From Salinimicrobium tongyeongense (lineage in GTDB: Bacteria > Bacteroidota > Bacteroidia > Flavobacteriales > Flavobacteriaceae): DNA of 64,000 nt. Below are positions 1 through 64,000 of this stretch, piece after piece. How positions within the stretch are numbered: the stretch's first letter is position 1; each line of letters opens with the position of its first letter. Made by a program: the position numbers and the translations under genes. Below the pieces are notes generated by a model. That model searched no databases. It had not been told where the DNA came from and saw only the letters and a program-made list of their open reading frames with translations. The stretch lies in assembly GCF_026109735.1 (NCBI RefSeq), contig NZ_CP069620.1, positions 434,001 to 498,000 on the forward strand, read 5' to 3'.

Positions 1-371
1 ACAACGGCATCAAGAATATACCTGGGAGTATTATTGTTGTAAACTGAAGCGCCCGAAATATCGCGGTTAGACAAACCCAGTTCCAGTTTGTACTTAAGTT
101 TTGGGGTGTAGGCGAAACCCTGAAGTTTGAGGCGTGACCTTCTTATAAGAAAGTTGGTTTCCCCTGTTTCAAAATTCCCGTTTTCAGCAATATCCCAACC
201 CGAGGTGAAGAGGGATTGCATCCTAAAAGAAAAATTTGCGCTGTAAGAGCTGTCTTTTGCCACCACATTCACAAGGCCTTTTCCAAAAGTATTCTCTGTA
301 AAATCCTGTCCCTGCACATGCAATGAAATTAAAAAGGCTAATACTGAAATTGCGCCCGTGCTAATCTTCAT
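1..371 (-). CDS. Porin, phosphate-selective porin O/P-like (partial, 3' end off window)
   Basis: Reading the minus strand from ATG at 371 gives an open frame to the window edge. It starts MKISTGAISVLAFLISLHVQGQ, a signal peptide with likely cleavage near residue 21. The mature part contains FSFRMQSLFTSGW and then FLIRRSRLKLQGFAYTPKLK, followed by a YKLELGLSNRD strand. Alternating amphipathic strands of this type, with an arginine-rich RRSRLKLQG element, are typical of the OprO/OprP-like beta-barrel porins of Bacteroidota. About 123 codons are visible, so substrate cannot be judged. The family call rests on recognition of this N-terminal segment only. Confidence 0.7.
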   Translation of the reverse strand, partial: MKISTGAISVLAFLISLHVQGQDFTENTFGKGLVNVVAKDSSYSANFSFRMQSLFTSGWDIAENGNFETGETNFLIRRSRLKLQGFAYTPKLKYKLELGLSNRDISGASVYNNNTPRYILDAV

Positions 372-592
372 TATTTCTTAGTTTTTGTCGGGGACAAAGG
401 TGCAGTACCAATGTTAAGTGAATGTTACGGGCAAATTATCAATAAGTAAAAGGTTGCCCCAAAAAGAGCAACCTTACCTCATACATCTAAATCGACAAAA
501 ACTAAGAGTATATGATTGTGGTTCAAAAATGCGAGGATTTATCCGCTTTGGTGTTAAGTAAAAATGAAGTAATGTTTAATTTTAATTATCCT

Positions 593-617
593 GCCCGTTA
601 GAATATTATTAACGGGC
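593..617. other. Short inverted repeat upstream of the TVP38 gene
   Basis: GCCCGTTA (593-600) and TAACGGGC (610-617) form an 8-bp perfect stem around a 9-base AT-rich spacer. It lies in the 297-base gap between the porin start and the TVP38-family gene. It could be an operator or a weak hairpin; no poly-T tract follows. Nothing else recognisable was seen in the gap. Confidence 0.35.
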
Positions 618-668
618 CTACCGCCTAACCAAAAAATTTCTAATTTGTAGCTCCATTCAAATATTGGT

Positions 669-1361
669 TTGAGCAAAAGTTTTTTTCAAAAATACCTGTC
701 CTTCTTTCTTAGCGGAAGCATCATTCTTTTCCTGGTGATCCTATATTTTACTCATTCTCCATTTCAGGAATCGGTAAAAGAGGCCTGGGAGGTTTTATTG
801 AGCGAAGACAGAGACAGGATCAAAGATTACGTGAAGCAGTTTGGAATTTGGGGACCCCTGGCTATTGTAGTGTTCATTGTACTGCAAATGTTCCTGATCA
901 TTTTCCCTTCCTGGCTGCCTATTATTGTTGGCGTACTGGCTTACGGATTTTGGATTGGAGTTTTGATCAATCTCATTGGAATTGGGCTTGCCTCGACAAT
1001 AGGTTATTATATAGGTAAAAAGTTCAAAAATGTCTTTGTTAGTGACAAGAAGTATGAAAAAATGAAATTCTGGATTGAGAACTACAGTTTTGGAACTGTA
1101 GTTCTTTTTCGGGTTTCCCCTTTTTTCTCGACCGATGCCATTAGCTTTATAGCGGGAATTTTCAGGATGAATTACAAAAAATTCATGCTGGCCACCTACT
1201 CCGGAATGATCCCCCTAACCCTCGCTGTGGGATATTTTTCAACCGATATTGACAAACTGGAAAACGGGCTCTACTGGGTAGGTGGCGCAGGAGCTGTGCT
1301 TTATGCTATTTATGTTTATATTGACTATCATAAAAGAAGAAAGAAAAATGCAAAGCAGTGA
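669..1361 (+). CDS. TVP38/TMEM64 (VTT/DedA-like) family membrane protein
   Basis: This 230-residue integral membrane protein has an N-terminal hydrophobic segment (about 13-28), then hydrophobic blocks around 60-118 and 140-218. The core FPSWLPIIVGVLAYGFWIG and IGLASTIGYYIGKKF is the SNARE-associated/VTT signature. The later FRVSPFFSTDAISFIAGIF matches the second re-entrant-loop region. VTT proteins are linked to lipid scrambling or small-molecule flux in the inner membrane, but a specific substrate cannot be given. The frame opens at TTG (669); no ATG fits as well. It overlaps the next gene by 14 bp, which suggests co-transcription. Confidence 0.85.
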   Translation: MSKSFFQKYLSFFLSGSIILFLVILYFTHSPFQESVKEAWEVLLSEDRDRIKDYVKQFGIWGPLAIVVFIVLQMFLIIFPSWLPIIVGVLAYGFWIGVLINLIGIGLASTIGYYIGKKFKNVFVSDKKYEKMKFWIENYSFGTVVLFRVSPFFSTDAISFIAGIFRMNYKKFMLATYSGMIPLTLAVGYFSTDIDKLENGLYWVGGAGAVLYAIYVYIDYHKRRKKNAKQ

Positions 1362-2592
1362 TTTTCCTATTGAAGATATAAGAGCGAAATTTCCGGCTCT
1401 TAATTTTAAGAATAAAGAGCAGGTCTTTCCCATATATTTTGACGGTCCCGGCGGCACCCAGATGGTACAGGGCTGCATAGACCGGATGCTGGAGTACATT
1501 GAAACAGGAATGGCCAACCTTCACGGCACCTTTTCTACCAGCATTAAAACCGATGCGCTTTTAGCTGAAGCAAAAGAAGCGGTTGGCGATCTCCTGAATT
1601 GTCCTGCTGAAGAAGTCGCTTTTGGCCAGAACATGACCAGCCTTGCATTCCAGGTCTCCCACAGTCTTAAACCATTACTGAAGGAAGCTGATGAGATTGT
1701 GGTCACCCAGCTCGATCACCGGGCCAATGTTGACCCATGGCTACATTTGGCCAAAGAAACCGGCGCAACAGTGAAATTTATACCTGTAGACAAGCAGAAG
1801 CTCATCCTCGACCTTTCCCATCCTGACTCCCTCATCACTCAAAAAACAAAACTTGTTGCTATTGGGCTTTCCTCCAACCTCACAGGTACCGTTACCAATG
1901 CAAAGAAAATCTTTGAAGCGGCAAATAAGGTAAATGCCATCACCATTGCCGATGCCGTGCATGCAGTACCGCATTTTCTGGTAGACAAGCAGGATTTAGG
2001 CTGCGACATCCTCTTCTGTTCGGCCTATAAATTCTTCGGGCCCCACCTGGGAATAGTGGGCATCAAAAAAGCCATTTTTGAGGCCCTAAAAATTCCGAAG
2101 TTACAACCTGCTCCCAATGAAATTCCGTATAAACTGGAAACCGGAACTCAAAATCATGAAGCCATCGCCGGCCTTTGCGGTGCTATAGATTTTATTGAAG
2201 GTTTAGGAACCGGCGATACCCGTAGACAACGATTAAAAGCAGGAATGGAAGCCATAGAAACTCATGAACAGGAGCTGATGCATTCCCTGGAGCAATTTTT
2301 GGAATCTATTCCTGAAGTTAAACTCTACCGCGCTTCTTCGGAAATAAAAAAAACACCGACTTTCGCTTTCAGGATAGACGGAATCCACTCCCGCGAAGCC
2401 ACAAAATTCTTTGCCGAAAAATTCAACCTCTACATTGGCGACGGGCATTTTTACGCCGCTACCATGGCTGAAGTTTTTCCGGTAATGGAAACCGGAGGCT
2501 GGATACGCATTGGGTTCGCGCCTTATAATACGCTTGAAGAGATCGAGATCTTCAAAAAAGCCCTGCAGGAGCTGCTGCAAAGAAAAACATGA
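1348..2592 (+). CDS. Cysteine desulfurase-like class V aminotransferase (TIGR01976 type)
   Basis: This 414-residue PLP enzyme belongs to the class V aminotransferase fold. It has the PLP-binding aspartate in ADAVHAVPH (D202, H205) and the Schiff-base lysine in SAYKFFGPHLG (K228). FDGPGGTQ near residue 32 and a C-terminal GHFYAATMAE...GGWIRIGFAPYNT segment place it in the cysteine-desulfurase-like TIGR01976 group rather than with IscS/SufS. No Fe-S assembly genes are nearby, so the substrate is unknown. ATG at 1348 was chosen because sequence upstream of it is the coding frame of the preceding membrane protein. It ends in an ATGA overlap with the next gene. Confidence 0.85.
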   Translation: MQSSDFPIEDIRAKFPALNFKNKEQVFPIYFDGPGGTQMVQGCIDRMLEYIETGMANLHGTFSTSIKTDALLAEAKEAVGDLLNCPAEEVAFGQNMTSLAFQVSHSLKPLLKEADEIVVTQLDHRANVDPWLHLAKETGATVKFIPVDKQKLILDLSHPDSLITQKTKLVAIGLSSNLTGTVTNAKKIFEAANKVNAITIADAVHAVPHFLVDKQDLGCDILFCSAYKFFGPHLGIVGIKKAIFEALKIPKLQPAPNEIPYKLETGTQNHEAIAGLCGAIDFIEGLGTGDTRRQRLKAGMEAIETHEQELMHSLEQFLESIPEVKLYRASSEIKKTPTFAFRIDGIHSREATKFFAEKFNLYIGDGHFYAATMAEVFPVMETGGWIRIGFAPYNTLEEIEIFKKALQELLQRKT

Positions 2593-3269
2593 AGATCCTG
2601 GAGAGGATCATAAAATTTTTTGCCAAAGGCCTGCTTGCCTTCTTAATCCTCATGCTCCTTTATTTTGTGTCGGCGGTAACAGGTTCGGCAATACCGGTGA
2701 ACAAAGATCAGCCGCAGGGCGGGAACATCACCATCTACCTTCGCACCAACGGCGTACATACAGATTATATATTTCCGGTTAAAAATGAGATCATGCATTG
2801 GCAAGAGCTGGTCTCTCCCCAATATACCCTCTCAAAAAGGGCAAATTATAATTACATTTCTTTTGGCTGGGGAGATCTGGAATTTTATCAAAATACTCCC
2901 GAATGGAGCGACCTCAGCTTTCCAACAGCCATGCAGGCTGTTTTCCTGCCCAGTCCATCGGCCATGCATGTTGAATTTGAATCGGCGCCCAGGTTTACGC
3001 AGCCTGTTATTTCCGTAGATATTTCGGAAGCCCAATACCGTGACCTGGTGAGGTATGTGGCTCAAAGTTTTGAACTCGACGCTTCCGGAAATGTCATTCC
3101 GGTAGCAAATCTACATTACAATCAAAACGATGCGTTCTTCAGGGCAAAGAGATCTCTTAACGCTTTCTACACCTGCAACACCTGGATAAACAACGGTCTC
3201 AAAAATGCCAGTTTAAGGGCCTGTCTCTGGACGCCTTTTGACGATGGCATTTTTTACCAGTACCGCTGA
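2589..3269 (+). CDS. TIGR02117/DUF2459 family protein
   Basis: This 226-residue protein has one N-terminal membrane segment (about residues 10-30, LLAFLILMLLYFVSAVTG) and then an extracytoplasmic domain. Recognisable family blocks are IYLRTNGVHTDYIFPV, ISFGWGDLEFYQ, and a C-terminal AFYTCNTWINNGLK. Family function is not established. A conserved His (GVHTD) and Cys (CNTW) resemble a thiol-hydrolase pair, which is my inference only. The start overlaps the previous stop (ATGA), so translational coupling is likely. Confidence 0.8.
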   Translation: MKILERIIKFFAKGLLAFLILMLLYFVSAVTGSAIPVNKDQPQGGNITIYLRTNGVHTDYIFPVKNEIMHWQELVSPQYTLSKRANYNYISFGWGDLEFYQNTPEWSDLSFPTAMQAVFLPSPSAMHVEFESAPRFTQPVISVDISEAQYRDLVRYVAQSFELDASGNVIPVANLHYNQNDAFFRAKRSLNAFYTCNTWINNGLKNASLRACLWTPFDDGIFYQYR

Positions 3270-3358
3270 ATTTATACATATTTTAAGAAGCTTCGGCAAA
3301 GCCCTCTTCCGTAAAAATCTTAACTTCAGACCTATAGACAATAAAAAACCTTCTAAAT

Positions 3359-4417
3359 ATGAGTTACATTGATAAGATCACCGAAGTTCTGGGAGACGAT
3401 GCTTCCAATTTACTGGAGCACAGCAGTAAAAAGATCCCGAAAGAGAGACTGACAATCCCCGGCCCAAATAGTGTGGAAAATTTTGCTGAAAGTGACCGTA
3501 GTCCGCAGGTTTTAAAAAGCCTCGCGCAACTGTATAATCACGGTGCGCTTGGTGGGACCGGTTACCTCAACATCCTTCCGGTAGACCAGGGAATTGAACA
3601 TAGCGCAGCAGCCTCTTTTTACAAGAACAAGGATTATTTTGATCCCGAAAACATCATTAAACTAGCCATAGAAGCCCAATGTAACGGCGTTGCTTCCACT
3701 TTTGGCGGCCTGGCCTTACATGCCCGTAAATACGCACATAAAATTCCTTTTGTGGTAAAGATCAATCATAATGAGTTGATGACCTACCCCAATAAATACG
3801 ACCAGATTCCCTTCGGAAGCGTAAAGGAAGCCTGGGACATGGGCGCGACGGCCATTGGGGCCACTATTTACTTCGGAAGTGAAGAAAGCACAAGGCAAAT
3901 TCAGGAAGTAGCAGCGGCTTTTGAAGAAGCGCACCAGCTGGGAATGGCGACCATTTTGTGGTGCTATACCCGAAATTCAGCTTTCAAGAAAGACGAAAAA
4001 GATTACCACACCGCCGCCGATCTAACCGGGCAGGCCAACCACATTGGAGTTACTATAAAAGCCGATGTCATCAAACAAAAACTGCCCACCACCAATTTCG
4101 GGTTTCAGGACATCAACTTTGCCAAACATTCCAAAGAAATGTATGAAAGCCTTACCACAGATCATCCTATCGACCTGTGCCGCCTGCAGGTAGCAAACTG
4201 CTACATGGGCAAGATCGGACTAATTAACTCTGGCGGTGGTTCTGAGGGCGACTCCGATTTTAAAGCGGCGGTAAAAACGGCTGTCATCAACAAACGCGCC
4301 GGCGGCAGCGGACTCATTATGGGGCGAAAAGCCTTTCAGCGACCTTTAAAAGACGGAGTGGAGATTTTAAGAAGCGTTCAGGAGGTGTATTTGACAGATG
4401 AGATAAGTGTTGCCTGA
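3359..4417 (+). CDS. fbaB: Class I fructose-bisphosphate aldolase (DhnA/FbaB type)
   Basis: This 352-residue enzyme cleaves fructose 1,6-bisphosphate to glyceraldehyde 3-phosphate and DHAP in glycolysis/gluconeogenesis. Family blocks include [55 protein letters not shown] (with a lysine suited to Schiff-base formation), [14 protein letters not shown], and the phosphate-binding [13 protein letters not shown] and [16 protein letters not shown]. Length is normal for the archaeal-type class I aldolases of Bacteroidota. It stands alone, with a strong hairpin 38 bp after its stop. Confidence 0.92.
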
Positions 4418-4454
4418 AAATTGTATAATGATATTGTAACCAGCTGGTGCACCA

Positions 4455-4485
4455 AACCTAACAGGTCTCCAAGACCTGTTAGGTT
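4455..4485. terminator. Bidirectional terminator-like hairpin, copy A of an interspersed palindrome
   Basis: AACCTAACAGGTCT (4455-4468) and its complement AGACCTGTTAGGTT (4472-4485) form a 14-bp perfect stem with a 3-base loop. TTTT follows on the plus strand. It sits between the convergent aldolase and small membrane protein genes, so it probably terminates both. Its core is related to the hairpins at 4971 and 6441. Confidence 0.75.
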
Positions 4486-4914
4486 TTATCCGGCTGAAAT
4501 CTTTTGATTCGAAAACCGGGATTTTAGCAGATCAATATCTTTTTCACTATAGCCTTTAAGTTCCATTGTTTCTCCGGGAGTCTTCTGATTGGTATGGAGA
4601 ATAAAATAGCTATTAGTAATTGTGATTCTGTTAATCTGGGTTCTGGAATAGGTTACCGGTTTGAGTTGCCATTTGCTCAGGATCACCTGCTCCTCATTCC
4701 AGGCAATAAATTCCTGATTGCGATCTCTCTGATAAAAATGAATTGCCAGGTATGCTACACCCATTAACAGGTTAAAAACAGATAAAATTTTAAAACCCCC
4801 AGTCCCATTGACCAAATAATAAGCCACTCCAATACTCAGCCACAGTAAACCCAGGATCAGGTTATAATGTTGCCTGAAGAAATGCCGCTTTCTTATAATT
4901 TTGATCATAGGCAA
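4486..4914 (-). CDS. Hypothetical small membrane protein with PH-like tail
   Basis: This 142-residue protein is not recognised by family. Two adjacent hydrophobic helices (about residues 18-34, LILGLLWLSIGVAYYLV, and 41-60, KILSVFNLLMGVAYLAIHF) form a hairpin. A soluble tail of about 75 residues follows (WNEEQVILSKWQLKPVTYSRTQINRITI), with the alternation seen in YcxB/PH-like bacterial membrane domains. That resemblance is weak. It is a single gene on the minus strand between two hairpins. Confidence 0.65.
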   Translation of the reverse strand: MPMIKIIRKRHFFRQHYNLILGLLWLSIGVAYYLVNGTGGFKILSVFNLLMGVAYLAIHFYQRDRNQEFIAWNEEQVILSKWQLKPVTYSRTQINRITITNSYFILHTNQKTPGETMELKGYSEKDIDLLKSRFSNQKISAG

Positions 4915-4970
4915 GAGCTAAACTTCTATACAATAATAATATTTTTCGTTTAGAACCTCTCGTATAAAAA

Positions 4971-5003
4971 AACCCTCACAGGTTTTTGAAACCTGTGAGG
5001 GTT
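4971..5003. repeat. Interspersed palindromic hairpin, copy B
   Basis: AACCCTCACAGGTTT (4971-4985) pairs with AAACCTGTGAGGGTT (4989-5003), a perfect 15-bp stem with a TTG loop. It lies downstream of rimO (minus strand) and upstream of the small membrane protein, so it may also terminate rimO transcription. Confidence 0.8.
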
Positions 5004-5073
5004 AGACTTTTCAAGAAAACATCCGTGCATCCGTGACCTTTTCCTGACTGCCTACTTAAAAACTGCGCACTGC

Positions 5074-6420
5074 TTACTGATTGAAAAGCACCTTCCGCTT
5101 TGGTTTCTCGACATTGGCATTTACCGGTTCTCCAAAAAGGTCAAAATCGGCGGCATCGGTGATCTTCACTTCATAGAAGTGACCGGTCTTGAGGTAGATG
5201 TTCCTGGCGTCAATGAGTACTTCGTTATCAACATCGGGGGAATCGTGTTCTGTTCTTCCCACGTAGTTCTCTCCTTCTTTCCTATCTATGATCACCCTGA
5301 AGGTCTTACCAATCTTTTGCTGATTCAGCTCCCAGGAGATCTGTGACTGAATTTCCATAATCTCGTTGGCACGTTCCTGCTTCACCTCCTGCGGCACATC
5401 GTCTTCGAGCTTGTAAGCATGTGTATTTTCTTCGTGTGAATACGTAAAACAGCCAAGGCGCTCAAAACGCATGTCTTTCACCCACTGCTTCAGCTCTTCA
5501 AAGTGGGCTTCAGTCTCGCCGGGATATCCCACAATAAGCGTGGTTCTAATGGCCATTTCAGGCACCCTGTTTCTGAATTCCTTCAGCAGATTTGTTGTTT
5601 TTTCATGGGTTGTTCCGCGGCGCATGGACTTCAGCAAATCATCAGAAATATGCTGCAACGGAATATCGAGATAGTTACAGATCTTTGGCTCACGCTTCAT
5701 GAGGTCGAGCACATCCATAGGGAAGCCCGTTGGAAAAGCATAATGTAACCTGATCCATTCTATGCCTTCCACCTTTGCCAGGTTTTCAAGAAGTTCAGCT
5801 AAATTCCGCTTTTTATAGAGATCGAGGCCGTAGTAGGTAAGATCCTGCGCAATAAGGATAAGTTCCTTTACTCCCTGAGCGGCAAGTTTTTTAGCTTCGG
5901 CCACCAGGTTTTCTATAGGAGCAGATTTGTGCTTTCCACGCATAAGCGGAATTGCACAAAAAGAACACGGCCTATCGCAGCCTTCGGCGATCTTGAGGTA
6001 AGCGTAATTTTTAGGAGTTGTGGTTAAACGTTCTCCAATAAGTTCGTGCTTATAATCGGCTTCAAGAGCGGCCAGGAGTTCGGGAAGTTCGGTAGTTCCG
6101 AAGTATTGATCCACATTTGGGATCTCCTTAACAAGATCTGGTTTGTAGCGTTCACTTAGGCAACCGGTAACGAAAACTTTATCCACTTCCCCCTGCTCCT
6201 TCAGCTCAACATACTCTAAAATGGTGTTTACCGATTGTTCTTTTGCATTATCAATAAAGCCACAGGTGTTGATCACCACGATATTCCCCTCCTGCTCATG
6301 CACCACATCCTTATTGTTCGCCTTCAGCTGGCCCATAAGCACCTCGCTGTCATAGACGTTCTTACTGCAGCCAAGGGTGACCACATTGATCCTGTTCTTT
6401 TTTAATGACTTTGTTCTCAT
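5074..6420 (-). CDS. rimO: Ribosomal protein S12 methylthiotransferase RimO
   Basis: This 448-residue radical-SAM enzyme adds a methylthio group to an aspartate of ribosomal protein S12. The UPF0004 domain has Cys18 (TLGCSKN), Cys53 (NTCGF) and Cys87 (TGCLSE) for one 4Fe-4S cluster. The radical-SAM CxxxCxxC is at Cys148, Cys152 and Cys155 (GCDRPCSFC). A TRAM domain occupies the C-terminus (about 375-435). LGCSKNVYDSE together with LRRG-type MRRGTTHEKT separates RimO from MiaB. Length is normal. A palindromic hairpin lies just 20 bp upstream of the start. Confidence 0.95.
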   Translation of the reverse strand: MRTKSLKKNRINVVTLGCSKNVYDSEVLMGQLKANNKDVVHEQEGNIVVINTCGFIDNAKEQSVNTILEYVELKEQGEVDKVFVTGCLSERYKPDLVKEIPNVDQYFGTTELPELLAALEADYKHELIGERLTTTPKNYAYLKIAEGCDRPCSFCAIPLMRGKHKSAPIENLVAEAKKLAAQGVKELILIAQDLTYYGLDLYKKRNLAELLENLAKVEGIEWIRLHYAFPTGFPMDVLDLMKREPKICNYLDIPLQHISDDLLKSMRRGTTHEKTTNLLKEFRNRVPEMAIRTTLIVGYPGETEAHFEELKQWVKDMRFERLGCFTYSHEENTHAYKLEDDVPQEVKQERANEIMEIQSQISWELNQQKIGKTFRVIIDRKEGENYVGRTEHDSPDVDNEVLIDARNIYLKTGHFYEVKITDAADFDLFGEPVNANVEKPKRKVLFNQ

Positions 6421-6440
6421 ACTTCAATTTTTCATCGTCA

Positions 6441-6471
6441 AACCTCACAGGTTTCCAAAACCTGTGAGGTT
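6441..6471. repeat. Interspersed palindromic hairpin, copy C (rimO leader)
   Basis: AACCTCACAGGTTT (6441-6454) and AAACCTGTGAGGTT (6458-6471) form a 14-bp perfect stem with a CCA loop. It is nearly identical to the copy at 4971. It lies immediately 5' of rimO, where a hairpin would be in the leader RNA or block read-through from upstream. The rest of the 6421-6783 gap holds the hairpin at 6711 and nothing else recognised. Confidence 0.8.
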
Positions 6472-6710
6472 TTGGATAATAGAGGTTCTTCAAAGCGGCT
6501 GCAAAGATACAATCTAAAATAACAATTCTCACATCCAGGCCATTAAGCTTTAATAAATAGAACCCAATCACAACTTCCTGATTCCAGGGGCGTTAAAAAT
6601 GCGGTTTTTTGGAACTTATGTTGTTTTAATTTCCCGATGTTGGCGCATATTTCCGCAGCAGCCGACAACGCGGGGATGCATTCATTTATAATCCCTAATG
6701 GGTATTAAGC

Positions 6711-6753
6711 CAGAAATACCTTCCAAAAATGGCATTTTTGAAAGGTATTTCTG
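6711..6753. terminator. Long palindrome downstream of aminotransferase
   Basis: CAGAAATACCTT (6711-6722) pairs with AAGGTATTTCTG (6742-6753). Inside it, CAAAAATG/CATTTTTG (6724-6731 and 6733-6740) extends the pairing, making a nearly perfect 43-base palindrome. It lies 31 bp after the stop of the minus-strand aminotransferase gene, a terminator position. The T-tract on that strand is poor, so a 3'-end stabilising hairpin is also possible. Confidence 0.6.
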
Positions 6754-6783
6754 ATTTCAGGTTTAAAAGCCTAGGCTGGTACG

Positions 6784-7956
6784 TCAAGCCGATGGTAAAT
6801 GCCCTTTTTGAAAGGCCTGTAAGGCTTTTCCGGGCTCAAACTGATGTTTTAAATCCTGTAAACTGCGCTCCAGAGCCCCTAAAACAGCTAAAAGATCATT
6901 TGCAGAGACCGCCCCCATATGCCCTACCCTAAAATATTTGCTTTTTACTTCGGAAAGGAGTCCGCCGGCGAGAATGACATCATTTTGGCCCATTTTTGAG
7001 AGCAAAGCAGCACCGTCAACATTCTTGGGATAATACACGGCCGTAAGCGTATTGGCGGCAATTTCTTCCCTTTCTGGTAATATCTGGAGATTTATGGCAG
7101 AAAGTGCTGCCCGAAATGCTTTTGCTAACACGCGATGCCGATTTATTCTTTTCTCCATCCCTTCAGCAGTTATCATTTTTAAACCTGCTTCAAGAGCAAC
7201 AATCAAATTAACAGCAGGCGTTCCGAAGTAAGAAGGTTTTCTTTCCTGGTATGCTTTCATTATGGGCAACCAGTTATTCCAGTCGGCATAATAATTAGGC
7301 ACGGGCGATTTCCTGTTTTTCCAAATCTCCATGGCTTTTTGAGAAGCCATAAGCAGCGCGAGCCCGGGAGGCACACCAATGGCCTTTTGAGAACCTGTGA
7401 GCACCACATCGAGACCCCACTCTTCCTGAAGAACCTCCTCTCCTGCCACGGAACACACCCCGTCTAAAATACTCAGCACCTTGTATTTTTTGGCCAGGTT
7501 TGCGATAGGTTCAGGATTGACCAGGACCCCGGTGGAGGTATCTACATGAGTGACAGATAAGGCTTTATACTTTTCGGTTTTAAGCTCCTTTTCAATGGCT
7601 TCAAGGCTTACCACTTCCCCTAAAGGAGCTTCCAGGAGCTTTGTATCTGCGCCGTAACGATCAAAAATATCTTTAAAACGCCGGCCGAAATATCCGGTGG
7701 AGACTACCAAAACCTTATCGCCGGCTTCAATGAGATTGGCCGCGGCCATATCCATTGCCAGGGTGCCGCTGCCGGCAACGATAAAAGGCTGGCCACCGGG
7801 CGCTTTCCACACTTTTCGCATGAGCTCCAGGCTGTTCCCGAAGCTTTCAATAAAGTGGGGAGCCACATGGCTGTTCGTGGGCATGGCCAGGGCCTGCAGA
7901 ACTTCGGGTTCAAATTCTATAGGGCCGGGAATCATAAGTAATTTTCTGCCTTTCAT
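6784..7956 (-). CDS. Serine/alanine--glyoxylate aminotransferase family protein
   Basis: This 390-residue class V PLP aminotransferase resembles alanine-glyoxylate/serine-pyruvate transaminases and phosphoserine-type relatives. N-terminal MIPGPIEFEPEVLQALAMP is the family opening. GSGTLAMDMAAANL binds PLP phosphate, SILDGVCSVAGEE carries the PLP aspartate, and GSQKAIGVPPGLALL carries the Schiff-base lysine. ATG at 7956 was preferred because the upstream in-frame extension is not family-like. It lies 83 bp downstream of isocitrate lyase, which makes glyoxylate, so glyoxylate amination is an attractive but unproven role. Confidence 0.85.
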   Translation of the reverse strand: MKGRKLLMIPGPIEFEPEVLQALAMPTNSHVAPHFIESFGNSLELMRKVWKAPGGQPFIVAGSGTLAMDMAAANLIEAGDKVLVVSTGYFGRRFKDIFDRYGADTKLLEAPLGEVVSLEAIEKELKTEKYKALSVTHVDTSTGVLVNPEPIANLAKKYKVLSILDGVCSVAGEEVLQEEWGLDVVLTGSQKAIGVPPGLALLMASQKAMEIWKNRKSPVPNYYADWNNWLPIMKAYQERKPSYFGTPAVNLIVALEAGLKMITAEGMEKRINRHRVLAKAFRAALSAINLQILPEREEIAANTLTAVYYPKNVDGAALLSKMGQNDVILAGGLLSEVKSKYFRVGHMGAVSANDLLAVLGALERSLQDLKHQFEPGKALQAFQKGHLPSA

Positions 7957-8039
7957 GATATTTCTTGTGGTTAACTGAATTTTAAGTGTACGTAAAAATA
8001 CATGCGATACCCTTAAATATCGCATGTATTTTTGAAGGT

Positions 8040-9665
8040 TTATTTATCCATTACGGGTTCTTGTTCGGCAACAGTTTGATGATCCTTAAACTGGTTGCTG
8101 GTATTTTTCTCTCCTTCAGCTTTCAAGGCTTTTTCCCCGGAAAAGAAACTCTTGTGATCATCTCCCAGATCTGAACCTGCCATGCGCTGATGCTTCACGC
8201 AGGAAACCCCCTTGCGGATCTCCTGCCTCTGAACCCCTGTTACATAAGCCAGCATGCCTTCTTCTGAAAAATAGCCTTTTGTGAGGTCATTCATATGAAG
8301 TGCGGTAGTGTGATAGGTTGGCAGGGTGATGAGGTGATGAAAAATCCCTGCTTCTTTTGCTCCCTGGATCTGGAACTTCTTAATCATCCTGTCGGCCCTG
8401 AAACATAATTCGGTGCCATCATAAGCTGAATCCATTAGATTATTCCGGTCATACCCCGTCATATTTTCACCTTCAGCAAGCATTTCATCATAGGCCTGGT
8501 GACGGAAGTTGAGGGTCCAGTTAAAAGAAGGAGAGTTGTTGTAAACCAGTTTGGCATTGGGCACCACTTCTCTCACCCTGTTTACCATATGAGCTATTTG
8601 CTTCACATTGGGCGTGGGCGTTTCGATCCATAAAAGATCGGCCCCATTTTGCAGGCTGGTAATACAATCCAGAACCACCCGGTCTATATTAGTTCCGGCT
8701 TTGAATTTGTACAGCCCGTTGGGCAATCGCACGGGGCGCATGAGCTTACCATTCCTTTTCAGCAGCACATCGTCTTCTTTGGCTTCATTGATGTCTATAG
8801 TTTCGGCTTCTATGAAAGCTAAATACTTTGAGGCCAAATCTCCCGGCTCCTGACTCACCGGAAGCTTTTGAGTGAGCCCGGCACCTTCAGAATCTGTTCT
8901 TGCCACAATTATTCCGTCTTCAACCCCCAGTTCGATGAAAGCATACCTGATGGCATTTAGCTTAGCGATGAAATCTTCATGCGGCACAGTCACTTTCCCA
9001 TCCTGATGCCCACATTGTTTGGCATCTGAGACCTGATTTTCAATCTGGATGGCACAAGCCCCAGCCTGGATCATTTTTTTCGCTAACAGGTAAGTGGCCT
9101 CTTCGTTGCCAAAACCTGCATCAATATCTGCAATAATGGGCACTACATGAGTTTCAAAATTGTCAATTTTATTTTGTACATCCTCGCCTTTTTCAAGTCT
9201 TCGGAAAAGGTCGTTTAACTCAATGGCATCTGCCTGGCGCAAGAAATCGTAAATTTCACCAATAAGCGCCGGCACGGCAGTTTTTTCGTGCATGGATTGA
9301 TCGGGCAGGGGACCGAATTCTGACCGCAGGGCAGCCACCATCCAGCCCGAAAGATAGAGGTATTTTTTACTGGTGGTTTTGTGGTGCTTTTTCACGGCTA
9401 TCATATTTTGCTGGGCCACAAAACCATGCCAGCAGCCCAGAGACTGGGTGTACTGAGATGGATCTTTATCATACTCTGCCATATCTTTTCTCATGATGGC
9501 TGCGGTATATTTTGCAATATCCAGACCTGTTCTAAACCTGTTTTGAAGAATCATTCTTGCTGCACTTTCAGCATTTACAGAGTTCCATGTTTCTCCATAT
9601 TTTTCTTTCAGGTTCTGTACAGCCTCCAATGCAGAGCGATAATTTGTTTGTGGTTGATTTTTCAT
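8040..9665 (-). CDS. aceA: Isocitrate lyase
   Basis: This 541-residue glyoxylate-shunt enzyme cleaves isocitrate to succinate and glyoxylate. The catalytic loop reads SDAKQCGHQDGKV, with Cys218 and His220. This is the KxCGH signature with Gln in the second position rather than the more usual Lys or Arg. Mg-binding and substrate blocks PIIADIDAGFGN, IIVARTDSEGAG, WIETPTPNV and YNNSPSFNW are all present. Its length is nearer the long eukaryotic-like isocitrate lyases than the roughly 430-residue E. coli form. It follows aceB in the same direction, separated by a hairpin. Confidence 0.96.
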   Translation of the reverse strand: MKNQPQTNYRSALEAVQNLKEKYGETWNSVNAESAARMILQNRFRTGLDIAKYTAAIMRKDMAEYDKDPSQYTQSLGCWHGFVAQQNMIAVKKHHKTTSKKYLYLSGWMVAALRSEFGPLPDQSMHEKTAVPALIGEIYDFLRQADAIELNDLFRRLEKGEDVQNKIDNFETHVVPIIADIDAGFGNEEATYLLAKKMIQAGACAIQIENQVSDAKQCGHQDGKVTVPHEDFIAKLNAIRYAFIELGVEDGIIVARTDSEGAGLTQKLPVSQEPGDLASKYLAFIEAETIDINEAKEDDVLLKRNGKLMRPVRLPNGLYKFKAGTNIDRVVLDCITSLQNGADLLWIETPTPNVKQIAHMVNRVREVVPNAKLVYNNSPSFNWTLNFRHQAYDEMLAEGENMTGYDRNNLMDSAYDGTELCFRADRMIKKFQIQGAKEAGIFHHLITLPTYHTTALHMNDLTKGYFSEEGMLAYVTGVQRQEIRKGVSCVKHQRMAGSDLGDDHKSFFSGEKALKAEGEKNTSNQFKDHQTVAEQEPVMDK

Positions 9666-9703
9666 AATTTTGTAAGATGTTATTAGTTTGTTATTAATAA
9701 TTA

Positions 9704-9736
9704 GATCCTGCAGATTGTTGCCGCAATCGCAGGATC
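9704..9736. promoter_or_regulatory. Intercistronic hairpin between aceB and aceA
   Basis: GATCCTGC (9704-9711) pairs with GCAGGATC (9729-9736). Inside it, GATTG (9713-9717) pairs with CAATC (9724-9728), leaving a 6-base loop and one bulged base. On the minus strand of the aceB-aceA operon no T-tract follows the hairpin. A processing, stabilising or partial-attenuation role is therefore more likely than full termination. On the plus strand it is followed by a 7-T run. Confidence 0.6.
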
Positions 9737-9743
9737 GCTTTTT

Positions 9744-11342
9744 TTAAATGTACTGGTAAGCCGGAAGCGTGAGGAACTCTTCAAATCTTTCTGAAAGCAC
9801 CAGCTTATCAAAAAGGCTGATAGCCAGCTCATACCGGTTGCCTTCAACAGCGTTGCTTTCTGCTTCTGCCATGATTTTATCAGATTCATTTTGTAGTAGC
9901 GTTTTGTACAATTCAGTATTGAATTTACGCCCGTCTTCCAGCACAACTTCGTGCTTTAGCCATTGCCACAGCTGCGTTCTTGAGATTTCGGCAGTAGCGG
10001 CATCTTCCATTAGGTTGTAAAGTGCCACCGCACCATAACCCCGCAGCCAGGCTTCAGTATAAAGAATTCCCACGTTGATGTTCTTTCTAATCCCGGCTTC
10101 GGTAATGCTACCCCTGGGTATCTCTACCAGGTCTTCTTCAGAAATATGCACATCATCACGAGTCACGTGCAGTTGATTTGGCCCCGGCATGTGTTTATCG
10201 AACTCCGCCCTGGCCACTTCTACCAACGCCGGATGCGCAACCCAGGTGCCGTCATGCCCGTTTTTCACTTCGCGCTCTTTATCTTTTCTCACTTTTTCTA
10301 TGGCAGCTGCATTGGCTTCCTCATTATTTTTAATAGGAATCTGAGCGGCCATACCACCAATGGCATGAATGCCCCGTTTATGGCAACGCTGGATCACCAG
10401 CTTTGAATAAGCTTCCATAAAAGGTGTGGTCATGCTCACCTGGTCGCGGTTTGGCACCACATATTGCGGGTGGTTCCTGAATTTCTTGATGTACGAAAAA
10501 ATGTAATCCCAACGGCCGCAATTTAGGCCCACGATATGATCTTTGAGTTCATAGATGATTTCGTCTAGCTGAAAACTTGCAGTAATAGTTTCGATGAGCA
10601 CGGTGGCCTTAAAAGTTCCTGTTGGCACTTCCAGATAATCCTGTGCAAAGTTGAATACCTTATTCCACCAGCGGGCTTCGGTGTAATGCTCTAACTTCGG
10701 AAGGTAGAAGTAGGGCGCGGTATTGTTCTTCAGCAAAATTTGAGTGTTATGATAAACGTACAGACCAAAATCCACGAGGCTGCCTGAAGCTTGTTCCCCA
10801 TTGATCAATATATGTTTTTCGTCAAGGTGCAGACCTCGTGGCCGCACCAGTAAAACCGCGGTTTCAGGATTGAGATTATAAGATTTTCCGCTCTCTGGAT
10901 CTAAAAGGGAAATGGTCCTGTTATTGGCATCAATCAGGTTTTGCTGGCCTTCAATCACGTTTTGCCAGGTAGGCGAGGTACTGTCTTCCAGGTCTGCCAT
11001 AAATGTTCTGGCTCCCGAATTCAATGCATTGATCACCATTTTTCTATCTACAGGTCCCGTGATCTCCACCCGCCTGTCTTGCAGATCGGCAGGAATACTG
11101 CCTGCCCGCCAGTCTTCTTCCCTTATGGATTTGGTCTCGGGTGGGAACTGAGGCAAGGTACCTTTATCGAAAACCTTTTGCCGTGCTACACGCTTTTCCA
11201 GCAAGGAAAGTCTTTCTGGATTAAACTTTTCGTGTAATGCAGTTAGAAAATTCAAAGCCCCGTCTGAAAGGATTTCAGGGTAATAATTTTTTACATCTTT
11301 TGAAAATTCTAAATTACCTGCTTTTAATTCTTTGGTTTTCAT
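9744..11342 (-). CDS. aceB: Malate synthase A
   Basis: This 532-residue enzyme condenses glyoxylate with acetyl-CoA to malate, the second glyoxylate-shunt step. Recognisable malate synthase blocks are INALNSGARTFMADLEDSTSP, LLVRPRGLHLDEKH, VLIETITASFQLDEIIYEL and GLNCGRWDYIFSYIKK, followed by VAHPALVEVAR. The length fits the A isoform rather than the roughly 720-residue G form. ATG at 11342 was chosen over an in-frame GTG at 11360. It is the first gene of a minus-strand aceB-aceA operon and diverges from the ScfR-type regulator 118 bp away. Confidence 0.96.
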   Translation of the reverse strand: MKTKELKAGNLEFSKDVKNYYPEILSDGALNFLTALHEKFNPERLSLLEKRVARQKVFDKGTLPQFPPETKSIREEDWRAGSIPADLQDRRVEITGPVDRKMVINALNSGARTFMADLEDSTSPTWQNVIEGQQNLIDANNRTISLLDPESGKSYNLNPETAVLLVRPRGLHLDEKHILINGEQASGSLVDFGLYVYHNTQILLKNNTAPYFYLPKLEHYTEARWWNKVFNFAQDYLEVPTGTFKATVLIETITASFQLDEIIYELKDHIVGLNCGRWDYIFSYIKKFRNHPQYVVPNRDQVSMTTPFMEAYSKLVIQRCHKRGIHAIGGMAAQIPIKNNEEANAAAIEKVRKDKEREVKNGHDGTWVAHPALVEVARAEFDKHMPGPNQLHVTRDDVHISEEDLVEIPRGSITEAGIRKNINVGILYTEAWLRGYGAVALYNLMEDAATAEISRTQLWQWLKHEVVLEDGRKFNTELYKTLLQNESDKIMAEAESNAVEGNRYELAISLFDKLVLSERFEEFLTLPAYQYI

Positions 11343-11392
11343 GGTTTTATTGTTTTGCACAACAATATTACATGAAAGAATTTAAAAAAACA

Positions 11393-11406
11393 AGCGAACG
11401 TTCGCT
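11393..11406. promoter_or_regulatory. Palindromic site in the aceB/regulator divergent promoter
   Basis: AGCGAACGTTCGCT is a perfect 14-bp palindrome located 51 bp upstream of the aceB ATG. It shares the TTCGC/GCGAA half-site with the two elements at 11418 and 11435. That makes it a strong candidate operator for the adjacent ScfR/RamB-like regulator. Confidence 0.65.
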
Positions 11407-11417
11407 AAAGATAAAAA

Positions 11418-11442
11418 TTCGCAAATAATTAATATTCGCGAA
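11418..11442. promoter_or_regulatory. Two TTCGCrAA-type candidate operators
   Basis: TTCGCAAA (11418-11425) and the perfect palindrome TTCGCGAA (11435-11442) lie 17 bp apart, start to start, just upstream of the regulator's -7 box. They resemble the TTTGCAAA-like sites known for RamB, the actinobacterial glyoxylate-shunt regulator of the same family. Assignment as ScfR operators is inference from position and similarity. Confidence 0.6.
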
Positions 11443-11448
11443 AAACTT

Positions 11449-11456
11449 TATCTTTG
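11449..11456 (+). promoter_or_regulatory. Bacteroidota -7 box for the ScfR-type regulator; possible leaderless start
   Basis: TATCTTTG matches the TAnnTTTG -7 element used by the Bacteroidota primary sigma factor. It ends only 4 bases before the regulator's ATG at 11461. Transcription would then start at or within a few bases of the start codon, giving a leaderless or nearly leaderless mRNA. Confidence 0.55.
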
Positions 11457-11460
11457 AATT

Positions 11461-12939
11461 ATGGAAGAAGAGTATATCAAGCTCATTTTTGGACTGAAGC
11501 TAAAGCAGATAAGGACCGAGAAGAATTTGTCTTTATTTGGTTTATCCAAACTTTCGGGCTTATCTAAATCATATCTCAACGAAATTGAGAATGGAAAAAA
11601 ATATCCCAAACCCGATAAAATAGCCTTACTCTCAGATAAACTGGAAGTTCCTTACGACCAAATGGTCTCCCTAAGGCTTGACAAGAATTTAGCTCCCATT
11701 GGAGAATTACTGCAATCGAAGATCCTGAAGGAAATTCCGCTGGAACTTTTCGGCATCAAAGAAAGCAACCTTATTGATATCGTCGCCAACGCCCCTACAA
11801 AGGTAACTGCGTTTATAAGTACCATCATTGAAATTGCTCATCATTACAGCTTTAGCAAGGAGAGCTTTTTCCTGGCTGCCGTGCGTTCATTCCAGGAAGC
11901 CAATAACAATTATTTCGAGGACCTGGAACAGCAGGTGTTGAAATTTGCAAAAGCTTACCAGGTAGACCTCAACAGGTTTTTAGGATCAAAAGTTTTGGAA
12001 GAGATCCTGGTAGAAGAGTACGGCTACGTAATTAATGAAAATGAACTGAGTAAAAATGAGGCTTTAGGTAATCTGCGATCAGTTTTTGTACCTCAAACCA
12101 AAACGCTGCTGCTGGCAAACGGAATTGACGAAGCCCAACGCACCTTTATCTTTGCCAAAGAAATAGCCTATAATTACCTCGAAATAACCGACAGGCTGCA
12201 CACTTTTCCGTGGATAAAGTTCCAGAGGTTTGACCAGGTACTCAACAACTTCTACGCATCTTATTTTGCCGGGGCCTTAATAATTCCGAAAGAGGACCTG
12301 AGTTCACAACTGGAGAACTTTTTTGAAAAAGAGAGATTTGATGCAACTCATTTCCTGCAAATGCTGGAAGGTTTTAACGCTTCCCCGGAATCTTTTTATC
12401 AGCGGCTAACCAATATTTTACCTAAGTCTTTTAATATTAAAAACTTGTTCTTCCTGCGGTTCACTCATAAAGAAGGCAGTGAAAAATTCTTCCTAAATAA
12501 GGAGCTCCATTTAACCCATCACCATTCCCCCCGGGCCAATGAGACCAATGAGCATTATTGCAGAAGGTGGGTGTCGCTGAAGGGGTTAAAAGAAATAAGT
12601 AAAAGCGGAAAGGATCATGAATTCGGGTTGCAGGTCTCTCATTACCCAAGCCATGGAACTACTTACCTGGTTCTCTCCTCTGCCACTAAAGACCCTTTCA
12701 GGAATAACCAGTATCGAAGCATAAGTATTGGCCTGCTCATCAATAAACAACTGGAGCGAAAAGTGAACTTTTTAGGAGATAAAGCGATCCCGTGGCGGGA
12801 TGTGGGCGTCACCTGTGAGCGCTGCGGAATTATAGATTGCGAGGTGAGGCAGGCCCCGGCAATTGTTCTGGATAAAGAAGCCAAAAACAAAAAAATTGAA
12901 AAGATCGTGGAGGAATTAAACTTCCGGTTCCAATCCTGA
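11461..12939 (+). CDS. ScfR/RamB-type XRE-family regulator, predicted glyoxylate-shunt regulator
   Basis: This 492-residue protein has an N-terminal HTH_3/XRE domain (about residues 11-62; GLKLKQIRTEKNLSLFGLSK, then SGLSKSYLNEIENGKKYP). A central domain related to IrrE/ImmA peptidase-like modules contains ANGIDEAQRTFIFAKEIAYNYL, without an obvious HExxH motif. The C-terminal cysteine cluster GVTCERCGIIDCEVRQAP is the DUF2083-type signature of short-chain fatty-acyl regulators (RamB, PrpC-type, MccR). RamB controls aceA and aceB in Corynebacterium. Here the gene diverges from aceB-aceA with shared palindromes, so control of the shunt is a well-supported inference. Confidence 0.87.
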   Translation: MEEEYIKLIFGLKLKQIRTEKNLSLFGLSKLSGLSKSYLNEIENGKKYPKPDKIALLSDKLEVPYDQMVSLRLDKNLAPIGELLQSKILKEIPLELFGIKESNLIDIVANAPTKVTAFISTIIEIAHHYSFSKESFFLAAVRSFQEANNNYFEDLEQQVLKFAKAYQVDLNRFLGSKVLEEILVEEYGYVINENELSKNEALGNLRSVFVPQTKTLLLANGIDEAQRTFIFAKEIAYNYLEITDRLHTFPWIKFQRFDQVLNNFYASYFAGALIIPKEDLSSQLENFFEKERFDATHFLQMLEGFNASPESFYQRLTNILPKSFNIKNLFFLRFTHKEGSEKFFLNKELHLTHHHSPRANETNEHYCRRWVSLKGLKEISKSGKDHEFGLQVSHYPSHGTTYLVLSSATKDPFRNNQYRSISIGLLINKQLERKVNFLGDKAIPWRDVGVTCERCGIIDCEVRQAPAIVLDKEAKNKKIEKIVEELNFRFQS

Positions 12940-13121
12940 CAGGCTACTCTCTGATGGGTACATCCCCCTTCGAGATAAGATTTAAACATATATCTTCAAT
13001 AATTTATACAGCCTTCGGAAGAATAAGTATTGTAAACTAAATCCTGAAGCGATTTAATATTTATATCGAAACCAACAGGCGAACCTGCGAGCCCGATGAG
13101 GTCGTACAACCAGTAACACAA

Positions 13122-13147
13122 AAGCCTCCTGTTTTCACAGAAGGCTT
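13122..13147 (-). terminator. Terminator of the yqhD operon
   Basis: AAGCCT (13122-13127) pairs with AGGCTT (13142-13147), and CTG/CAG continues the stem after one mismatch, around a TTTTCA loop. On the minus strand the stem is followed by TTTTG. It lies 143 bp past the stop of the minus-strand alcohol dehydrogenase gene and 182 bp past the plus-strand regulator stop, so it may serve both. The rest of the 12940-13289 gap holds nothing recognised. Confidence 0.6.
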
Positions 13148-13289
13148 ATGAATGTTTGTAAATGTACATTGCCACCTTTACGATAGGCAATTGAAATTAC
13201 ATCAGGAATTTACTTCCGAAGAGATAAACACTGAATCTTTATGGCAGCAACAGTATTCTTATCTTAAACTTCTTTCCTGTCAATTCCTT

Positions 13290-14450
13290 TTAGTACGCCA
13301 TTTTTACGATCTCTTCTACATTTGCGGGGGTGAGGGATTGGTGTTCTCCCAGGCCTGTCCAGCCTCTTTCGACAAAGCGCTTGTTGATCTTCTCGGCAGT
13401 ACCTTCGTAATCTTTGGTGTAACTGGACAATTGGGTAGCTATCCCCATCTGGTTAAAGAATTCTTCGGTCCTGTCTATTGCGGCCGCAGCTTTCTCTTCT
13501 AAAGTACCCTCTGTGATATTCCATACCCTTTCGGCATACTGCGCCAGTTTCTCTTTTTTAGCTTCAAAGTTAAACCTGTAATGGCTCGGTGCAATTATTG
13601 CCAGGGTGCGGGCGTGGTCAATTCCGAAGAGGGCTGTAAGCTCATGCCCCATTGCATGCACCGCCCAGTCTGTAGGCACTCCTTTTTGAATGAGTCCGTT
13701 GAGGGCCATGGTACAGCTCCACATGAAATTTGACGCCGCAGTATAATCTGAAGGATCATTTAAAACTTTTGGCCCAACTTCAATAAGCGTCTGCATGATG
13801 CTTTCGGCAAACCTGTCCTGCAAATATGCGCCGCTGGGATAGGTCATATACTGCTCGAGCACGTGCGTAAAGGCATCAGTAATGCCGTTGGCTATCTGGC
13901 GTGACGGAATTGACTTTATCACCTCCGGATCGAGAATAGAGAACAAAGGAAATAAGCCCGGACCGCCCATTCCAAGTTTCTCCTGAGTTTCTTCCCGGGT
14001 GATCACAGCGCTAGAATTCATTTCTGAACCCGTGGCAGGCAAGGTAAGCACAGTCCCAAAAGGCATGGCTTTGCTGGTACGTATCTTTTGCGCCGGTATT
14101 TCCCATGGCTCTCCTCCTTCATAGAGGGCCGCTGAGGCTAGGAATTTGGTACCGTCTATGACCGATCCTCCTCCCACAGCCAGCAGGAACGTGATATTCT
14201 CTTCCTTTATCAGCTTCAGGGCCTTCATGAGCACTTCGTATTCGGGATTGGCCGGGATACCGCCAAATTCCATAACTTCAAAACCCTTAAGGGCCTCTTT
14301 TACCTGCTCATAAATGCCATTTTTCTTAATGCTTCCGCCGCCATAAAGCATGAGGATTTTGGCATTTTTGGGAAGTTCTTCTTGCAGTTTTTTTATCTGC
14401 CCTTTTCCGAAGAGAATTTTCGTTGGGTTCTTAAAATCAAAATTTCTCAT
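13290..14450 (-). CDS. yqhD: Iron-containing alcohol dehydrogenase, YqhD/BdhA-like
   Basis: This 386-residue group III alcohol dehydrogenase closely follows E. coli YqhD, an NADPH-dependent reductase of short-chain aldehydes. NFDFKNPTKILFGKGQI opens the Rossmann part, and YGGGSIKKNGIYEQV and LLAVGGGSVIDGTKF bind nucleotide. Metal ligands are visible in NGITDAFTHVLEQY (Asp, His) and HAMGHELTALFGIDHARTLAI (two His). ATG at 14450 was chosen because a 14474 start would be TTG and overlap the upstream nitroreductase. It follows the nitroreductase by 16 bp, suggesting an aldehyde/electrophile detoxification operon. Confidence 0.9.
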   Translation of the reverse strand: MRNFDFKNPTKILFGKGQIKKLQEELPKNAKILMLYGGGSIKKNGIYEQVKEALKGFEVMEFGGIPANPEYEVLMKALKLIKEENITFLLAVGGGSVIDGTKFLASAALYEGGEPWEIPAQKIRTSKAMPFGTVLTLPATGSEMNSSAVITREETQEKLGMGGPGLFPLFSILDPEVIKSIPSRQIANGITDAFTHVLEQYMTYPSGAYLQDRFAESIMQTLIEVGPKVLNDPSDYTAASNFMWSCTMALNGLIQKGVPTDWAVHAMGHELTALFGIDHARTLAIIAPSHYRFNFEAKKEKLAQYAERVWNITEGTLEEKAAAAIDRTEEFFNQMGIATQLSSYTKDYEGTAEKINKRFVERGWTGLGEHQSLTPANVEEIVKMAY

Positions 14451-14466
14451 AAATAGCTTTTCAGGA

Positions 14467-15099
14467 TTAGTCAATAACTGTGATCAGATCTTCTTTGTGC
14501 TTGCGCACCTTTACCAGACCGGCCAGCCAGTCGTTTTCGGGATCGCGATAGCCAAGAGGTAGCATCACACAGCTCTTTAATCCTTTTTCACCCAGGTTGA
14601 GGATTTCATCAAGCGCGGCCTCGTCAAAACCTTCCATTGGCGTGCTGTCTACCCCTTCAAAAGCGGCGGCGGCAATAGCCTGTGAAAAAGCAATATACGC
14701 CTGGCGGGCAGCGTGATTAAAATTCTCTGCAGCCTCTCTCTGCGGATAATGGCTCAGCAACTTCTGGCGGTAATTCTCATAACCTTCATTTTTAAAGCCG
14801 CGGACTTCATTTGTAAGGTCAAATACCTTATTGATACGGTCTTCGGTATAAGTATCCCAGGCCGCAAAAACCAGCAGGTGTGAACAATCGGTCACTACCG
14901 ACTGGTTCCAGGCGATGGCTTTTATCTTTTCCTTTAACTCGGGGTTGGTGATCACCAAAATCTCGAAAGGCTGCAATCCGCTGGAAGTTGGGGCCAACGA
15001 AGCCGCTTCTAAAATAGCATCGATCTTTTCCTGTGGCACTTTCTCGCCGTTCATTGCTTTGGTGGCATAGCGCCAGTTGAGTTTATCTAGTAATTCCAT
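14467..15099 (-). CDS. NAD(P)H-dependent nitroreductase family oxidoreductase
   Basis: This 210-residue FMN-dependent nitroreductase-fold protein has the family blocks LNWRYATKAMNGEKVP, ILEAASLAPTSSGLQPFEILVI and QAYIAFSQAIAAAAFEGVDSTPMEGFD, and a C-terminal CVMLPLGYRDPENDWLAGLVKVR. This pattern fits the NfsB/DrgA-like NAD(P)H oxidoreductases that reduce quinones and nitroaromatics. Immediately upstream is a TetR-type palindrome, and the tetR gene follows 75 bp further upstream, so inducible control with yqhD is likely. Confidence 0.9.
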   Translation of the reverse strand: MELLDKLNWRYATKAMNGEKVPQEKIDAILEAASLAPTSSGLQPFEILVITNPELKEKIKAIAWNQSVVTDCSHLLVFAAWDTYTEDRINKVFDLTNEVRGFKNEGYENYRQKLLSHYPQREAAENFNHAARQAYIAFSQAIAAAAFEGVDSTPMEGFDEAALDEILNLGEKGLKSCVMLPLGYRDPENDWLAGLVKVRKHKEDLITVID

Positions 15100-15116
15100 A
15101 GTTTTGATTATATATT

Positions 15117-15130
15117 AATGAATGTTCATT
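15117..15130. promoter_or_regulatory. TetR operator copy 1 (nitroreductase promoter)
   Basis: AATGAATGTTCATT lies 18 bp upstream of the nitroreductase ATG. It differs by a single base from the perfect palindrome at 15787 upstream of the tetR gene. The pairing of both sites with one regulator makes it a likely operator. Confidence 0.75.
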
Positions 15131-15174
15131 CTTTTTTTGACGGAAAAAAATTCCTGTTTCTTGCTTCTGAAAAA

Positions 15175-15753
15175 TTAAAGTTTAATAGCGTCCCAGGCTG
15201 CGGAATATGCTCTTTCAAGCGCCGGTTTATCTACTTTGCACCAGCCTTTTAACTCGGTGTTAAGCAGAAAGCTGATGGGATAAACGGTAAAAGCATATAG
15301 AATAAAAGGCGATAAAGGTTTCACAACGCCTTCTTCTTTGCCGCGCTCCCACAGGGCAATAAGCGGTTGCAGGTGCTTAAGGCCTTCCTGCCTGCTCTCT
15401 TCATCTATCATGGGCGTATTATCGCACTGTGAAAGGAACAGGGCATGATCAACCTCCTTTAGTTTAAAAGTGGCAATGTTCATCCATATCTTTTTAAAGC
15501 CCTCTTCTACCCCCATGCTGGGTTCATAATCTTTAAAAGCGCAATTGCTGAAAGAACTTTTCACCTCAATATATGCCTGATTCGCCAAATCCTGCTTATT
15601 CTTAAAATACAGGTAAATGGTGGCCGGGGAAACATTGGCCATTTTGGCAATTTTAGACATGGGAGCTGCGTGGAAACCGTTATTGTTTACCAGGCAAATG
15701 GTTGCTTTTAGCAAAGCATCGCGCTTTATCTGACTTTTAGAAACTGCTTTCAT
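15175..15753 (-). CDS. TetR/AcrR family transcriptional regulator
   Basis: This 192-residue repressor has an N-terminal TetR HTH (about residues 10-57): IKRDALLKATICLVNNNGFHA, then APMSKIAKMANVSPATIYLYFKNKQDLAN. A helical ligand-binding domain of normal length follows. ATG at 15753 was chosen over a GTG one codon earlier. Palindromes AATGAACGTTCATT in its own promoter and AATGAATGTTCATT before the nitroreductase suggest autoregulation and control of the nitroreductase-yqhD operon. Confidence 0.9.
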   Translation of the reverse strand: MKAVSKSQIKRDALLKATICLVNNNGFHAAPMSKIAKMANVSPATIYLYFKNKQDLANQAYIEVKSSFSNCAFKDYEPSMGVEEGFKKIWMNIATFKLKEVDHALFLSQCDNTPMIDEESRQEGLKHLQPLIALWERGKEEGVVKPLSPFILYAFTVYPISFLLNTELKGWCKVDKPALERAYSAAWDAIKL

Positions 15754-15786
15754 CACTTAATTGAAGTGCAAATATACAAAAAAAAG

Positions 15787-15800
15787 AATGAACGTTCATT
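15787..15800. promoter_or_regulatory. TetR operator copy 2 (tetR promoter)
   Basis: AATGAACGTTCATT is a perfect 14-bp palindrome 33 bp upstream of the tetR ATG. It is followed by a T-run. Together with the 15117 copy it defines the predicted operator of this TetR. Confidence 0.78.
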
Positions 15801-15888
15801 TTTTTACTTTCCCTAGTTAGAAGTAACTCATGCTATTGTTTTGGTTTTATCCTTAGTATTCCAAATTGGAGGGAAAAAACATATATCC

Positions 15889-15978
15889 ATGAAATTCACT
15901 TTTGATTCGCTGCCTTCAGCTTTTAAAAAATCCCTTCTGAAAATGGCATTTTTGGCTGTCTTCTTTGGCGAAGCATAA
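15889..15978 (+). CDS. Possible small ORF (29 residues)
   Basis: ATG at 15889 to TAA at 15976-15978 encodes a 29-residue peptide. It has basic residues followed by a hydrophobic stretch (KKSLLKMAFLAVFFGEA), like a truncated signal peptide. A purine-rich GGAGGG lies about 14 bp upstream. The 9-bp inverted repeat GCCTTCAGC/GCTGAAGGC (15912-15920 and 16006-16014) spans most of it. It may be a remnant or chance ORF. The rest of the 15757-16151 gap contains only the TetR operator. Confidence 0.25.
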   Translation: MKFTFDSLPSAFKKSLLKMAFLAVFFGEA

Positions 15979-16151
15979 ACCAGAATATTTTTAAAAAGGA
16001 CAAAGGCTGAAGGCCCCTTCCGAAGGAATTAATCATAATTTTAAACTTTGGGATTTAGTAATTTTACCTGTGTTTTAACCAAACTTTCACGCTTTTTAAG
16101 CCCTCTCCTACTGCTCATTACCTAATTTAGAGAAAAATCAATCAAAAAGTT

Positions 16152-17393
16152 ATGGAGAGCACTCCCGGAATTCTTTATAAAGGCTACAATTACTTTCACG
16201 AACAATTTCAGAAACAGGAAACCGACCTGCTGAAGGTTAGGCTGTTCCTCAAAAAGGCCCTTGTAATGCGAGGGGAAGAAGCGGCAGAGATCTTTTATGA
16301 CGACAGTCGTTTCTCCCGGGAAGGCGCCACTCCAAAACGCTTTAAAAAGACCCTGCTGGGCAAGGGCGGAGTACAGGGACTGGACGGTGATGAGCATGTG
16401 CATAGAAAAAGGATGTTTATGCAGGAGATGAACCCGGATTCTTTGGCACGGCTCGAAGAATTTTTTGAAGCCCACCTGCAAAAAGCCATAAGCTCCTGGG
16501 AAAAGCAGCCCGAAATTACCTTTTTTGACGAGATAGAAGAAGTGCTATTTCGCGCAGCCTGCGACTGGGTGGGAGTTCCGGTTAAAGAAGACGAAGTAGA
16601 GCAGCGTAAAAATGAGCTTTCAGAATTAATAGATGGGGCAGGCCGTGTGGGCCCAGGTCATTACAAAGCCCGAAGAGCCCGAAAAAGCTCTGAGAAATGG
16701 ATCATGAAACTGGTAAGGCAGAAAAGAAAACAGAAAATAAATGCTTCCGGCAGCTCAATTTTGTCGCGCTTCTCCTTTCATAGGAACCTACAAAACAAAC
16801 TTCTCGACAGGAGAATTGTGGCTGTAGAGATCCTCAACCTGCTTCGCCCCATTGTGGCCATTTCCCGCTACATCACCTTTTCTGCACTTGCACTGCACGA
16901 AAATCCACAGTACCGCGAGCGGCTTAGAAAAGACACCAGTAAACTCGACCTGTATTTTGTTCAGGAAGTGCGCAGGTTTTACCCTTTTTTCCCTTTTGTT
17001 CCTGCTAAGGTGAACAAAGAATTTGAATGGAAAGGGGTGAAATTCCCAAAAGGCCGGCGGGTATTGCTGGATCTTTACGCCACACAACACCACGAGAAAA
17101 TATGGAGCAACCCCAATGTTTTTTATGCCGAAAGATTTTCAACCTGGAATGGCAGTGCCTTTAATTTTATTCCGCAGGGAGGAGGAGATCACGTTCACAA
17201 CCACAGGTGCGCAGGCGAATGGATCACCATTAAGCTTACAAGGATCGCCCTCAATAACCTGGTTGAGAAGATGAGTTACCATATCCCGGAACAAGACCTG
17301 AAAATAGAGCTTTCAAACATCCCCGCCATTCCTAAAAGCAGGTTAAAAATGACCAACATTGAACGGACACTTAGCGGAATTCAGGTGCTGTAG
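16152..17393 (+). CDS. Cytochrome P450, CYP152-type fatty-acid peroxygenase
   Basis: This 413-residue P450 carries the ExxR motif in QEVRRFYPF (E272, R275). Its heme loop is FNFIPQGGGDHVHNHRCAGE, with ligand Cys353. In the I helix the usual acid-alcohol pair is replaced by Arg232-Pro233 (LNLLRPIVAI). This Arg-Pro is the hallmark of CYP152 peroxygenases (P450-BSbeta, SPalpha, OleT), where the arginine anchors the fatty-acid carboxylate and H2O2 is the oxidant. The GGGDH...HRCAGEW loop also matches that family. No redox partner gene is nearby, as expected for a peroxygenase. Alpha- or beta-hydroxylation versus decarboxylation cannot be decided here. Confidence 0.88.
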   Translation: MESTPGILYKGYNYFHEQFQKQETDLLKVRLFLKKALVMRGEEAAEIFYDDSRFSREGATPKRFKKTLLGKGGVQGLDGDEHVHRKRMFMQEMNPDSLARLEEFFEAHLQKAISSWEKQPEITFFDEIEEVLFRAACDWVGVPVKEDEVEQRKNELSELIDGAGRVGPGHYKARRARKSSEKWIMKLVRQKRKQKINASGSSILSRFSFHRNLQNKLLDRRIVAVEILNLLRPIVAISRYITFSALALHENPQYRERLRKDTSKLDLYFVQEVRRFYPFFPFVPAKVNKEFEWKGVKFPKGRRVLLDLYATQHHEKIWSNPNVFYAERFSTWNGSAFNFIPQGGGDHVHNHRCAGEWITIKLTRIALNNLVEKMSYHIPEQDLKIELSNIPAIPKSRLKMTNIERTLSGIQVL

Positions 17394-17474
17394 GAAGATT
17401 CTCTACTATATAAACACCTGATAATTTGATCTTTAAAAGATTGGGGCATTTAAACTAATTCCTTCAGAATTCAC

Positions 17475-17482
17475 TACTTTTG
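17475..17482 (+). promoter_or_regulatory. -7 box upstream of the OstA-like gene
   Basis: TACTTTTG matches TAnnTTTG and ends 13 bases before the first start codon at 17496. No convincing -33 element was found at standard spacing. Confidence 0.4.
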
Positions 17483-17495
17483 AAGCAAAATTCTA

Positions 17496-19331
17496 TTGGT
17501 GAAGCACGCCCAGATCCTATACCTTTTTTCCATCATTTTTTTTGCTGGCTTCAGCAGTTACGGCCAGGAAGAAAAGAAGATTCGTTATGAAAGCGAACGC
17601 ACTCTAAAAGACGAAGAGAACTACCCCGGCGCTTTTATTTTGAGCAAGGTGAACGAGCAGGTGCATTTCATTCATCAGGGAATTGAAGTTTGGTGCGACC
17701 AGGCCATTCATTACGCCGAAGAGAATTTTTTTAAGGCCTACGGAAATGTGCGCATGGAACAGGGCGACACCATCACCATGACCAGCCAATACGCCGAGTA
17801 TAATGGCGATACCCAGTTTGCCTTTGCCAGCGGAAATGTTTTTATGCGCAATCCACAAACCAGCTTACAAACCGATACCCTTTTCTTTGACCGCACCAAA
17901 CAACAGGCATATTACCGCAGTGGCGGCATCATACGCGACACCGCAAGTGTGCTAAAAAGCCAGATTGGCCGCTACTACCTCAAAGATGAGAAATACACTT
18001 TCGCTTCTGAAGTGGTGATCACCAATCCAGATTACGTTTTGAAGTCTACCCAGCTGGACTTCTATTCCGATAACGGCCACGCCTACATGTATGGCCCCTC
18101 CACCATCACCAGCGACGAATCTACCATTTACTGCGAACGCGGCTTCTACGACACCCGTGGCGATACCGGTTATTTTGTAAAGAACTCCAGAATTGATTAC
18201 GAAAACCGCATTTTAGAGGGGGATAGCCTGTACTTTAACCGGAATACCAATTTTGCTTCGGCCACAAATAACATCAAAGTGACCGACACGATTAACGAGA
18301 GTGTTATTCGGGGGCATTATGCTGAAGTCTTCAGGGAAAAAGATTCGGTTTTTATTACCAAACGTGCAGTGGCGGTGAGCGTGCAGGAGCAGGATTCCAT
18401 TTATATTCATGCCGATACCCTTATGGTTACCGGTAAACCCGAAGACAGGATCATCCGTGGTTTTTACGGGGTGCGCCTGTTTAAAAGCAATATGAGCGGT
18501 AAGAGTGACTCCATTCACGTTCGGGAGAGAACCGGATTAACCCAGATGCTGGGCAGGCCCGTCATGTGGTCAGAAAATAACCAGTTGACGGGAGATACCA
18601 TTCATTTGCTCAACAATGTGGAAACAGAAGAACTTGACTCGCTCAAAGTTTACGACAATGCATTTATGATTCAGCGTGACAGCATAGGCGGGTTCAATCA
18701 GTTGAAAGGATTGCAGATGTATGGGAAATTTGAAGACAATTCCCTTCAGCAGGTAGACCTGGTAAAGAATACCGAAACCCTCTATTATATGCGGAATGAT
18801 GACGGGGAATTGATTGGGATCAATAAAACCCTGTCGAGTTCTATTTCCGTTTTCTTTGAAAATGAGGAAATAAGTATGGTCGATTACCTCAATAATGTAG
18901 ATGGCATTCTTTACCCCGAAAGTGAACTTCCTGAAGAAGAGCGGACCCTGAAAGGTTTTAACTGGCGCGGGGATGAACGCTTATACTCTGTAGAAGATCT
19001 CTTTATAGACGATCCCGATTATGAGCCGGTGAGCATTGAAGGTATCCCCACGCCCGAAGAAGAAGAGAATTTCTTCAACAACGAGACCCGAGACGGGCCG
19101 TTGTTAAACGAGAAGAGCCGCCTGCAGGAAAAAGATCTTCAGGAAAGGCCTGTAGACACTGTTCCCAATGCCAGCAGAGCTGCTCAACCCGACCCCTTGT
19201 TGCGACAGGAAGAACTGGACAGTTTACCCGCTGTAGACAGCATACAACCAGCTCCAGGCCGCCAACCACGCCAGGCCCAACAGCAGGACAGTATCTCCCC
19301 TGCCGCAGCCATTCAAATTAAAAGAGACTAA
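17496..19331 (+). CDS. OstA/LptA-like periplasmic protein
   Basis: This 611-residue exported protein has an N-terminal signal peptide (LYLFSIIFFAGFSSYGQ). Repeated beta-jellyroll blocks typical of the OstA-like domain follow, such as VWCDQAIHYAEENFFKAYGN, VRMEQGDTITMTSQYAEYNG and FASGNVFMRNPQTSLQTDTL. A proline/glutamine-rich tail (about 545-611) ends it. LptA/LptD-N domains carry lipopolysaccharide across the periplasm, and Bacteroidota use a long OstA-like protein of this kind. The start is TTG at 17496 or GTG at 17499. It is followed after 4 bp by an aminotransferase. Confidence 0.85.
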   Translation: MVKHAQILYLFSIIFFAGFSSYGQEEKKIRYESERTLKDEENYPGAFILSKVNEQVHFIHQGIEVWCDQAIHYAEENFFKAYGNVRMEQGDTITMTSQYAEYNGDTQFAFASGNVFMRNPQTSLQTDTLFFDRTKQQAYYRSGGIIRDTASVLKSQIGRYYLKDEKYTFASEVVITNPDYVLKSTQLDFYSDNGHAYMYGPSTITSDESTIYCERGFYDTRGDTGYFVKNSRIDYENRILEGDSLYFNRNTNFASATNNIKVTDTINESVIRGHYAEVFREKDSVFITKRAVAVSVQEQDSIYIHADTLMVTGKPEDRIIRGFYGVRLFKSNMSGKSDSIHVRERTGLTQMLGRPVMWSENNQLTGDTIHLLNNVETEELDSLKVYDNAFMIQRDSIGGFNQLKGLQMYGKFEDNSLQQVDLVKNTETLYYMRNDDGELIGINKTLSSSISVFFENEEISMVDYLNNVDGILYPESELPEEERTLKGFNWRGDERLYSVEDLFIDDPDYEPVSIEGIPTPEEEENFFNNETRDGPLLNEKSRLQEKDLQERPVDTVPNASRAAQPDPLLRQEELDSLPAVDSIQPAPGRQPRQAQQQDSISPAAAIQIKRD

Positions 19332-19335
19332 AGAA

Positions 19336-20523
19336 TTGAAACAGGATTTTTTAAAATATCAGGCGCAAACTTCGCCTTTTCCCCTGGCCATGGAAGTTGC
19401 CCATGCTTCAGGTTCCTATATCTATGATTCAGAAGGAAAAAAACACCTCGATTTTGTGGCAGGAGTCTCGGCCTGCACTTTAGGCCACTGCCACCCTCGT
19501 GTGGTGAACGCCATAAAAGAGCAGGCAGAAAAATACCTGCACGTTATGGTATACGGCGAATACGCCCAGGGCCCCGCTGTAGCCTTGTGCAAATTGCTGG
19601 CAGAACAACTCCCGGCACCGCTGGAAAAAACCTATCTGACTAATTCGGGAACCGAAGCTATTGAGGGGGCTTTAAAACTTGCCCGTCGTTTTACCGGAAG
19701 GACCGGAATAATTGCTGCAAAAAATGCCTACCACGGGAATACCATGGGTTCATTGAGCCTTATGACCTACGAGGAGCGGCAAAAACCCTTCCGCCCGTTG
19801 ATCCCCGAAATTTCCTGGATTGAATTCAACCGGGAAGAAGACCTGCAAAAGATTGACGAAAGTACTGCAGCTGTTATTCTGGAGAGCATCCAGGGCGGTG
19901 CAGGCTTTATTCAGCCTCAAAACGATTACCTCAAAAAGGTAAAAGCCAGGTGTGAAGAAGTGGGGGCGCTACTCATCCTCGATGAGATCCAGCCGGGCTT
20001 CGGGCGCACCGGTAAATTATTTGGCTTTCAGAATTTTAACACAGTTCCCGATATTCTGGTGATGGGAAAAGGCATGGGCGGCGGCCTGCCCATTGGAGCT
20101 TTCACCTCTTCTTCAGAAATTATGGATACGCTTAGCGCCAATCCAAAAATGGGGCACATCACCACGTTTGGTGGTAATCCAGTAATTGCAGCTGCGGCTT
20201 TGGCCACGCTTCAGGAACTCACGCAAAAAGATTTGATCGCACAAAGCCTTCAAAAAGAGCAATTATTCAGGAAATTATTGGTGCACCCGCTTATTTCTGA
20301 GGTACGGGGACGCGGCTTAATGCTCGCTCCTATATTAACTTCCGAAGAAATTGCAAATGAACTTGTGCTTAGAACCCAGAGTAAAGGCTTGATTTTGTTC
20401 TGGTTACTATTTGAAGGTAAAGCCGTAAGAATTACGCCGCCGCTTACTGTTTCAATGAGTGAAATAAAAGAAGGATGCGGCATAATTATTGACACACTAA
20501 ATGATTTATTGCAGGACAATTAG
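19336..20523 (+). CDS. Class III aminotransferase (acetylornithine/aspartate aminotransferase family)
   Basis: This 395-residue PLP enzyme has the class III signature LLILDEIQPGFGRTGKLFGF (Asp216) and the Schiff-base lysine K245 in VMGKGMGGGLPIG. TNSGTEAIEGALKLAR binds the PLP phosphate, and KNAYHGNTMGSLS is present. It resembles acetylornithine aminotransferases, but no arginine-biosynthesis genes surround it, so substrate is open. TTG at 19336 lies 4 bp after the OstA-like stop, which implies co-transcription. Confidence 0.85.
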   Translation: MKQDFLKYQAQTSPFPLAMEVAHASGSYIYDSEGKKHLDFVAGVSACTLGHCHPRVVNAIKEQAEKYLHVMVYGEYAQGPAVALCKLLAEQLPAPLEKTYLTNSGTEAIEGALKLARRFTGRTGIIAAKNAYHGNTMGSLSLMTYEERQKPFRPLIPEISWIEFNREEDLQKIDESTAAVILESIQGGAGFIQPQNDYLKKVKARCEEVGALLILDEIQPGFGRTGKLFGFQNFNTVPDILVMGKGMGGGLPIGAFTSSSEIMDTLSANPKMGHITTFGGNPVIAAAALATLQELTQKDLIAQSLQKEQLFRKLLVHPLISEVRGRGLMLAPILTSEEIANELVLRTQSKGLILFWLLFEGKAVRITPPLTVSMSEIKEGCGIIIDTLNDLLQDN

Positions 20524-20620
20524 GTGTTAATTACTTTGTTAACAACATAATTCGTTTTTAACCCGGTCGCTGTAGAACATTTATAACTTTAATACTGAAG
20601 AAATCAGTAAATCACTGCTT

Positions 20621-22021
20621 ATGCTATTAAGCCATAACGAAGAAAACAATTTCTCCCTTACTCGTTTTGAATCGATGCTGAAGACGAATGACGTATTGTT
20701 CTTCGACTCCGATGAGTTTGAAAATATTATTCATTACTATTTAGAGAACGGAAAAATTACATTAGCCAAAAAAGCCGTAAGGCTTGGGCTTTCACAACAT
20801 CCATCTTCGGTCAACCTGAAGTTGCTTCGCGTGGAGATCCTGGTTTTTGAAGATAAATTAGATCAGGCCGAAGGAATACTTAACGAGATCTACGACCTGG
20901 AGGCTTCCAATGAAGAAGTCTATATTCAGAAAGCCAATATACTTTCTAAAAAAGACCAGCACCAGGAAGCCATCCAAATGCTTGAGGTTGCCCTTGAAAT
21001 GAGCTACGATGAAGCCGATGTTTACTCCCTGCTGGGAATGGAATACCTGTTCCTGGAAGATTTTGAAAATGCCAAGCTCAATTTCATGAAGTGCCTTGAA
21101 GCCGATAAAGAAGATTATTCGGCCCTGTACAACGTCATGTACTGTTTTGATTTTCTGGAACAGAAGCGGGAAGCTATCGAGTACCTCAACAAGTTTCTCG
21201 ACACCAACCCCTATTCTGAAGTAGGCTGGCACCAGCTGGGCAAACAATACTTTGACCTTAAGGACTATAAAAAGGCACTTTCGGCTTTCGATTTTGCCAT
21301 TATAAGCGACGATACTTTTATTGGGGCTTACCTTGAAAAAGGAAAGGTGCTCGAAAAACTCGGGAAGTTCAATGAAGCCATTGAGAACTACAGCATCACC
21401 ATGGACCTTGATGACCCTACCTCTTTTGCTTATCTCAGGATTGGAAAGTGCTATGAAAAACTGGGGCTCGATGAGCTGGCATTAAAAAATTACCGGCAAA
21501 CGGTTCACGAAGATCCTCTTCTGGACAAGGGCTGGATCGCCATCACAGATTTCTTTTACAAGAAAGAGAACTATCGCAAAGCGCTTTACTATATCAATAA
21601 GGCGATTAACATTGACAGCGAGAACGTGTTGTACTGGAAACGCTATGCGCGCATCAACAACAAGCTCAACCAGCTCGAAGAAGCCGAAAAAGGTTATCGC
21701 CGTACCCTTGAACTGGGAAATTACGAGCTGGAGACCTGGGTAAAAAGATGCGATGTGCTTATAGATTTGGGGGAGTTTGAAGCTGCCGTGCAGAACCTGC
21801 TACAGGCCGTGGAATTTTATCCTGAAACTGCCGAGATCGAATACAGGCTTGCAGGACTTTATTTTATGTTGCACGAACCCGAAAAAGGGAACACGCACCT
21901 TAACAACGCCCTCAAGATGGACTCCGAATATTACATCATTATCGAGGAACTTTTCCCTTCCATTTTCGCCAGGAAATCGGTTAAGGAGAAAATAAAGATG
22001 CACCTGAAATCTTGCAATTAA
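20621..22021 (+). CDS. Tetratricopeptide repeat protein
   Basis: This 466-residue protein has no signal peptide and at least ten degenerate 34-residue TPR helices. Examples are YLENGKITLAKKAVRLGLSQ, DLEASNEEVYIQKANILSK, YKKALSAFDFAIISDDTF and YRKALYYINKAINIDSEN. Such proteins scaffold protein-protein interactions; the partner is unknown. It sits 97 bp after the aminotransferase and 33 bp before the DUF368 pair. Confidence 0.85.
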   Translation: MLLSHNEENNFSLTRFESMLKTNDVLFFDSDEFENIIHYYLENGKITLAKKAVRLGLSQHPSSVNLKLLRVEILVFEDKLDQAEGILNEIYDLEASNEEVYIQKANILSKKDQHQEAIQMLEVALEMSYDEADVYSLLGMEYLFLEDFENAKLNFMKCLEADKEDYSALYNVMYCFDFLEQKREAIEYLNKFLDTNPYSEVGWHQLGKQYFDLKDYKKALSAFDFAIISDDTFIGAYLEKGKVLEKLGKFNEAIENYSITMDLDDPTSFAYLRIGKCYEKLGLDELALKNYRQTVHEDPLLDKGWIAITDFFYKKENYRKALYYINKAINIDSENVLYWKRYARINNKLNQLEEAEKGYRRTLELGNYELETWVKRCDVLIDLGEFEAAVQNLLQAVEFYPETAEIEYRLAGLYFMLHEPEKGNTHLNNALKMDSEYYIIIEELFPSIFARKSVKEKIKMHLKSCN

Positions 22022-22027
22022 TTCTTA

Positions 22028-22035
22028 TAACTTTG
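22028..22035 (+). promoter_or_regulatory. -7 box upstream of the DUF368 pair
   Basis: TAACTTTG matches the TAnnTTTG consensus and ends 19 bases before the ATG at 22055. It lies in the short gap after the TPR gene stop. It suggests a separate promoter for the DUF368-DUF368-aroE run. A TTG at 22012 is too close for an ideal -33 box. Confidence 0.5.
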
Positions 22036-22054
22036 CGCACTTCAAAACCAGACG

Positions 22055-23002
22055 ATGCGACGAAGCTTTAAAGATTACCTTATCCTCACTGCAAAAGGAA
22101 TGGCCATGGGGGCCGCCGATGTTGTACCCGGCGTTTCGGGTGGCACCATAGCCTTTATTTCAGGGATTTATGAGGAGCTCATCAACACCATTAGCGGCGT
22201 AAAGGTAGGGCTGCTCCACACCTGGAAAAACGAGGGTTTTAAAGCCATGTGGCAGCAGCTTAACGGCAACTTTATTGTCGCGCTGTTAGGCGGCATCCTG
22301 GTGAGCATCTTTACGGTAATGCGGCTCACCAATTACCTGCTGGAAAATCATCCTATCCTTATCTGGTCTTTCTTTTTTGGGCTTGTTCTGGCAAGTGTTT
22401 ATTACGTGGCCAAACAAATTGAAAAATGGACTTTTAATGTCTTTCTTTTTTTGATCATAGGCGCAGGGGTGGCTTTCTACCTCACCTCCCTGCCTCCCTT
22501 AACCGCAGCGGCAAATGACCTTTACCTCTTCTTTGCCGGCGCCATTGCCATTTGTGCCATGATCTTACCCGGAATTTCGGGTGCTTTTATCCTGGTACTT
22601 TTGGGTGCCTACAAGACCGTAAGTGAAGCTGCTCACGAATTCGACTTTAAGGTTCTGGGCATAGTTGCTCTAGGAGCCATATTTGGGCTGCTGTCTTTTT
22701 CACGTCTCCTCAAGTGGCTTTTCCGCAATTACAGCACGCTCACCCTCGCAACCTTAACCGGGTTTATTGCAGGTTCCCTCAACAAGATCTGGCCCTGGAA
22801 ATTACAACTGGAAACGGTGCAGTACGGCGACAAAGTGATTACCCTTCGCGATGAATCTGTAATGCCGTGGAATTTTGGGTCAGAGCCGCATACCTTTCAG
22901 GCTTTTGTGCTCATGCTTGCAGGGTTTGCCCTTATTCTTATCTTAGAGGGCCTCGCAGAAAAAAAGCCGGTGCAGAACGATGCAGCAAACCCGAACGTAT
23001 AG
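22055..23002 (+). CDS. DUF368 protein, PopT-like polyprenyl-phosphate transporter (copy 1)
   Basis: This 315-residue polytopic membrane protein shows the two inverted DUF368 signatures: KGMAMGAADVVPGVSGGTIA (residues about 14-33) and CAMILPGISGAFILVLLGAY. DUF368 proteins (PopT) were recently assigned as flippases recycling undecaprenyl phosphate for peptidoglycan and other envelope polymers. It overlaps the next, paralogous gene by 23 bp, in a different frame. Confidence 0.88.
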   Translation: MRRSFKDYLILTAKGMAMGAADVVPGVSGGTIAFISGIYEELINTISGVKVGLLHTWKNEGFKAMWQQLNGNFIVALLGGILVSIFTVMRLTNYLLENHPILIWSFFFGLVLASVYYVAKQIEKWTFNVFLFLIIGAGVAFYLTSLPPLTAAANDLYLFFAGAIAICAMILPGISGAFILVLLGAYKTVSEAAHEFDFKVLGIVALGAIFGLLSFSRLLKWLFRNYSTLTLATLTGFIAGSLNKIWPWKLQLETVQYGDKVITLRDESVMPWNFGSEPHTFQAFVLMLAGFALILILEGLAEKKPVQNDAANPNV

Positions 23003-24002
23003 CGACAAAATATACCTGGTCATCAAAGGCATCCTCATGGGGGCTGCCAATAAAGTGCCCGGTGTATCGGGTGGGATGGTAGCTTTTGTGGCGGGTTTTT
23101 ACGAAGAATTTATTTTTTCCCTGCGCCGCATCAACATCAATTCCCTTAAATTGCTGGTAAACGGAAGGTTTCGCAGCCTATGGTATTACACCAACGGGCG
23201 CTTTCTTTCTCTGCTTGTTTTGGGAATGGTCATCAGCTATTTTTCCATTTCGCTGCTGCTCGATTATCTTATTACACATTACGAGCTTTACGTGTGGTCT
23301 TCTTTCTTCGGAATGATCCTCGGGTCTATTTACTACATAAGTAAAGATTTCGAAGAGTGGAACCGCCGCAATATTGGCTTTATGCTCCTTGGTATCATTG
23401 CCGGGGTGAGTATCAGCTTTTTAGAACCTGCCGCGCAGAACGACAACCTGTGGTTTGTCTTTTTCTGCGGAATAATTGGCGTTTCAGGGATGACCCTGCC
23501 GGGGCTTTCAGGTTCTTTCATTCTTATTCTCCTGGGCAACTATGTGCTGCTGCTGGTAGATTCCGTCAATGCGCTGTACCTCACTTTGTCCAATCTCTTC
23601 AGGTTTGACCTTGGTTTTCTTGATGATCCCGAAAGGTTGCGCCTGCTGCAGGTATTGCTCGTATTTACGGCAGGATCTGTGGCCGGGCTCGTTTCCCTGT
23701 CCCACATCCTGGGCTATTTGCTGAAGCACTTCAAAAATGCCACTTTTGCAGTGATTATTGGTTTTATCACCGGCTCCCTGGGAGTGGTGTGGCCATGGAA
23801 AGAAGCAGAATTCCGTAGAAATGATGAAGGAGTATTTTTGCTGGATCAAAACGGAAATAAGATTGTAGACAACTATGACAGGTACCTGCCGGCAATAGAT
23901 GAACCCAGCACCTGGCTTGCAGTTTTCTTCATTGTTGCAGGCACCCTGCTCGTACTCTGGCTGGCTATTGCCGAACTTAAAAACAAAAGATCTCATGCGT
24001 AA
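22980..24002 (+). CDS. DUF368 protein, PopT-like polyprenyl-phosphate transporter (copy 2)
   Basis: This 340-residue paralogue of the preceding protein has KGILMGAANKVPGVSGGMVA and GVSGMTLPGLSGSFILILLGNY at corresponding positions. The Asp of the first copy's AADVVPG is replaced by Asn-Lys (AANKVPG). The two copies are clearly divergent, so the duplication is old. ATG at 22980 lies inside the end of copy 1, and its stop overlaps aroE by 8 bp. Confidence 0.87.
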   Translation: MQQTRTYSDKIYLVIKGILMGAANKVPGVSGGMVAFVAGFYEEFIFSLRRININSLKLLVNGRFRSLWYYTNGRFLSLLVLGMVISYFSISLLLDYLITHYELYVWSSFFGMILGSIYYISKDFEEWNRRNIGFMLLGIIAGVSISFLEPAAQNDNLWFVFFCGIIGVSGMTLPGLSGSFILILLGNYVLLLVDSVNALYLTLSNLFRFDLGFLDDPERLRLLQVLLVFTAGSVAGLVSLSHILGYLLKHFKNATFAVIIGFITGSLGVVWPWKEAEFRRNDEGVFLLDQNGNKIVDNYDRYLPAIDEPSTWLAVFFIVAGTLLVLWLAIAELKNKRSHA

Positions 24003-24729
24003 ATTCGGACTTGTAGGACGCAATATCTCCTATTCTTTCTCGCGGAAGTATTTTTCAGAAAAATTCAGCAGTGAAGGCATAAACGCCACCTATGAAAACT
24101 TTGACCTGCAGGATATTAATGAATTTCCTGAAGTACTCGCCAAAAATCCGGAATTAAAAGGTCTTAATGTAACCATCCCTTATAAGGAAGCCATTTTCCC
24201 TTTTCTGGATAGTCTCGATGAAACAGCCCGACAAATAGGCGCGGTAAATACCATTAAAATCGACCGCAACGGCAGCCTTACCGGTTATAATACCGATTAT
24301 TTTGGCTTCGCCGAAGCTTTAAAACCATTTCTCAAGCCACACCATACAAAGGCACTTATCCTGGGTACGGGCGGTGCTTCCAAAGCCGTCAGTTACGCTT
24401 TGAAGTCGCTGGATATCACAACCTGCCTTGTCTCCCGCTCAGCTTCCAAAAATGCCATTTCTTACCGGCAACTTTCCGAAGAGGTACTTGAGGAACACAC
24501 TATTATTATAAACACCACGCCGCTGGGAACACATCCAAAAGTAGAAGAATATCCGCCGCTCCCGGTAAATCACCTCAGTTCCAGGCACCTGCTGTTTGAC
24601 CTCATTTACAATCCGCCGCAAACGGCATTGATGAAGCTGGCAGCAGCCCGTGGAGCAAGGGTTTTGAACGGTGAGAAAATGCTGGAACTTCAGGCACTTA
24701 AAGCCTGGGAAATATGGAACCGGGACTAA
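23995..24729 (+). CDS. aroE: Shikimate dehydrogenase
   Basis: This 244-residue enzyme reduces 3-dehydroshikimate to shikimate with NADPH in aromatic amino acid synthesis. It has the N-terminal GLVGRNISYSFSRKYFSEKF, substrate motif GLNVTIPYKEAIFPFLD (catalytic Lys), AVNTIKIDRNGSLTGYNTDYFGF, nucleotide loop LILGTGGASKAVSYAL, and terminal LNGEKMLELQALKAWEIW. ATG at 23995 was chosen because upstream residues belong to the overlapping transporter frame. Length is slightly short, as is usual in Flavobacteria. Confidence 0.94.
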   Translation: MRKFGLVGRNISYSFSRKYFSEKFSSEGINATYENFDLQDINEFPEVLAKNPELKGLNVTIPYKEAIFPFLDSLDETARQIGAVNTIKIDRNGSLTGYNTDYFGFAEALKPFLKPHHTKALILGTGGASKAVSYALKSLDITTCLVSRSASKNAISYRQLSEEVLEEHTIIINTTPLGTHPKVEEYPPLPVNHLSSRHLLFDLIYNPPQTALMKLAAARGARVLNGEKMLELQALKAWEIWNRD

Positions 24730-24841
24730 AAGCCGGTCTTTAACTTTCCATTTAGAAATAGCCGCAATCCCTTGTTAGGTACGTGGGGAGTTATTATCTT
24801 TCAGACTTATTACTGAATATTGAACCCTAACATTGAAAGAT

Positions 24842-27247
24842 ATGTCTGAGAAAGAAAAACTGTCAAACAAGGAACAACAGGAAAACCAAAACAAAGCCCT
24901 GAATTCCCAGGCCCAGACCGGAGCCGAAAAGACAGAGAAAAATGCTGAAAAAGCTTCCGAGGAGAAAGAGGAGCGAGATTCCATTGCAGATGCTATGGTA
25001 GACGAGTCTAAAGCGAGTGAAGACAGGAGAAAGGCCGAACCCGGCTCCTCTGCCGAATCGCTTTTGGAAGGTGACGATGAGGGGGAAGAGCAGCCGGCTT
25101 CTCAGAAAAAAGAAACTACGCCAACTCCCAATAAAACTGCGGGTAACCCAGCTGCTTCAGAAGAAAAGGAAAGCAAGGATATTGAAGATGCCATGGTAGA
25201 TGAAGCCAGGTCTACCGAAGATAGAAAGGGACTTGAACCTGTTACCTCACCCGAATCGGCTTTAGAAAGCGACCATGAAGATGAAGAGCCTTCAGCCAAT
25301 GCAGGGGAGAAAACTTCCGAAGAAAAATCGGAAGCCAAAAATCCCTTTTTTGACACCTCAGGTACGGGAACTTCCAATGAAAAAGTGCAAGATTCTTCCG
25401 AAGAAAATAATGAGCCTACTGAGGACCAACCACAGCAAAAAGCAGCCCGTGATGCCCAAAGCGAAATGGATGATGCCGTTGCTGAAGACAGTGAAGACGA
25501 AGCCACTGCCGAGCGTCATGGCATAGAGAAGAAAGATTACCACGCCATGAGCAAGGAAGCCCTTGCCGATGAACTGGAAAAACTGCTCAAAAACGAAAAA
25601 GTACAGGCAATTAAAGAGCACGTTGAAGAAATACGGGCCGAGTTTAATGCCAAACAAGACGAGGAAATTGAAGAGAAAAAAGAAGAATTCCTGGCCGATG
25701 GCGGGAATATTATTGACTTCCACTACTCTACTCCCTTAAAAAAGCGCTTTAATTCGCTGTATTTTGACTATAAGGAAAAAAGGAACAAACACTACCAGCA
25801 GCTCAAGCAGGACCTCAATAAAAACTTGGAAAAAAGGCTGGAGATCATTGAAGAACTGAAGGGCCTTATTGATGTTGAAGAGAATATCAATACCACTTAC
25901 AAGCATTTTAAAGACCTGCAGGACCGCTGGAAAACAGCAGGATCAATTCCGCGGGATAAGTACAACACCGTGTGGAATACTTATCACCACCACGTAGAGA
26001 ATTTTTACGATTTTCTGCACCTCAACCGCGAGTTTAGGGACCTCGACTTTAAACACAACCTTGAGCAGAAATTAAAGATCATAACCCGCGCAGAAGAGCT
26101 TACACAGGAGCCAGACACCAACCGTGCGTTTAGGGAGCTGCAAATGCTGCACAAAATGTGGAAAGAAGACCTTGGCCCCGTAGAAAAAGAGTACAGGGAA
26201 GATATCTGGCAAAAATTCAGCGAGGCCACAAAGCAGATCCACGATAAGAGACAGGAGTACTTCGCGCAGCTGGAAAAGGATTTTGAGAAGAACCTTGAGA
26301 AAAAGCAGCAAATCATAGATCAGATAAAAAGCATTGCTTCGGAAAAATATACTTCCCACAAGCAATGGCAACAGAAGATTACTGAAGTTGAGGCTTTAAG
26401 AGAGGCGTTCTTCAATGCTGGAAAGGTGCCGCGGCATGTCAATGACGAGACCTGGAAGAAATTCAAGGAAGCAGTGCGCAGCTTTAACCGCAACAAAAAT
26501 GCATTTTACAAGAACCAGAAAAAAGAACAGTACGACAACCTTGAGAAAAAACAGGAACTGGTAAGGATTGCCGAAGAACATAAAGATAGCGAGGACTTTA
26601 AAGTCACTACGCCGCTTATGAAAAAGATCCAGACCGACTGGAAGAATATTGGCCATGTGCCCCGCAAAGACAGCGATAAGATCTGGAAAAAGTTCAAAGC
26701 TGCCTGTAACCACTACTTTGACCGACTGCACGCTTCCCGAAATGAAGAAAACAAGGAAGAAAACGAGGCTTTTGATCAAAAGAAAGACCTGCTTGATAAG
26801 CTAAAGAATATTGAACTTACCGGCGATCGCAAACAGGATCTTCCCACCATCAAAAACTTTATTGAGGAGTGGAAGAAACTGGGCCGTGTGCCGCACAGCA
26901 AACGCTATATTGAAGGAAAGTTCAACAAAGCCCTTGACCAGGCTTTTGACAAGCTGGATCTGGATAAGAAACAGAGCGAAATGCTCAAGTACGAGAACAA
27001 AGTACAGGCCCTTGAGAATTCTGATGATTCAAGAAAGCTGAACAACGAGCATTATTTCCTCACCAAAAAGATCGAGGAAACAAAAGCCGAAATTAGGCAG
27101 CTGGAGAACAACCTACAGTTCTTTTCAAATGTAGATGATAAGAATCCCGTGGTGCAGGAAGTTCACAAAAACATCCGCAACCACAAGGAACAGCTAAAGA
27201 TCTGGAAAGAAAAGCTCGAAAAAGTAAAGTCACTTTACGACGAATAG
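24842..27247 (+). CDS. DUF349 domain-containing protein with acidic N-terminal repeat
   Basis: This 801-residue cytoplasmic protein has a low-complexity acidic N-terminus (about 1-230), then a series of DUF349 helical repeats. Each repeat has a W-K pattern such as FKDLQDRWKTAGSIPRDKYN, LREAFFNAGKVPRHVNDETW, IQTDWKNIGHVPRKDSDKIW and FIEEWKKLGRVPHSKRYIEG. The acidic part holds a tandem duplication: IADAMVDESKASEDRRKAEP and IEDAMVDEARSTEDRKGLEP. DUF349 function is unknown. ATG at 24842 was preferred to the TTG three codons upstream. Its terminator is interrupted by an IS element. Confidence 0.85.
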   Translation: MSEKEKLSNKEQQENQNKALNSQAQTGAEKTEKNAEKASEEKEERDSIADAMVDESKASEDRRKAEPGSSAESLLEGDDEGEEQPASQKKETTPTPNKTAGNPAASEEKESKDIEDAMVDEARSTEDRKGLEPVTSPESALESDHEDEEPSANAGEKTSEEKSEAKNPFFDTSGTGTSNEKVQDSSEENNEPTEDQPQQKAARDAQSEMDDAVAEDSEDEATAERHGIEKKDYHAMSKEALADELEKLLKNEKVQAIKEHVEEIRAEFNAKQDEEIEEKKEEFLADGGNIIDFHYSTPLKKRFNSLYFDYKEKRNKHYQQLKQDLNKNLEKRLEIIEELKGLIDVEENINTTYKHFKDLQDRWKTAGSIPRDKYNTVWNTYHHHVENFYDFLHLNREFRDLDFKHNLEQKLKIITRAEELTQEPDTNRAFRELQMLHKMWKEDLGPVEKEYREDIWQKFSEATKQIHDKRQEYFAQLEKDFEKNLEKKQQIIDQIKSIASEKYTSHKQWQQKITEVEALREAFFNAGKVPRHVNDETWKKFKEAVRSFNRNKNAFYKNQKKEQYDNLEKKQELVRIAEEHKDSEDFKVTTPLMKKIQTDWKNIGHVPRKDSDKIWKKFKAACNHYFDRLHASRNEENKEENEAFDQKKDLLDKLKNIELTGDRKQDLPTIKNFIEEWKKLGRVPHSKRYIEGKFNKALDQAFDKLDLDKKQSEMLKYENKVQALENSDDSRKLNNEHYFLTKKIEETKAEIRQLENNLQFFSNVDDKNPVVQEVHKNIRNHKEQLKIWKEKLEKVKSLYDE

Positions 27248-27266
27248 CATTCTCTACCAAAAAAAA

Positions 27267-27289
27267 GCACCCTCAAAAATGACATTTTT
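27267..27289 (+). terminator. Left half of an IS-split terminator
   Basis: GCACCCTCAAAAATG followed by ACATTTTT lies 20 bp after the DUF349 stop. It is the 5' arm and start of the 3' arm of a hairpin whose remaining part is at 28701-28724. Joining the two flanks across the IS rebuilds a perfect 15-bp stem followed by nine T. Confidence 0.75.
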
Positions 27290-27332
27290 AGAGTGCCCCC
27301 AAAAAGTTAGACACTTATTGGGGGCATTTTTT

Positions 27333-27851
27333 ATGGATAAAAGAGTAAAGTATGACTATAAATTTAAAAGGACTATAGTCTTAGAAGTTATCAAGAAGGG
27401 ATTATCGTGTTATTCAGTAGGTAACAAGCATGGTCTACGTAAGTCATTAGTGCAAAAATGGGTTAGGTTTTATAAGGCTCACGGTGCTAAAGGATTACGA
27501 CCTATTAGAAATAAATATTCAGAAAAATTTAAGGCGAGAGTAGTTCTGGAGATGAAAGAGAAATCTCTATCTTACCAAGAAACTTGTGTGCTCTTCAAGA
27601 TTCCAACCGAGGAAACCTTTAAGCGATGGTTGAAGATTTATGAAGAGAAAGGGCCAGAAGGTTTATCAATAGAAAAACGAGGAAAACCTAAATCTATGCC
27701 TAGAAAGCCTAAAAAACCTATGACCCGAGAGGAGCAACTTTTGGATGAGTTAGCTGATCTTAAAGCAGAAAATGCTTATCTAAAAAAGCTTCATGCCTTA
27801 GTTCAATCAGAAAAAGAGAAAGAAGAAAAACGCAAATCATCCAGGAATTAA
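27333..27851 (+). CDS. IS3-family transposase OrfA (helix-turn-helix)
   Basis: This 172-residue protein contains two helix-turn-helix modules (YDYKFKRTIVLEVIKKGLSC and NKYSEKFKARVVLEMKEKSL). A basic PRKPKKP linker and a leucine-zipper-like end (ELADLKAENAYLKKLHALVQ) follow. This is the classic OrfA layout of the IS150 group. ATG at 27333 was chosen; upstream in-frame sequence is the IS end. An A-AAA-AAG heptamer at 27782-27788 lies in frame near its end and would allow -1 frameshifting into OrfB. Confidence 0.9.
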   Translation: MDKRVKYDYKFKRTIVLEVIKKGLSCYSVGNKHGLRKSLVQKWVRFYKAHGAKGLRPIRNKYSEKFKARVVLEMKEKSLSYQETCVLFKIPTEETFKRWLKIYEEKGPEGLSIEKRGKPKSMPRKPKKPMTREEQLLDELADLKAENAYLKKLHALVQSEKEKEEKRKSSRN

Positions 27852-28669
27852 GGCAAGAGCATGCGCTAGAAAAACTACTAAAGCATGCCGGGATGGCACG
27901 TAGTACCTTTTACTATCACTTAAAGGCCAGTAAACAGGATAAGTATGAGGTTCTTCGTAAAGAAATCAGATCTATATATGATCTACACAAGGGACGCTAT
28001 GGGTACAGGAGAATCCAGTTAACTCTGAAGAACAAAGGCTATGTAGTGAATCACAAGACTGTGTTTAAGCTCATGCAGGAGCTAGGGATCAGCAGTTTGA
28101 TAAGGGTCAAGAAATATACTTCCTACAGAGGAAACCAAGGGAAAATAGCGGCTAACTTGTTAAAGCAAAATTTTAAAGCCGATAGACCTAACCTAAAATG
28201 GGCAACTGATGTTACAGAGTTCAAAGTCAAAGACAAAAAGCTTTATTTATCACCTATTATAGATCTCTTCAATGGAGAAGTCCTAAGCTTTACCATCTCT
28301 GAGAGACCTAATTTTAAACAGGTAATGGATATGATTAATAAGTGTAGCAAACAGGAAAAACAGGGGCTTATTCTTCATTCTGACCAAGGATGGCAGTATC
28401 AAATGAAGCAATATCAAAAGACCCTACAGAAAAAGAACATCACCCAAAGCATGTCGAGAAAAGGAAACTGTTTAGACAATGCCGTGGCAGAAAACTTCTT
28501 TGGAACTCTAAAATCTGAGCTGTATTACCTAAATCAATATAACACTGTAGATCAACTAAAGCAGGATATAAAAGATTATATAAAATACTACAATTATGAC
28601 AGAATAAGACTAAACCTAAATGGAATGAGCCCGATACAATATCGAGCTCACGTAGAAAATTTAATCTAA
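27788..28669 (+). CDS. IS3-family transposase OrfB (rve integrase), made by -1 frameshift
   Basis: This is the DDE transposase part. The frame is open from just after the slippery heptamer at 27782-27788. It carries the family N-terminus IIQELRQEHALEKLLKHAGM, then ARSTFYYHLK. HTH_21 GRYGYRRIQLTLKNKGYVVN is followed by the rve core, with Asp in KWATDVTEF, Asp in LHSDQGWQYQ and Glu in AVAENFFGTLKSE. There is no ATG/GTG/TTG before 27893, yet family residues precede it, so expression as an OrfAB fusion is expected. It appears intact. Confidence 0.9.
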   Translation, partial: ASCLSSIRKRERRKTQIIQELRQEHALEKLLKHAGMARSTFYYHLKASKQDKYEVLRKEIRSIYDLHKGRYGYRRIQLTLKNKGYVVNHKTVFKLMQELGISSLIRVKKYTSYRGNQGKIAANLLKQNFKADRPNLKWATDVTEFKVKDKKLYLSPIIDLFNGEVLSFTISERPNFKQVMDMINKCSKQEKQGLILHSDQGWQYQMKQYQKTLQKKNITQSMSRKGNCLDNAVAENFFGTLKSELYYLNQYNTVDQLKQDIKDYIKYYNYDRIRLNLNGMSPIQYRAHVENLI

Positions 28670-28700
28670 TTATAAACCGTCCAACTTTTGGGGGCTAGTC

Positions 28701-28724
28701 CATTTTTGAGGGTGCTTTTTTTTT
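28701..28724 (+). terminator. Right half of the IS-split terminator with T-tract
   Basis: CATTTTTGAGGGTGC (28701-28715) is the exact complement of the arm at 27267-27281 and is followed by nine T (28716-28724). This is the displaced 3' arm of the DUF349 gene's terminator. Confidence 0.75.
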
Positions 28725-28747
28725 GGGACAGCATTGAATATTTATAA

Positions 28748-28790
28748 GTTTAGTCCTTTAATAATCGGTATGGTTATTAAAGGACTAAAC
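28748..28790. terminator. Perfect 17-bp hairpin after ccsBA
   Basis: GTTTAGTCCTTTAATAA (28748-28764) and its complement (28774-28790) form a 17-bp stem with a 9-base loop. It lies 25 bp beyond the stop of the minus-strand cytochrome maturation gene, so it is a likely terminator or 3' stabilising hairpin. The following bases on the minus strand are AT-rich but not a clean T-run. Confidence 0.65.
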
Positions 28791-28814
28791 AATCTACAAA
28801 CTGCCCACTAATCA

Positions 28815-31800
28815 TTATTTTCTCTTCTTCTTAATATAATCTGCAGTTAGCCTGCTGCGGTTTCCTTTTTTGTAGTATTTGGTGAACCTCCAGTAAGAAA
28901 CAGCACCTAAAATGGCCACTACCACTACAGAATAATACACAAAGCTTGGTGTAATCACTTTATCTCCGCTGGCATAAGAATGTAGGCCGGATAGGTAGAA
29001 ATTTACCCCAAAATAGGTCATCATGATACTGGCAAATGAAACTACTGCCATAAAATTGAACAACCAGCGGCTTCTCATTCCCGGCACCAGGCGCATGTGA
29101 ATCACAAACGCGTAGACCATAATACTTACCAAAGCCCAGGTCTCTTTTGGATCCCAGCCCCAGTAACGCCCCCAGCTTTCATTGGCCCACTGCCCTCCAA
29201 GGAAGTTCCCGATGGTCAACATCACCAAACCAATGGTAAGCGCCATTTCGGTAATAATCGTTATTTCTTTGATGGTAAGGTCCATCTTCTTTTTATTGTT
29301 TTTGGTGGTAAAGATCATGAGGACCAAAGCTACCGCCCCCAGGATCATCCCCAGGGTAAACGGCCCGTAACTACCTACAATAACCGAAACGTGAATCATT
29401 AACCAGTAAGAATCGAGTACCGGTTGCAAATTGGCAATAGAGGGATCCATCCAGTTCCAGTGTGCGATCATCAGGATCATGGAGGTCACAAAAGCCGTAG
29501 ATGCAAGGGTAAGGTCGCTTTTTCTTCCAAAGAGCAATCCAAAGAGCATGGTTGCCCAGCCCACATAGATCATAGACTCGTAAGCGTCGCTCCAGGGAGC
29601 ATGGCCCGAGACGTACCAACGCGCAATAAGGCCTGCTGTATGCAGCACAAAGAAAATAACTATGGCTGCTTTACTCAGCGTGATCAATAAGCGTATAGCT
29701 TTACTGTCTTTAAAGATCTGGAAGATCACAAAGATCAACATAAGCACCCCTGCAATCATGTACATTGAAAAGAGGTTCCTGAAAATGTCATATTTGTTGT
29801 ATAAAATCTCTGTTTCCAGTTTCTTTTCTGAAGGGATTACTTCTCCTCCAAATTTTTTCTGAAAGCCTTTTATACTGTTCAGCAGTTCGTTGGCCTGAGT
29901 GTAATCTCCGGTCTTTTTTGCGGTTTGTAAAGCGCTGAAGTACATTGGAAGGATTTGCCTGGTATATACAGAATCCATTCCTTTAAACCCGGCCTCGGCA
30001 GCTTCTGGGAACGAAACCCACTTGTCGTTCTCGTGTCCCGGGATTGGAAAGATCCTAAGGATTTTTCCCTGCAGGGCATTGTAAAGCAAGTTCACCCGCC
30101 TGTCGGTTTCTATAAAGTCTTTTTCAAATTGATCGGGCACCGCGGCCATGTAGGCGCGCTCCAGGTAAGGAGAGAGCTTATAGTTTCCTTCCCTGTCAAA
30201 AAAGCTGGTTAGCGCGATAAATTTCTGATCTTCGGGCACACCTACAATATGCCTGATGCTGTCATTATCCTTTTTAACATTTATCACCGGTACATTGTAC
30301 CACATGGTAGGATTTTCGGTAAGGGAGATCATCACCTGGTCCGCTGTCAATCCTTCATAATCATCACTTTTACTCAGTTTCCGAAGCAATTCAGAAGAAT
30401 ATGTGTTTACAGGCTTCATCCTTCCGCCGGCATCCTGCACTACGAGCCTTCCAAACTCTGCCGCATGCTCTTTGGTAACCACATTGGCCTTAATAATCGA
30501 GTCTATCCTGGCTTTAGGAATGGTAAGCGGATTTTCATGTTCATGTGCTTCTTCCTGCGCAAAACCTGCTGTTGTAGAGAACAGCACCAGTAAAATACCG
30601 GTAATACTGGCTTTTTTCTTCTTCACTTTTTCAAGCATTTGTTTAAGTTCCCCAAACCTCGAACCTTTGGCAAATAAAATCCACATAAGGCCTATGTATA
30701 GCAGCGTGTAACCAATATAAGTAATCCAGGTGCCCCAAAAATCGTGGTTTACCGAAAGAACGGTTCCTTTTTCATCGGGATCAAAAGAGGCCTGGAAGAA
30801 CCTGTAGCCTTCGTAATCGAGTACGTGGTTCATAAAAATTTCGTAATCAAAAGATTGTTCTTCATCAATAACGGTCACCTTACTTTTAAAGGAAGAATAG
30901 CTTTTATCTGTTCCCGGATATTTTTCAGCAATAAAATCGTTCAGTTTTATAGAGAATGGCAGCTCGTATTCTTTGGAGCCATACCTCACGTAAAATTCGA
31001 GACCGCCCAGGTTGAGTTTTATAGGATCGGTGATCATACCTTTTCCACCCAGTAGTTTCACGGTCTCAGATGCTCCTGCGGTGCTCACCCTCACTACGGC
31101 AGCATCCTGCTGACCTTCGGTCTTTTCTTCGGTAGGAATGACGTCATACCTCCCTTTAATCACAGGATCGGGCAGGACAAACTGCATCCCGGCCATGTTG
31201 TAGAGAGAACGCAGCAAAAGCGTTTGTACAGAATCGGCTGCAACCTGGCCTTGAAGCTGATCGGCCATTCGCATGTAGGTGCCTTCAAAAGGAGAAGAGA
31301 TGGTGTATTCGCCATCTTCATGGGTTATGTTAATCGCTCCTTCGGTAGGTTTGTTAAAGGCGAACAGCACATTGTGGATGTTGCTAACCTCCCCTTCCTT
31401 AATGTAGTGGTCGTGGCGGTTTCCACCTCCGGCTTCCACGATCTTGAGGTAATTTTCACCTTCGGGATCTTCTACCAGGCCTTCTTCGGCGCCGTGAATG
31501 TAATCTATGATCTCCAGTTTTACCGGCTGCCCGTTATAATCGGTGTTAAAAGTAAATTCATTGGAAGCTCCGGGTGCCAGCAGCACTTCATTCTCCACTA
31601 CCCTTCGGCGCGGCTGCCCGTCAATTTCGCCGTCAATAAAGGTGGTCAAAAATGTCTTTTCTGAAAGGAAAGTATTTTCGGTAGCCCCTTCCCTAATGGG
31701 CATCATGCCTTCGTAGCTTATGTACCGGGTCACAAAAGCCCCCACCAGGATAAAAATAAAAGAAAGGTGAAGTAACAGGGAAGACCATTTCTCCTTTTTA

Positions 31801-32015
31801 TGAAGGCGGTAACGGAAAATATTCCCCACAAAGTTTACCACAAACAGCGCCATTATCACTTCAAACCACAGGGCATTGTAAATCCAGACTTTGGCGGTTT
31901 CTGTACTGTACCAGTTTTCTATAAAAGTTCCCAGGCCCAGTGCCACGGCAAATACGATAAAAAGGAAGGCCATAAGGCGGGTGGAGAAGATGATAGAAGC
32001 TATTTTTTTCTGCAT
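28815..32015 (-). CDS. ccsA: Fused cytochrome c biogenesis protein CcsB-CcsA (ResB-ResC)
   Basis: This 1066-residue inner-membrane protein of System II delivers heme and ligates it to apocytochrome c. The ResB/CcsB-like half (about 1-480) has N-terminal helices (LMAFLFIVFAVALGLGTFIE) and a large periplasmic domain ending in a membrane helix (TWITYIGYTLLYIGLMWILF). The CcsA half ends in multiple helices with the heme-binding tryptophan-rich signature GRYWGWDPKETWALVSIMVY and histidines in HAPWSDAYESM and IHVSVIVGSYG. Such fusions are usual in Bacteroidota and epsilonproteobacteria. It is a single gene. Confidence 0.93.
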   Translation of the reverse strand: MQKKIASIIFSTRLMAFLFIVFAVALGLGTFIENWYSTETAKVWIYNALWFEVIMALFVVNFVGNIFRYRLHKKEKWSSLLLHLSFIFILVGAFVTRYISYEGMMPIREGATENTFLSEKTFLTTFIDGEIDGQPRRRVVENEVLLAPGASNEFTFNTDYNGQPVKLEIIDYIHGAEEGLVEDPEGENYLKIVEAGGGNRHDHYIKEGEVSNIHNVLFAFNKPTEGAINITHEDGEYTISSPFEGTYMRMADQLQGQVAADSVQTLLLRSLYNMAGMQFVLPDPVIKGRYDVIPTEEKTEGQQDAAVVRVSTAGASETVKLLGGKGMITDPIKLNLGGLEFYVRYGSKEYELPFSIKLNDFIAEKYPGTDKSYSSFKSKVTVIDEEQSFDYEIFMNHVLDYEGYRFFQASFDPDEKGTVLSVNHDFWGTWITYIGYTLLYIGLMWILFAKGSRFGELKQMLEKVKKKKASITGILLVLFSTTAGFAQEEAHEHENPLTIPKARIDSIIKANVVTKEHAAEFGRLVVQDAGGRMKPVNTYSSELLRKLSKSDDYEGLTADQVMISLTENPTMWYNVPVINVKKDNDSIRHIVGVPEDQKFIALTSFFDREGNYKLSPYLERAYMAAVPDQFEKDFIETDRRVNLLYNALQGKILRIFPIPGHENDKWVSFPEAAEAGFKGMDSVYTRQILPMYFSALQTAKKTGDYTQANELLNSIKGFQKKFGGEVIPSEKKLETEILYNKYDIFRNLFSMYMIAGVLMLIFVIFQIFKDSKAIRLLITLSKAAIVIFFVLHTAGLIARWYVSGHAPWSDAYESMIYVGWATMLFGLLFGRKSDLTLASTAFVTSMILMIAHWNWMDPSIANLQPVLDSYWLMIHVSVIVGSYGPFTLGMILGAVALVLMIFTTKNNKKKMDLTIKEITIITEMALTIGLVMLTIGNFLGGQWANESWGRYWGWDPKETWALVSIMVYAFVIHMRLVPGMRSRWLFNFMAVVSFASIMMTYFGVNFYLSGLHSYASGDKVITPSFVYYSVVVVAILGAVSYWRFTKYYKKGNRSRLTADYIKKKRK

Positions 32016-32142
32016 CGAAGACTTGCTTTAATAAATGCCGCAAAAGTAAGGAATTTATAGGGATTAAAAATTGCTAAAATGCCATATTTATACGGCTGCA
32101 GCAGCAGCCCCGGGAGTAAAAGAAATTTGGTATTTTAGCCGT

Positions 32143-32907
32143 ATGATTGAGATGGTACTTTTGGGATCGGGCAATGTTGCCACACACCTCTTCAAGGCTT
32201 TTTCTGCTTCGGAAGGAATACGTGTAAAACAGGTTTATAATCACTCTGAAAAAAGCCTGGAGTTCTTCAGAAATAAATGCGCCGTAACCACTGAAATATC
32301 CCAGCTGGCAGCGGCCGACATTTACCTCATGGCACTAAAGGATGACGTAATTCCTGAAATGTCAGAAAAACTGAAGGATCTAGAAGCACTCGTAGCCCAC
32401 ACCTCGGGTTCGGTTGCTCTTGATGCCCTTAAAGCCTGCCCCCGCAGAGCTGTTTTTTATCCGCTTCAGACTTTCTCAAAAAACAACGCGGTGAATTATT
32501 CCGAGATCCCGTTTTGCCTGGAAGCTGCCAATCCAAAAGACCTGGAAACACTAAAAAAACTTGCGCAAAAAGTTTCGGGAAAGAGTTACGAGATCTCTTC
32601 GGAACAAAGAAAAAAACTGCATCTTTCGGCCGTGTTCATCTGTAATTTTGTAAACCACCTTTATGCGGTGGGCGAACAAATTTGTGAACAAAACCACATG
32701 CCTTTTGACATTTTAAAGCCCCTAATTGCCGAAACAGCCGGGAAAGTACAACATGCTTCTCCCGCCAAAGTGCAAACCGGCCCCGCCATCAGGAATGATC
32801 AATCTACCATACAAGCCCATCTGGAACTGCTGGAAGAGGGCGAAAACAAAAAAATATACGAACTATTAACTTCAGCAATTAAAACCTTCCATGGAAAAAA
32901 GCTATAA
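32143..32907 (+). CDS. Rossmann-like and DUF2520 domain-containing protein
   Basis: This 254-residue protein has an N-terminal NAD(P)-binding GxGxxA motif (MVLLGSGNVATHLFKAF) and a second block ADIYLMALKDDVIPEM. A C-terminal helical DUF2520 domain has AVFICNFVNHLYAVGEQICE and ETAGKVQHASPAKVQTGPAI. It resembles F420/NADP oxidoreductase-like and ketopantoate-reductase-like dehydrogenases, but substrate is unknown. ATG at 32143 is the first start compatible with the fold. It overlaps kdsC by 17 bp. Confidence 0.85.
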   Translation: MIEMVLLGSGNVATHLFKAFSASEGIRVKQVYNHSEKSLEFFRNKCAVTTEISQLAAADIYLMALKDDVIPEMSEKLKDLEALVAHTSGSVALDALKACPRRAVFYPLQTFSKNNAVNYSEIPFCLEAANPKDLETLKKLAQKVSGKSYEISSEQRKKLHLSAVFICNFVNHLYAVGEQICEQNHMPFDILKPLIAETAGKVQHASPAKVQTGPAIRNDQSTIQAHLELLEEGENKKIYELLTSAIKTFHGKKL

Positions 32908-33403
32908 AGAATTCCTTGCCCAAATCACCACTTTTATTTTTGACGTAGACGGCGTGCTCACCGATGGTTCCATCCAGATTAGCACCAACGGCGAACTGCT
33001 GCGCACCATGAACATCAAAGATGGCTACGCGATGAAATATGCTCGCGAAAAAGACTACACCATCTGTATCATTTCCGGAGGAAAGAACGAGGGCGTCCGC
33101 TCCCGACTCAAAGGCCTTGGAATTACCGACATTTACCTGGGTTGCCCCGATAAGGTGGAGCAAATGGAAGAATTCTTTGATATTTATGATATAAAACCCC
33201 AGGAAGTACTCTATATGGGAGACGACCTGCCTGATTTATATGCCATGAAAAAAGTTGGCCTGCCCTGTTGCCCGCAAGATGCCGCACCCGAAATCAAAGA
33301 GGCTTCCCGCTATATCTCTCATAAAAAGGGCGGAAAAGGCTGCGTGCGCGACGTGATTGAGCAGGTTCTAAAAGTACAGGGAAAATGGAACGACCACCAA
33401 TGA
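32891..33403 (+). CDS. kdsC: 3-deoxy-D-manno-octulosonate 8-phosphate phosphatase-like HAD protein
   Basis: This 170-residue C0-type HAD phosphatase (no cap domain) has the nucleophile motif FIFDVDGVLTDG (D18, D20) and motif II IISGGKNEGVR. A lysine occurs in GCPDKVEQ, and motif IV is YMGDDLPDLYAM. These match KdsC, which dephosphorylates KDO-8-P for lipid A-core synthesis. kdsB is 10 kb downstream on the other strand. It overlaps the previous gene by 17 bp and ends in an ATGA overlap with the SMR gene. Confidence 0.88.
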   Translation: MEKSYKEFLAQITTFIFDVDGVLTDGSIQISTNGELLRTMNIKDGYAMKYAREKDYTICIISGGKNEGVRSRLKGLGITDIYLGCPDKVEQMEEFFDIYDIKPQEVLYMGDDLPDLYAMKKVGLPCCPQDAAPEIKEASRYISHKKGGKGCVRDVIEQVLKVQGKWNDHQ

Positions 33404-33726
33404 ACTGGTTGCTCCTCATCATTGCCGGATTATTTGAAGTAGGTTTCGCCACCTGCCTTGGCAAAGCCAGGGAAGCCACCGGCAGCGCAGCTTTCTGGTG
33501 GATGGCGGGCTTCTTTCTATGCCTTAGCCTGAGCATGTCTTTGCTGTACAAGGCCACCCAAACCCTGCCCATTGGAACCGCCTATGCGGTATGGACGGGA
33601 ATAGGCGCGTTTGGCACCGTCTTGATTGGCATCTTTGTATTCAAGGAACCTGTACATTTTTGGCGCCTGTTCTTCCTTTTCACCCTTATCGCCTCCATCA
33701 TCGGGCTCAAATTTGTATCTGTTTAA
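33400..33726 (+). CDS. SMR-family exporter, SugE/Gdx-like
   Basis: This 108-residue four-helix small multidrug-resistance protein has the essential membrane glutamate in the first helix (LLIIAGLFEVGFATCLGKAR). The TM3-4 block LPIGTAYAVWTGIGAFGTVL, then IGIFVFKEP, is closer to SugE/Gdx guanidinium exporters than to EmrE. ATG at 33400 makes an ATGA overlap with kdsC and gives the standard N-terminus MNWLLLIIAG. An upstream in-frame ATG at 33385 is less likely. Confidence 0.87.
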   Translation: MNWLLLIIAGLFEVGFATCLGKAREATGSAAFWWMAGFFLCLSLSMSLLYKATQTLPIGTAYAVWTGIGAFGTVLIGIFVFKEPVHFWRLFFLFTLIASIIGLKFVSV

Positions 33727-33730
33727 AGCC

Positions 33731-34651
33731 ATGCCATTTTTGCCATTTTTGAAGCTTGTAAGGCCATTTAACCTTTTAATGATCATCTTTACGCAGGTAC
33801 TGGTGAAGTATTTTTTGTTTGAAGCCTTCGGAATTGATACGGTATTAAGCCACTGGAGCTTTGCTTTGCTCGTACTTTCCATGATATGCCTTGCAGCTGC
33901 CGGAAATATCATCAACGACCTTCACGACACAGCCACCGATATGATCAACAAGCCCCAAAAAGTGCTTATTGGCACCAAAATCCTTGAAAAAGCAGCCTGG
34001 AACTGGTTTATCATCCTGAATATTATTGGGGTGGGCATAGGTTTCTATCTGAGCAACCTGGTGGGAAAGCCTTCCTTTGTGGCACTTTTTATCATTCCTT
34101 CAGCCTTTCTTTACTTCTATGCCACCCAGATTAAAGATACCGTGCTGGTAGGGAATCTGGTGGTAAGCATCATGGTGGCTATGATCATTGTAATGGTGGG
34201 GATTTTTGACCTGGTGCCGGCAATTACTCCTGCAAACCTCACTACTCAAAAGGTGATGTTCTCAATCCTTGTCGATTACGCGATCTTTGCTTTTCTGGTG
34301 AACTTTCTTCGGGAAGTTGTAAAAGATCAGGAAGACATTACCGGCGATTATAATGCCGGTTACAACACACTGCCCGTATTACTGGGCAGGAGCAGGACCA
34401 ACTTTGTCATTTTTATCTTAGCCCTGCTGCCTCTGGCCGGGTTGCTTTATTATTTATATGCTTACCTTTATGAAAGCCGGGCTGCCATGCTCTATGTTTT
34501 GCTTACGGTTGCCGCTCCCCTTCTCTACTTTATGGTGAAGATCGTGGCTGCCAAAAACAAGAAAGAGTTCCACCACCTAAGCCTGGTGCTTAAAATAGTG
34601 TTGGCTGCGGGGATTTTCTCCATCGGCCTTTATCGATATATTCTGATATAG
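33731..34651 (+). CDS. UbiA-family prenyltransferase (geranylgeranylglycerol-phosphate synthase-like)
   Basis: This 306-residue polytopic membrane prenyltransferase has the first Asp-rich motif NIINDLHDTATD (N62, D63, D66, D70) and the second in REVVKDQEDITGDYNAG. About eight hydrophobic helices follow. This group occurs widely in Flavobacteria and is usually annotated as geranylgeranylglycerol-phosphate geranylgeranyltransferase-like; the real acceptor is uncertain. ATG at 33731 lies 4 bp after the SMR stop, and maf follows after 2 bp. Confidence 0.88.
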   Translation: MPFLPFLKLVRPFNLLMIIFTQVLVKYFLFEAFGIDTVLSHWSFALLVLSMICLAAAGNIINDLHDTATDMINKPQKVLIGTKILEKAAWNWFIILNIIGVGIGFYLSNLVGKPSFVALFIIPSAFLYFYATQIKDTVLVGNLVVSIMVAMIIVMVGIFDLVPAITPANLTTQKVMFSILVDYAIFAFLVNFLREVVKDQEDITGDYNAGYNTLPVLLGRSRTNFVIFILALLPLAGLLYYLYAYLYESRAAMLYVLLTVAAPLLYFMVKIVAAKNKKEFHHLSLVLKIVLAAGIFSIGLYRYILI

Positions 34652-34653
34652 TT

Positions 34654-35241
34654 ATGTTACAGGAAAAATTAAAAGCCCATCATATTATCCTGGCTTCGGC
34701 TTCTCCGCGAAGGCAACAGTTCTTCAGGGAACTTGACCTTGATTTTGAAATAAGGCTGAAGCCGGTGGAAGAAGAATATCCTTCAGCATTAAAAGATGTA
34801 GAGATCACCAACTTCCTGGCCCAACTTAAAGCTGCAGCCTTTGAAGGAGAGTTGAATACCAACGACATTCTAATTACCAGTGACACCATAGTATGGCATG
34901 AAGGTAAGGCCCTGGAAAAACCTGTAGACCCGGCGCAGGCATTGGAGATGATTAAAGCACTGGGCGGAAAGACACATGAAGTAATTACTTCGGTATGTTT
35001 TAAAACCCCCGAAAAAACCCGTACTGTACATGCCATTACCAGAGTTACATTCAGTGAGCTCAAAGAAGAAGAAATTAAATATTACATAGAAAAATTCAGG
35101 CCCTTCGACAAAGCAGGGGCTTACGGAATCCAGGAGTGGATTGGGCTCATTGGCGTGGAACATATAGAAGGAAGTTACTTTAATGTAGTGGGCCTTCCCA
35201 CACATCTGGTGTACCGCACGCTGCTCGAGATTGCCGAATAA
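34654..35241 (+). CDS. maf: Maf-like nucleotide pyrophosphatase
   Basis: This 195-residue house-cleaning pyrophosphatase has the family opening IILASASPRRQQFFREL and the catalytic SDTIVWHEGKALEKP. It ends with FDKAGAYGIQEWIGLIGVEH, the block typical of dTTP/UTP-type (YhdE-like) Maf proteins. Length is normal. It is the last gene of the DUF2520-kdsC-SMR-UbiA-maf run. Confidence 0.93.
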   Translation: MLQEKLKAHHIILASASPRRQQFFRELDLDFEIRLKPVEEEYPSALKDVEITNFLAQLKAAAFEGELNTNDILITSDTIVWHEGKALEKPVDPAQALEMIKALGGKTHEVITSVCFKTPEKTRTVHAITRVTFSELKEEEIKYYIEKFRPFDKAGAYGIQEWIGLIGVEHIEGSYFNVVGLPTHLVYRTLLEIAE

Positions 35242-35277
35242 TTTTGAGCTACAGCCTGTAATCCTAATCCTAAAAGG

Positions 35278-35285
35278 TATCTTTG
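35278..35285 (+). promoter_or_regulatory. -7 box upstream of the MscS-like gene
   Basis: TATCTTTG matches TAnnTTTG and ends 20 bases before the ATG at 35306. It indicates that the channel gene has its own promoter despite the 64-bp gap after maf. Confidence 0.45.
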
Positions 35286-35305
35286 CATAAATTCATTTTT
35301 CAGGA

Positions 35306-35845
35306 ATGCTAAATTTCTTCGTTCTCAACCGGAATCAGATAATTACAACCGCAGCCATCCTCCTGGTGCTCTGGATCCTGCAGTTTATCATGAAAAAGGC
35401 AGCCCACCGCGTGGGGCACCGCAGTGAAATTCACATTACCCGCACCAGGCTCATGTTCAAGTACATCAACATACTTGTCACTATTATCGCCATTTTCCTG
35501 CTCTCTCTTACCTGGGGCTATAATGCACAGGAAATCGCGCTTATTTTCTCATCGCTCTTCGCCATAATAGGGGTGGCCATGTTTGCCATCTGGTCAATAT
35601 TGAGCAATATCACGGCGGGGATCATCCTCTTCTTCTCTTTCCCATACAAGATTGGTAGCCGCATTAAGATTCACGATAAAGACATGCCGGTAGAGGCCGT
35701 AATTGAAGACATCAAAGCTTTTCATCTGCATTTGCGCACGCTCGAAGGGGAATTGATCACCTACCCCAACAACCTCATCCTGCAAAAAGCAGTCTCCTTA
35801 ATTGAAAAAGAATACCATGCCGATGAAGGGAAAGATGCTCTCTAA
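35306..35845 (+). CDS. Small mechanosensitive channel (MscS) family protein
   Basis: This 179-residue protein has two or three membrane helices. The pore-helix/beta-domain block is IWSILSNITAGIILFFSFPY, then KIGSRIKIHDKDMPVEAVIEDI, HLRTLEGELITYPNNLILQK. It lacks the C-terminal alpha/beta cage of full-length MscS, so it is a minimal form, as is common in Flavobacteria. It likely releases osmolytes on hypo-osmotic shock. Confidence 0.87.
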   Translation: MLNFFVLNRNQIITTAAILLVLWILQFIMKKAAHRVGHRSEIHITRTRLMFKYINILVTIIAIFLLSLTWGYNAQEIALIFSSLFAIIGVAMFAIWSILSNITAGIILFFSFPYKIGSRIKIHDKDMPVEAVIEDIKAFHLHLRTLEGELITYPNNLILQKAVSLIEKEYHADEGKDAL

Positions 35846-35900
35846 CATGGTTTAGTGAGGAATCTTATTATATTTGAAGGCTTATCAAAAAGAATGTCCT

Positions 35901-38432
35901 ATGCGGAAGCTTTTTTGCCTTGTCCTTCTTCTTACCACTGTGCTCGCCAGGGCCCAGGAGCCTGAAAAGTTAAACTCTTCGGAAATTTATTCTGAAATTG
36001 AAAAACTCAATTTCCTGGGATCGGTGTTGTATGTTGCGGCCCACCCCGATGATGAGAACACCCGTCTCATCTCCTACTTAAGCAATGAACTCAATGCGCG
36101 AACGGCTTACCTCTCACTTACCCGCGGTGACGGCGGCCAAAACCTTATTGGTCCGCAGCTAAGGGAATTACTTGGCGTGATACGCACCCAAGAACTGCTT
36201 GCAGCCCGAAAAATTGACGGCGGAGAGCAATTCTTCACCCGCGCGAATGATTTTGGGTACAGCAAAACCCCTGAAGAAACCCTGAATATCTGGAATGAGG
36301 AAGAAGTGCTCAAAGATGTTGTGCGCACCATAAGAACGTTTAAACCCGATGTGATCATCAACCGTTTTGACGCCAATTCGGCGGGAGAAACCCACGGCCA
36401 TCACACCTCTTCCGCAATATTAAGCAGCCGCGCCTTTGATCTTTCCGGGAAGGCTACAGCTTATCCACAACTGGCACAGGAGCTGGGAACATGGCAGCCA
36501 AAAAAGCTATTTTTCAATACCTCTCCCTGGTTCTACGAATCTCAGGAAGCATTTGATGCGGCAGATAAATCACATTTTATAAGTTTCGACACCGGAGTAT
36601 ATTTCCCGCTAAAGGGCCTCTCCAATACCGAAATCGCTTCCCTTAGCCGCAGCCAGCACCAGTCGCAGGGATTTGGCAGCACCGGTACCCGTGGCACGGC
36701 TTCAGAATATATTGAACTCCTCAAGGGAGAACATCCTAAGAATAATCCAGATATTTTTCACGGCATCAACACCAGCTGGAGCCGCGTAAAAGGAGGAAAA
36801 GAGATAGGAAAGATACTGAACCTGGTACAGCAGAACTTCGATTTTAAAAATCCGGCGGCCAGTGTGCCCCAACTGGTCAAAGCTTATCAACTCATTCAAA
36901 ACCTTGAAGACCAGCATTGGAAAAAGCTAAAATCGGAGCAGATAAAAGACGTTATTGCAGCTGCCATGGGCCTTTACCTGGAAGCGGTGGCCGCCTCGTC
37001 GCTTGCCACCCCGGGCGAAAAGGTGAACCTGGAGCTGGAAGCCATAAACCGAAGTGAAATCAATGCCGAGCTGCTTTCGGTAAAACTTTTTCCTGAAGAA
37101 GAGGAAATTCCCGTTAATCTTTCCCTGGCCAATAATCGTGCCTCGGTTCAGGAGATTGATTTTGTTATTCCTGAAAATATCAACTTCACCAGCCCTTACT
37201 GGCTCAATGAAGAAGGCAGTTTGGGAATGTACAGGGTACCCCAAAACGAACTCATTGGCCTTCCTGAAACCCCCAGGCAGCTGAAGGTTCAGTTTACTGT
37301 TGATGTGGCAGGGGTAAAAATCCCGTTTGAGAGGAACATTACCTATAAATTCAATGATCCCGTTACCGGGGAATCTTACAGGCCTTTTGAAGTGGTGCCA
37401 AAAGTTTCGGTCACCACAGGCACCAATGTGATGGTCTTTGCCAATGGGGCGCCGGGTAGTATTACGGTGACCGTAAAAGCCATGGCTAATGGCATTTCAG
37501 GAGAGTTAAGTCCGGGGGAAAAGCCCGGCTGGAAAATCTCTCCCGAAAAGCACATTTTTGACAGCCTGCAAAAGGGAGAAGAAGTAAGTTTCAGCTTTGA
37601 GGTGCACCCTCCAGAGATCCAGGATAAAGTCGCTTTCAAGCCTGTGGCCACGGTAAACGGGAAAACTTACACAAAATCAATAGTTCAGCTTGATTATCCG
37701 CATATCCCGTTACAAACCCTTGTCCTCCCAAATAAAACCAGCCTGGTAAAACTGGAGATCCAAAAAAGGGGAAATTTGGTGGGATATATTCAGGGGGCGG
37801 GAGACGTGGTACCTCAGGCCCTGGAGCAAATGGGCTACAAAGTAGAGCTCGTTGACCCAAAGGATATTTCAGAAAACAGCCTTACAAAATTTGACGCTGT
37901 GGTAGTGGGCATCCGCGCTTATAACACGGTGGATGAGCTGCGTTATAAACAACCGCTGCTTTTTGAATACGTGAGGCAGGGCGGAAATCTCATCCTGCAG
38001 TACAACACGAGCCGCGGACTCGTCACCGAACACCTGGCACCTTTTGAACTGCAGCTTTCGCGCGACAGGGTTACCAATGAAGCCGCCGAAGTGACATTTT
38101 TGGCACCTAACCACCCTGTCCTCAATTTTCCGAATAAAATAACTTCAAAAGATTTTGAGGGCTGGGTGCAGGAACGCGGACTCTATTTTCCCGATCAATG
38201 GGGAAAAGAATTTACGCCAATCCTTGCGATGAACGACAAAGATGAAGCGCCCACCAAAGGCAGTCTTTTAGTCTCACCATACGGGAAAGGCAATTTTATC
38301 TATACCGGCCTTAGCTTTTTCAGGGAATTCCCGGCAGGAGTCCCCGGGGCATTCCGGCTTTTTGCCAATATGGTCTCGCTGCCCGGGCATGAAACGGCAA
38401 CTTCAGCATTAAAACAAAACAACCTGAACTAA
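35901..38432 (+). CDS. PIG-L family deacetylase, large secreted form
   Basis: This 843-residue exported protein has a signal peptide (MRKLFCLVLLLTTVLARAQ). The N-terminal PIG-L/LmbE deacetylase domain has the zinc motif YVAAHPDDENTRL (HPDD) and the third ligand in SAGETHGHHTSSAI. The long C-terminal half (about 370-840) has beta-rich domains and a Rossmann/GATase-like segment (VVVGIRAYNTVDELRYKQPL). Substrates are probably N-acetylated glycoconjugates. ATG at 35901 was chosen over a TTG at 35874, because the signal peptide begins there. Its stop overlaps the next small ORF. Confidence 0.88.
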   Translation: MRKLFCLVLLLTTVLARAQEPEKLNSSEIYSEIEKLNFLGSVLYVAAHPDDENTRLISYLSNELNARTAYLSLTRGDGGQNLIGPQLRELLGVIRTQELLAARKIDGGEQFFTRANDFGYSKTPEETLNIWNEEEVLKDVVRTIRTFKPDVIINRFDANSAGETHGHHTSSAILSSRAFDLSGKATAYPQLAQELGTWQPKKLFFNTSPWFYESQEAFDAADKSHFISFDTGVYFPLKGLSNTEIASLSRSQHQSQGFGSTGTRGTASEYIELLKGEHPKNNPDIFHGINTSWSRVKGGKEIGKILNLVQQNFDFKNPAASVPQLVKAYQLIQNLEDQHWKKLKSEQIKDVIAAAMGLYLEAVAASSLATPGEKVNLELEAINRSEINAELLSVKLFPEEEEIPVNLSLANNRASVQEIDFVIPENINFTSPYWLNEEGSLGMYRVPQNELIGLPETPRQLKVQFTVDVAGVKIPFERNITYKFNDPVTGESYRPFEVVPKVSVTTGTNVMVFANGAPGSITVTVKAMANGISGELSPGEKPGWKISPEKHIFDSLQKGEEVSFSFEVHPPEIQDKVAFKPVATVNGKTYTKSIVQLDYPHIPLQTLVLPNKTSLVKLEIQKRGNLVGYIQGAGDVVPQALEQMGYKVELVDPKDISENSLTKFDAVVVGIRAYNTVDELRYKQPLLFEYVRQGGNLILQYNTSRGLVTEHLAPFELQLSRDRVTNEAAEVTFLAPNHPVLNFPNKITSKDFEGWVQERGLYFPDQWGKEFTPILAMNDKDEAPTKGSLLVSPYGKGNFIYTGLSFFREFPAGVPGAFRLFANMVSLPGHETATSALKQNNLN

Positions 38433-38539
38433 TGGCTGCCCCCGAAAAATATAAGTGGAAAAAGGCTTACACACTGGTGCTGCTCGCCAATGCGGCTTAC
38501 ATTTTTCTCTTCTACCTTTTAATGACAATCTTCACCTGA
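38432..38539 (+). CDS. Small single-pass membrane peptide (35 residues)
   Basis: ATG (38432) overlaps the deacetylase stop as TAATG, and the TGA (38537-38539) is one base before the symporter ATG at 38541. The 35-residue product has a basic, soluble start (MAAPEKYKWKKAY) and a single hydrophobic helix (TLVLLANAAYIFLFYLLMTI). The seamless coupling on both sides and the membrane character argue that it is translated. It may be an accessory subunit of the adjacent Na+/solute symporter, which is inference. Confidence 0.7.
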   Translation: MAAPEKYKWKKAYTLVLLANAAYIFLFYLLMTIFT

Positions 38540-38540
38540 T

Positions 38541-40241
38541 ATGCAAAGTATAGACTGGATCATTTTAGCCGGCACTCTTGCATTCATCGTGATCTATGGA
38601 GTCTATAAAACCCGCGGCAGTAAAAATGTGCAGGACTACATTCGCGGAGGTAACGAAGCCAGGTGGTGGACGGTTGGCCTTTCGGTCATGGCTACCCAGG
38701 CCAGTGCCATTACCTTCCTTTCCACGCCCGGCCAGGCTTTTCACGACGGGATGGGCTTTGTGCAGTTCTATTTTGGCCTGCCCATCGCCATGATCATCAT
38801 CTGTATGGTCTTCATCCCCATTTATTACCGGCTCGAAGTCTATACCGCCTACGAATACCTGGAATCGAGATTTGATCTTAAAACCCGCACCCTTACGGCC
38901 CTGCTCTTCCTTATACAGCGGGGGCTGGCAGCCGGGATCACCATTTTTGCCCCCGCCATCATACTTTCGGCGGTGCTGGGCTGGAACCTCACAACCCTCA
39001 ATATTATCATTGGGATACTCGTTACAATCTACACGGTTTCGGGCGGCACAAAAGCTGTAAATGTTACCCAGAAACAGCAAATGGCGGTGATCTTCTTCGG
39101 AATGGTCGCAGCTTTGATCCTGATCATTCAATACCTGCCGGAAGAAATTAGTTTCACCGAAGCCCTTGAAATTGCCGGTGCCAGCGGAAAGCTTGACGTC
39201 ATAGATTTTTCATTTGATTTTGACAACAGGTACACCTTTTGGAGCGGCATCATAGGCGGGACTTTTCTTGCACTCTCCTATTTTGGAACCGATCAAAGTC
39301 AGGTGCAGCGCTACCTTTCAGGGAGGTCTGTACAACAGAGTCAGTTGGGGCTCATCTTCAACGGCCTGTTAAAAGTCCCCATGCAGTTCTTTATTTTACT
39401 GGTTGGGGTGATGGTATTTGTTTTTTACCAGTTCCATTATTCGCCGCTAAATTTTAATCCGGCGGCTACAAATGCGGTGAATACTTCGGAATTTTCTTCG
39501 GAATACCATAAGCTTCAGGAGGAACTGAAACAAATTCAGGATCAGAAACAACAGAAATCTTTGAAGTATGCCAATGCCGGAAAATTTTCAGAAGTAAACA
39601 GGGAAAGCTTTAAAAATGACCTGGTACAACTTAATGCAGCCGAATTGCAGGTGCGGCAGGAAGCGACTGAACTGATCAAAGAAGCAGATGGGCTTGTGGA
39701 AACCAACGACAAAGATTACGTTTTCATCCACTTCATCCTCAATAACCTGCCGCGCGGTTTGATTGGCCTGCTGCTGGCAGTGATCCTTTCCGCAGCAATG
39801 TCTTCAACAGCTTCCGAACTGAATGCCCTGGCCTCTACCACCATGATCGACCTTTATAAGCGAAATGTGGGAGAAAAGACCCAGCGGCACTACGTGCGTA
39901 TGTCAAAATTTTTTACACTATGCTGGGGCCTTATTGCCATCTCTGTGGCCAGTATTGCCAACCTTTTTGACAACCTCATCCAGCTGGTAAACATCATTGG
40001 ATCTATCTTCTACGGAAATGTACTCGGAATATTTTTGCTGGCTTTCTTTGTAAAATACGTGAAAGGCACCGCTGTTTTTATCGCTGCCGTCATTACCCAG
40101 CTCATTATCATAAAACTTTATTTTCAGGATGTTATGCCCTATTTATGGCTCAACCTGGCCGGATGTTTTCTAGTAATCTCTTTGGCGGTGCTCCTGCAGG
40201 TTTTCCTTCCGGAGAAGCCAGAAAAAGCAACAAAACTATGA
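38541..40241 (+). CDS. Sodium:solute symporter (SSS family)
   Basis: This 566-residue polytopic transporter has the SSS family blocks RGGNEARWWTVGLSVMATQAS, TFLSTPGQAFHDG, ALSYFGTDQSQVQRYLSGRS and AVILSAAMSSTASELNALAS. A soluble, probably coiled-coil insert (about residues 312-394, YHKLQEELKQIQDQKQQKS) interrupts the membrane core, as in many Bacteroidota symporters. The substrate is probably a sugar, sialic acid or other organic acid. It overlaps the following oxidoreductase by ATGA. Confidence 0.9.
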   Translation: MQSIDWIILAGTLAFIVIYGVYKTRGSKNVQDYIRGGNEARWWTVGLSVMATQASAITFLSTPGQAFHDGMGFVQFYFGLPIAMIIICMVFIPIYYRLEVYTAYEYLESRFDLKTRTLTALLFLIQRGLAAGITIFAPAIILSAVLGWNLTTLNIIIGILVTIYTVSGGTKAVNVTQKQQMAVIFFGMVAALILIIQYLPEEISFTEALEIAGASGKLDVIDFSFDFDNRYTFWSGIIGGTFLALSYFGTDQSQVQRYLSGRSVQQSQLGLIFNGLLKVPMQFFILLVGVMVFVFYQFHYSPLNFNPAATNAVNTSEFSSEYHKLQEELKQIQDQKQQKSLKYANAGKFSEVNRESFKNDLVQLNAAELQVRQEATELIKEADGLVETNDKDYVFIHFILNNLPRGLIGLLLAVILSAAMSSTASELNALASTTMIDLYKRNVGEKTQRHYVRMSKFFTLCWGLIAISVASIANLFDNLIQLVNIIGSIFYGNVLGIFLLAFFVKYVKGTAVFIAAVITQLIIIKLYFQDVMPYLWLNLAGCFLVISLAVLLQVFLPEKPEKATKL

Positions 40242-41209
40242 CACGAAATATAAATTGGGGCATCATTGGCCCCGGTAGGATTGCAAAGAAATTCACCACC
40301 AGCCTCAGGGAAGTTGAAGATGCAAAACTTTATGCAGTAGCGAGCCGGGACCTGCAACGAGCAGAAGAATTTGCCCGGGAGAACGGTGCTACAAAAGCTT
40401 ACGGTTCTTATGTAGAAATGCTGCGCGATGAAGAAATTGATGTGGTTTATGTAGCCACCCCGCACGCCTTTCACTACGAGCATACGCTGCTTTGCCTGCA
40501 GCACAAGAAGGCTGTATTATGCGAAAAACCTTTCGCCATGAACAGGCAACAGGTGGAAGATATGATTGCGGCCGCCAGAGAAAATAAAGTCTTTTTAATG
40601 GAAGCCATGTGGACGCCCTTTCTCCCGCACATAAAATATCTTTGCGAAATGCTGGATTCGGGAAGGTACGGCAAAGTGAAACATCTTAGTGCCGATTTTG
40701 GGTTTTATTCGCCTTTTGATAAAAACGGCCGACTCTTCAAAAAAAGCCTGGGCGGCGGCAGCTTACTCGACATTGGGATTTATCCGGTTTTTCTTGCCCT
40801 GCACACGCTTGGGTTACCAGAGAAAATAGAAGCCAAAGCACTATTGGGCAAAACTGAAGTAGATGAAGTCTGCGATGTTGTTTTTTCCTACGCCAGCGGG
40901 GCTAAAGCTGAACTCCACAGCAATATCACTGAAGACACTCCAACCACGGCCGAATTTGAACTTGAGAAAGCCAAAATAAAAATTGAAGCCAAATGGCATA
41001 ATCCTTCAACAGTGGTGATCACAACGGCCGAAGGAACAACTTCAAAGACTTTTGATGTTGCTTCTTTTGGCTATGAATACGAGGCACGGCACGTGCAGGA
41101 AATGCTGAGAAAAGGCAAAACTGAGAGCGATGTGATGAGTTTTGACAAAAGCCGGGAACTCATTTCCTTACTTGACGCTATCAGGAAAGAAATTAAGCTG
41201 GAATACTAA
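40238..41209 (+). CDS. Gfo/Idh/MocA family oxidoreductase
   Basis: This 323-residue NAD(P)-dependent dehydrogenase has the Rossmann motif WGIIGPGRIAKKFTTSL, VVYVATPHAFHYEHTLLCL and the catalytic-lysine motif AVLCEKPFAMN. The C-terminal domain has GGGSLLDIGIYPVFLAL, as in trans-1,2-dihydrobenzenediol/sugar dehydrogenases. ATG at 40238 overlaps the symporter stop; longer in-frame starts lie inside the symporter gene. Context with a symporter and a deacetylase suggests sugar catabolism. Confidence 0.9.
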   Translation: MTRNINWGIIGPGRIAKKFTTSLREVEDAKLYAVASRDLQRAEEFARENGATKAYGSYVEMLRDEEIDVVYVATPHAFHYEHTLLCLQHKKAVLCEKPFAMNRQQVEDMIAAARENKVFLMEAMWTPFLPHIKYLCEMLDSGRYGKVKHLSADFGFYSPFDKNGRLFKKSLGGGSLLDIGIYPVFLALHTLGLPEKIEAKALLGKTEVDEVCDVVFSYASGAKAELHSNITEDTPTTAEFELEKAKIKIEAKWHNPSTVVITTAEGTTSKTFDVASFGYEYEARHVQEMLRKGKTESDVMSFDKSRELISLLDAIRKEIKLEY

Positions 41210-41213
41210 AAAA

Positions 41214-41289
41214 AGAGGCTGAAAAAAGGCATTTTTGCCACCTGATTTTCTCAGCTTTTGTGGCAATTTAATTTCCTTTTCCAGCCTCT
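41214..41289. terminator. Nested bidirectional terminator structure
   Basis: AGAGGCTG (41214-41221) pairs with CAGCCTCT (41282-41289) across 60 bases. Inside, TTGCCAC (41235-41241) pairs with GTGGCAA (41260-41266). It lies between the convergent oxidoreductase and DUF2911 genes. T-rich sequence follows the inner hairpin, so it likely terminates both transcripts. Confidence 0.6.
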
Positions 41290-41309
41290 CATTTACAAAT
41301 TTAAAACCT

Positions 41310-42155
41310 TTACATTGCTCCCCATTCTTTAAGGGAATCCTGGTTGAGCTTTACGTAATCTTTATTTCCGGCTTTTTCGGCGGCGGCCAAAGATTTTTTA
41401 GCGGTTGCAATGGCCTCTTTCTTTTTCCCCAGATCGGCTTCAATAAGGGCTTTTCTTCTCACTACCCAATAGGCATCTTCACCACCAATTTCTACCGCTT
41501 TTTTAATCCAATCATAAGCTTTATTAAGATCTTTCTTTTCATCGTGAAAATAGGTGGCAGCCGCAAAATAATCTCCGGCAGAAGGGCCGTTCATTACCCG
41601 TTCAATACTTGCCATGGCGCGTTCATCTGTAGGCACCTCAAATGGCAGGCTTGCAACAGTATTTTCCCAGATAAAGTTCAGTACTGCCGAATCATTCTGA
41701 AGTTCATCAATAAGGATGCTAAAGGTCTCCATCGTCATTGGCATTTCCTGGACCTTAGCGGTGGCCCGAAGAGCAACTTTGTCGTCCTGCCATTGCTGCG
41801 GCAAGCCCCAGTTATTAGTATCTTCGTAAAATAATACTTCCCACTCATTTTCCTTCGGAATGGTGTAAATGGCGTAAGTTCCTTCTTTAAGCTCTTTTCC
41901 GTCGATCACTACTCCGGTGTCAAAAGAAATTGTGGTGTTGTTGTTGGCACCTGTGCGCCATCTTTCCCCATAGGGTACAAGACCGCCAAAGATGGTCCTG
42001 CCGCGCATTCCCGGGCGGGAATATTCAACCGTCACATTGGTGAGGCCTACCTGCTGCCCAATCTTAGCCGAAGGGCTTGGCGGTGGCACCTGGATCTGGG
42101 CAGTAGCAAAGCTGCTGATGAGCCCAACGAATAGGATAAGAGTAATTCTTTTCAT
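41310..42155 (-). CDS. DUF2911 domain-containing exported protein
   Basis: This 281-residue protein has a signal peptide (MKRITLILFVGLISSFATAQ). A DUF2911 domain follows: PPPSPSAKIGQQVGLTNVTV, YSRPGMRGRTIFGGLVPYGE, RWRTGANNNTTISFDTGV. The C-terminal 100 residues contain TPR-like helices (AYDWIKKAVEIGGEDAYWVV). Function is unknown; these are common in Bacteroidota periplasm. Confidence 0.88.
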   Translation of the reverse strand: MKRITLILFVGLISSFATAQIQVPPPSPSAKIGQQVGLTNVTVEYSRPGMRGRTIFGGLVPYGERWRTGANNNTTISFDTGVVIDGKELKEGTYAIYTIPKENEWEVLFYEDTNNWGLPQQWQDDKVALRATAKVQEMPMTMETFSILIDELQNDSAVLNFIWENTVASLPFEVPTDERAMASIERVMNGPSAGDYFAAATYFHDEKKDLNKAYDWIKKAVEIGGEDAYWVVRRKALIEADLGKKKEAIATAKKSLAAAEKAGNKDYVKLNQDSLKEWGAM

Positions 42156-42215
42156 AAATATCTAAGGTGAGTTTATTCAAAGATAGCTGATAAATGGTAT
42201 AAGATTGTCTTCCGG

Positions 42216-42971
42216 TTAATATCTTTCCTTCTCTAAAAATTTTCTGGCATTTATTTTAAACTCGTCTAATGAAGTAAATTGTTTATCACATGAATTGGTC
42301 AATCTGAGTTTATCTTTTCTTGGCAATGCTTCAAAGTTTTCGGTTACTACCCAACCATGGTATTTTATATCATTTAATAAATAAGCTTGATAACTCAAAG
42401 TAGCTAACCTTGCTTTAGCTACATCCTTTACACCGAATAAATAAACTGGTTTACCATTAGGGTGGAACGAATAATCTGCTTCTAGATCTTCCCTGTCTGG
42501 GATTGGTAAAACATCCTTTTTGGGGTGAAAATCATTTAAACTATCAAAAACAAAATCATCTAACATCTCAAAAAATAGATTTTCAATAACTTCTCTTTTG
42601 AAATAGCTCATACTCCCAATTTTCGCAAAAGCCTGAGTAATATGCATAATGTCTGAAAACAGAGATTCTGTTTTAGTTTCCAAGCAGATATTACCATCAT
42701 GTTCAGACAGATTATTTTCGGAAAGAATTTTTAAAAGAATTGATTCTTTATTTTCAGTATCAATATCATAAGAATAGGCTAATCTCTGTAAGGTTAAGCC
42801 ATAATCGCACAACTCAAAATTATCATTATCATTTTGCCTAATGAACAGATCAACCATATCACCATCTTCATGATAAATAGGTAAATATAATTGATAAATA
42901 CCTGGTCTTTTCTTTTTAACAGAAAATTTACCGTTGAAATCTTTTTTTAAATTTTTAATTATAGCTTCCAT
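42216..42971 (-). CDS. DUF1828 domain-containing protein
   Basis: This 251-residue protein has an N-terminal DUF1828 block (YQLYLPIYHEDGDMVDLFIR, then ELCDYGLTLQRLAYSYDIDT). A C-terminal half with PNGKPVYLFGVKDVAKARLA, then YHGWVVTENFEALPRKDKLR resembles a DUF1829-like/nuclease-like module; that reading is uncertain. ATG at 42971 shares one base with the upstream gene's TGA (TGATG). The codon usage is markedly more AT-rich than its neighbours, suggesting acquisition. DUF1828 genes are often found in phage- or defence-related contexts, but function is not known. Confidence 0.75.
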   Translation of the reverse strand: MEAIIKNLKKDFNGKFSVKKKRPGIYQLYLPIYHEDGDMVDLFIRQNDNDNFELCDYGLTLQRLAYSYDIDTENKESILLKILSENNLSEHDGNICLETKTESLFSDIMHITQAFAKIGSMSYFKREVIENLFFEMLDDFVFDSLNDFHPKKDVLPIPDREDLEADYSFHPNGKPVYLFGVKDVAKARLATLSYQAYLLNDIKYHGWVVTENFEALPRKDKLRLTNSCDKQFTSLDEFKINARKFLEKERY

Positions 42972-43468
42972 CAACTTATATCATCTTCGACAAAAATAAA
43001 ATCTATTTGGTTACTTGGAGGAGGAAAATATTTCAAAGCATCTTCTCTTATAATTTTAATTCTCCTCACAAAATATTGTACAGCCTCTTCAATAGTCTGA
43101 TATGGCACATCTGTTTCGATCTTACCTTCAGGTCTCAAACCCGAATTTATTCTTTCCGCAGTAGCTAAATGAACATGTGGACCATCATGATGAGGTGCAT
43201 TTTCATTTAATCCATGCGGTCCATTGACCCTTAAAAGAACAACTTTTCCTTTTTCATCCTTAGGATTATAAACTAATCCGATTGAAAAATTCTCTTGAAA
43301 AGTTTGATTCCTAGAGATAAACCCTATAAAAGAATACTGACCATCAAGTGACTCTAAAAGAAATTTTTTCTTTTCACTCCCCCGCATAGGTGGTGATTTT
43401 TTAGGAGAATCAGTAATTCTTTTATCACAAGAAATTAGTTCTAAAATAAGTTCATCTGAAAAGATCAT
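42971..43468 (-). CDS. Hypothetical protein paired with DUF1828 (DUF6978-like)
   Basis: This 165-residue soluble protein has KKFLLESLDGQYSFIGFISR, then VVLLRVNGPHGLNENAPHHD and GPHVHLATAE. The pattern of basic residues then LVRLxxxxPHxN...HLH resembles the DUF6978 family. It ends with an acidic helix region (YFVRRIKIIREDALKYFPPP). It is translationally coupled to the DUF1828 gene and shares its AT-rich composition. It is not recognised with certainty. Confidence 0.6.
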   Translation of the reverse strand: MIFSDELILELISCDKRITDSPKKSPPMRGSEKKKFLLESLDGQYSFIGFISRNQTFQENFSIGLVYNPKDEKGKVVLLRVNGPHGLNENAPHHDGPHVHLATAERINSGLRPEGKIETDVPYQTIEEAVQYFVRRIKIIREDALKYFPPPSNQIDFIFVEDDIS

Positions 43469-43569
43469 ACGTCACAAGTTAACGAAAAAAGACAGTGCTA
43501 AATATACTTTAAACTAACTTAAAACCAACAACTAACATTAACACGGTTGACCTATGAAAAATGGCATTT

Positions 43570-44331
43570 TTAAGCCTCTTTACTCTCGCCAAGGATCTTT
43601 CTGGCTTCTTCAAGATCTTCGGGAGTATCTATGCCCACTCCTTTTACTTCAGTCTCAACCATTTTGATGTTCTTGCTGTACTCCAGGTACCTGATGCATT
43701 CAATTTTCTCGGTAGCCTCAAGCTTCAGCATTGGAAGGCGGTAAAAATCCATTAAAGCCTGTTTCCGGAAGGCATAGATCCCAATGTGTTTGAACCAGGT
43801 AACGCCGGTATTTTCATCTCTGGGGTACGGGATGGGCGAACGGGAAAAATACAGTGCAAAATCGTTCTTATTGGTGATCACCTTGACATTATTGGGGTTT
43901 AAAATGTCTTTTTTGTCGGCCAGAGGGGCTTTTAGAGAGGCCAGGTCTATGAGATCGGCATCTTTTCCACGGAAAACATCGAGCAGCAGCCTAAGGCTTT
44001 TGGTGTCTATCATGGGTTCATCCCCCTGCACGTTCACCACCACATCTACCGGCATATCTTCTACGGCTTCGGCGATACGGTCACTGCCACATTCGTGCTC
44101 CTTTTTGCTCATAATGGCGTTGCCGCCGTTGGAACTAATTTCTTCAAAGATCACGTCGCTATCGGTCACCACGTAAACCTCCTCAAAAAGGCCGGTTTTC
44201 TTTGCGGCTTCATAAGTGCGTAAAATGACGGTTTTTCCGTGCAGGTCCTGCATCAGTTTTCCCGGAAACCGGCTGGCAGCATACCGGGCCGGGATCATGG
44301 CTATTATACGAAGAGGTTGTTGCGTAGACAT
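43570..44331 (-). CDS. kdsB: 3-deoxy-manno-octulosonate cytidylyltransferase
   Basis: This 253-residue enzyme activates KDO as CMP-KDO for lipopolysaccharide core synthesis. The nucleotidyltransferase signature [20 protein letters not shown] is followed by [28 protein letters not shown] and a C-terminal [17 protein letters not shown]. Length is typical (about 245-255). It complements kdsC at 32891. Confidence 0.95.
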
Positions 44332-44377
44332 AATTTGTGTTTTCTGTTATACTTCCGAAGAAATTTGGGGTTAAAAT

Positions 44378-45823
44378 TTAATTAGCCGCGGCAAAAAAAT
44401 CATCTTTAAACCCTATAAGGTAGACCTTCTCCTGTGCCCTGGTAACCGCAGTGTACAACCAGCGCAGGTAATCTTTATCTACGCCGTTTGGCAGGTAGGG
44501 CTGCTCTACAAAAACGGTATTCCACTGCCCCCCCTGGGATTTATGACAGGTCATGGCATAAGAAAATTTGATTTGCAGAGCATTGAAGTACCTGTTGTTC
44601 TTCACTTTTAGAAACTTCTTGTACTTGGTGCGTTCTTCCTCATAATCTTTCATCACCTCCTGGTAGAGTTGATTTGACTCATCATAAGTGAGCGACGGAT
44701 GGTTACTTTCAAGGGTATCCAGCAGCACCACGGTTTCTATGGGCTGCATGTTGGGATAATCTACCATTTGCGCCTTGATCTCTGCAAACCTGAAGCCATA
44801 TAATTCTTTTATCGCAAAGATCTCCAGCACTTTTATAATATCACCATTGGCTATAAAACCGGCTTCGCTGCTGGGCTTTACCCAAAAATAGTTGTTCTTG
44901 ACCACCATTAAATAATCTCCCGCCGAGATCTCTTCTTCCTGAAACAAAATACGGTTTCTTATTTGCTGGTTGTACAAATTTGCCCGCTTGTTGGATCGCA
45001 CAATAATGGTGGTATCTTCATGCCCCAGGTTGCGGTAGGAATCTTCAATGGCCTCCATGATCTCGTACCCATCCATAAGCCTCACCACGTCTTTCTTGTG
45101 GCTAAGTTCAAACCTGAAGCTCTCATAGAATTCCTCCCGCAGTGCCTCCCTGATAAGGGTTGCGTTGTGTAAAATGTCACTTTCTTCACTCTGCCTCACC
45201 ACCTCATCGAGCTCTATGTGCGTCACGTCTTTTAAATAGGTATTCTGAAGTTTTTGCTCCTCAAGAGCCGGGCTCACCTCCAGCTTTACCGGTGGTAACT
45301 GGGCGGTATCGCCAATAAAGATCAACTTACAGTTGTGGCCCGAGTACACATACTGAAGCAGGTCGTCTAAAAGAGACCCATTCTCAAACATCTGGGCATC
45401 GTTATTGACATCGGGGATCATTGAAGCTTCATCTACAATGAAGATACTGTTGCGGTGTTTGTTGGGCTGCAGCACGAAACTTACCCCGGCGCCCGATTTT
45501 TTCTTCGGAAAATAGATCTTCTTGTGAATGGTAAAAGCCTCGCGGCCCGAATAATTGGCAATTACTTTGGCTGCCCGGCCGGTTGGCGCCAAAAGAATAC
45601 CGCTTTTTTTGACCTGCCACAGGTTTTTTACTAAAGAACTTATAATGGTGGTCTTCCCTGTACCGGCAAAACCTTTAAGAAGAAATAAAGATTCTTTACC
45701 GCCATCTATCACAAAAGTTGCCAGCTGCTGCAAGGCAAGGTCCTGTTTTACTTTAGCTTCAAATTTGAGGTCTTTTAATAGGAGTTTGTAGAATGTGGCA
45801 GCGTTTATTTTTTCCATGGTCAT
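44378..45823 (-). CDS. RecD-like SF1 ATP-dependent helicase
   Basis: This 481-residue protein has a Walker A motif LLKGFAGTGKTTIISSLV (about residues 48-64), motif Ia LAPTGRAAKVIAN, Walker B SIFIVDEASMI, motif III FIGDTAQLPPV, and the C-terminal UvrD_C_2 block FSYAMTCHKSQGGQWNTVFV, then YTAVTRAQEKVYLIG. This is the short RecD2/exoV-alpha-like SF1B helicase seen in many Bacteroidota. No RecB/RecC genes are near, so a stand-alone role in DNA repair is likely. An alternative ATG at 45817 exists. Confidence 0.88.
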   Translation of the reverse strand: MTMEKINAATFYKLLLKDLKFEAKVKQDLALQQLATFVIDGGKESLFLLKGFAGTGKTTIISSLVKNLWQVKKSGILLAPTGRAAKVIANYSGREAFTIHKKIYFPKKKSGAGVSFVLQPNKHRNSIFIVDEASMIPDVNNDAQMFENGSLLDDLLQYVYSGHNCKLIFIGDTAQLPPVKLEVSPALEEQKLQNTYLKDVTHIELDEVVRQSEESDILHNATLIREALREEFYESFRFELSHKKDVVRLMDGYEIMEAIEDSYRNLGHEDTTIIVRSNKRANLYNQQIRNRILFQEEEISAGDYLMVVKNNYFWVKPSSEAGFIANGDIIKVLEIFAIKELYGFRFAEIKAQMVDYPNMQPIETVVLLDTLESNHPSLTYDESNQLYQEVMKDYEEERTKYKKFLKVKNNRYFNALQIKFSYAMTCHKSQGGQWNTVFVEQPYLPNGVDKDYLRWLYTAVTRAQEKVYLIGFKDDFFAAAN

Positions 45824-45869
45824 TTTCCGTCGAAGCCCAAAGATAACAAGGTTTTTTTCGGAAGAATCT

Positions 45870-45898
45870 TTTGTGAATAAAAAAAAATTGTAGATTTG
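45870..45898 (+). promoter_or_regulatory. Bacteroidota-type promoter for the 45934 operon
   Basis: TTTG (45870-45873), a 17-base spacer and TAGATTTG (45891-45898) match the -33/-7 consensus TTTG-N17-23-TAnnTTTG of the Bacteroidota primary sigma factor. The ATG is 36 bases further on. Confidence 0.65.
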
Positions 45899-45933
45899 CG
45901 TGGATACTAAAATAAATCTTAAACTGCACCCGC

Positions 45934-46584
45934 ATGAAACTTGTCATTCAGTTAGTTCTTTGGATTGTGATCATATTCCTGGGATACCTGGTTTTTAATT
46001 CTATTTATGAGCCTATACAATTTAATAAGGTTAAGGAGGCAAGATATGCCAAAGTAATAGAAAACCTTAAAGATATTAGAGACGCCGAACTTGCCCACCG
46101 TACGGTAACCGGAAAATTTGAAGGAGACTGGGATAATTTGGTTAAATTTATTGACACTGCACAGTTTACCCTAACCCAAAGAAGGGACACTACTGTGATG
46201 GATGAAGAATACAGAAAAACATACGGGGTTGACCGCAGGGTTGAGATTGTTGTAATTGATACCCTTGGATACAAATCTGTTAAAGATTCTCTTTTCAAAG
46301 GTTCTAACCGTTACAAAACAATGATGAATGTTCCTGTCAAAGGAGTAGATGCTAAGTTTCAGCTTGATGCAGGTACTCTTGATAAGAGTGGTAATAAGAT
46401 CCCGGTTTTTGAGGCAAAAGTTGCTAAAGAAGTAATACTGCACGATCAAAACAAAGATCTTATTAACCAGGAAGAAGAAGTTGTCTCTGTAGACAATGTA
46501 AATGGTCCGTTCATTAGTGTTGGTTCTATGGAAGAAATTAAAACCAGCGGTAACTGGCCTTTAAAATATGGTGACGCAGAGTAG
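45934..46584 (+). CDS. Hypothetical membrane-anchored protein
   Basis: This 216-residue protein has one N-terminal helix (LVIQLVLWIVIIFLGYLVFN), then a soluble domain with YAKVIENLKDIRDAELAHRT. That segment is pseudopilin-like in layout, since an N-terminal hydrophobic helix is followed by a charged alpha-helix and beta strands. I know it only as a conserved Bacteroidota family. It is the first gene of a run with DUF3822 and rsmD and overlaps the next gene by 17 bp. Confidence 0.7.
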   Translation: MKLVIQLVLWIVIIFLGYLVFNSIYEPIQFNKVKEARYAKVIENLKDIRDAELAHRTVTGKFEGDWDNLVKFIDTAQFTLTQRRDTTVMDEEYRKTYGVDRRVEIVVIDTLGYKSVKDSLFKGSNRYKTMMNVPVKGVDAKFQLDAGTLDKSGNKIPVFEAKVAKEVILHDQNKDLINQEEEVVSVDNVNGPFISVGSMEEIKTSGNWPLKYGDAE

Positions 46585-47398
46585 GCAATTAAACTACGAA
46601 AATATAAAGTTGTCCATTCAGGTTAGCCTGAGTGGACTTTCTTTTTGTGCCCTGTCTAAAGAAGAAAAAAGGATCGTCTTTTTTAAAGACATCCTCTTTT
46701 CCCGGAAACTCAATCCGGCGCAGGTGCTGCAGCAAATAGAAAAACAATACGAGCAGGAGCCATTTTTGAAGGGTGGGAAACCCGAGGTGATTGTTTTGTT
46801 CTCAAACGAATTATACAGCCTGGTGCCACAGGAATTCTTTGAGGAAGAAAATGCTTCGGAATACCTCAAGTACAACACCAAGATCCTGGAGACCGATTAT
46901 GTGGCGCAAGACGATATCCCTTCCGCAGCAATCGTTAACGTATACATTCCGTACACCAATATCAACAACTTCTTTTTTGAAAAATACGGGGAGTTTGAGT
47001 ACAGGCACAGCATAAGTGTACTGGCAGAAGAATTCCAGATCCAGAACCGTTTCCAAACAGAAGGTACGCGGGTTTACCTCAACTGCTTTCCCGGCGGTTA
47101 CGACCTCCTGGTGTACCAGCAGGGAAAGTTGATACTGGCAAACAGCTTTAACTGCAACAGCAGGGAAGATTTTATTTACTATTTGCTCTTTTGTGCAGAA
47201 CAGCTCGACCTTGATCCTTCGAGCTTTGAATTGATACTCCTGGGCAGGATCAAAGAGCATTCAGATTATTACGATATTGCATATACTTATGTGAAGGAAA
47301 TAAAATTCCTTCAAAGCTCTTTTGGCTACATTTTCAACGGCAGGGAAGAACCTCCAAAAGGTTATATGCATTACACCCTTTTTAAAGCAGTAGGATGA
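46568..47398 (+). CDS. DUF3822 family protein
   Basis: This 276-residue protein has the family features VSLSGLSFCALSKEEKRIVF at the N-terminus, then YDLLVYQQGKLILANSFNCN and REDFIYYLLFCAEQLDLDPS. DUF3822 adopts an actin-like/ASKHA fold in family descriptions; function is unknown. It consistently lies next to rsmD in Bacteroidota. Here it overlaps rsmD by ATGA and the upstream gene by 17 bp. Confidence 0.87.
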   Translation: MVTQSRQLNYENIKLSIQVSLSGLSFCALSKEEKRIVFFKDILFSRKLNPAQVLQQIEKQYEQEPFLKGGKPEVIVLFSNELYSLVPQEFFEEENASEYLKYNTKILETDYVAQDDIPSAAIVNVYIPYTNINNFFFEKYGEFEYRHSISVLAEEFQIQNRFQTEGTRVYLNCFPGGYDLLVYQQGKLILANSFNCNSREDFIYYLLFCAEQLDLDPSSFELILLGRIKEHSDYYDIAYTYVKEIKFLQSSFGYIFNGREEPPKGYMHYTLFKAVG

Positions 47399-47928
47399 GA
47401 ATAGTTTCAGGAATACACAAAGGAAAAAAGATCATAGCCCCAAAAAAACTTCCGGTAAGACCCACTACAGATTTTGCCAAGGAAGCGCTTTTCAATATCC
47501 TGAACAACCAGTACCATTTTTCAGCTTTAAAGGTTATCGATCTTTTTAGCGGAACGGGCAATATCACATACGAATTTGGATCGCGGGGCGCAGTAGAGAT
47601 CATTGCGGTTGACGCCCATTTTGAATGCGTGAAGTTCATCAACAAAAAGTCTGATGAACTTGAGCTTCCGGTTAGAACTGTAAAGAGCGATGTCTTTAAG
47701 TTTTTAAAGGCCACCGGCGAAACCGCCAACATTATTTTTGCCGATCCGCCCTACGATTTTGATGTTGATGCCCTGCAACAAATTGTAAACACCACCTTTT
47801 CCAGAAACCTTCTCGAAGAAGGCGGTTCCCTAATTATTGAGCACAGCAAGAGAATAGACCTCTCCCAAACAGAACATTTCCAGGAAGTAAGGAAGTACGG
47901 CAATTCGGTTTTTAGTTTTTTTTCTTAA
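47395..47928 (+). CDS. rsmD: RsmD-family RNA methyltransferase (16S rRNA G966)
   Basis: This 177-residue SAM-dependent methyltransferase has MRIVSGIHKGKKI, RPTTDFAKEALFNIL, the SAM motif VIDLFSGTGNITYEFGSRGA and the catalytic IIFADPPYDF (N/DPPY). It methylates the 2-amino group of G966 in 16S rRNA. Length is normal. Confidence 0.93.
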   Translation: MRIVSGIHKGKKIIAPKKLPVRPTTDFAKEALFNILNNQYHFSALKVIDLFSGTGNITYEFGSRGAVEIIAVDAHFECVKFINKKSDELELPVRTVKSDVFKFLKATGETANIIFADPPYDFDVDALQQIVNTTFSRNLLEEGGSLIIEHSKRIDLSQTEHFQEVRKYGNSVFSFFS

Positions 47929-47936
47929 TTTAGAAA

Positions 47937-48332
47937 ATGGCTTTACCCCTTAAGATTTTGGAACTGGAATTTACGGTGCTCGAATTCTACTCAGAATACG
48001 TTTTGTCTAAACCTCTGGAAGGAAAAGTACTGGAGAAAAAGGAAGTAAATTTGCTTCTAAAAACCTGCCAGGATTTTTACCAAACCAGGCCCTTCATTTA
48101 TTTGTCACACAGAATCAATGATTACAATGTAGATCCTACCATCTACATCAACCTTAAAGCAGCCAATTTTTTGGGGATAGGCGTCATTTGCAATAAACCC
48201 TCCTATCTCAATACTGCGCATTTTGAAAAGAAATTTTCTAAAATTCCGTATGAGATATTTACTGAATTAAAGCCCGCCAAAAGATGGGCGGTAAAAATGG
48301 TGGAAGAAGAAAGAAAAAAAGCAGACCTGTAA
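47937..48332 (+). CDS. Hypothetical conserved protein
   Basis: This 131-residue soluble protein opens MALPLKILELEFTVLEFYSE, with IYINLKAANFLGIGVICNKP in the middle. The alternating beta-alpha layout is reminiscent of STAS-like folds, but I do not recognise the family. It follows rsmD by 8 bp. Its last 14 bases overlap the 3' end of the antisense RNase P RNA gene. Confidence 0.65.
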   Translation: MALPLKILELEFTVLEFYSEYVLSKPLEGKVLEKKEVNLLLKTCQDFYQTRPFIYLSHRINDYNVDPTIYINLKAANFLGIGVICNKPSYLNTAHFEKKFSKIPYEIFTELKPAKRWAVKMVEEERKKADL

Positions 48333-48350
48333 GCCGGATTCTGTCCCTCA

Positions 48351-48370
48351 ATCCCGATAGCTATCGGGAT
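48351..48370. repeat. GATAGCTATC palindrome 1 in rnpB
   Basis: ATCCCGATAGCTATCGGGAT is a perfect 20-base palindrome inside the RNase P RNA gene. It folds as the tip of a hairpin near the 3' end of the RNA. Confidence 0.85.
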
Positions 48371-48550
48371 GAAGCCCTTATCATTTATCTGAGGCTTTTG
48401 TTACCAAAAGTCTTTAGCTGCCTACCCTCCGGCAACAGACGGGCAATCCTTAACAGCCGGTATACATGGCATTGCACCGCATAGAGTTTACCTGATTTCA
48501 CTACAGCATTACCTGTACATCCTTTCTGTTGCACTTGTCCTGATCCCAAT

Positions 48551-48566
48551 CCCGATAGCTATCGGG
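48551..48566. repeat. GATAGCTATC palindrome 2 in rnpB
   Basis: CCCGATAGCTATCGGG is a second copy of the same palindrome core, lying in another helix of the RNase P RNA. Confidence 0.85.
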
Positions 48567-48620
48567 ACGAAACCGATGGGTGTTACCCACTATGCTGCCC
48601 TACGGTGTCCGGACTTTCCT

Positions 48621-48654
48621 CTTTCCGCTTCCGATAGCTATCGAAAGCGGAAAG
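48621..48654. repeat. GATAGCTATC palindrome 3 in rnpB (P3-region hairpin)
   Basis: CTTTCCGCTT and AAGCGGAAAG (48621-48630 and 48645-48654) flank CGATAGCTATCG (48632-48643), giving a long hairpin close to the 5' end of the RNA. The core is the same as in the other two copies, while the flanking arms differ. Confidence 0.8.
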
Positions 48655-48677
48655 CGATAAGGCGGTCTGCTTGGCTG

Positions 48678-48685
48678 CAAATATA
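48678..48685 (-). promoter_or_regulatory. -7 box of rnpB
   Basis: On the minus strand TATATTTG (48685 down to 48678) matches TAnnTTTG and ends 5 bases before the predicted RNA 5' end at 48672, the expected spacing. Confidence 0.7.
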
Positions 48686-48797
48686 CACTTATAATGCCAT
48701 TTTTGAGAGGCATGGCACAGCGGGATCCTTACAGTAAATCAACAGGGATTTGTGGATAAAAACCCGGCGATAATTCCCGGCTTCGGTTTTGTATTTT

Positions 48798-48805
48798 TAT
48801 ATTTG
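48798..48805 (+). promoter_or_regulatory. -7 box of dnaX
   Basis: TATATTTG matches TAnnTTTG and ends 18 bases before the dnaX ATG at 48824. A clear -33 element was not found. Confidence 0.5.
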
Positions 48806-48823
48806 TGCTTCTAAAACATTTCA

Positions 48824-50764
48824 ATGGAACACTTTGTAGTCTCGGCCAGAAAATACCGCCCTCAAACCTTTAAAGATGTTGTGGGCCAGCAGGCTATTAC
48901 CAACACGCTACTCAATGCCATTGAACACAACCACCTGGCACAGGCCCTCCTTTTTACAGGCCCCAGGGGGGTTGGAAAGACCACCTGCGCCCGTATCCTT
49001 GCAAAAAAGATCAACCAGGACGGGAACCAGGACCCCAATGAAGATTTTGCTTTTAACATCTTTGAGCTCGATGCCGCTTCGAACAACTCGGTAGACGATA
49101 TCCGGAATTTAATAGACCAGGTGCGCATCCCGCCGCAGGTTGGAAAATACAAGGTTTACATCATCGATGAGGTGCACATGCTGTCTCAGGCCGCTTTTAA
49201 CGCCTTCCTGAAGACACTTGAAGAGCCGCCCAAACATGCCATTTTTATCCTGGCAACTACCGAAAAGCACAAGATCATTCCCACTATCCTTTCCCGCTGT
49301 CAAATTTTTGACTTTAAAAGGATCACGGTAAAAGATGCCAAAGAATACCTGGGTTACATTGCACAGCAGGAAGGCGTGGATGCAGAAGATGACGCGCTGC
49401 ACATCATCGCCCAAAAGGCCGACGGTGCCATGCGGGACGCTCTTTCTATCTATGACAGGGTGGTGAGCTTTAGCGGAAAGAACCTCACCCGGCAGGCCGT
49501 TACCGAAAACCTGAACGTTCTCGATTACGACACCTACATTTCGGCTACAGACCTGATCCTCAAAAATGATATTCCGCAGCTCCTTTTATTGTTCAATGAG
49601 ATTTTGAGCCACGGCTTTGACGGGCACCATTTTATTGCGGGGCTGGCGTCTCATTTTAGAGACCTTTTGGTTTGCAAAGACCCCAGGACCATCAACCTCC
49701 TTGAGGTGGGAGACAACACAAAAGCCCTGTACTACAAACAATCGCAGGAGGCATCTTCTTCTTTTTTGCTGAAGGGAATAGAACTGGCCAACGAATGCGA
49801 CCTACAATACAAAAGTAGCCGGAACCAGCGTCTTTTGGTGGAGCTTTGCCTGATGCAGCTGGCTTCGGTCACTTTTAGCGACGAAAAAAAAAAGGATAGC
49901 AGCTACATAATTCCGCCGAACCATTTTACAGGGGCTCCAATCCCGGCGCCGGCACTTAAGCTTTCTTCCAAAGAGAAGGAAGTGATCGTCAATAACGAAT
50001 ACGCCAAAGGTGATTCGGCTGCACCCAGTGAAGCCCAGCTGCCCAAACCGGCTCCCGCCGGAGCTGCCGCCGATTGTGCTCCAGTAACTCCCGAACTTAA
50101 GAAGGAAGAGCCTGTCACGTCTCAAACTCCAGCACCAGAAACTTCAGCTACCACGAGTGAGACTTCAACCCCAGAAACTTCAGCCGGAGAAAAAATTTCA
50201 GAAAAAAATGCCATTTTAGACCCTGCTGCTGCCCGTGTTCCTTCCGCAGAAACAGCCGAGAAAACTTCCGAAGAGAAAACAGCTATAGCTGAAAAACCTC
50301 TTTCCACAAAGGTATCTGGGCTTTCCCTGAAAAGTATTCAGAAGAAAAAAGAACTGGAAGCCCAAAAACGGGAGGCTAAAGCTGAAGAGGAGGTGGTCAA
50401 AAATGGCAAATTTACCGAAGAACAAATGCAGGCCGCCTGGCAGGAATTCAGCGAAGAGCAGAATGACAGGGGCGAGAAGATCCTGGCTTCGATCATGCAG
50501 ACAGACACTCCTGCTTTAATGGGCAAAAACATTTGTGTTGAACTTCCCAACGAGACCATGAAACTTGAGCTGGAGAAGGTGCAGTACCATTTGATGGGCT
50601 TTTTGAAGGAGAAACTTCAGAACACCCACATTCAGCTAAAAGTGACGGTTAATGAAAAGGCCGAAAAGAAGTTTGCGTTCACGCCCATTGAAAAATTTGA
50701 GAAGTTAAGGGAGAAAAACCCGCTTATTGAAAAGTTACGTTCCACCTTTGATTTGGATATATAA
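48824..50764 (+). CDS. dnaX: DNA polymerase III subunit gamma/tau
   Basis: This 646-residue AAA+ clamp-loader subunit has Walker A FTGPRGVGKTT (46-54), Walker B IIDEVHML (113-120), the sensor ILATTEKHKIIPT and arginine finger SRCQIF. The four-cysteine zinc module normally found just after Walker A is missing: the segment INQDGNQDPNEDFAFNIFEL has no cysteines. A low-complexity Ala/Pro/Glu/Thr linker (about 390-520) precedes the C-terminal tau-like domain. Its stop overlaps the miaE start (TAATG). Confidence 0.95.
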   Translation: MEHFVVSARKYRPQTFKDVVGQQAITNTLLNAIEHNHLAQALLFTGPRGVGKTTCARILAKKINQDGNQDPNEDFAFNIFELDAASNNSVDDIRNLIDQVRIPPQVGKYKVYIIDEVHMLSQAAFNAFLKTLEEPPKHAIFILATTEKHKIIPTILSRCQIFDFKRITVKDAKEYLGYIAQQEGVDAEDDALHIIAQKADGAMRDALSIYDRVVSFSGKNLTRQAVTENLNVLDYDTYISATDLILKNDIPQLLLLFNEILSHGFDGHHFIAGLASHFRDLLVCKDPRTINLLEVGDNTKALYYKQSQEASSSFLLKGIELANECDLQYKSSRNQRLLVELCLMQLASVTFSDEKKKDSSYIIPPNHFTGAPIPAPALKLSSKEKEVIVNNEYAKGDSAAPSEAQLPKPAPAGAAADCAPVTPELKKEEPVTSQTPAPETSATTSETSTPETSAGEKISEKNAILDPAAARVPSAETAEKTSEEKTAIAEKPLSTKVSGLSLKSIQKKKELEAQKREAKAEEEVVKNGKFTEEQMQAAWQEFSEEQNDRGEKILASIMQTDTPALMGKNICVELPNETMKLELEKVQYHLMGFLKEKLQNTHIQLKVTVNEKAEKKFAFTPIEKFEKLREKNPLIEKLRSTFDLDI

Positions 50765-51345
50765 TGTTAGGTTTAAAATTACCCACAGATCCGCGTTGGG
50801 TCAATATTGTTGAAAAGAACATAGAGGAGATCCTTACAGATCATGCTTACTGCGAGCAGAAAGCTGCCTCTACGGCTATTTCGCTGATCGTTACCCACCC
50901 CGAATATTCGGAACTGGTCACTGCCATGACGGCTTTGGCCAGGGAGGAAATGGGCCATTTTAAAATGGTGCACGACAGGATCCTGGAACGCGGACTCACC
51001 CTTGGCCGTGACCGCAAAGATGAATATGTGGTAAAACTGATGACCTTTTTTCCAAAAGGTGGAAGCCGTGTTACCAACCTCATTCACCGCCTGCTCTACG
51101 CTGCTTTGATCGAAGCCAGGAGCTGTGAACGCTTTAGATTACTTTCAGAAAATCTTGAAGATAAAGAACTGGCAGAATTCTACAGAAGCCTAATGGTGAG
51201 TGAAGCCAACCACTACACGATGTTCCTCAACTTTGCCAGGCAATATGGAGACCGCAAAGAGGTGGACCAAAAATGGCAGAATCTGCTTGAGTTCGAGGCC
51301 GAGATTATGAAAGATCTCGGCAAGAAAGAGACTATGCACGGTTAG
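50764..51345 (+). CDS. miaE: tRNA-(ms2io6A37) hydroxylase MiaE-like
   Basis: This 193-residue ferritin-like di-iron protein opens MLGLKLPTDPRWVNIVEKNI. It has the ligands in ILTDHAYCEQKAAS, LAREEMGHFKMVHDRIL, EARSCERFRLLS and SEANHYTMFLNF. MiaE hydroxylates ms2i6A37 of tRNA. It overlaps the dnaX stop by one base and converges with the ppx gene, with a 14-bp overlap of the 3' ends. Confidence 0.9.
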   Translation: MLGLKLPTDPRWVNIVEKNIEEILTDHAYCEQKAASTAISLIVTHPEYSELVTAMTALAREEMGHFKMVHDRILERGLTLGRDRKDEYVVKLMTFFPKGGSRVTNLIHRLLYAALIEARSCERFRLLSENLEDKELAEFYRSLMVSEANHYTMFLNFARQYGDRKEVDQKWQNLLEFEAEIMKDLGKKETMHG

Positions 51346-52240
51346 CAGCCTCCAGGGATTCCTGGTACAGCGACTTAATAATACCATCCGAAAGTCCTAT
51401 TTTAGGTACATAGATCCTTCTAGCCCTCGTCCATTTCATAGCCGAAAGGTAAATCTTTGCAGCCGGCACAATCACATCGGCCCTATCCTGGTTCAGGTTG
51501 AGTTCGGTAATGCGTTCTTCGTAAGTGAAAGATTGCAGCAACTGGTAATAGGAGCTTAAATAGAGGAAACTAAGAGGCTTCCCATTGGCTTTACCGCTGC
51601 TTTTAAAGATATTGTTGATGTTTCCGCCAGAACCTATAAGATCGATCTTCGTGTAATTACGGGTGATCTTCTTGATCCACCCTTCTACCTCATCCCAAAC
51701 TTCCTGAGAAACCATGTTTTCAAGCAACCTCACAGTTCCCAGTCTGAACGAACGGGAAGCAACGGTCTTTCCTTTTGAATAAAGTGTGAATTCGGTACTT
51801 CCACCTCCCACATCAACATAGAGGTAGGTTTTGTCGGTCTGGATGAGCGCGTGAAGATCGGTCGCAGCAATGATGGCAGCTTCATCGGTGCCGTCAATGA
51901 TGTTGATCTCTACTCCGGTTTTTTCATGAATAAGCTTAGCCACTTCCTCCCCGTTCTCAGATTCCCGCATGGCCGAAGTTGCGCAGGCTTTGAATTTTTC
52001 AATTTTATGGGAGCGCATGAGCAGTTTAAAAGCCTGCATGGTATCTAGCATGCGCCTGATATTCTCTTCAGAAATATTTTTGGTCAAAAAAACATCGGCA
52101 CCCAGCCTTATAGGCACCCTTACCAGGGAGGTCTTTTTAAAAATTGGTTCTCTTCCCTCCTGCTCGGTGATGGTCATGATTAACAATCTCACGGCATTGG
52201 ATCCTATATCTATGGCTGCAAACTTTCTTTGATTGATCAA
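51332..52240 (-). CDS. Exopolyphosphatase / guanosine pentaphosphatase family (Ppx/GppA)
   Basis: This 302-residue ASKHA-fold phosphatase has KFAAIDIGSNAVRLLIMTIT (phosphate loop) and TSAMRESENGEEVAKLIHEK, LYVDVGGGSTEFTLYSKGKT and LIGSGGNINNIFKSSG. It lacks the C-terminal HD domain of E. coli Ppx, as is usual for short forms. The ATG at 52240 overlaps the ppk1 stop by ATGA, so polyphosphate synthesis and hydrolysis are co-expressed. Confidence 0.9.
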   Translation of the reverse strand: MINQRKFAAIDIGSNAVRLLIMTITEQEGREPIFKKTSLVRVPIRLGADVFLTKNISEENIRRMLDTMQAFKLLMRSHKIEKFKACATSAMRESENGEEVAKLIHEKTGVEINIIDGTDEAAIIAATDLHALIQTDKTYLYVDVGGGSTEFTLYSKGKTVASRSFRLGTVRLLENMVSQEVWDEVEGWIKKITRNYTKIDLIGSGGNINNIFKSSGKANGKPLSFLYLSSYYQLLQSFTYEERITELNLNQDRADVIVPAAKIYLSAMKWTRARRIYVPKIGLSDGIIKSLYQESLEAANRA

Positions 52241-54345
52241 ACTTTTTCTTTTTCGGTTTCCAGTTTTTGTAAATAATAGTCGTAAAGTGCAAATTGGGAT
52301 CTTAGGGGCGGCTTGTTATTGCGCCTGTATGCATTGTCCTGCTTTATGGAAATGACCCTGGCCTTCACGTTATCGCTCCAGCATATCTCAAAGGTCTCTA
52401 TAAGCTCCTTCTGAATGCTCTTATCATAGATTGGACAGCTGATTTCTACCCGGTAATCCATATTCCGCGTCATCCAGTCGGCTGAGGAAATGTACACCTT
52501 CGGATTTCCGCCATTTTCAAAGATGTAGATCCGCGGGTGCTCCAGGTATTTATCTACCACACTTATCACCTTAATGTTCTCGCTCATTGCCTGCACTCCC
52601 GGCACGAGACAGCAAATTCCGCGTACAATGAGCTTCATTTTTACGCCTGCCCTGCTCGCTTCGTATAATTTATCAATAAGCGAATAATCTGAAAGGCTGT
52701 TCAGCTTTAACCTGATACCGGCAGGTTTACCTTCTTTAGCATTATCAATTTCGGCCTGGATCAGTTTTACAAGGCTGCTTCGGGTGTAATGCGGGGAAAC
52801 CAGTAAGTGCTTGTAGCGGCTTACTTTATAATTCACCTCAAAAAAATCGAATACCTTGTTGACCTCTTTCAGTATACTCTGATTACTGGTAAACAGCGTG
52901 AGATCGGAATATACACGTGCGGTAGATTCATTCAGGTTTCCTGTACTTATAAAGCCGTAGCGTTTTATTTTCTCGTTTTCCAGCCTTTCAATAACACAGG
53001 CTTTTGAGTGCACTTTAAGGCCTTTGACCCCAAAAATGAGGTTAACGCCTTCCTGCTGCATTTGTTCGGCATAATTTATATTGGCCACTTCATCAAATCT
53101 CGCCCTGAGTTCAATTTGCACAGTAACTTTCTTTCCGTTTTTAACTGCGTTGATCAATGAACTGGCGATATGGGAGATTTTGGCCAGGCGGTAAATGGTG
53201 ATCTTGATCGATTTTACAGCAGGATCAAGTGCCGCTTCCCGAAGGAACTTTACCGTATATGAAAAAGACTGGTAAGGCGTGTGCAGCAAAAAGTCTTTTT
53301 TGGCAATCTCTTTGAACAAACTGCCCTGCAGGATCAAGCCTGGAATTGGCAGCGGCTCGTAAGGTTTATACTGAAGCTCTTCCCCTCCCAGGCTGGGAAA
53401 GTTCATATAATCGCGCCTGTTATGGTAGCGCCCGCCGGGAATAATACTGTCTGTCGCATCAATGCCCATCTTGCTCATAAGGTACTGAAGCGTATCCTGG
53501 TCAATATTCATGTCGTAAACAAACCTCACCGGCTCCCCTTCAATGCGGTCTTTTACACTTGCCGAAATTTTCTCGATAAACGACTTACTAAGATCGCTAT
53601 CAATATCAAGTTCTGCATCTCGCGTAATTTTGATCATATGGGCGGTAACGCTCTCATACTCAAAAATGTTAAAGATAGAATGCAAATGATAACGGATAAG
53701 ATCATCCAGCAAAATAATATACTGCCTGTCCCCTTCCTTTGGCAGCACCACAAAGCGCTCTATACTCCTGGGGATCTCAATAAGCACGTATTTCTTTTCC
53801 CGGGCCTGGTTTGAAAGCACATTAGAATTTGGCCTTTTTGACACCGGGTCTTTCATGATCATCTTTACGGCCAGGTAAGCCGCACTGTCTTTTAAACGGG
53901 GCAGCTCTTCCAGGTCATTCAGGATGATGGTGACCAGCGCCGGACTCACCTTCTGGAGGAAGAAATTCTTTAAAAAAGCCTGTTGAGATTTGGCAACCTG
54001 CTTCTCGTTTATAATAAAGATGTTGTGATCTTTCAGCTTATTCTGAATTGAATCCAGGATCTTTAAGCTCTGGCTTTGCTGCTCAATGACAATTTCGGTG
54101 ATCTCTTCAAGCAACTGGTTGGCCTTAATGCCTCCCAAAACGTTCTTTCCGCCTTTTCCGGCAAGGTCGATACGCTTAATGGTAGCATATCTCACCTTAA
54201 AGAATTCGTCGAGATTATTAGAAAAGATCCCAAGAAACCTCAGCCTCTCAATCAACGGCACTGTTTTGTCTGCAGCTTCCTGCAAAACCCTTGCATTAAA
54301 CTGCAACCAACTCAACTCCCTGTTGATGTACTGATTTTCTTCCAT
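52237..54345 (-). CDS. ppk1: Polyphosphate kinase 1
   Basis: This 702-residue enzyme makes inorganic polyphosphate reversibly from ATP. NRELSWLQFNARVLQEAADK opens the N domain, and SIERFVVLPKEG and LLHTPYQSFSYTVKFLREAA follow. The autophosphorylated His is in VKGLKVHSKACVIERL, and FISTGNLNESTARVYSDLTL is present; the second HKD-like part is HPRIYIFENGGNPKVYISSA. Length fits. It adjoins the SixA-like gene end to start. Confidence 0.95.
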   Translation of the reverse strand: MEENQYINRELSWLQFNARVLQEAADKTVPLIERLRFLGIFSNNLDEFFKVRYATIKRIDLAGKGGKNVLGGIKANQLLEEITEIVIEQQSQSLKILDSIQNKLKDHNIFIINEKQVAKSQQAFLKNFFLQKVSPALVTIILNDLEELPRLKDSAAYLAVKMIMKDPVSKRPNSNVLSNQAREKKYVLIEIPRSIERFVVLPKEGDRQYIILLDDLIRYHLHSIFNIFEYESVTAHMIKITRDAELDIDSDLSKSFIEKISASVKDRIEGEPVRFVYDMNIDQDTLQYLMSKMGIDATDSIIPGGRYHNRRDYMNFPSLGGEELQYKPYEPLPIPGLILQGSLFKEIAKKDFLLHTPYQSFSYTVKFLREAALDPAVKSIKITIYRLAKISHIASSLINAVKNGKKVTVQIELRARFDEVANINYAEQMQQEGVNLIFGVKGLKVHSKACVIERLENEKIKRYGFISTGNLNESTARVYSDLTLFTSNQSILKEVNKVFDFFEVNYKVSRYKHLLVSPHYTRSSLVKLIQAEIDNAKEGKPAGIRLKLNSLSDYSLIDKLYEASRAGVKMKLIVRGICCLVPGVQAMSENIKVISVVDKYLEHPRIYIFENGGNPKVYISSADWMTRNMDYRVEISCPIYDKSIQKELIETFEICWSDNVKARVISIKQDNAYRRNNKPPLRSQFALYDYYLQKLETEKEKV

Positions 54346-54831
54346 TTACCTTAAATTCTTTGGAAACAGGTACAAAACTGTCTTCCCGTCTTTGATCTCC
54401 TGCCATTTATTGGCTTCAAACTCTATCAAACACAAACCCGTAGTGGGCACATTGCCAAAATGCTGGTCTCCCAGCTGGTTTGCCACACCGGTGATTGCCG
54501 GGTTATGGCCAAAAACCATAAGAGTATCCACATCATCTTCGCAAGACGTGATAAGCTCCCTTAGGGAGTTGACCTCAAAAGTATAAAGCTCTTTCTTAAT
54601 TGTAAAATCTTTATCTTCAACTTCCAGTCTTTTCTGAAAGATCCTGGCGGTATCAAGTGCCCGCGTGGCATGGCTGCTCCACATTTGCATCGGCTTCTCA
54701 TGAAAGCCCGAAAAAGCGTTCAAAACCAGTCCTGCATCTTTAAAAGCGCGCTTTTTTAAAGGGCGTTCTGCATCGGGCAAATCTTCTTCCCATGAAGATT
54801 TACCATGTCTAACGAGAATGAGTTTCTTCAT
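54346..54831 (-). CDS. SixA-family histidine phosphatase
   Basis: This 161-residue protein has the RHG motif KKLILVRHGKSSWEEDLPDA, a second arginine in SSHATRALDTARIFQKRLE, and the catalytic His in TLMVFGHNPAITGVANQLGD. SixA proteins dephosphorylate phosphohistidine on signalling or PTS proteins. Here it lies between pdxH and ppk1 with no gaps; a link with polyphosphate control is inference. Confidence 0.9.
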   Translation of the reverse strand: MKKLILVRHGKSSWEEDLPDAERPLKKRAFKDAGLVLNAFSGFHEKPMQMWSSHATRALDTARIFQKRLEVEDKDFTIKKELYTFEVNSLRELITSCEDDVDTLMVFGHNPAITGVANQLGDQHFGNVPTTGLCLIEFEANKWQEIKDGKTVLYLFPKNLR

Positions 54832-54833
54832 AT

Positions 54834-55478
54834 TTATGGTGCTAATCTATCCATTTTCCAGGCTTCCCCCTCTTTACTGTAATAGATACGGTCATGTAAG
54901 CGGTTTGGCCTGCCCTGCCAGAATTCAAATTCGGAAGGTATAACTTTATAACCTCCCCAATATACAGGTTTTGGAATATCTTTCCCATCAAACTCCTGCT
55001 CAAGCAGCTCAAGTTTCTTCTGAAGGTATTCGCGTGAAGGGATCACGGCACTTTGCCGAGAAGCCCAGGCACCTAACTGGCTGCCACGCGGCCTGGATTG
55101 AAAATAAGCTGTAGATTCTTCTTCTGAAGTCTTTTGCGCCAGCCCTTTTACCATCACCTGCCGCTCAGACCTTGGCCAGAAAAAGGAAAGGCAGACTTTT
55201 GGGTTCTTTGCTATAGACCTGCCTTTTTCAGATTCATAATTGGTGTAGAACACAAAACCTTCATCATCGTACTCTTTGAGGAGCACCACCCGTGACATGG
55301 GAAAACCATCAAGGCCCACGGTAGAAAGGTTCATGGTATTGACTTCGTCAACTTCTTTATTGGTTTCAATTTCCCTAATCCAGATATGGAATAACTCAAA
55401 TGGATCATTGGGAATTTCCTCTTCCAGCAACTCGTGTTTCTGATAGAGTTTTCGGTAATCGTGAAGTTTATTTTTCAT
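54834..55478 (-). CDS. pdxH: Pyridoxamine 5'-phosphate oxidase
   Basis: This 214-residue FMN-dependent oxidase makes pyridoxal 5'-phosphate. It has NTMNLSTVGLDGFPMSRVVL, EYDDEGFVFYTNYESEKGRS, the substrate block RPRGSQLGAWASRQSAVIPS and the C-terminal signature FWQGRPNRLHDRIYYSKEGE. Length is normal. It is the first gene of the pdxH-sixA-ppk1-ppx run. Confidence 0.95.
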   Translation of the reverse strand: MKNKLHDYRKLYQKHELLEEEIPNDPFELFHIWIREIETNKEVDEVNTMNLSTVGLDGFPMSRVVLLKEYDDEGFVFYTNYESEKGRSIAKNPKVCLSFFWPRSERQVMVKGLAQKTSEEESTAYFQSRPRGSQLGAWASRQSAVIPSREYLQKKLELLEQEFDGKDIPKPVYWGGYKVIPSEFEFWQGRPNRLHDRIYYSKEGEAWKMDRLAP

Positions 55479-55524
55479 ATTGCCAATTTACAAAATATAG
55501 GGTTCACAACACCAGAAGCGGAGT

Positions 55525-55558
55525 CTCAAAAATGTCAAATTTTGTAAGAATTTTTGAG
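55525..55558. other. Hairpin in the pdxH upstream region; otherwise empty 500-bp gap
   Basis: CTCAAAAAT (55525-55533) pairs with its complement at 55550-55558 around a 16-base AT-rich loop. The gap 55479-55979 separates divergent pdxH and the secreted-protein gene. I found no convincing ORF, RNA or operator in the remaining 420 AT-rich bases, which probably hold the promoters of both. Confidence 0.35.
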
Positions 55559-55979
55559 CTGAAATTGATGGATAAATTGTGCTTCTCCCTCAATAAAATT
55601 AAGGGCTGAACCACAAAAATGATAAGAAGTTTTTAATATTACTTTTCTGACTTATTTCACATTTACATTGAAGATAATGCAGTCTTAATCTCAGCAAGAT
55701 TCGCCTTCAACATCTCTTATAATTTACTGTTGTTGTGTATTTTGTCCGTAAAAACTCACACTACATCTAAAAGATTCGCAAATTCTTTTTTTAACAGAAT
55801 TTAGAAAATACATTTACATCGAGAAATTAGATTTTCACCCCCAAAAAGTCTGTTTTCAGAATTTATTTATAACCTCAAAAACCTACAGACTTCACTTGGC
55901 ACCTTCAGGAGTATTCGCCACTCCATTTTTTCAAACCCGTGGCTCCCATTTTTCGGTTCAATTATAATACACCCTTACT

Positions 55980-56486
55980 ATGATCAGGAATATCACCTTC
56001 AGCAAAATTATCGCACTAAGCCTTCTTTTTCTTTCGGCATCCTTTAGTGCCTACAGTCAAAATAAGGCAATAGATTTTGAGGAACTTGTAAGCTCACCTG
56101 CTACCTATGCAGGCCAGATTAATAAAAATGAGGTCGAAGAGCTTTCAGCATTGATCTACGACCTTAACCCTACCATATTTATTGGGAGTTCGGGCTACAA
56201 AACTTTAGGGGATGAAGCTCCCGTGAAAGCGGAATTAAGTGCTGGCAACTTTAACAGGCTTGCTACTGCCAATCCCGGATTTAACAACGTAAAGCTGCTC
56301 AAACTCAAGATAGAGAATGAAGCAGATTTCAATGCACCTTTTGACTTAAGCAGGCTGCAGGGTTTTGAAAACCTTGAGTATGTTTTTGTGGAATGCACTT
56401 TTGAATGTAGTACAACAAGGATTGAAAACATGTTCTCCAACATTGGGAACCTGAAGGTCCTGTATATAATCTCAACTCCCGAATAA
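55980..56486 (+). CDS. Small secreted protein upstream of the giant adhesin
   Basis: This 168-residue exported protein has an N-terminal signal peptide (IIALSLLFLSASFSAYSQ). The mature part has DFEELVSSPATYAGQINKNE, LRIE-like leucine-containing strands (LLKLKIENEADFNAPFDLSR, LQGFENLEYVFVECTFECST). It resembles no family I know, though the closing part has a leucine-rich-repeat rhythm. It lies 28 bp before the adhesin, suggesting co-expression and possible functional pairing on the surface. Confidence 0.75.
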   Translation: MIRNITFSKIIALSLLFLSASFSAYSQNKAIDFEELVSSPATYAGQINKNEVEELSALIYDLNPTIFIGSSGYKTLGDEAPVKAELSAGNFNRLATANPGFNNVKLLKLKIENEADFNAPFDLSRLQGFENLEYVFVECTFECSTTRIENMFSNIGNLKVLYIISTPE

Positions 56487-56514
56487 GACGACGCTGGCAC
56501 CAAAACTTGGCATT

Positions 56515-59500
56515 ATGAAACAAAACTACGCAAAACAATTTTCTGCAATAAATCCGGGGAACCTTTTTACCCTGTTCCTTGTTTTATTTGGTTCAGTACT
56601 TCAAATGAGTGCCCAGGTAAGACAGCCTTTTATTCAGACAACTTCGGAAGACTCTCCCAACAGGAAGATCTACAACATCAAGGGGGATTTTACCATGATA
56701 GGTAATACCAACATGACGTTGTGGGATTACTCTAATGAGAGGATGAATAGTAACAACTACATGGTAGAAGTAGATGCCGATGAGGTTGAAAATACTTCCA
56801 ATTCATCTAGTGCCACTCTTACATTTTCTAACGAAAATGGCGCCAGTCCCGAATGTTCAAACGTACTTTTTGCAGGACTGTACTGGACCGGAAGAACCGG
56901 TGATAATGTAGCAAACTACAAAAAGAGTAAAGTAAAATTCAGGGGGCCGGGGACTTCTTATCAAGACATACAGGCCATTTCTTATAATGTACCGGGAGAC
57001 AATAACATGTATGCCGCTTATGCCGAAGTAACCGACATTGTTAAAGCAGGAGGTACCGGGGAATACTGGGTGGCCGATATGGCTGTTTCTGAAGGTAACG
57101 GTGGTTCTACCGGCTATTATGGCGGTTGGGGAATGATCGTGATCTATGAGAACCAGCAAATGAATTTGCGGGACGTTACTGTTTTTAACGGCTATGCTTA
57201 CGTGCAGGGTAATGCTACCCGCCAGTATGAGATTCCTGTATCAGGCTTTAATACTGCCCAGGCCGGGGATATTAACATGAAGCTTGGAATGATGGCCGGG
57301 GAAGGCGACAGGGGAATTAGCGGGGATTACTTCAGCATAAAAAAGCGAAATGGAAATTCATGGCAGGCACTAAGCCACGGGTTGAATTCTACCGATAACT
57401 TCTTTAATTCTTCCATACAAACCAGCGGTGCCAGAAATCCAAACCGCCTGAACAATACCGGTGTTGACATTAGCATGTTTAATATCGACAACCATAATAA
57501 CCAGGTAATTGGCAACAACCAGACTTCTACCACCTTCCGTTATGGTTCTACTCAGGATACTTATATCATCCTCAACATGGCGATGTCTGTAGACGCTTAC
57601 ACGCCCGATTTTGAAGCTGTTACCTCTATTGGCCAGACAACTGCAGTACCTGGGGAAGAAATTACTTATAACATAGACCTTTACAACAGGGGTTCCGAAG
57701 AAATTGAAAATGCAAAAATTACCATCCCGGTGCCTTTCAACCTGGAATATGTTGGTAATGAAACCCATTTTAACGGGCAGGTTCCGTCTCCCAACAATGT
57801 AACCTATGACCCATCACTTGGGGCAAATGGTTCTATAATATGGGATATTGGTACCCTTTCTCTTCCAGCCGACAGAAGTAACATTCTTGGAAATCTGAAC
57901 CTAAATTTTAAGGTTACTGAAGATTGTGCCATTCTGAAAAACTCCAGCTGCGGGCATCAATTCCAGATTCCTTTTACAGGTACTTTAAGTGGAAAAGGGG
58001 CCATTACGGGTGCAACGTTTACCGATAAAGGTCTTATTCAGGGATATCAGAACAACGGCAGCTGTGAGATGCAACCCATTACCAGTCCGTTGCTTATCGA
58101 CATTGATGCATCAAATTTCATCCAGAATAACTGTCAGGCGACCCCCGATGAACTGAGTTTCTCAACCTGCGATACACAAAGCGGATTTTCGGTGAGTGAC
58201 ATTCAGTCGTATTTTCCCCAGGGCAGCAGGTTTTACGATAGTTATCCTGTGACTTCAGGCTCTACTCAAATTACAGGAAATTTCCCTGCTACTGCTGGAA
58301 CCACACAGTATTATGCCATTTTAAAAGGTTCAAATACCTGTTACATTCCATTCAGTATTACAATTGACGAAATCACTTCAGTTCCCGTAGTCGAAAATGT
58401 TTCCTACTGCATTAACGAGCAGGCGGCGGCACTCACTGCCACGCCGAGTAAATCGAACTATAGCCTTTTCTACTATACTTCGGAAGATGGCGAACCTTTA
58501 AATACTATCACTCCTTCAACTGCTGAAGCCGGTGAGTTTATTTATTATGTGGCCGAAGGGGAATCTTTAAACTGTATCAGCCCAAATAAAGCGACCATTA
58601 CAGTAAGTATAACAGGAAAACCTGAAGCCACGCCACCCTCCAATATAGAGATTGAAGGCTGTGGGACTGAATTTGACAGCTCCACAATTCCGGGATATTC
58701 TACTCAGCTGACTGCAATAACTCAGAATGTTTTTGAAAACCTTGGCGGAACAATTACTTCGGAAAAAGATATCCAAAAAGTTGAATATTTGGACAATCTC
58801 GAAAGCAGTGTACCCGCTGTTATTACAAGGACCTTCAGAATAACTTCTGAATGTGGAAGCGTTGATGTACAACAGGTCATTAAGGTCAAAGACACGACTG
58901 CGCCTGAAGCCATAAGCCTACAGGATGTTACTGCTCAATGCGCTGCCGATGTTGAAGCTCCCGTGACTACCGATAATTGCGACGGGGAACTTACTGCAAC
59001 CACAACAGATCCTGTTTCTTACACTGAACAGGGAACATATAGCATAACCTGGACTTTCACAGACAATAGCGGGAATAAAAACACTGTGGTTCAAAAAGTA
59101 ATTATTAAGGACACAATCGCTCCGGAAATCACCTGTACAAATGACATTTTTGACACTGTAGCTTCAGGTTCAACAACTGCCGTTGTTACTTACGACGCAC
59201 CGGTGGCTTCTGATAACTGTGAATTCACTGTTGAACAAACCGAAGGATTAGCTTCTGGTGCTGAATTCCCGCTGGGAACTACTACCAACACTTTTGTTGT
59301 GACAGATGCTGCAGGAAACACTGCTACCTGTAGCTTTGATGTGACCATCACCGATGATGAGGACCCAACCCTGGAATGCCCTGCTCCTATTAATGTAAAT
59401 GTTGATGCAGGAATTTGTGGCGCTGTTGTGGAATTCTCAACCCCGGAAGGTTTTGACAATTCAGGTGACGTGACTGTGACCCAGATTGCTGGTCCGGTTT

Positions 59501-62500
59501 CTGGTTCTGTTTTCCCTGTTGGAATTACTACTGTGACTTTCCAGGTGGAAGATGCTTCTGGCAACACTGCTACCTGTAGTTTTGATGTAACTGTAACTGA
59601 CAATGAAGCTCCTGAAATTACTTCAGTGGCCAACATCACTCAGAATGTGGATGTAGCTTCCTGTTCCGCCACTGTAGGATACGAACTACCGACTGCAACC
59701 GATAATTGTGAGGGTGTAACTGTAGCACTGACCGAAGGTTTAGCTTCAGGTTCTGAATTCCCTCTTGGAGTTACTGAAGTTATTTACACTGCAATCGATG
59801 CTGCAGGAAATAAAGTGACTACCACTTTCACTGTGACTGTAATCGACAATATCGCTCCGGAAATCACCTGCACAAATGACATTTTTGAGACTGTAGTTGC
59901 CGGTGGAACAACTGCCGTGGTGACTTACGATGCTCCTGTAGCTTCTGATAATTGCTCTTACACTGTGGAACAAACAGCAGGTTTAGCTTCAGGTTCTGAA
60001 TTCCCGCTTGGGACTACCACCAACACTTTTGTAGTGACCGATGCTGCCGGAAATACTGCCAGCTGTAGTTTTGATGTAGTGATCACCGATGATGAAGATC
60101 CGACCCTTGAGTGTCCTGCTCCTATCAATGTAAATGTTGATGCAGGAATCTGTGGCGCTGTGGTTGAATTTGCAACCCCGGAAGGTTTTGACAATTCTGG
60201 AGACGTGACTGTGACCCAGATTGCAGGTCTGGTTTCAGGGGAAACTTTCCCTGTGGGAACTACCACGGTGACCTTCCAGGTGGAAGATGCTTCAGGCAAC
60301 ACTGCAACCTGCAGTTTTGAGGTAACTGTAACTGATAACGAAGCTCCTGAAATCACTTCAGTATCAAACATTACTGAAAATGTAGATGTAGCTTCCTGTT
60401 CTGCAACTGTGGAATACGAACTACCAACTGCTACTGATAATTGTGAAGGTGTGGAAGTTACTTTAACTGAAGGTTTAGCTTCAGGAAGTGAATTCCCGCT
60501 AGGAGAAACTACCGTCACTTACACTGCGACCGACGCTTCAGGAAATGAAGTAAGCACTACTTTCACCGTAACTGTGGTTGACAACATCGCTCCGGAAATC
60601 ACTTGTACAGACGACATTTTTGACACTGTAGCTTCTGGATCAACAACTGCCGTGGTGACTTATGACGCTCCTGTTGCTTCTGATAATTGTTCTTACACAG
60701 TTGAACAAACCGCCGGATTGGCTTCAGGTTCTGAATTCCCACTGGGAACTACTACCAACACTTTTGTTGTGACCGATGCTGCAGGAAATACTGCTAGCTG
60801 TAGCTTTGATGTGACCATCACCGATGATGAGGATCCGACACTTGAATGCCCTGCTCCTATCAATGTTAACGTTGATGCTGGCATCTGTGGTGCGGTTGTA
60901 GAATTTGCAACTCCTGAAGGTTCTGACAATTCTGGTGCTGTGACCGTGACCCAGATTGCAGGTCCGGTTTCAGGAGAAGTTTTCCCTGTGGGAACTACTA
61001 CTGTGACTTTCGAGGTGGAAGATGCTTCAGGAAATACTGCTACCTGTAGCTTTGATGTAACTGTAACTGACAATGAAGATCCAACGATCACTTCAGTATC
61101 AAACATTACTGAAAATGTAGATGTAGCTTCCTGTTCTGCAACTGTGGAATACGAACTACCGACTGCCACTGATAATTGCGAAGGTGTGGAAGTAACTTTA
61201 ACTGAAGGTTTAGCTTCAGGATCTGAATTCCCGCTAGGTGAAACTACAGTGACCTACACTGCGACTGACGCTTCAGGAAATGAAGTAAGCACTACTTTCA
61301 CTGTGACTGTAGTTGATAATATCGCTCCGGAAATTGTTTGTGTAAATGACATTTTTGACACTGTAGCTTCAGGCTCCACAACTGCCGTTATTACTTACGA
61401 CGCACCGGTTGCTTCCGATAACTGTGAGTTTACAGTTGAACAAACAGCAGGATTAGCTTCAGGAAGTGAGTTCCCGCTTGGAACCACTACCAACACTTTT
61501 GTTGTGACCGACGGTGCAGGAAACACTGCTACCTGTAGTTTTGATGTAGTGATCACCGATGATGAAGATCCGACCCTTGAGTGTCCTGCTCCTATCAATG
61601 TAAATGTTGATGCAGGAATCTGTGGCGCGGTGGTGGAATTCACCACTCCGGAAGGTTTTGACAACTCAGGTGACGTAATTGTGACCCAGATCGCAGGTCC
61701 GGTTTCAGGAGAAACTTTCCCTGTGGGCACTACCACTGTGACCTTCCAGGTCGAGGATGCTTCAGGAAATACTGCTACTTGCAGCTTGGAAGTAACTGTA
61801 ACTGACAATGAAGATCCAACGATCACCTCAATTGCCAACATTACTGAAAATGTAGATGTAGCTTCCTGTTCTGCAATTGTGGAATACGAACTACCGACTG
61901 CCACTGATAATTGCGAAGGAGTAACTGTTACTTTAACTGAAGGATTAGCTTCAGGTTCTGAATTCCCTCTTGGAGTTACAGAAGTTACTTATACTGCAAC
62001 CGATGCTTCAGGAAATGAAGTAAGCACTACTTTCACTGTAACTGTGGTTGATAATATCGCTCCTGAAATTGTTTGTGTAAATGACATTTTTGACACCGTA
62101 GGAGAGAACGGAACCACTGCCGTGGTGACTTATGAAGCTCCAGTGGCTTCTGATAATTGTTCTTACACAGTTGAACAAACAGCAGGTTTGGCCTCAGGTT
62201 CTGAATTCCCATTGGGAACTACCACCAACACTTTTGTAGTGACCGATACTGCCGGAAACACTGCTAGCTGTAGCTTTGATGTGACCATTACCGATGATGA
62301 AGACCCAAGCCTGGAATGCCCTGCTCCTATCAATGCTAACGTTGATGCTGGCATCTGTGGTGCTGTGGTGGAATTCTCAACTCCTGAAGGTTTTGACAAT
62401 TCTGGTGCTGTGACCGTGACCCAGATTGCAGGTCCGGTTTCAGGAGAAGTTTTCCCTGTGGGCACTACGACTGTAACTTTCCAGGTGAAAGACGCTTCGG

Positions 62501-64000
62501 GCAACACGGCTACCTGTAGCTTTGATGTAACTGTAACTGACAATGAAGATCCAACGATCACTTCAGTATCAAACATTACTGAAAATGTAGATGTAGCTTC
62601 CTGTTCTGCAACTGTGGAATACGAACTACCGACTGCCACTGATAATTGCGAAGGTGTGGAAGTAACTTTAACTGAAGGTTTAGCTTCAGGATCTGAATTC
62701 CCGCTAGGTGAAACTACAGTGACCTACACTGCGACTGACGCTTCAGGAAATGAAGTAAGCACTACTTTCACTGTGACTGTAGTTGATAATATCGCTCCGG
62801 AAATTGTTTGTGTAAATGACATTTTTGACACTGTAGCTTCAGGCTCCACAACTGCCGTTATTACTTACGACGCACCGGTTGCTTCCGATAACTGTGAGTT
62901 TACAGTTGAACAAACAGCAGGATTAGCTTCAGGAAGTGAGTTCCCGCTTGGAACCACTACCAACACTTTTGTTGTGACCGACGGTGCAGGAAACACTGCT
63001 ACCTGTAGTTTTGATGTAGTGATCACCGATGATGAAGATCCGACCCTTGAGTGTCCTGCTCCTATCAATGTAAATGTTGATGCAGGAATCTGTGGCGCGG
63101 TGGTGGAATTCACCACTCCGGAAGGTTTTGACAACTCAGGTGACGTAACGGTGACCCAGATTGCAGGTCCGGTTTCTGGTTCAGTTTTCCCAGTGGGAAC
63201 TAGCACGGTGACTTTCCAGGTGGAAGATGCTTCAGGCAACACTGCAACCTGCAGCTTTGATGTAACTGTAACTGATAATGAAGCTCCTGAAATCACTTCA
63301 GTATCTAACATTACTGAAAATGTTGATGTAGCTTCCTGTTCCGCAACCGTGGAATACGAACTACCGACTGCCACTGATAACTGCGAAGGAGTGGAAGTAA
63401 CTTTAACTGAAGGTTTAGCTTCAGGTTCTGAATTTCCATTAGGAGAAACTACAGTGACCTACACTGCGACCGACGCTTCAGGAAATGAAGTGACCACTAC
63501 TTTCACTGTGACTGTGGTGGACAACATCGCTCCGGAAATTGTTTGTGTAAATGACATTTTTGAGGCTGTAGCTTCTGGCTCAACAACTGCCGTGGTGACT
63601 TACGACGCACCGGTGGCATCTGATAACTGTGAGTTCACTGTGGAACAAACCGCCGGATTGGCTTCAGGTTCTGAGTTTCCATTAGGAACTACTACCAACA
63701 CTTTTGTAATAACCGATGCTGCCGGAAACACTGCTACCTGTAGCTTTGATGTAGTGATTACTGATGATGAAGATCCGACCCTTGAGTGCCCTGCTCCTAT
63801 CAATGTAAATGTTGATGCCGGTATTTGTGGTGCCGTGGTTGAATTCTCAACTCCGGAAGGTTTTGACAACTCAGGTGAGGTGACTGTGATCCAGATTGCA
63901 GGTCTGGTTTCAGGGGAAACTTTCCCTGTGGGAATTACTACAGTGACTTTCCAGGTGGAAGATGCTTCAGGAAATACTGCTACCTGTAGTTTTGATTTAA
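56515..64000 (+). CDS. Giant HYR-repeat surface adhesin (partial, 3' end off window)
   Basis: From ATG at 56515 the frame is open to the window edge (2,495 codons). A signal peptide is followed by a unique region of about 380 residues (VLFAGLYWTGRTGDNVANYK, YYGGWGMIVIYENQQMNLRD). A DUF11-like domain follows (AVPGEEITYNIDLYNRGSEE), then Ig-like segments. From residue 868 three HYR (hyalin) domains repeat as a 245-residue unit. HYR domains are adhesion modules of Bacteroidota cell-surface proteins, usually exported by T9SS; the sorting tail lies beyond the window. Confidence 0.9.
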   Translation, partial: MKQNYAKQFSAINPGNLFTLFLVLFGSVLQMSAQVRQPFIQTTSEDSPNRKIYNIKGDFTMIGNTNMTLWDYSNERMNSNNYMVEVDADEVENTSNSSSATLTFSNENGASPECSNVLFAGLYWTGRTGDNVANYKKSKVKFRGPGTSYQDIQAISYNVPGDNNMYAAYAEVTDIVKAGGTGEYWVADMAVSEGNGGSTGYYGGWGMIVIYENQQMNLRDVTVFNGYAYVQGNATRQYEIPVSGFNTAQAGDINMKLGMMAGEGDRGISGDYFSIKKRNGNSWQALSHGLNSTDNFFNSSIQTSGARNPNRLNNTGVDISMFNIDNHNNQVIGNNQTSTTFRYGSTQDTYIILNMAMSVDAYTPDFEAVTSIGQTTAVPGEEITYNIDLYNRGSEEIENAKITIPVPFNLEYVGNETHFNGQVPSPNNVTYDPSLGANGSIIWDIGTLSLPADRSNILGNLNLNFKVTEDCAILKNSSCGHQFQIPFTGTLSGKGAITGATFTDKGLIQGYQNNGSCEMQPITSPLLIDIDASNFIQNNCQATPDELSFSTCDTQSGFSVSDIQSYFPQGSRFYDSYPVTSGSTQITGNFPATAGTTQYYAILKGSNTCYIPFSITIDEITSVPVVENVSYCINEQAAALTATPSKSNYSLFYYTSEDGEPLNTITPSTAEAGEFIYYVAEGESLNCISPNKATITVSITGKPEATPPSNIEIEGCGTEFDSSTIPGYSTQLTAITQNVFENLGGTITSEKDIQKVEYLDNLESSVPAVITRTFRITSECGSVDVQQVIKVKDTTAPEAISLQDVTAQCAADVEAPVTTDNCDGELTATTTDPVSYTEQGTYSITWTFTDNSGNKNTVVQKVIIKDTIAPEITCTNDIFDTVASGSTTAVVTYDAPVASDNCEFTVEQTEGLASGAEFPLGTTTNTFVVTDAAGNTATCSFDVTITDDEDPTLECPAPINVNVDAGICGAVVEFSTPEGFDNSGDVTVTQIAGPVSGSVFPVGITTVTFQVEDASGNTATCSFDVTVTDNEAPEITSVANITQNVDVASCSATVGYELPTATDNCEGVTVALTEGLASGSEFPLGVTEVIYTAIDAAGNKVTTTFTVTVIDNIAPEITCTNDIFETVVAGGTTAVVTYDAPVASDNCSYTVEQTAGLASGSEFPLGTTTNTFVVTDAAGNTASCSFDVVITDDEDPTLECPAPINVNVDAGICGAVVEFATPEGFDNSGDVTVTQIAGLVSGETFPVGTTTVTFQVEDASGNTATCSFEVTVTDNEAPEITSVSNITENVDVASCSATVEYELPTATDNCEGVEVTLTEGLASGSEFPLGETTVTYTATDASGNEVSTTFTVTVVDNIAPEITCTDDIFDTVASGSTTAVVTYDAPVASDNCSYTVEQTAGLASGSEFPLGTTTNTFVVTDAAGNTASCSFDVTITDDEDPTLECPAPINVNVDAGICGAVVEFATPEGSDNSGAVTVTQIAGPVSGEVFPVGTTTVTFEVEDASGNTATCSFDVTVTDNEDPTITSVSNITENVDVASCSATVEYELPTATDNCEGVEVTLTEGLASGSEFPLGETTVTYTATDASGNEVSTTFTVTVVDNIAPEIVCVNDIFDTVASGSTTAVITYDAPVASDNCEFTVEQTAGLASGSEFPLGTTTNTFVVTDGAGNTATCSFDVVITDDEDPTLECPAPINVNVDAGICGAVVEFTTPEGFDNSGDVIVTQIAGPVSGETFPVGTTTVTFQVEDASGNTATCSLEVTVTDNEDPTITSIANITENVDVASCSAIVEYELPTATDNCEGVTVTLTEGLASGSEFPLGVTEVTYTATDASGNEVSTTFTVTVVDNIAPEIVCVNDIFDTVGENGTTAVVTYEAPVASDNCSYTVEQTAGLASGSEFPLGTTTNTFVVTDTAGNTASCSFDVTITDDEDPSLECPAPINANVDAGICGAVVEFSTPEGFDNSGAVTVTQIAGPVSGEVFPVGTTTVTFQVKDASGNTATCSFDVTVTDNEDPTITSVSNITENVDVASCSATVEYELPTATDNCEGVEVTLTEGLASGSEFPLGETTVTYTATDASGNEVSTTFTVTVVDNIAPEIVCVNDIFDTVASGSTTAVITYDAPVASDNCEFTVEQTAGLASGSEFPLGTTTNTFVVTDGAGNTATCSFDVVITDDEDPTLECPAPINVNVDAGICGAVVEFTTPEGFDNSGDVTVTQIAGPVSGSVFPVGTSTVTFQVEDASGNTATCSFDVTVTDNEAPEITSVSNITENVDVASCSATVEYELPTATDNCEGVEVTLTEGLASGSEFPLGETTVTYTATDASGNEVTTTFTVTVVDNIAPEIVCVNDIFEAVASGSTTAVVTYDAPVASDNCEFTVEQTAGLASGSEFPLGTTTNTFVITDAAGNTATCSFDVVITDDEDPTLECPAPINVNVDAGICGAVVEFSTPEGFDNSGEVTVIQIAGLVSGETFPVGITTVTFQVEDASGNTATCSFDL
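61039..61678 (+). repeat. 640-bp perfectly identical block, copy 1
   Basis: Bases 61039-61678 are identical to 62509-63148 throughout; both ends are defined by mismatches. The offset is 1,470 bp, two super-repeat units. Other unit pairs are visibly less alike at synonymous sites. Confidence 0.9.
62509..63148 (+). repeat. 640-bp perfectly identical block, copy 2
   Basis: This is the partner of the block at 61039-61678. The first differences on either side are at 62508 and 63149. Confidence 0.9.

Follow-up and report, generated by a model that had tools for sequence, protein, structure and literature searches.

Terminator-type hairpins as recurrent insertion sites of an IS150-group element in Salinimicrobium tongyeongense and related genomes

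Introduction

The IS150 group of the IS3 family includes the elements IS1397 and ISKpn1. Both elements are reported to insert into palindromic units (REP), and this specificity has been attributed to the transposase (PMC1525189). ISPsy8, another IS3-family element that targets REP in P. syringae, generates a 3-bp duplication at the symmetry axis of the predicted hairpin (PMC1525189). IS1272 recognises inverted-repeat structures whose sequences are unrelated, and it replaces the stem-loop upon insertion (PMC5678879). Group IIC (bacterial class C) introns home to intrinsic terminators and insert downstream of them (PMC3522654). Furthermore, a stem-loop has been described as the recognition site of IS1111 (PMC2104537), and a hairpin that ends impinging transcripts has been described for IS200 (PMC3196728).

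Here, we analyse an IS3-family element of Salinimicrobium tongyeongense that is inserted in a terminator-type hairpin, and compare it to these systems. Like IS1397 and ISKpn1, it combines membership in the IS3 family with palindromic targets; however, those two elements use a single family of repeated sequences (REP), whereas the stems found here are unrelated and mostly of the terminator type. The single repeated palindromic family that characterises the targets of a REP-targeting IS was not found, as both stems and loops vary. The short duplication at the hairpin axis is shared with ISPsy8, but that element uses a fixed REP sequence in one species. IS1272 also has a structure-type target; it replaces the stem-loop without target duplication, whereas here the hairpin is split and 3–4 bp are duplicated. 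With the group IIC introns the element would share the homing to terminators, but these are retroelements and are inserted after the terminator instead of in the loop. The closest named relative that we tested is IS150 of E. coli, which falls into the same clade and has similar ends, but its left end does not pass as terminator-like. Terminator targeting is not mentioned in the excerpts of PMC6211511 (on the IS150-like IS1447) or PMC4557228. In the partial texts of the literature searched, whose coverage is limited and lies outside ISfinder, we recognised no report of IS150-group elements that target terminator loops.

Results

The window is the whole analysed stretch of 64,000 nucleotides, positions 434001–498000 of a single-contig genome of 3.51 Mb (the home genome, G000). 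The features around the insertion are as follows.

24833–27247, plus strand: DUF349-repeat protein gene, an open reading frame with five PF03993 stretches; its 3' end points towards the left end of the IS
27259–27284, strand-neutral: left portion of the interrupted hairpin, consisting of the A8 tract, the arm GCACCCTCAAAAATG, the central A and a following CA, predicted from the sequence to be of bidirectional terminator type
27285–27288, strand-neutral: left copy of the target duplication TTTT; IS ends fixed by copy L054 (CTAA duplication)
27289–28702, plus strand: IS150-group IS3-family element of 1414 bp with the ends TAGAGTGCC...CTAGTCCA, according to a comparison of six copies, family profiles, identity to InsK and a tree
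27294–27332, plus strand: terminator-like hairpin carried by the element in its left end, a TGCCCCC stem and T6 directly before orfA (fold z −4.9)
27333–27851, plus strand: orfA, 172 aa, two helix-turn-helix domains (PF13518, PF01527)
27764–28669, plus strand: orfB open frame, 301 aa, in frame −1 relative to orfA, with an rve DDE domain and a first ATG at 27893 (list of open reading frames, domain profiles)
28703–28706, strand-neutral: right copy of the target duplication TTTT (flank sequence)
28707–28724, strand-neutral: right portion of the interrupted hairpin, TGAGGGTGC with the T9 tract, read from the sequence
28815–32015, minus strand: convergent long open reading frame of 1066 aa; its 3' end points towards the right end of the IS

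Judged by its sequence, the element is an IS150-group member of the IS3 family. OrfB contains the rve/DDE integrase core (PF00665, PF13333), scores 312 bits against the NCBIfam model NF033516 transpos_IS3 (cut-off 160) and is 53.6% identical to InsK of E. coli IS150 over 274 aa. In OrfA, the domain profiles place HTH_Tnp_1 at residues 1–54 and HTH_28 at residues 66–120, and two helix-turn-helix regions in OrfA are a feature of the IS150 group. The two frames overlap in the −1 frame, as the IS3 family requires, and the overlap contains an A-rich run, a candidate slippery site at which −1 frameshifting, a feature of the family, would yield a fusion transposase. The terminal inverted repeats are imperfect (TAGAGTGCCCCC / TGGACTAGCCCCC). 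A tree of 37 rows separates 33 clade rows, including that of the window, together with IS150 from three other IS3-type rows with a support of 100/100, a split for which the program issued a long-branch warning.

The element divides a perfect inverted repeat. Its left arm GCACCCTCAAAAATG lies at 27267–27281 and is preceded by A8, whereas the right flank TTTTTGAGGGTGC lies at 28703–28715 and is followed by T9. When the flanks are joined and one copy of the target is removed, they read GCACCCTCAAAAATG-A-CATTTTTGAGGGTGC, that is, perfect 15-bp arms around a one-base centre with A8 before and T9 after. Perfect hairpins of this kind (arms of at least 12 bp, loop of at most 5) were absent from five first-order Markov shuffles of the window, and the real window contains four more. 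With a GC-containing stem, a short loop and a T-tract after a reading frame, the empty site has the sequence features of an intrinsic (Rho-independent) terminator and is predicted to be one. The initial annotation had already recognised that the element belongs to the IS3 family and interrupts a terminator hairpin downstream of the DUF349 stop, and had rebuilt the perfect 15-bp stem from the flanks, and our analysis agrees on both points.

The boundaries of the element differ from those first proposed. The CATTTTT shared by the flanks, if read as a target duplication, would amount to 7 bp. However, the ends of the IS can be set as TAGAGTGCC...GGCTAGTCCA, with a duplication of 4 bp, from copy L006/L054; because its target, CTAA, cannot be mistaken for letters of the IS, the duplication in the window is TTTT (4 bp). 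The other letters that match belong to the IS itself, as its first T and its last CA, and we thus reject the 7-bp duplication. The empty site that had been rebuilt with CATTTTT stands, as it is identical under the 4-bp and the 7-bp reading. Similarly, the span 27247–28725 that had been assigned to the element comprises the IS proper (27289–28702) plus both hairpin halves and the tracts.

To read empty sites, we turned to the orthologous loci without the IS, a comparison that had been suggested together with the initial reading. The end of the DUF349 gene was found in 11 of 12 genomes of the genus, home genome included; a match at the window site was lacking in G401. In all ten relatives an uninterrupted hairpin with a score of at least 18 follows shortly after the DUF349 end, where the score is that of the best hairpin within a 190-nt stretch and has no background for comparison. 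Five of these ten carry the same central core, ATGACAT or ATGTCAT, and their outer stems differ. At the sites of two other home copies, L006 and L002, a hairpin of score ≥18 was found in 9/10 relatives read in each case (the loci without one are L169 and L187; the G403 loci L176 and L188 were left out). In the closest relative, the L002 site is an uninterrupted hairpin almost identical to the one predicted from the rejoined flanks.

We gathered further copies by searches at the level of genus, family and order, by searching six genomes in depth and by one scan of named genomes. This resulted in 67 loci of the clade, of which 55 have both flanks; 12 were dropped, five at contig ends and seven for which an end was not found. 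The 55 copies span the home family and order, named Bacteroidota and three Bacillota; six weak relatives (L074–L079) and loci with partial DNA matches are unscored. Since at most six candidates per genome were scored in the family, order and class searches, copy numbers from these searches may be too low.

The hairpin recurs in most of these copies. All six copies found in the home genome rejoin to spanning hairpins (lowest score 28.2), and across the whole sample a spanning hairpin of score ≥18 is present at 43/55 sites, compared to 24 of 1,545 background windows that were drawn from the same loci without restriction to intergenic DNA. The proposal that the IS targets hairpins, which was to be checked on its other copies, is thus borne out. 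An A- or T-tract, according to the rule of our script, additionally occurs at 36 of the 43 hairpin sites compared to 8 of the 24 background passes, and the usual layout among the 55 copies is A-tract, arm, IS, complementary arm and T-tract. Flanks of the same copy pair with a mean of −18.1 kcal/mol compared to −9.3 kcal/mol for swapped flanks, and none of 20,000 permutations was as low as the observed sum. The own flanks are the best among the swaps in 24/55 copies; in genome G756 they are often not first, because a TCCCGA stem that is common to 8 of its 13 copies makes swapped flanks pair well. The longest match between flanks is 3 or 4 bp in 41/55 copies, 5 bp in one and 0–2 bp in 13.

Twelve of the 55 sites score below 18. 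Among them are near misses (the palindromes L091 and L095 with 17.8 and L069 with 17.1) and six sites without a matching duplication (L061, L072, L092, L093, L096 and L109), which may be rearranged copies; the remaining ones are L062, L068 and L122. A spanning hairpin was not found at L096 and L122. Of the Bacillota copies L068–L070, only L070 passes (18.2), the other two scoring 17.1 and 9.4. A class-level search that was done after the idea had been formed yielded two loci. The new copy L164 is complete and, judged by reading, again divides a hairpin, whereas L163 adjoins the end of a contig and has a left flank that repeats that of L056.

As controls, we used copies from G000 and G756 that belong to two other groups of the IS3 family. 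None of the ten scored has a spanning hairpin of score ≥18 (highest 12.2); 15 places were found and 12 retrieved, to which L121 was added, and we excluded L144 and L145, which adjoin terminators and whose ends are defined differently. Among 13 distinct sites of E. coli IS150, a single one reaches the strict hairpin score, and about ten are, by reading, in hok/sok-type loci. We considered these as a second proof of terminator targeting and rejected them, as the sites are mutually related and 12/13 fail the strict score.

We located the insertion point relative to the hairpin axis at sites that have a 3–4 bp duplication and a score of at least 18. For 23 of the 30 sites scored outside the home genome, the centre of the target is at most 1.5 nt from the axis, and the other seven are 2.5 to 9 nt off. 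Five of the six home-genome insertions have the same distance of 4.5 nt from the axis and all fall into the A5 or T5 arm of a common core (A5TGNCAT5); the sixth is on the axis. Stems and loops of the targets differ between and within genomes, though five of the six home copies share this core. The constant offset looks partly sequence-driven, and no other observation argues as well for a degree of sequence preference.

Most copies lie next to the ends of reading frames. In 47 of the 53 copies that could be scored, an open frame of at least 300 nt points towards the IS and stops no more than 150 nt away from it, a count for which no background was scored. Such ends point at the IS from the right only in 17 copies, from the left only in 9, from both sides in 21 and from neither in 6. 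If the left-end hairpin were preferentially turned towards the reading frame that it would terminate, the orientations should be skewed accordingly; such a preference was not seen, and on these counts (left only 9, right only 17, n=53) we reject it.

Lastly, we examined the left end of the IS. Its fold is a stem, TGCCCCCAA...TTGGGGGCA, that TGCCCCC and GGGGGCA close and that T6 follows, immediately before the ATG of orfA. This terminator-like design, as defined by the rule of our script, is shared by 29 of 32 distinct left ends, including three Bacillota copies with a different stem sequence; the left ends that fail the rule are those of E. coli IS150, one Tannerellaceae copy and one Dyadobacter copy. 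The hairpin is absent from the output of a scan with sigma-70 and terminator consensus models, because its loop exceeds the limit of the scan. According to the initial annotation, the insertion had disabled the terminator, and transcripts of the DUF349 gene might read into orfA, which lies in the same direction. With a hairpin and T-run just before orfA, read-through is less likely than earlier proposed, and we reject it as the main consequence because it is unsupported. The arrangement suggests that a transcript arriving from the left would still run into a hairpin of terminator-like design ahead of orfA and that the right side is left with a broken hairpin.

Discussion

We estimate a probability of roughly 0.88 that the IS150-group transposase picks DNA dyads, mostly terminator-type hairpins near reading-frame ends, and that the ends of the element are joined across 3–4 bp near the dyad centre. 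The transposase would select a hairpin-forming inverted repeat as its insertion site, in practice mostly one of the terminator type, and both ends of the IS would be joined across the 3–4 bp stagger, which would leave one arm on each side of the element. Because the stems differ between genera and also within one genome, the signal is probably the symmetry or an extruded hairpin instead of a sequence, possibly a cruciform that is extruded in supercoiled DNA. The target might be read by the helix-turn-helix part of OrfA. The hairpin in the left end would stop transcripts that arrive from the left, so that orfA would be protected and the broken terminator partly replaced.

Could the same distribution result from random insertion, with selection leaving only copies between genes or in dispensable terminators? 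The 47/53 copies beside reading-frame ends, where insertion is cheap, would fit, as would a survey that reports IS3-family elements to be over-represented between convergent genes (PMC9208149). However, selection for harmless sites would not centre the targets to about 1.5 nt from the dyad axis (23/30), and hairpins are not the location of the scored copies that represent other IS3 groups in two of these genomes (0/10). Because of the centring and these controls, we consider survivorship highly improbable. Recognition of a short motif that is present in the terminators of the host, for instance the A5TGNCAT5 core, instead of the hairpin itself, would account for the five of six home copies that share this core and the 4.5-nt offset. 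The core is present at 365 places of the home genome, and the stem common to 8/13 copies in G756 points in the same direction. In contrast, copy L054 is at the axis of a hairpin without the core, and relatives across genera have targets with unrelated stems and loops, which makes a motif an unlikely explanation.

A somewhat better chance, although we still doubt it, can be given to targeting that is coupled to transcription, in which the transposase is attracted by RNA polymerase that pauses or terminates, by the RNA hairpin, or by DNA at terminators that is locally supercoiled or single-stranded. The tracts at 36/43 hairpin sites and the proximity of most copies to reading-frame ends are in line with such a coupling. 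However, three of the four palindromic targets in G084 and G335 (L091, L097 and L098) have no tract of at least 5 by the script, whereas the fourth, L095, has one, and both orientations relative to the flanking reading-frame end are used (n=53).

Beyond the preferred reading, that the transposase selects dyads, a broader one can be put forward tentatively, and we hold it to be somewhat less probable than its opposite: a lineage of DDE transposons in the Bacteroidota, and perhaps in parts of the Bacillota, would home to terminators by the shape of the DNA, insert at or near the loop and bring a replacement terminator in its left end.

Conclusions

Hairpin targeting is already known for fixed repeats (REP) and for IS1272; what is new relative to the literature searched is a lineage whose targets are terminator-type hairpins of the host that have unrelated stems and are hit near the dyad axis. 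Whether the transposase reads structure or sequence becomes testable in a simple plasmid assay. Terminator targeting would account for the persistence of the element with little harm, as it lands beside reading-frame ends, while it changes 3' ends and termination. Through the hairpin that it carries, the IS may compensate for the damage on one side. If the broader reading is true, terminators would be a general, structure-defined safe harbour for a transposon.

A palindromic repeat core at the insertion site

The palindromic core CAAAAATGNCATTTTTG occurs, with at most one mismatch, at 365 places in the home genome of S. tongyeongense, compared to a single place for the reversed control. When the same mismatch limit was applied to 11 other genomes of the genus, between 0 and 416 places were found in each. 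The window contains an example that is split by the IS150-group copy:

27274–27290, core CAAAAATGNCATTTTTG, interrupted by the IS

At the few sites that were read, the core forms the loop-side portion of terminator-type hairpins, whose outer stems are variable. Within its first 7 kb, the window has four further perfect hairpins (at 1089, 4467, 4984 and 6453), all with arms 12 bp or longer, and three of these four have an ACAGGT-type stem in common.

Variation among the home-genome copies

Two other home-genome copies, L002 and L003, are 99% identical to the window copy and each 20 bp longer. In the alignment of L003, the extra length is a 20-bp tandem duplication within orfA that shortens the open frame, and L002 was matched to it by length only. 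A further home copy (L004/L007) includes about 1.3 kb of other DNA close to its right end; its IS ends lie 2735 bp apart, compared to the expected distance of about 1414 bp.

Target sites in other genomes

For IS150 of E. coli, 17 loci (L146–L162) correspond to 13 distinct sites. By reading, about ten of these 13 lie at a GC-rich hairpin within a hok/sok-type locus, and the strict hairpin score was passed at only one of the 13. An IS3-type element other than that of the window, in genome G756, is found directly 3' of an intrinsic-terminator-like hairpin with a T-tract in both copies fetched (L144 and L145), a placement similar to that of group IIC introns.

In genomes G084 and G335, four copies (L091, L095, L097 and L098) interrupt an arm of a short palindrome with a 4-base loop, either GAAAATCC or GAAAGTCC. 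The script detected no T- or A-tract at three of these four loci. The short palindromes that were hit here look like part of a dispersed repeat.
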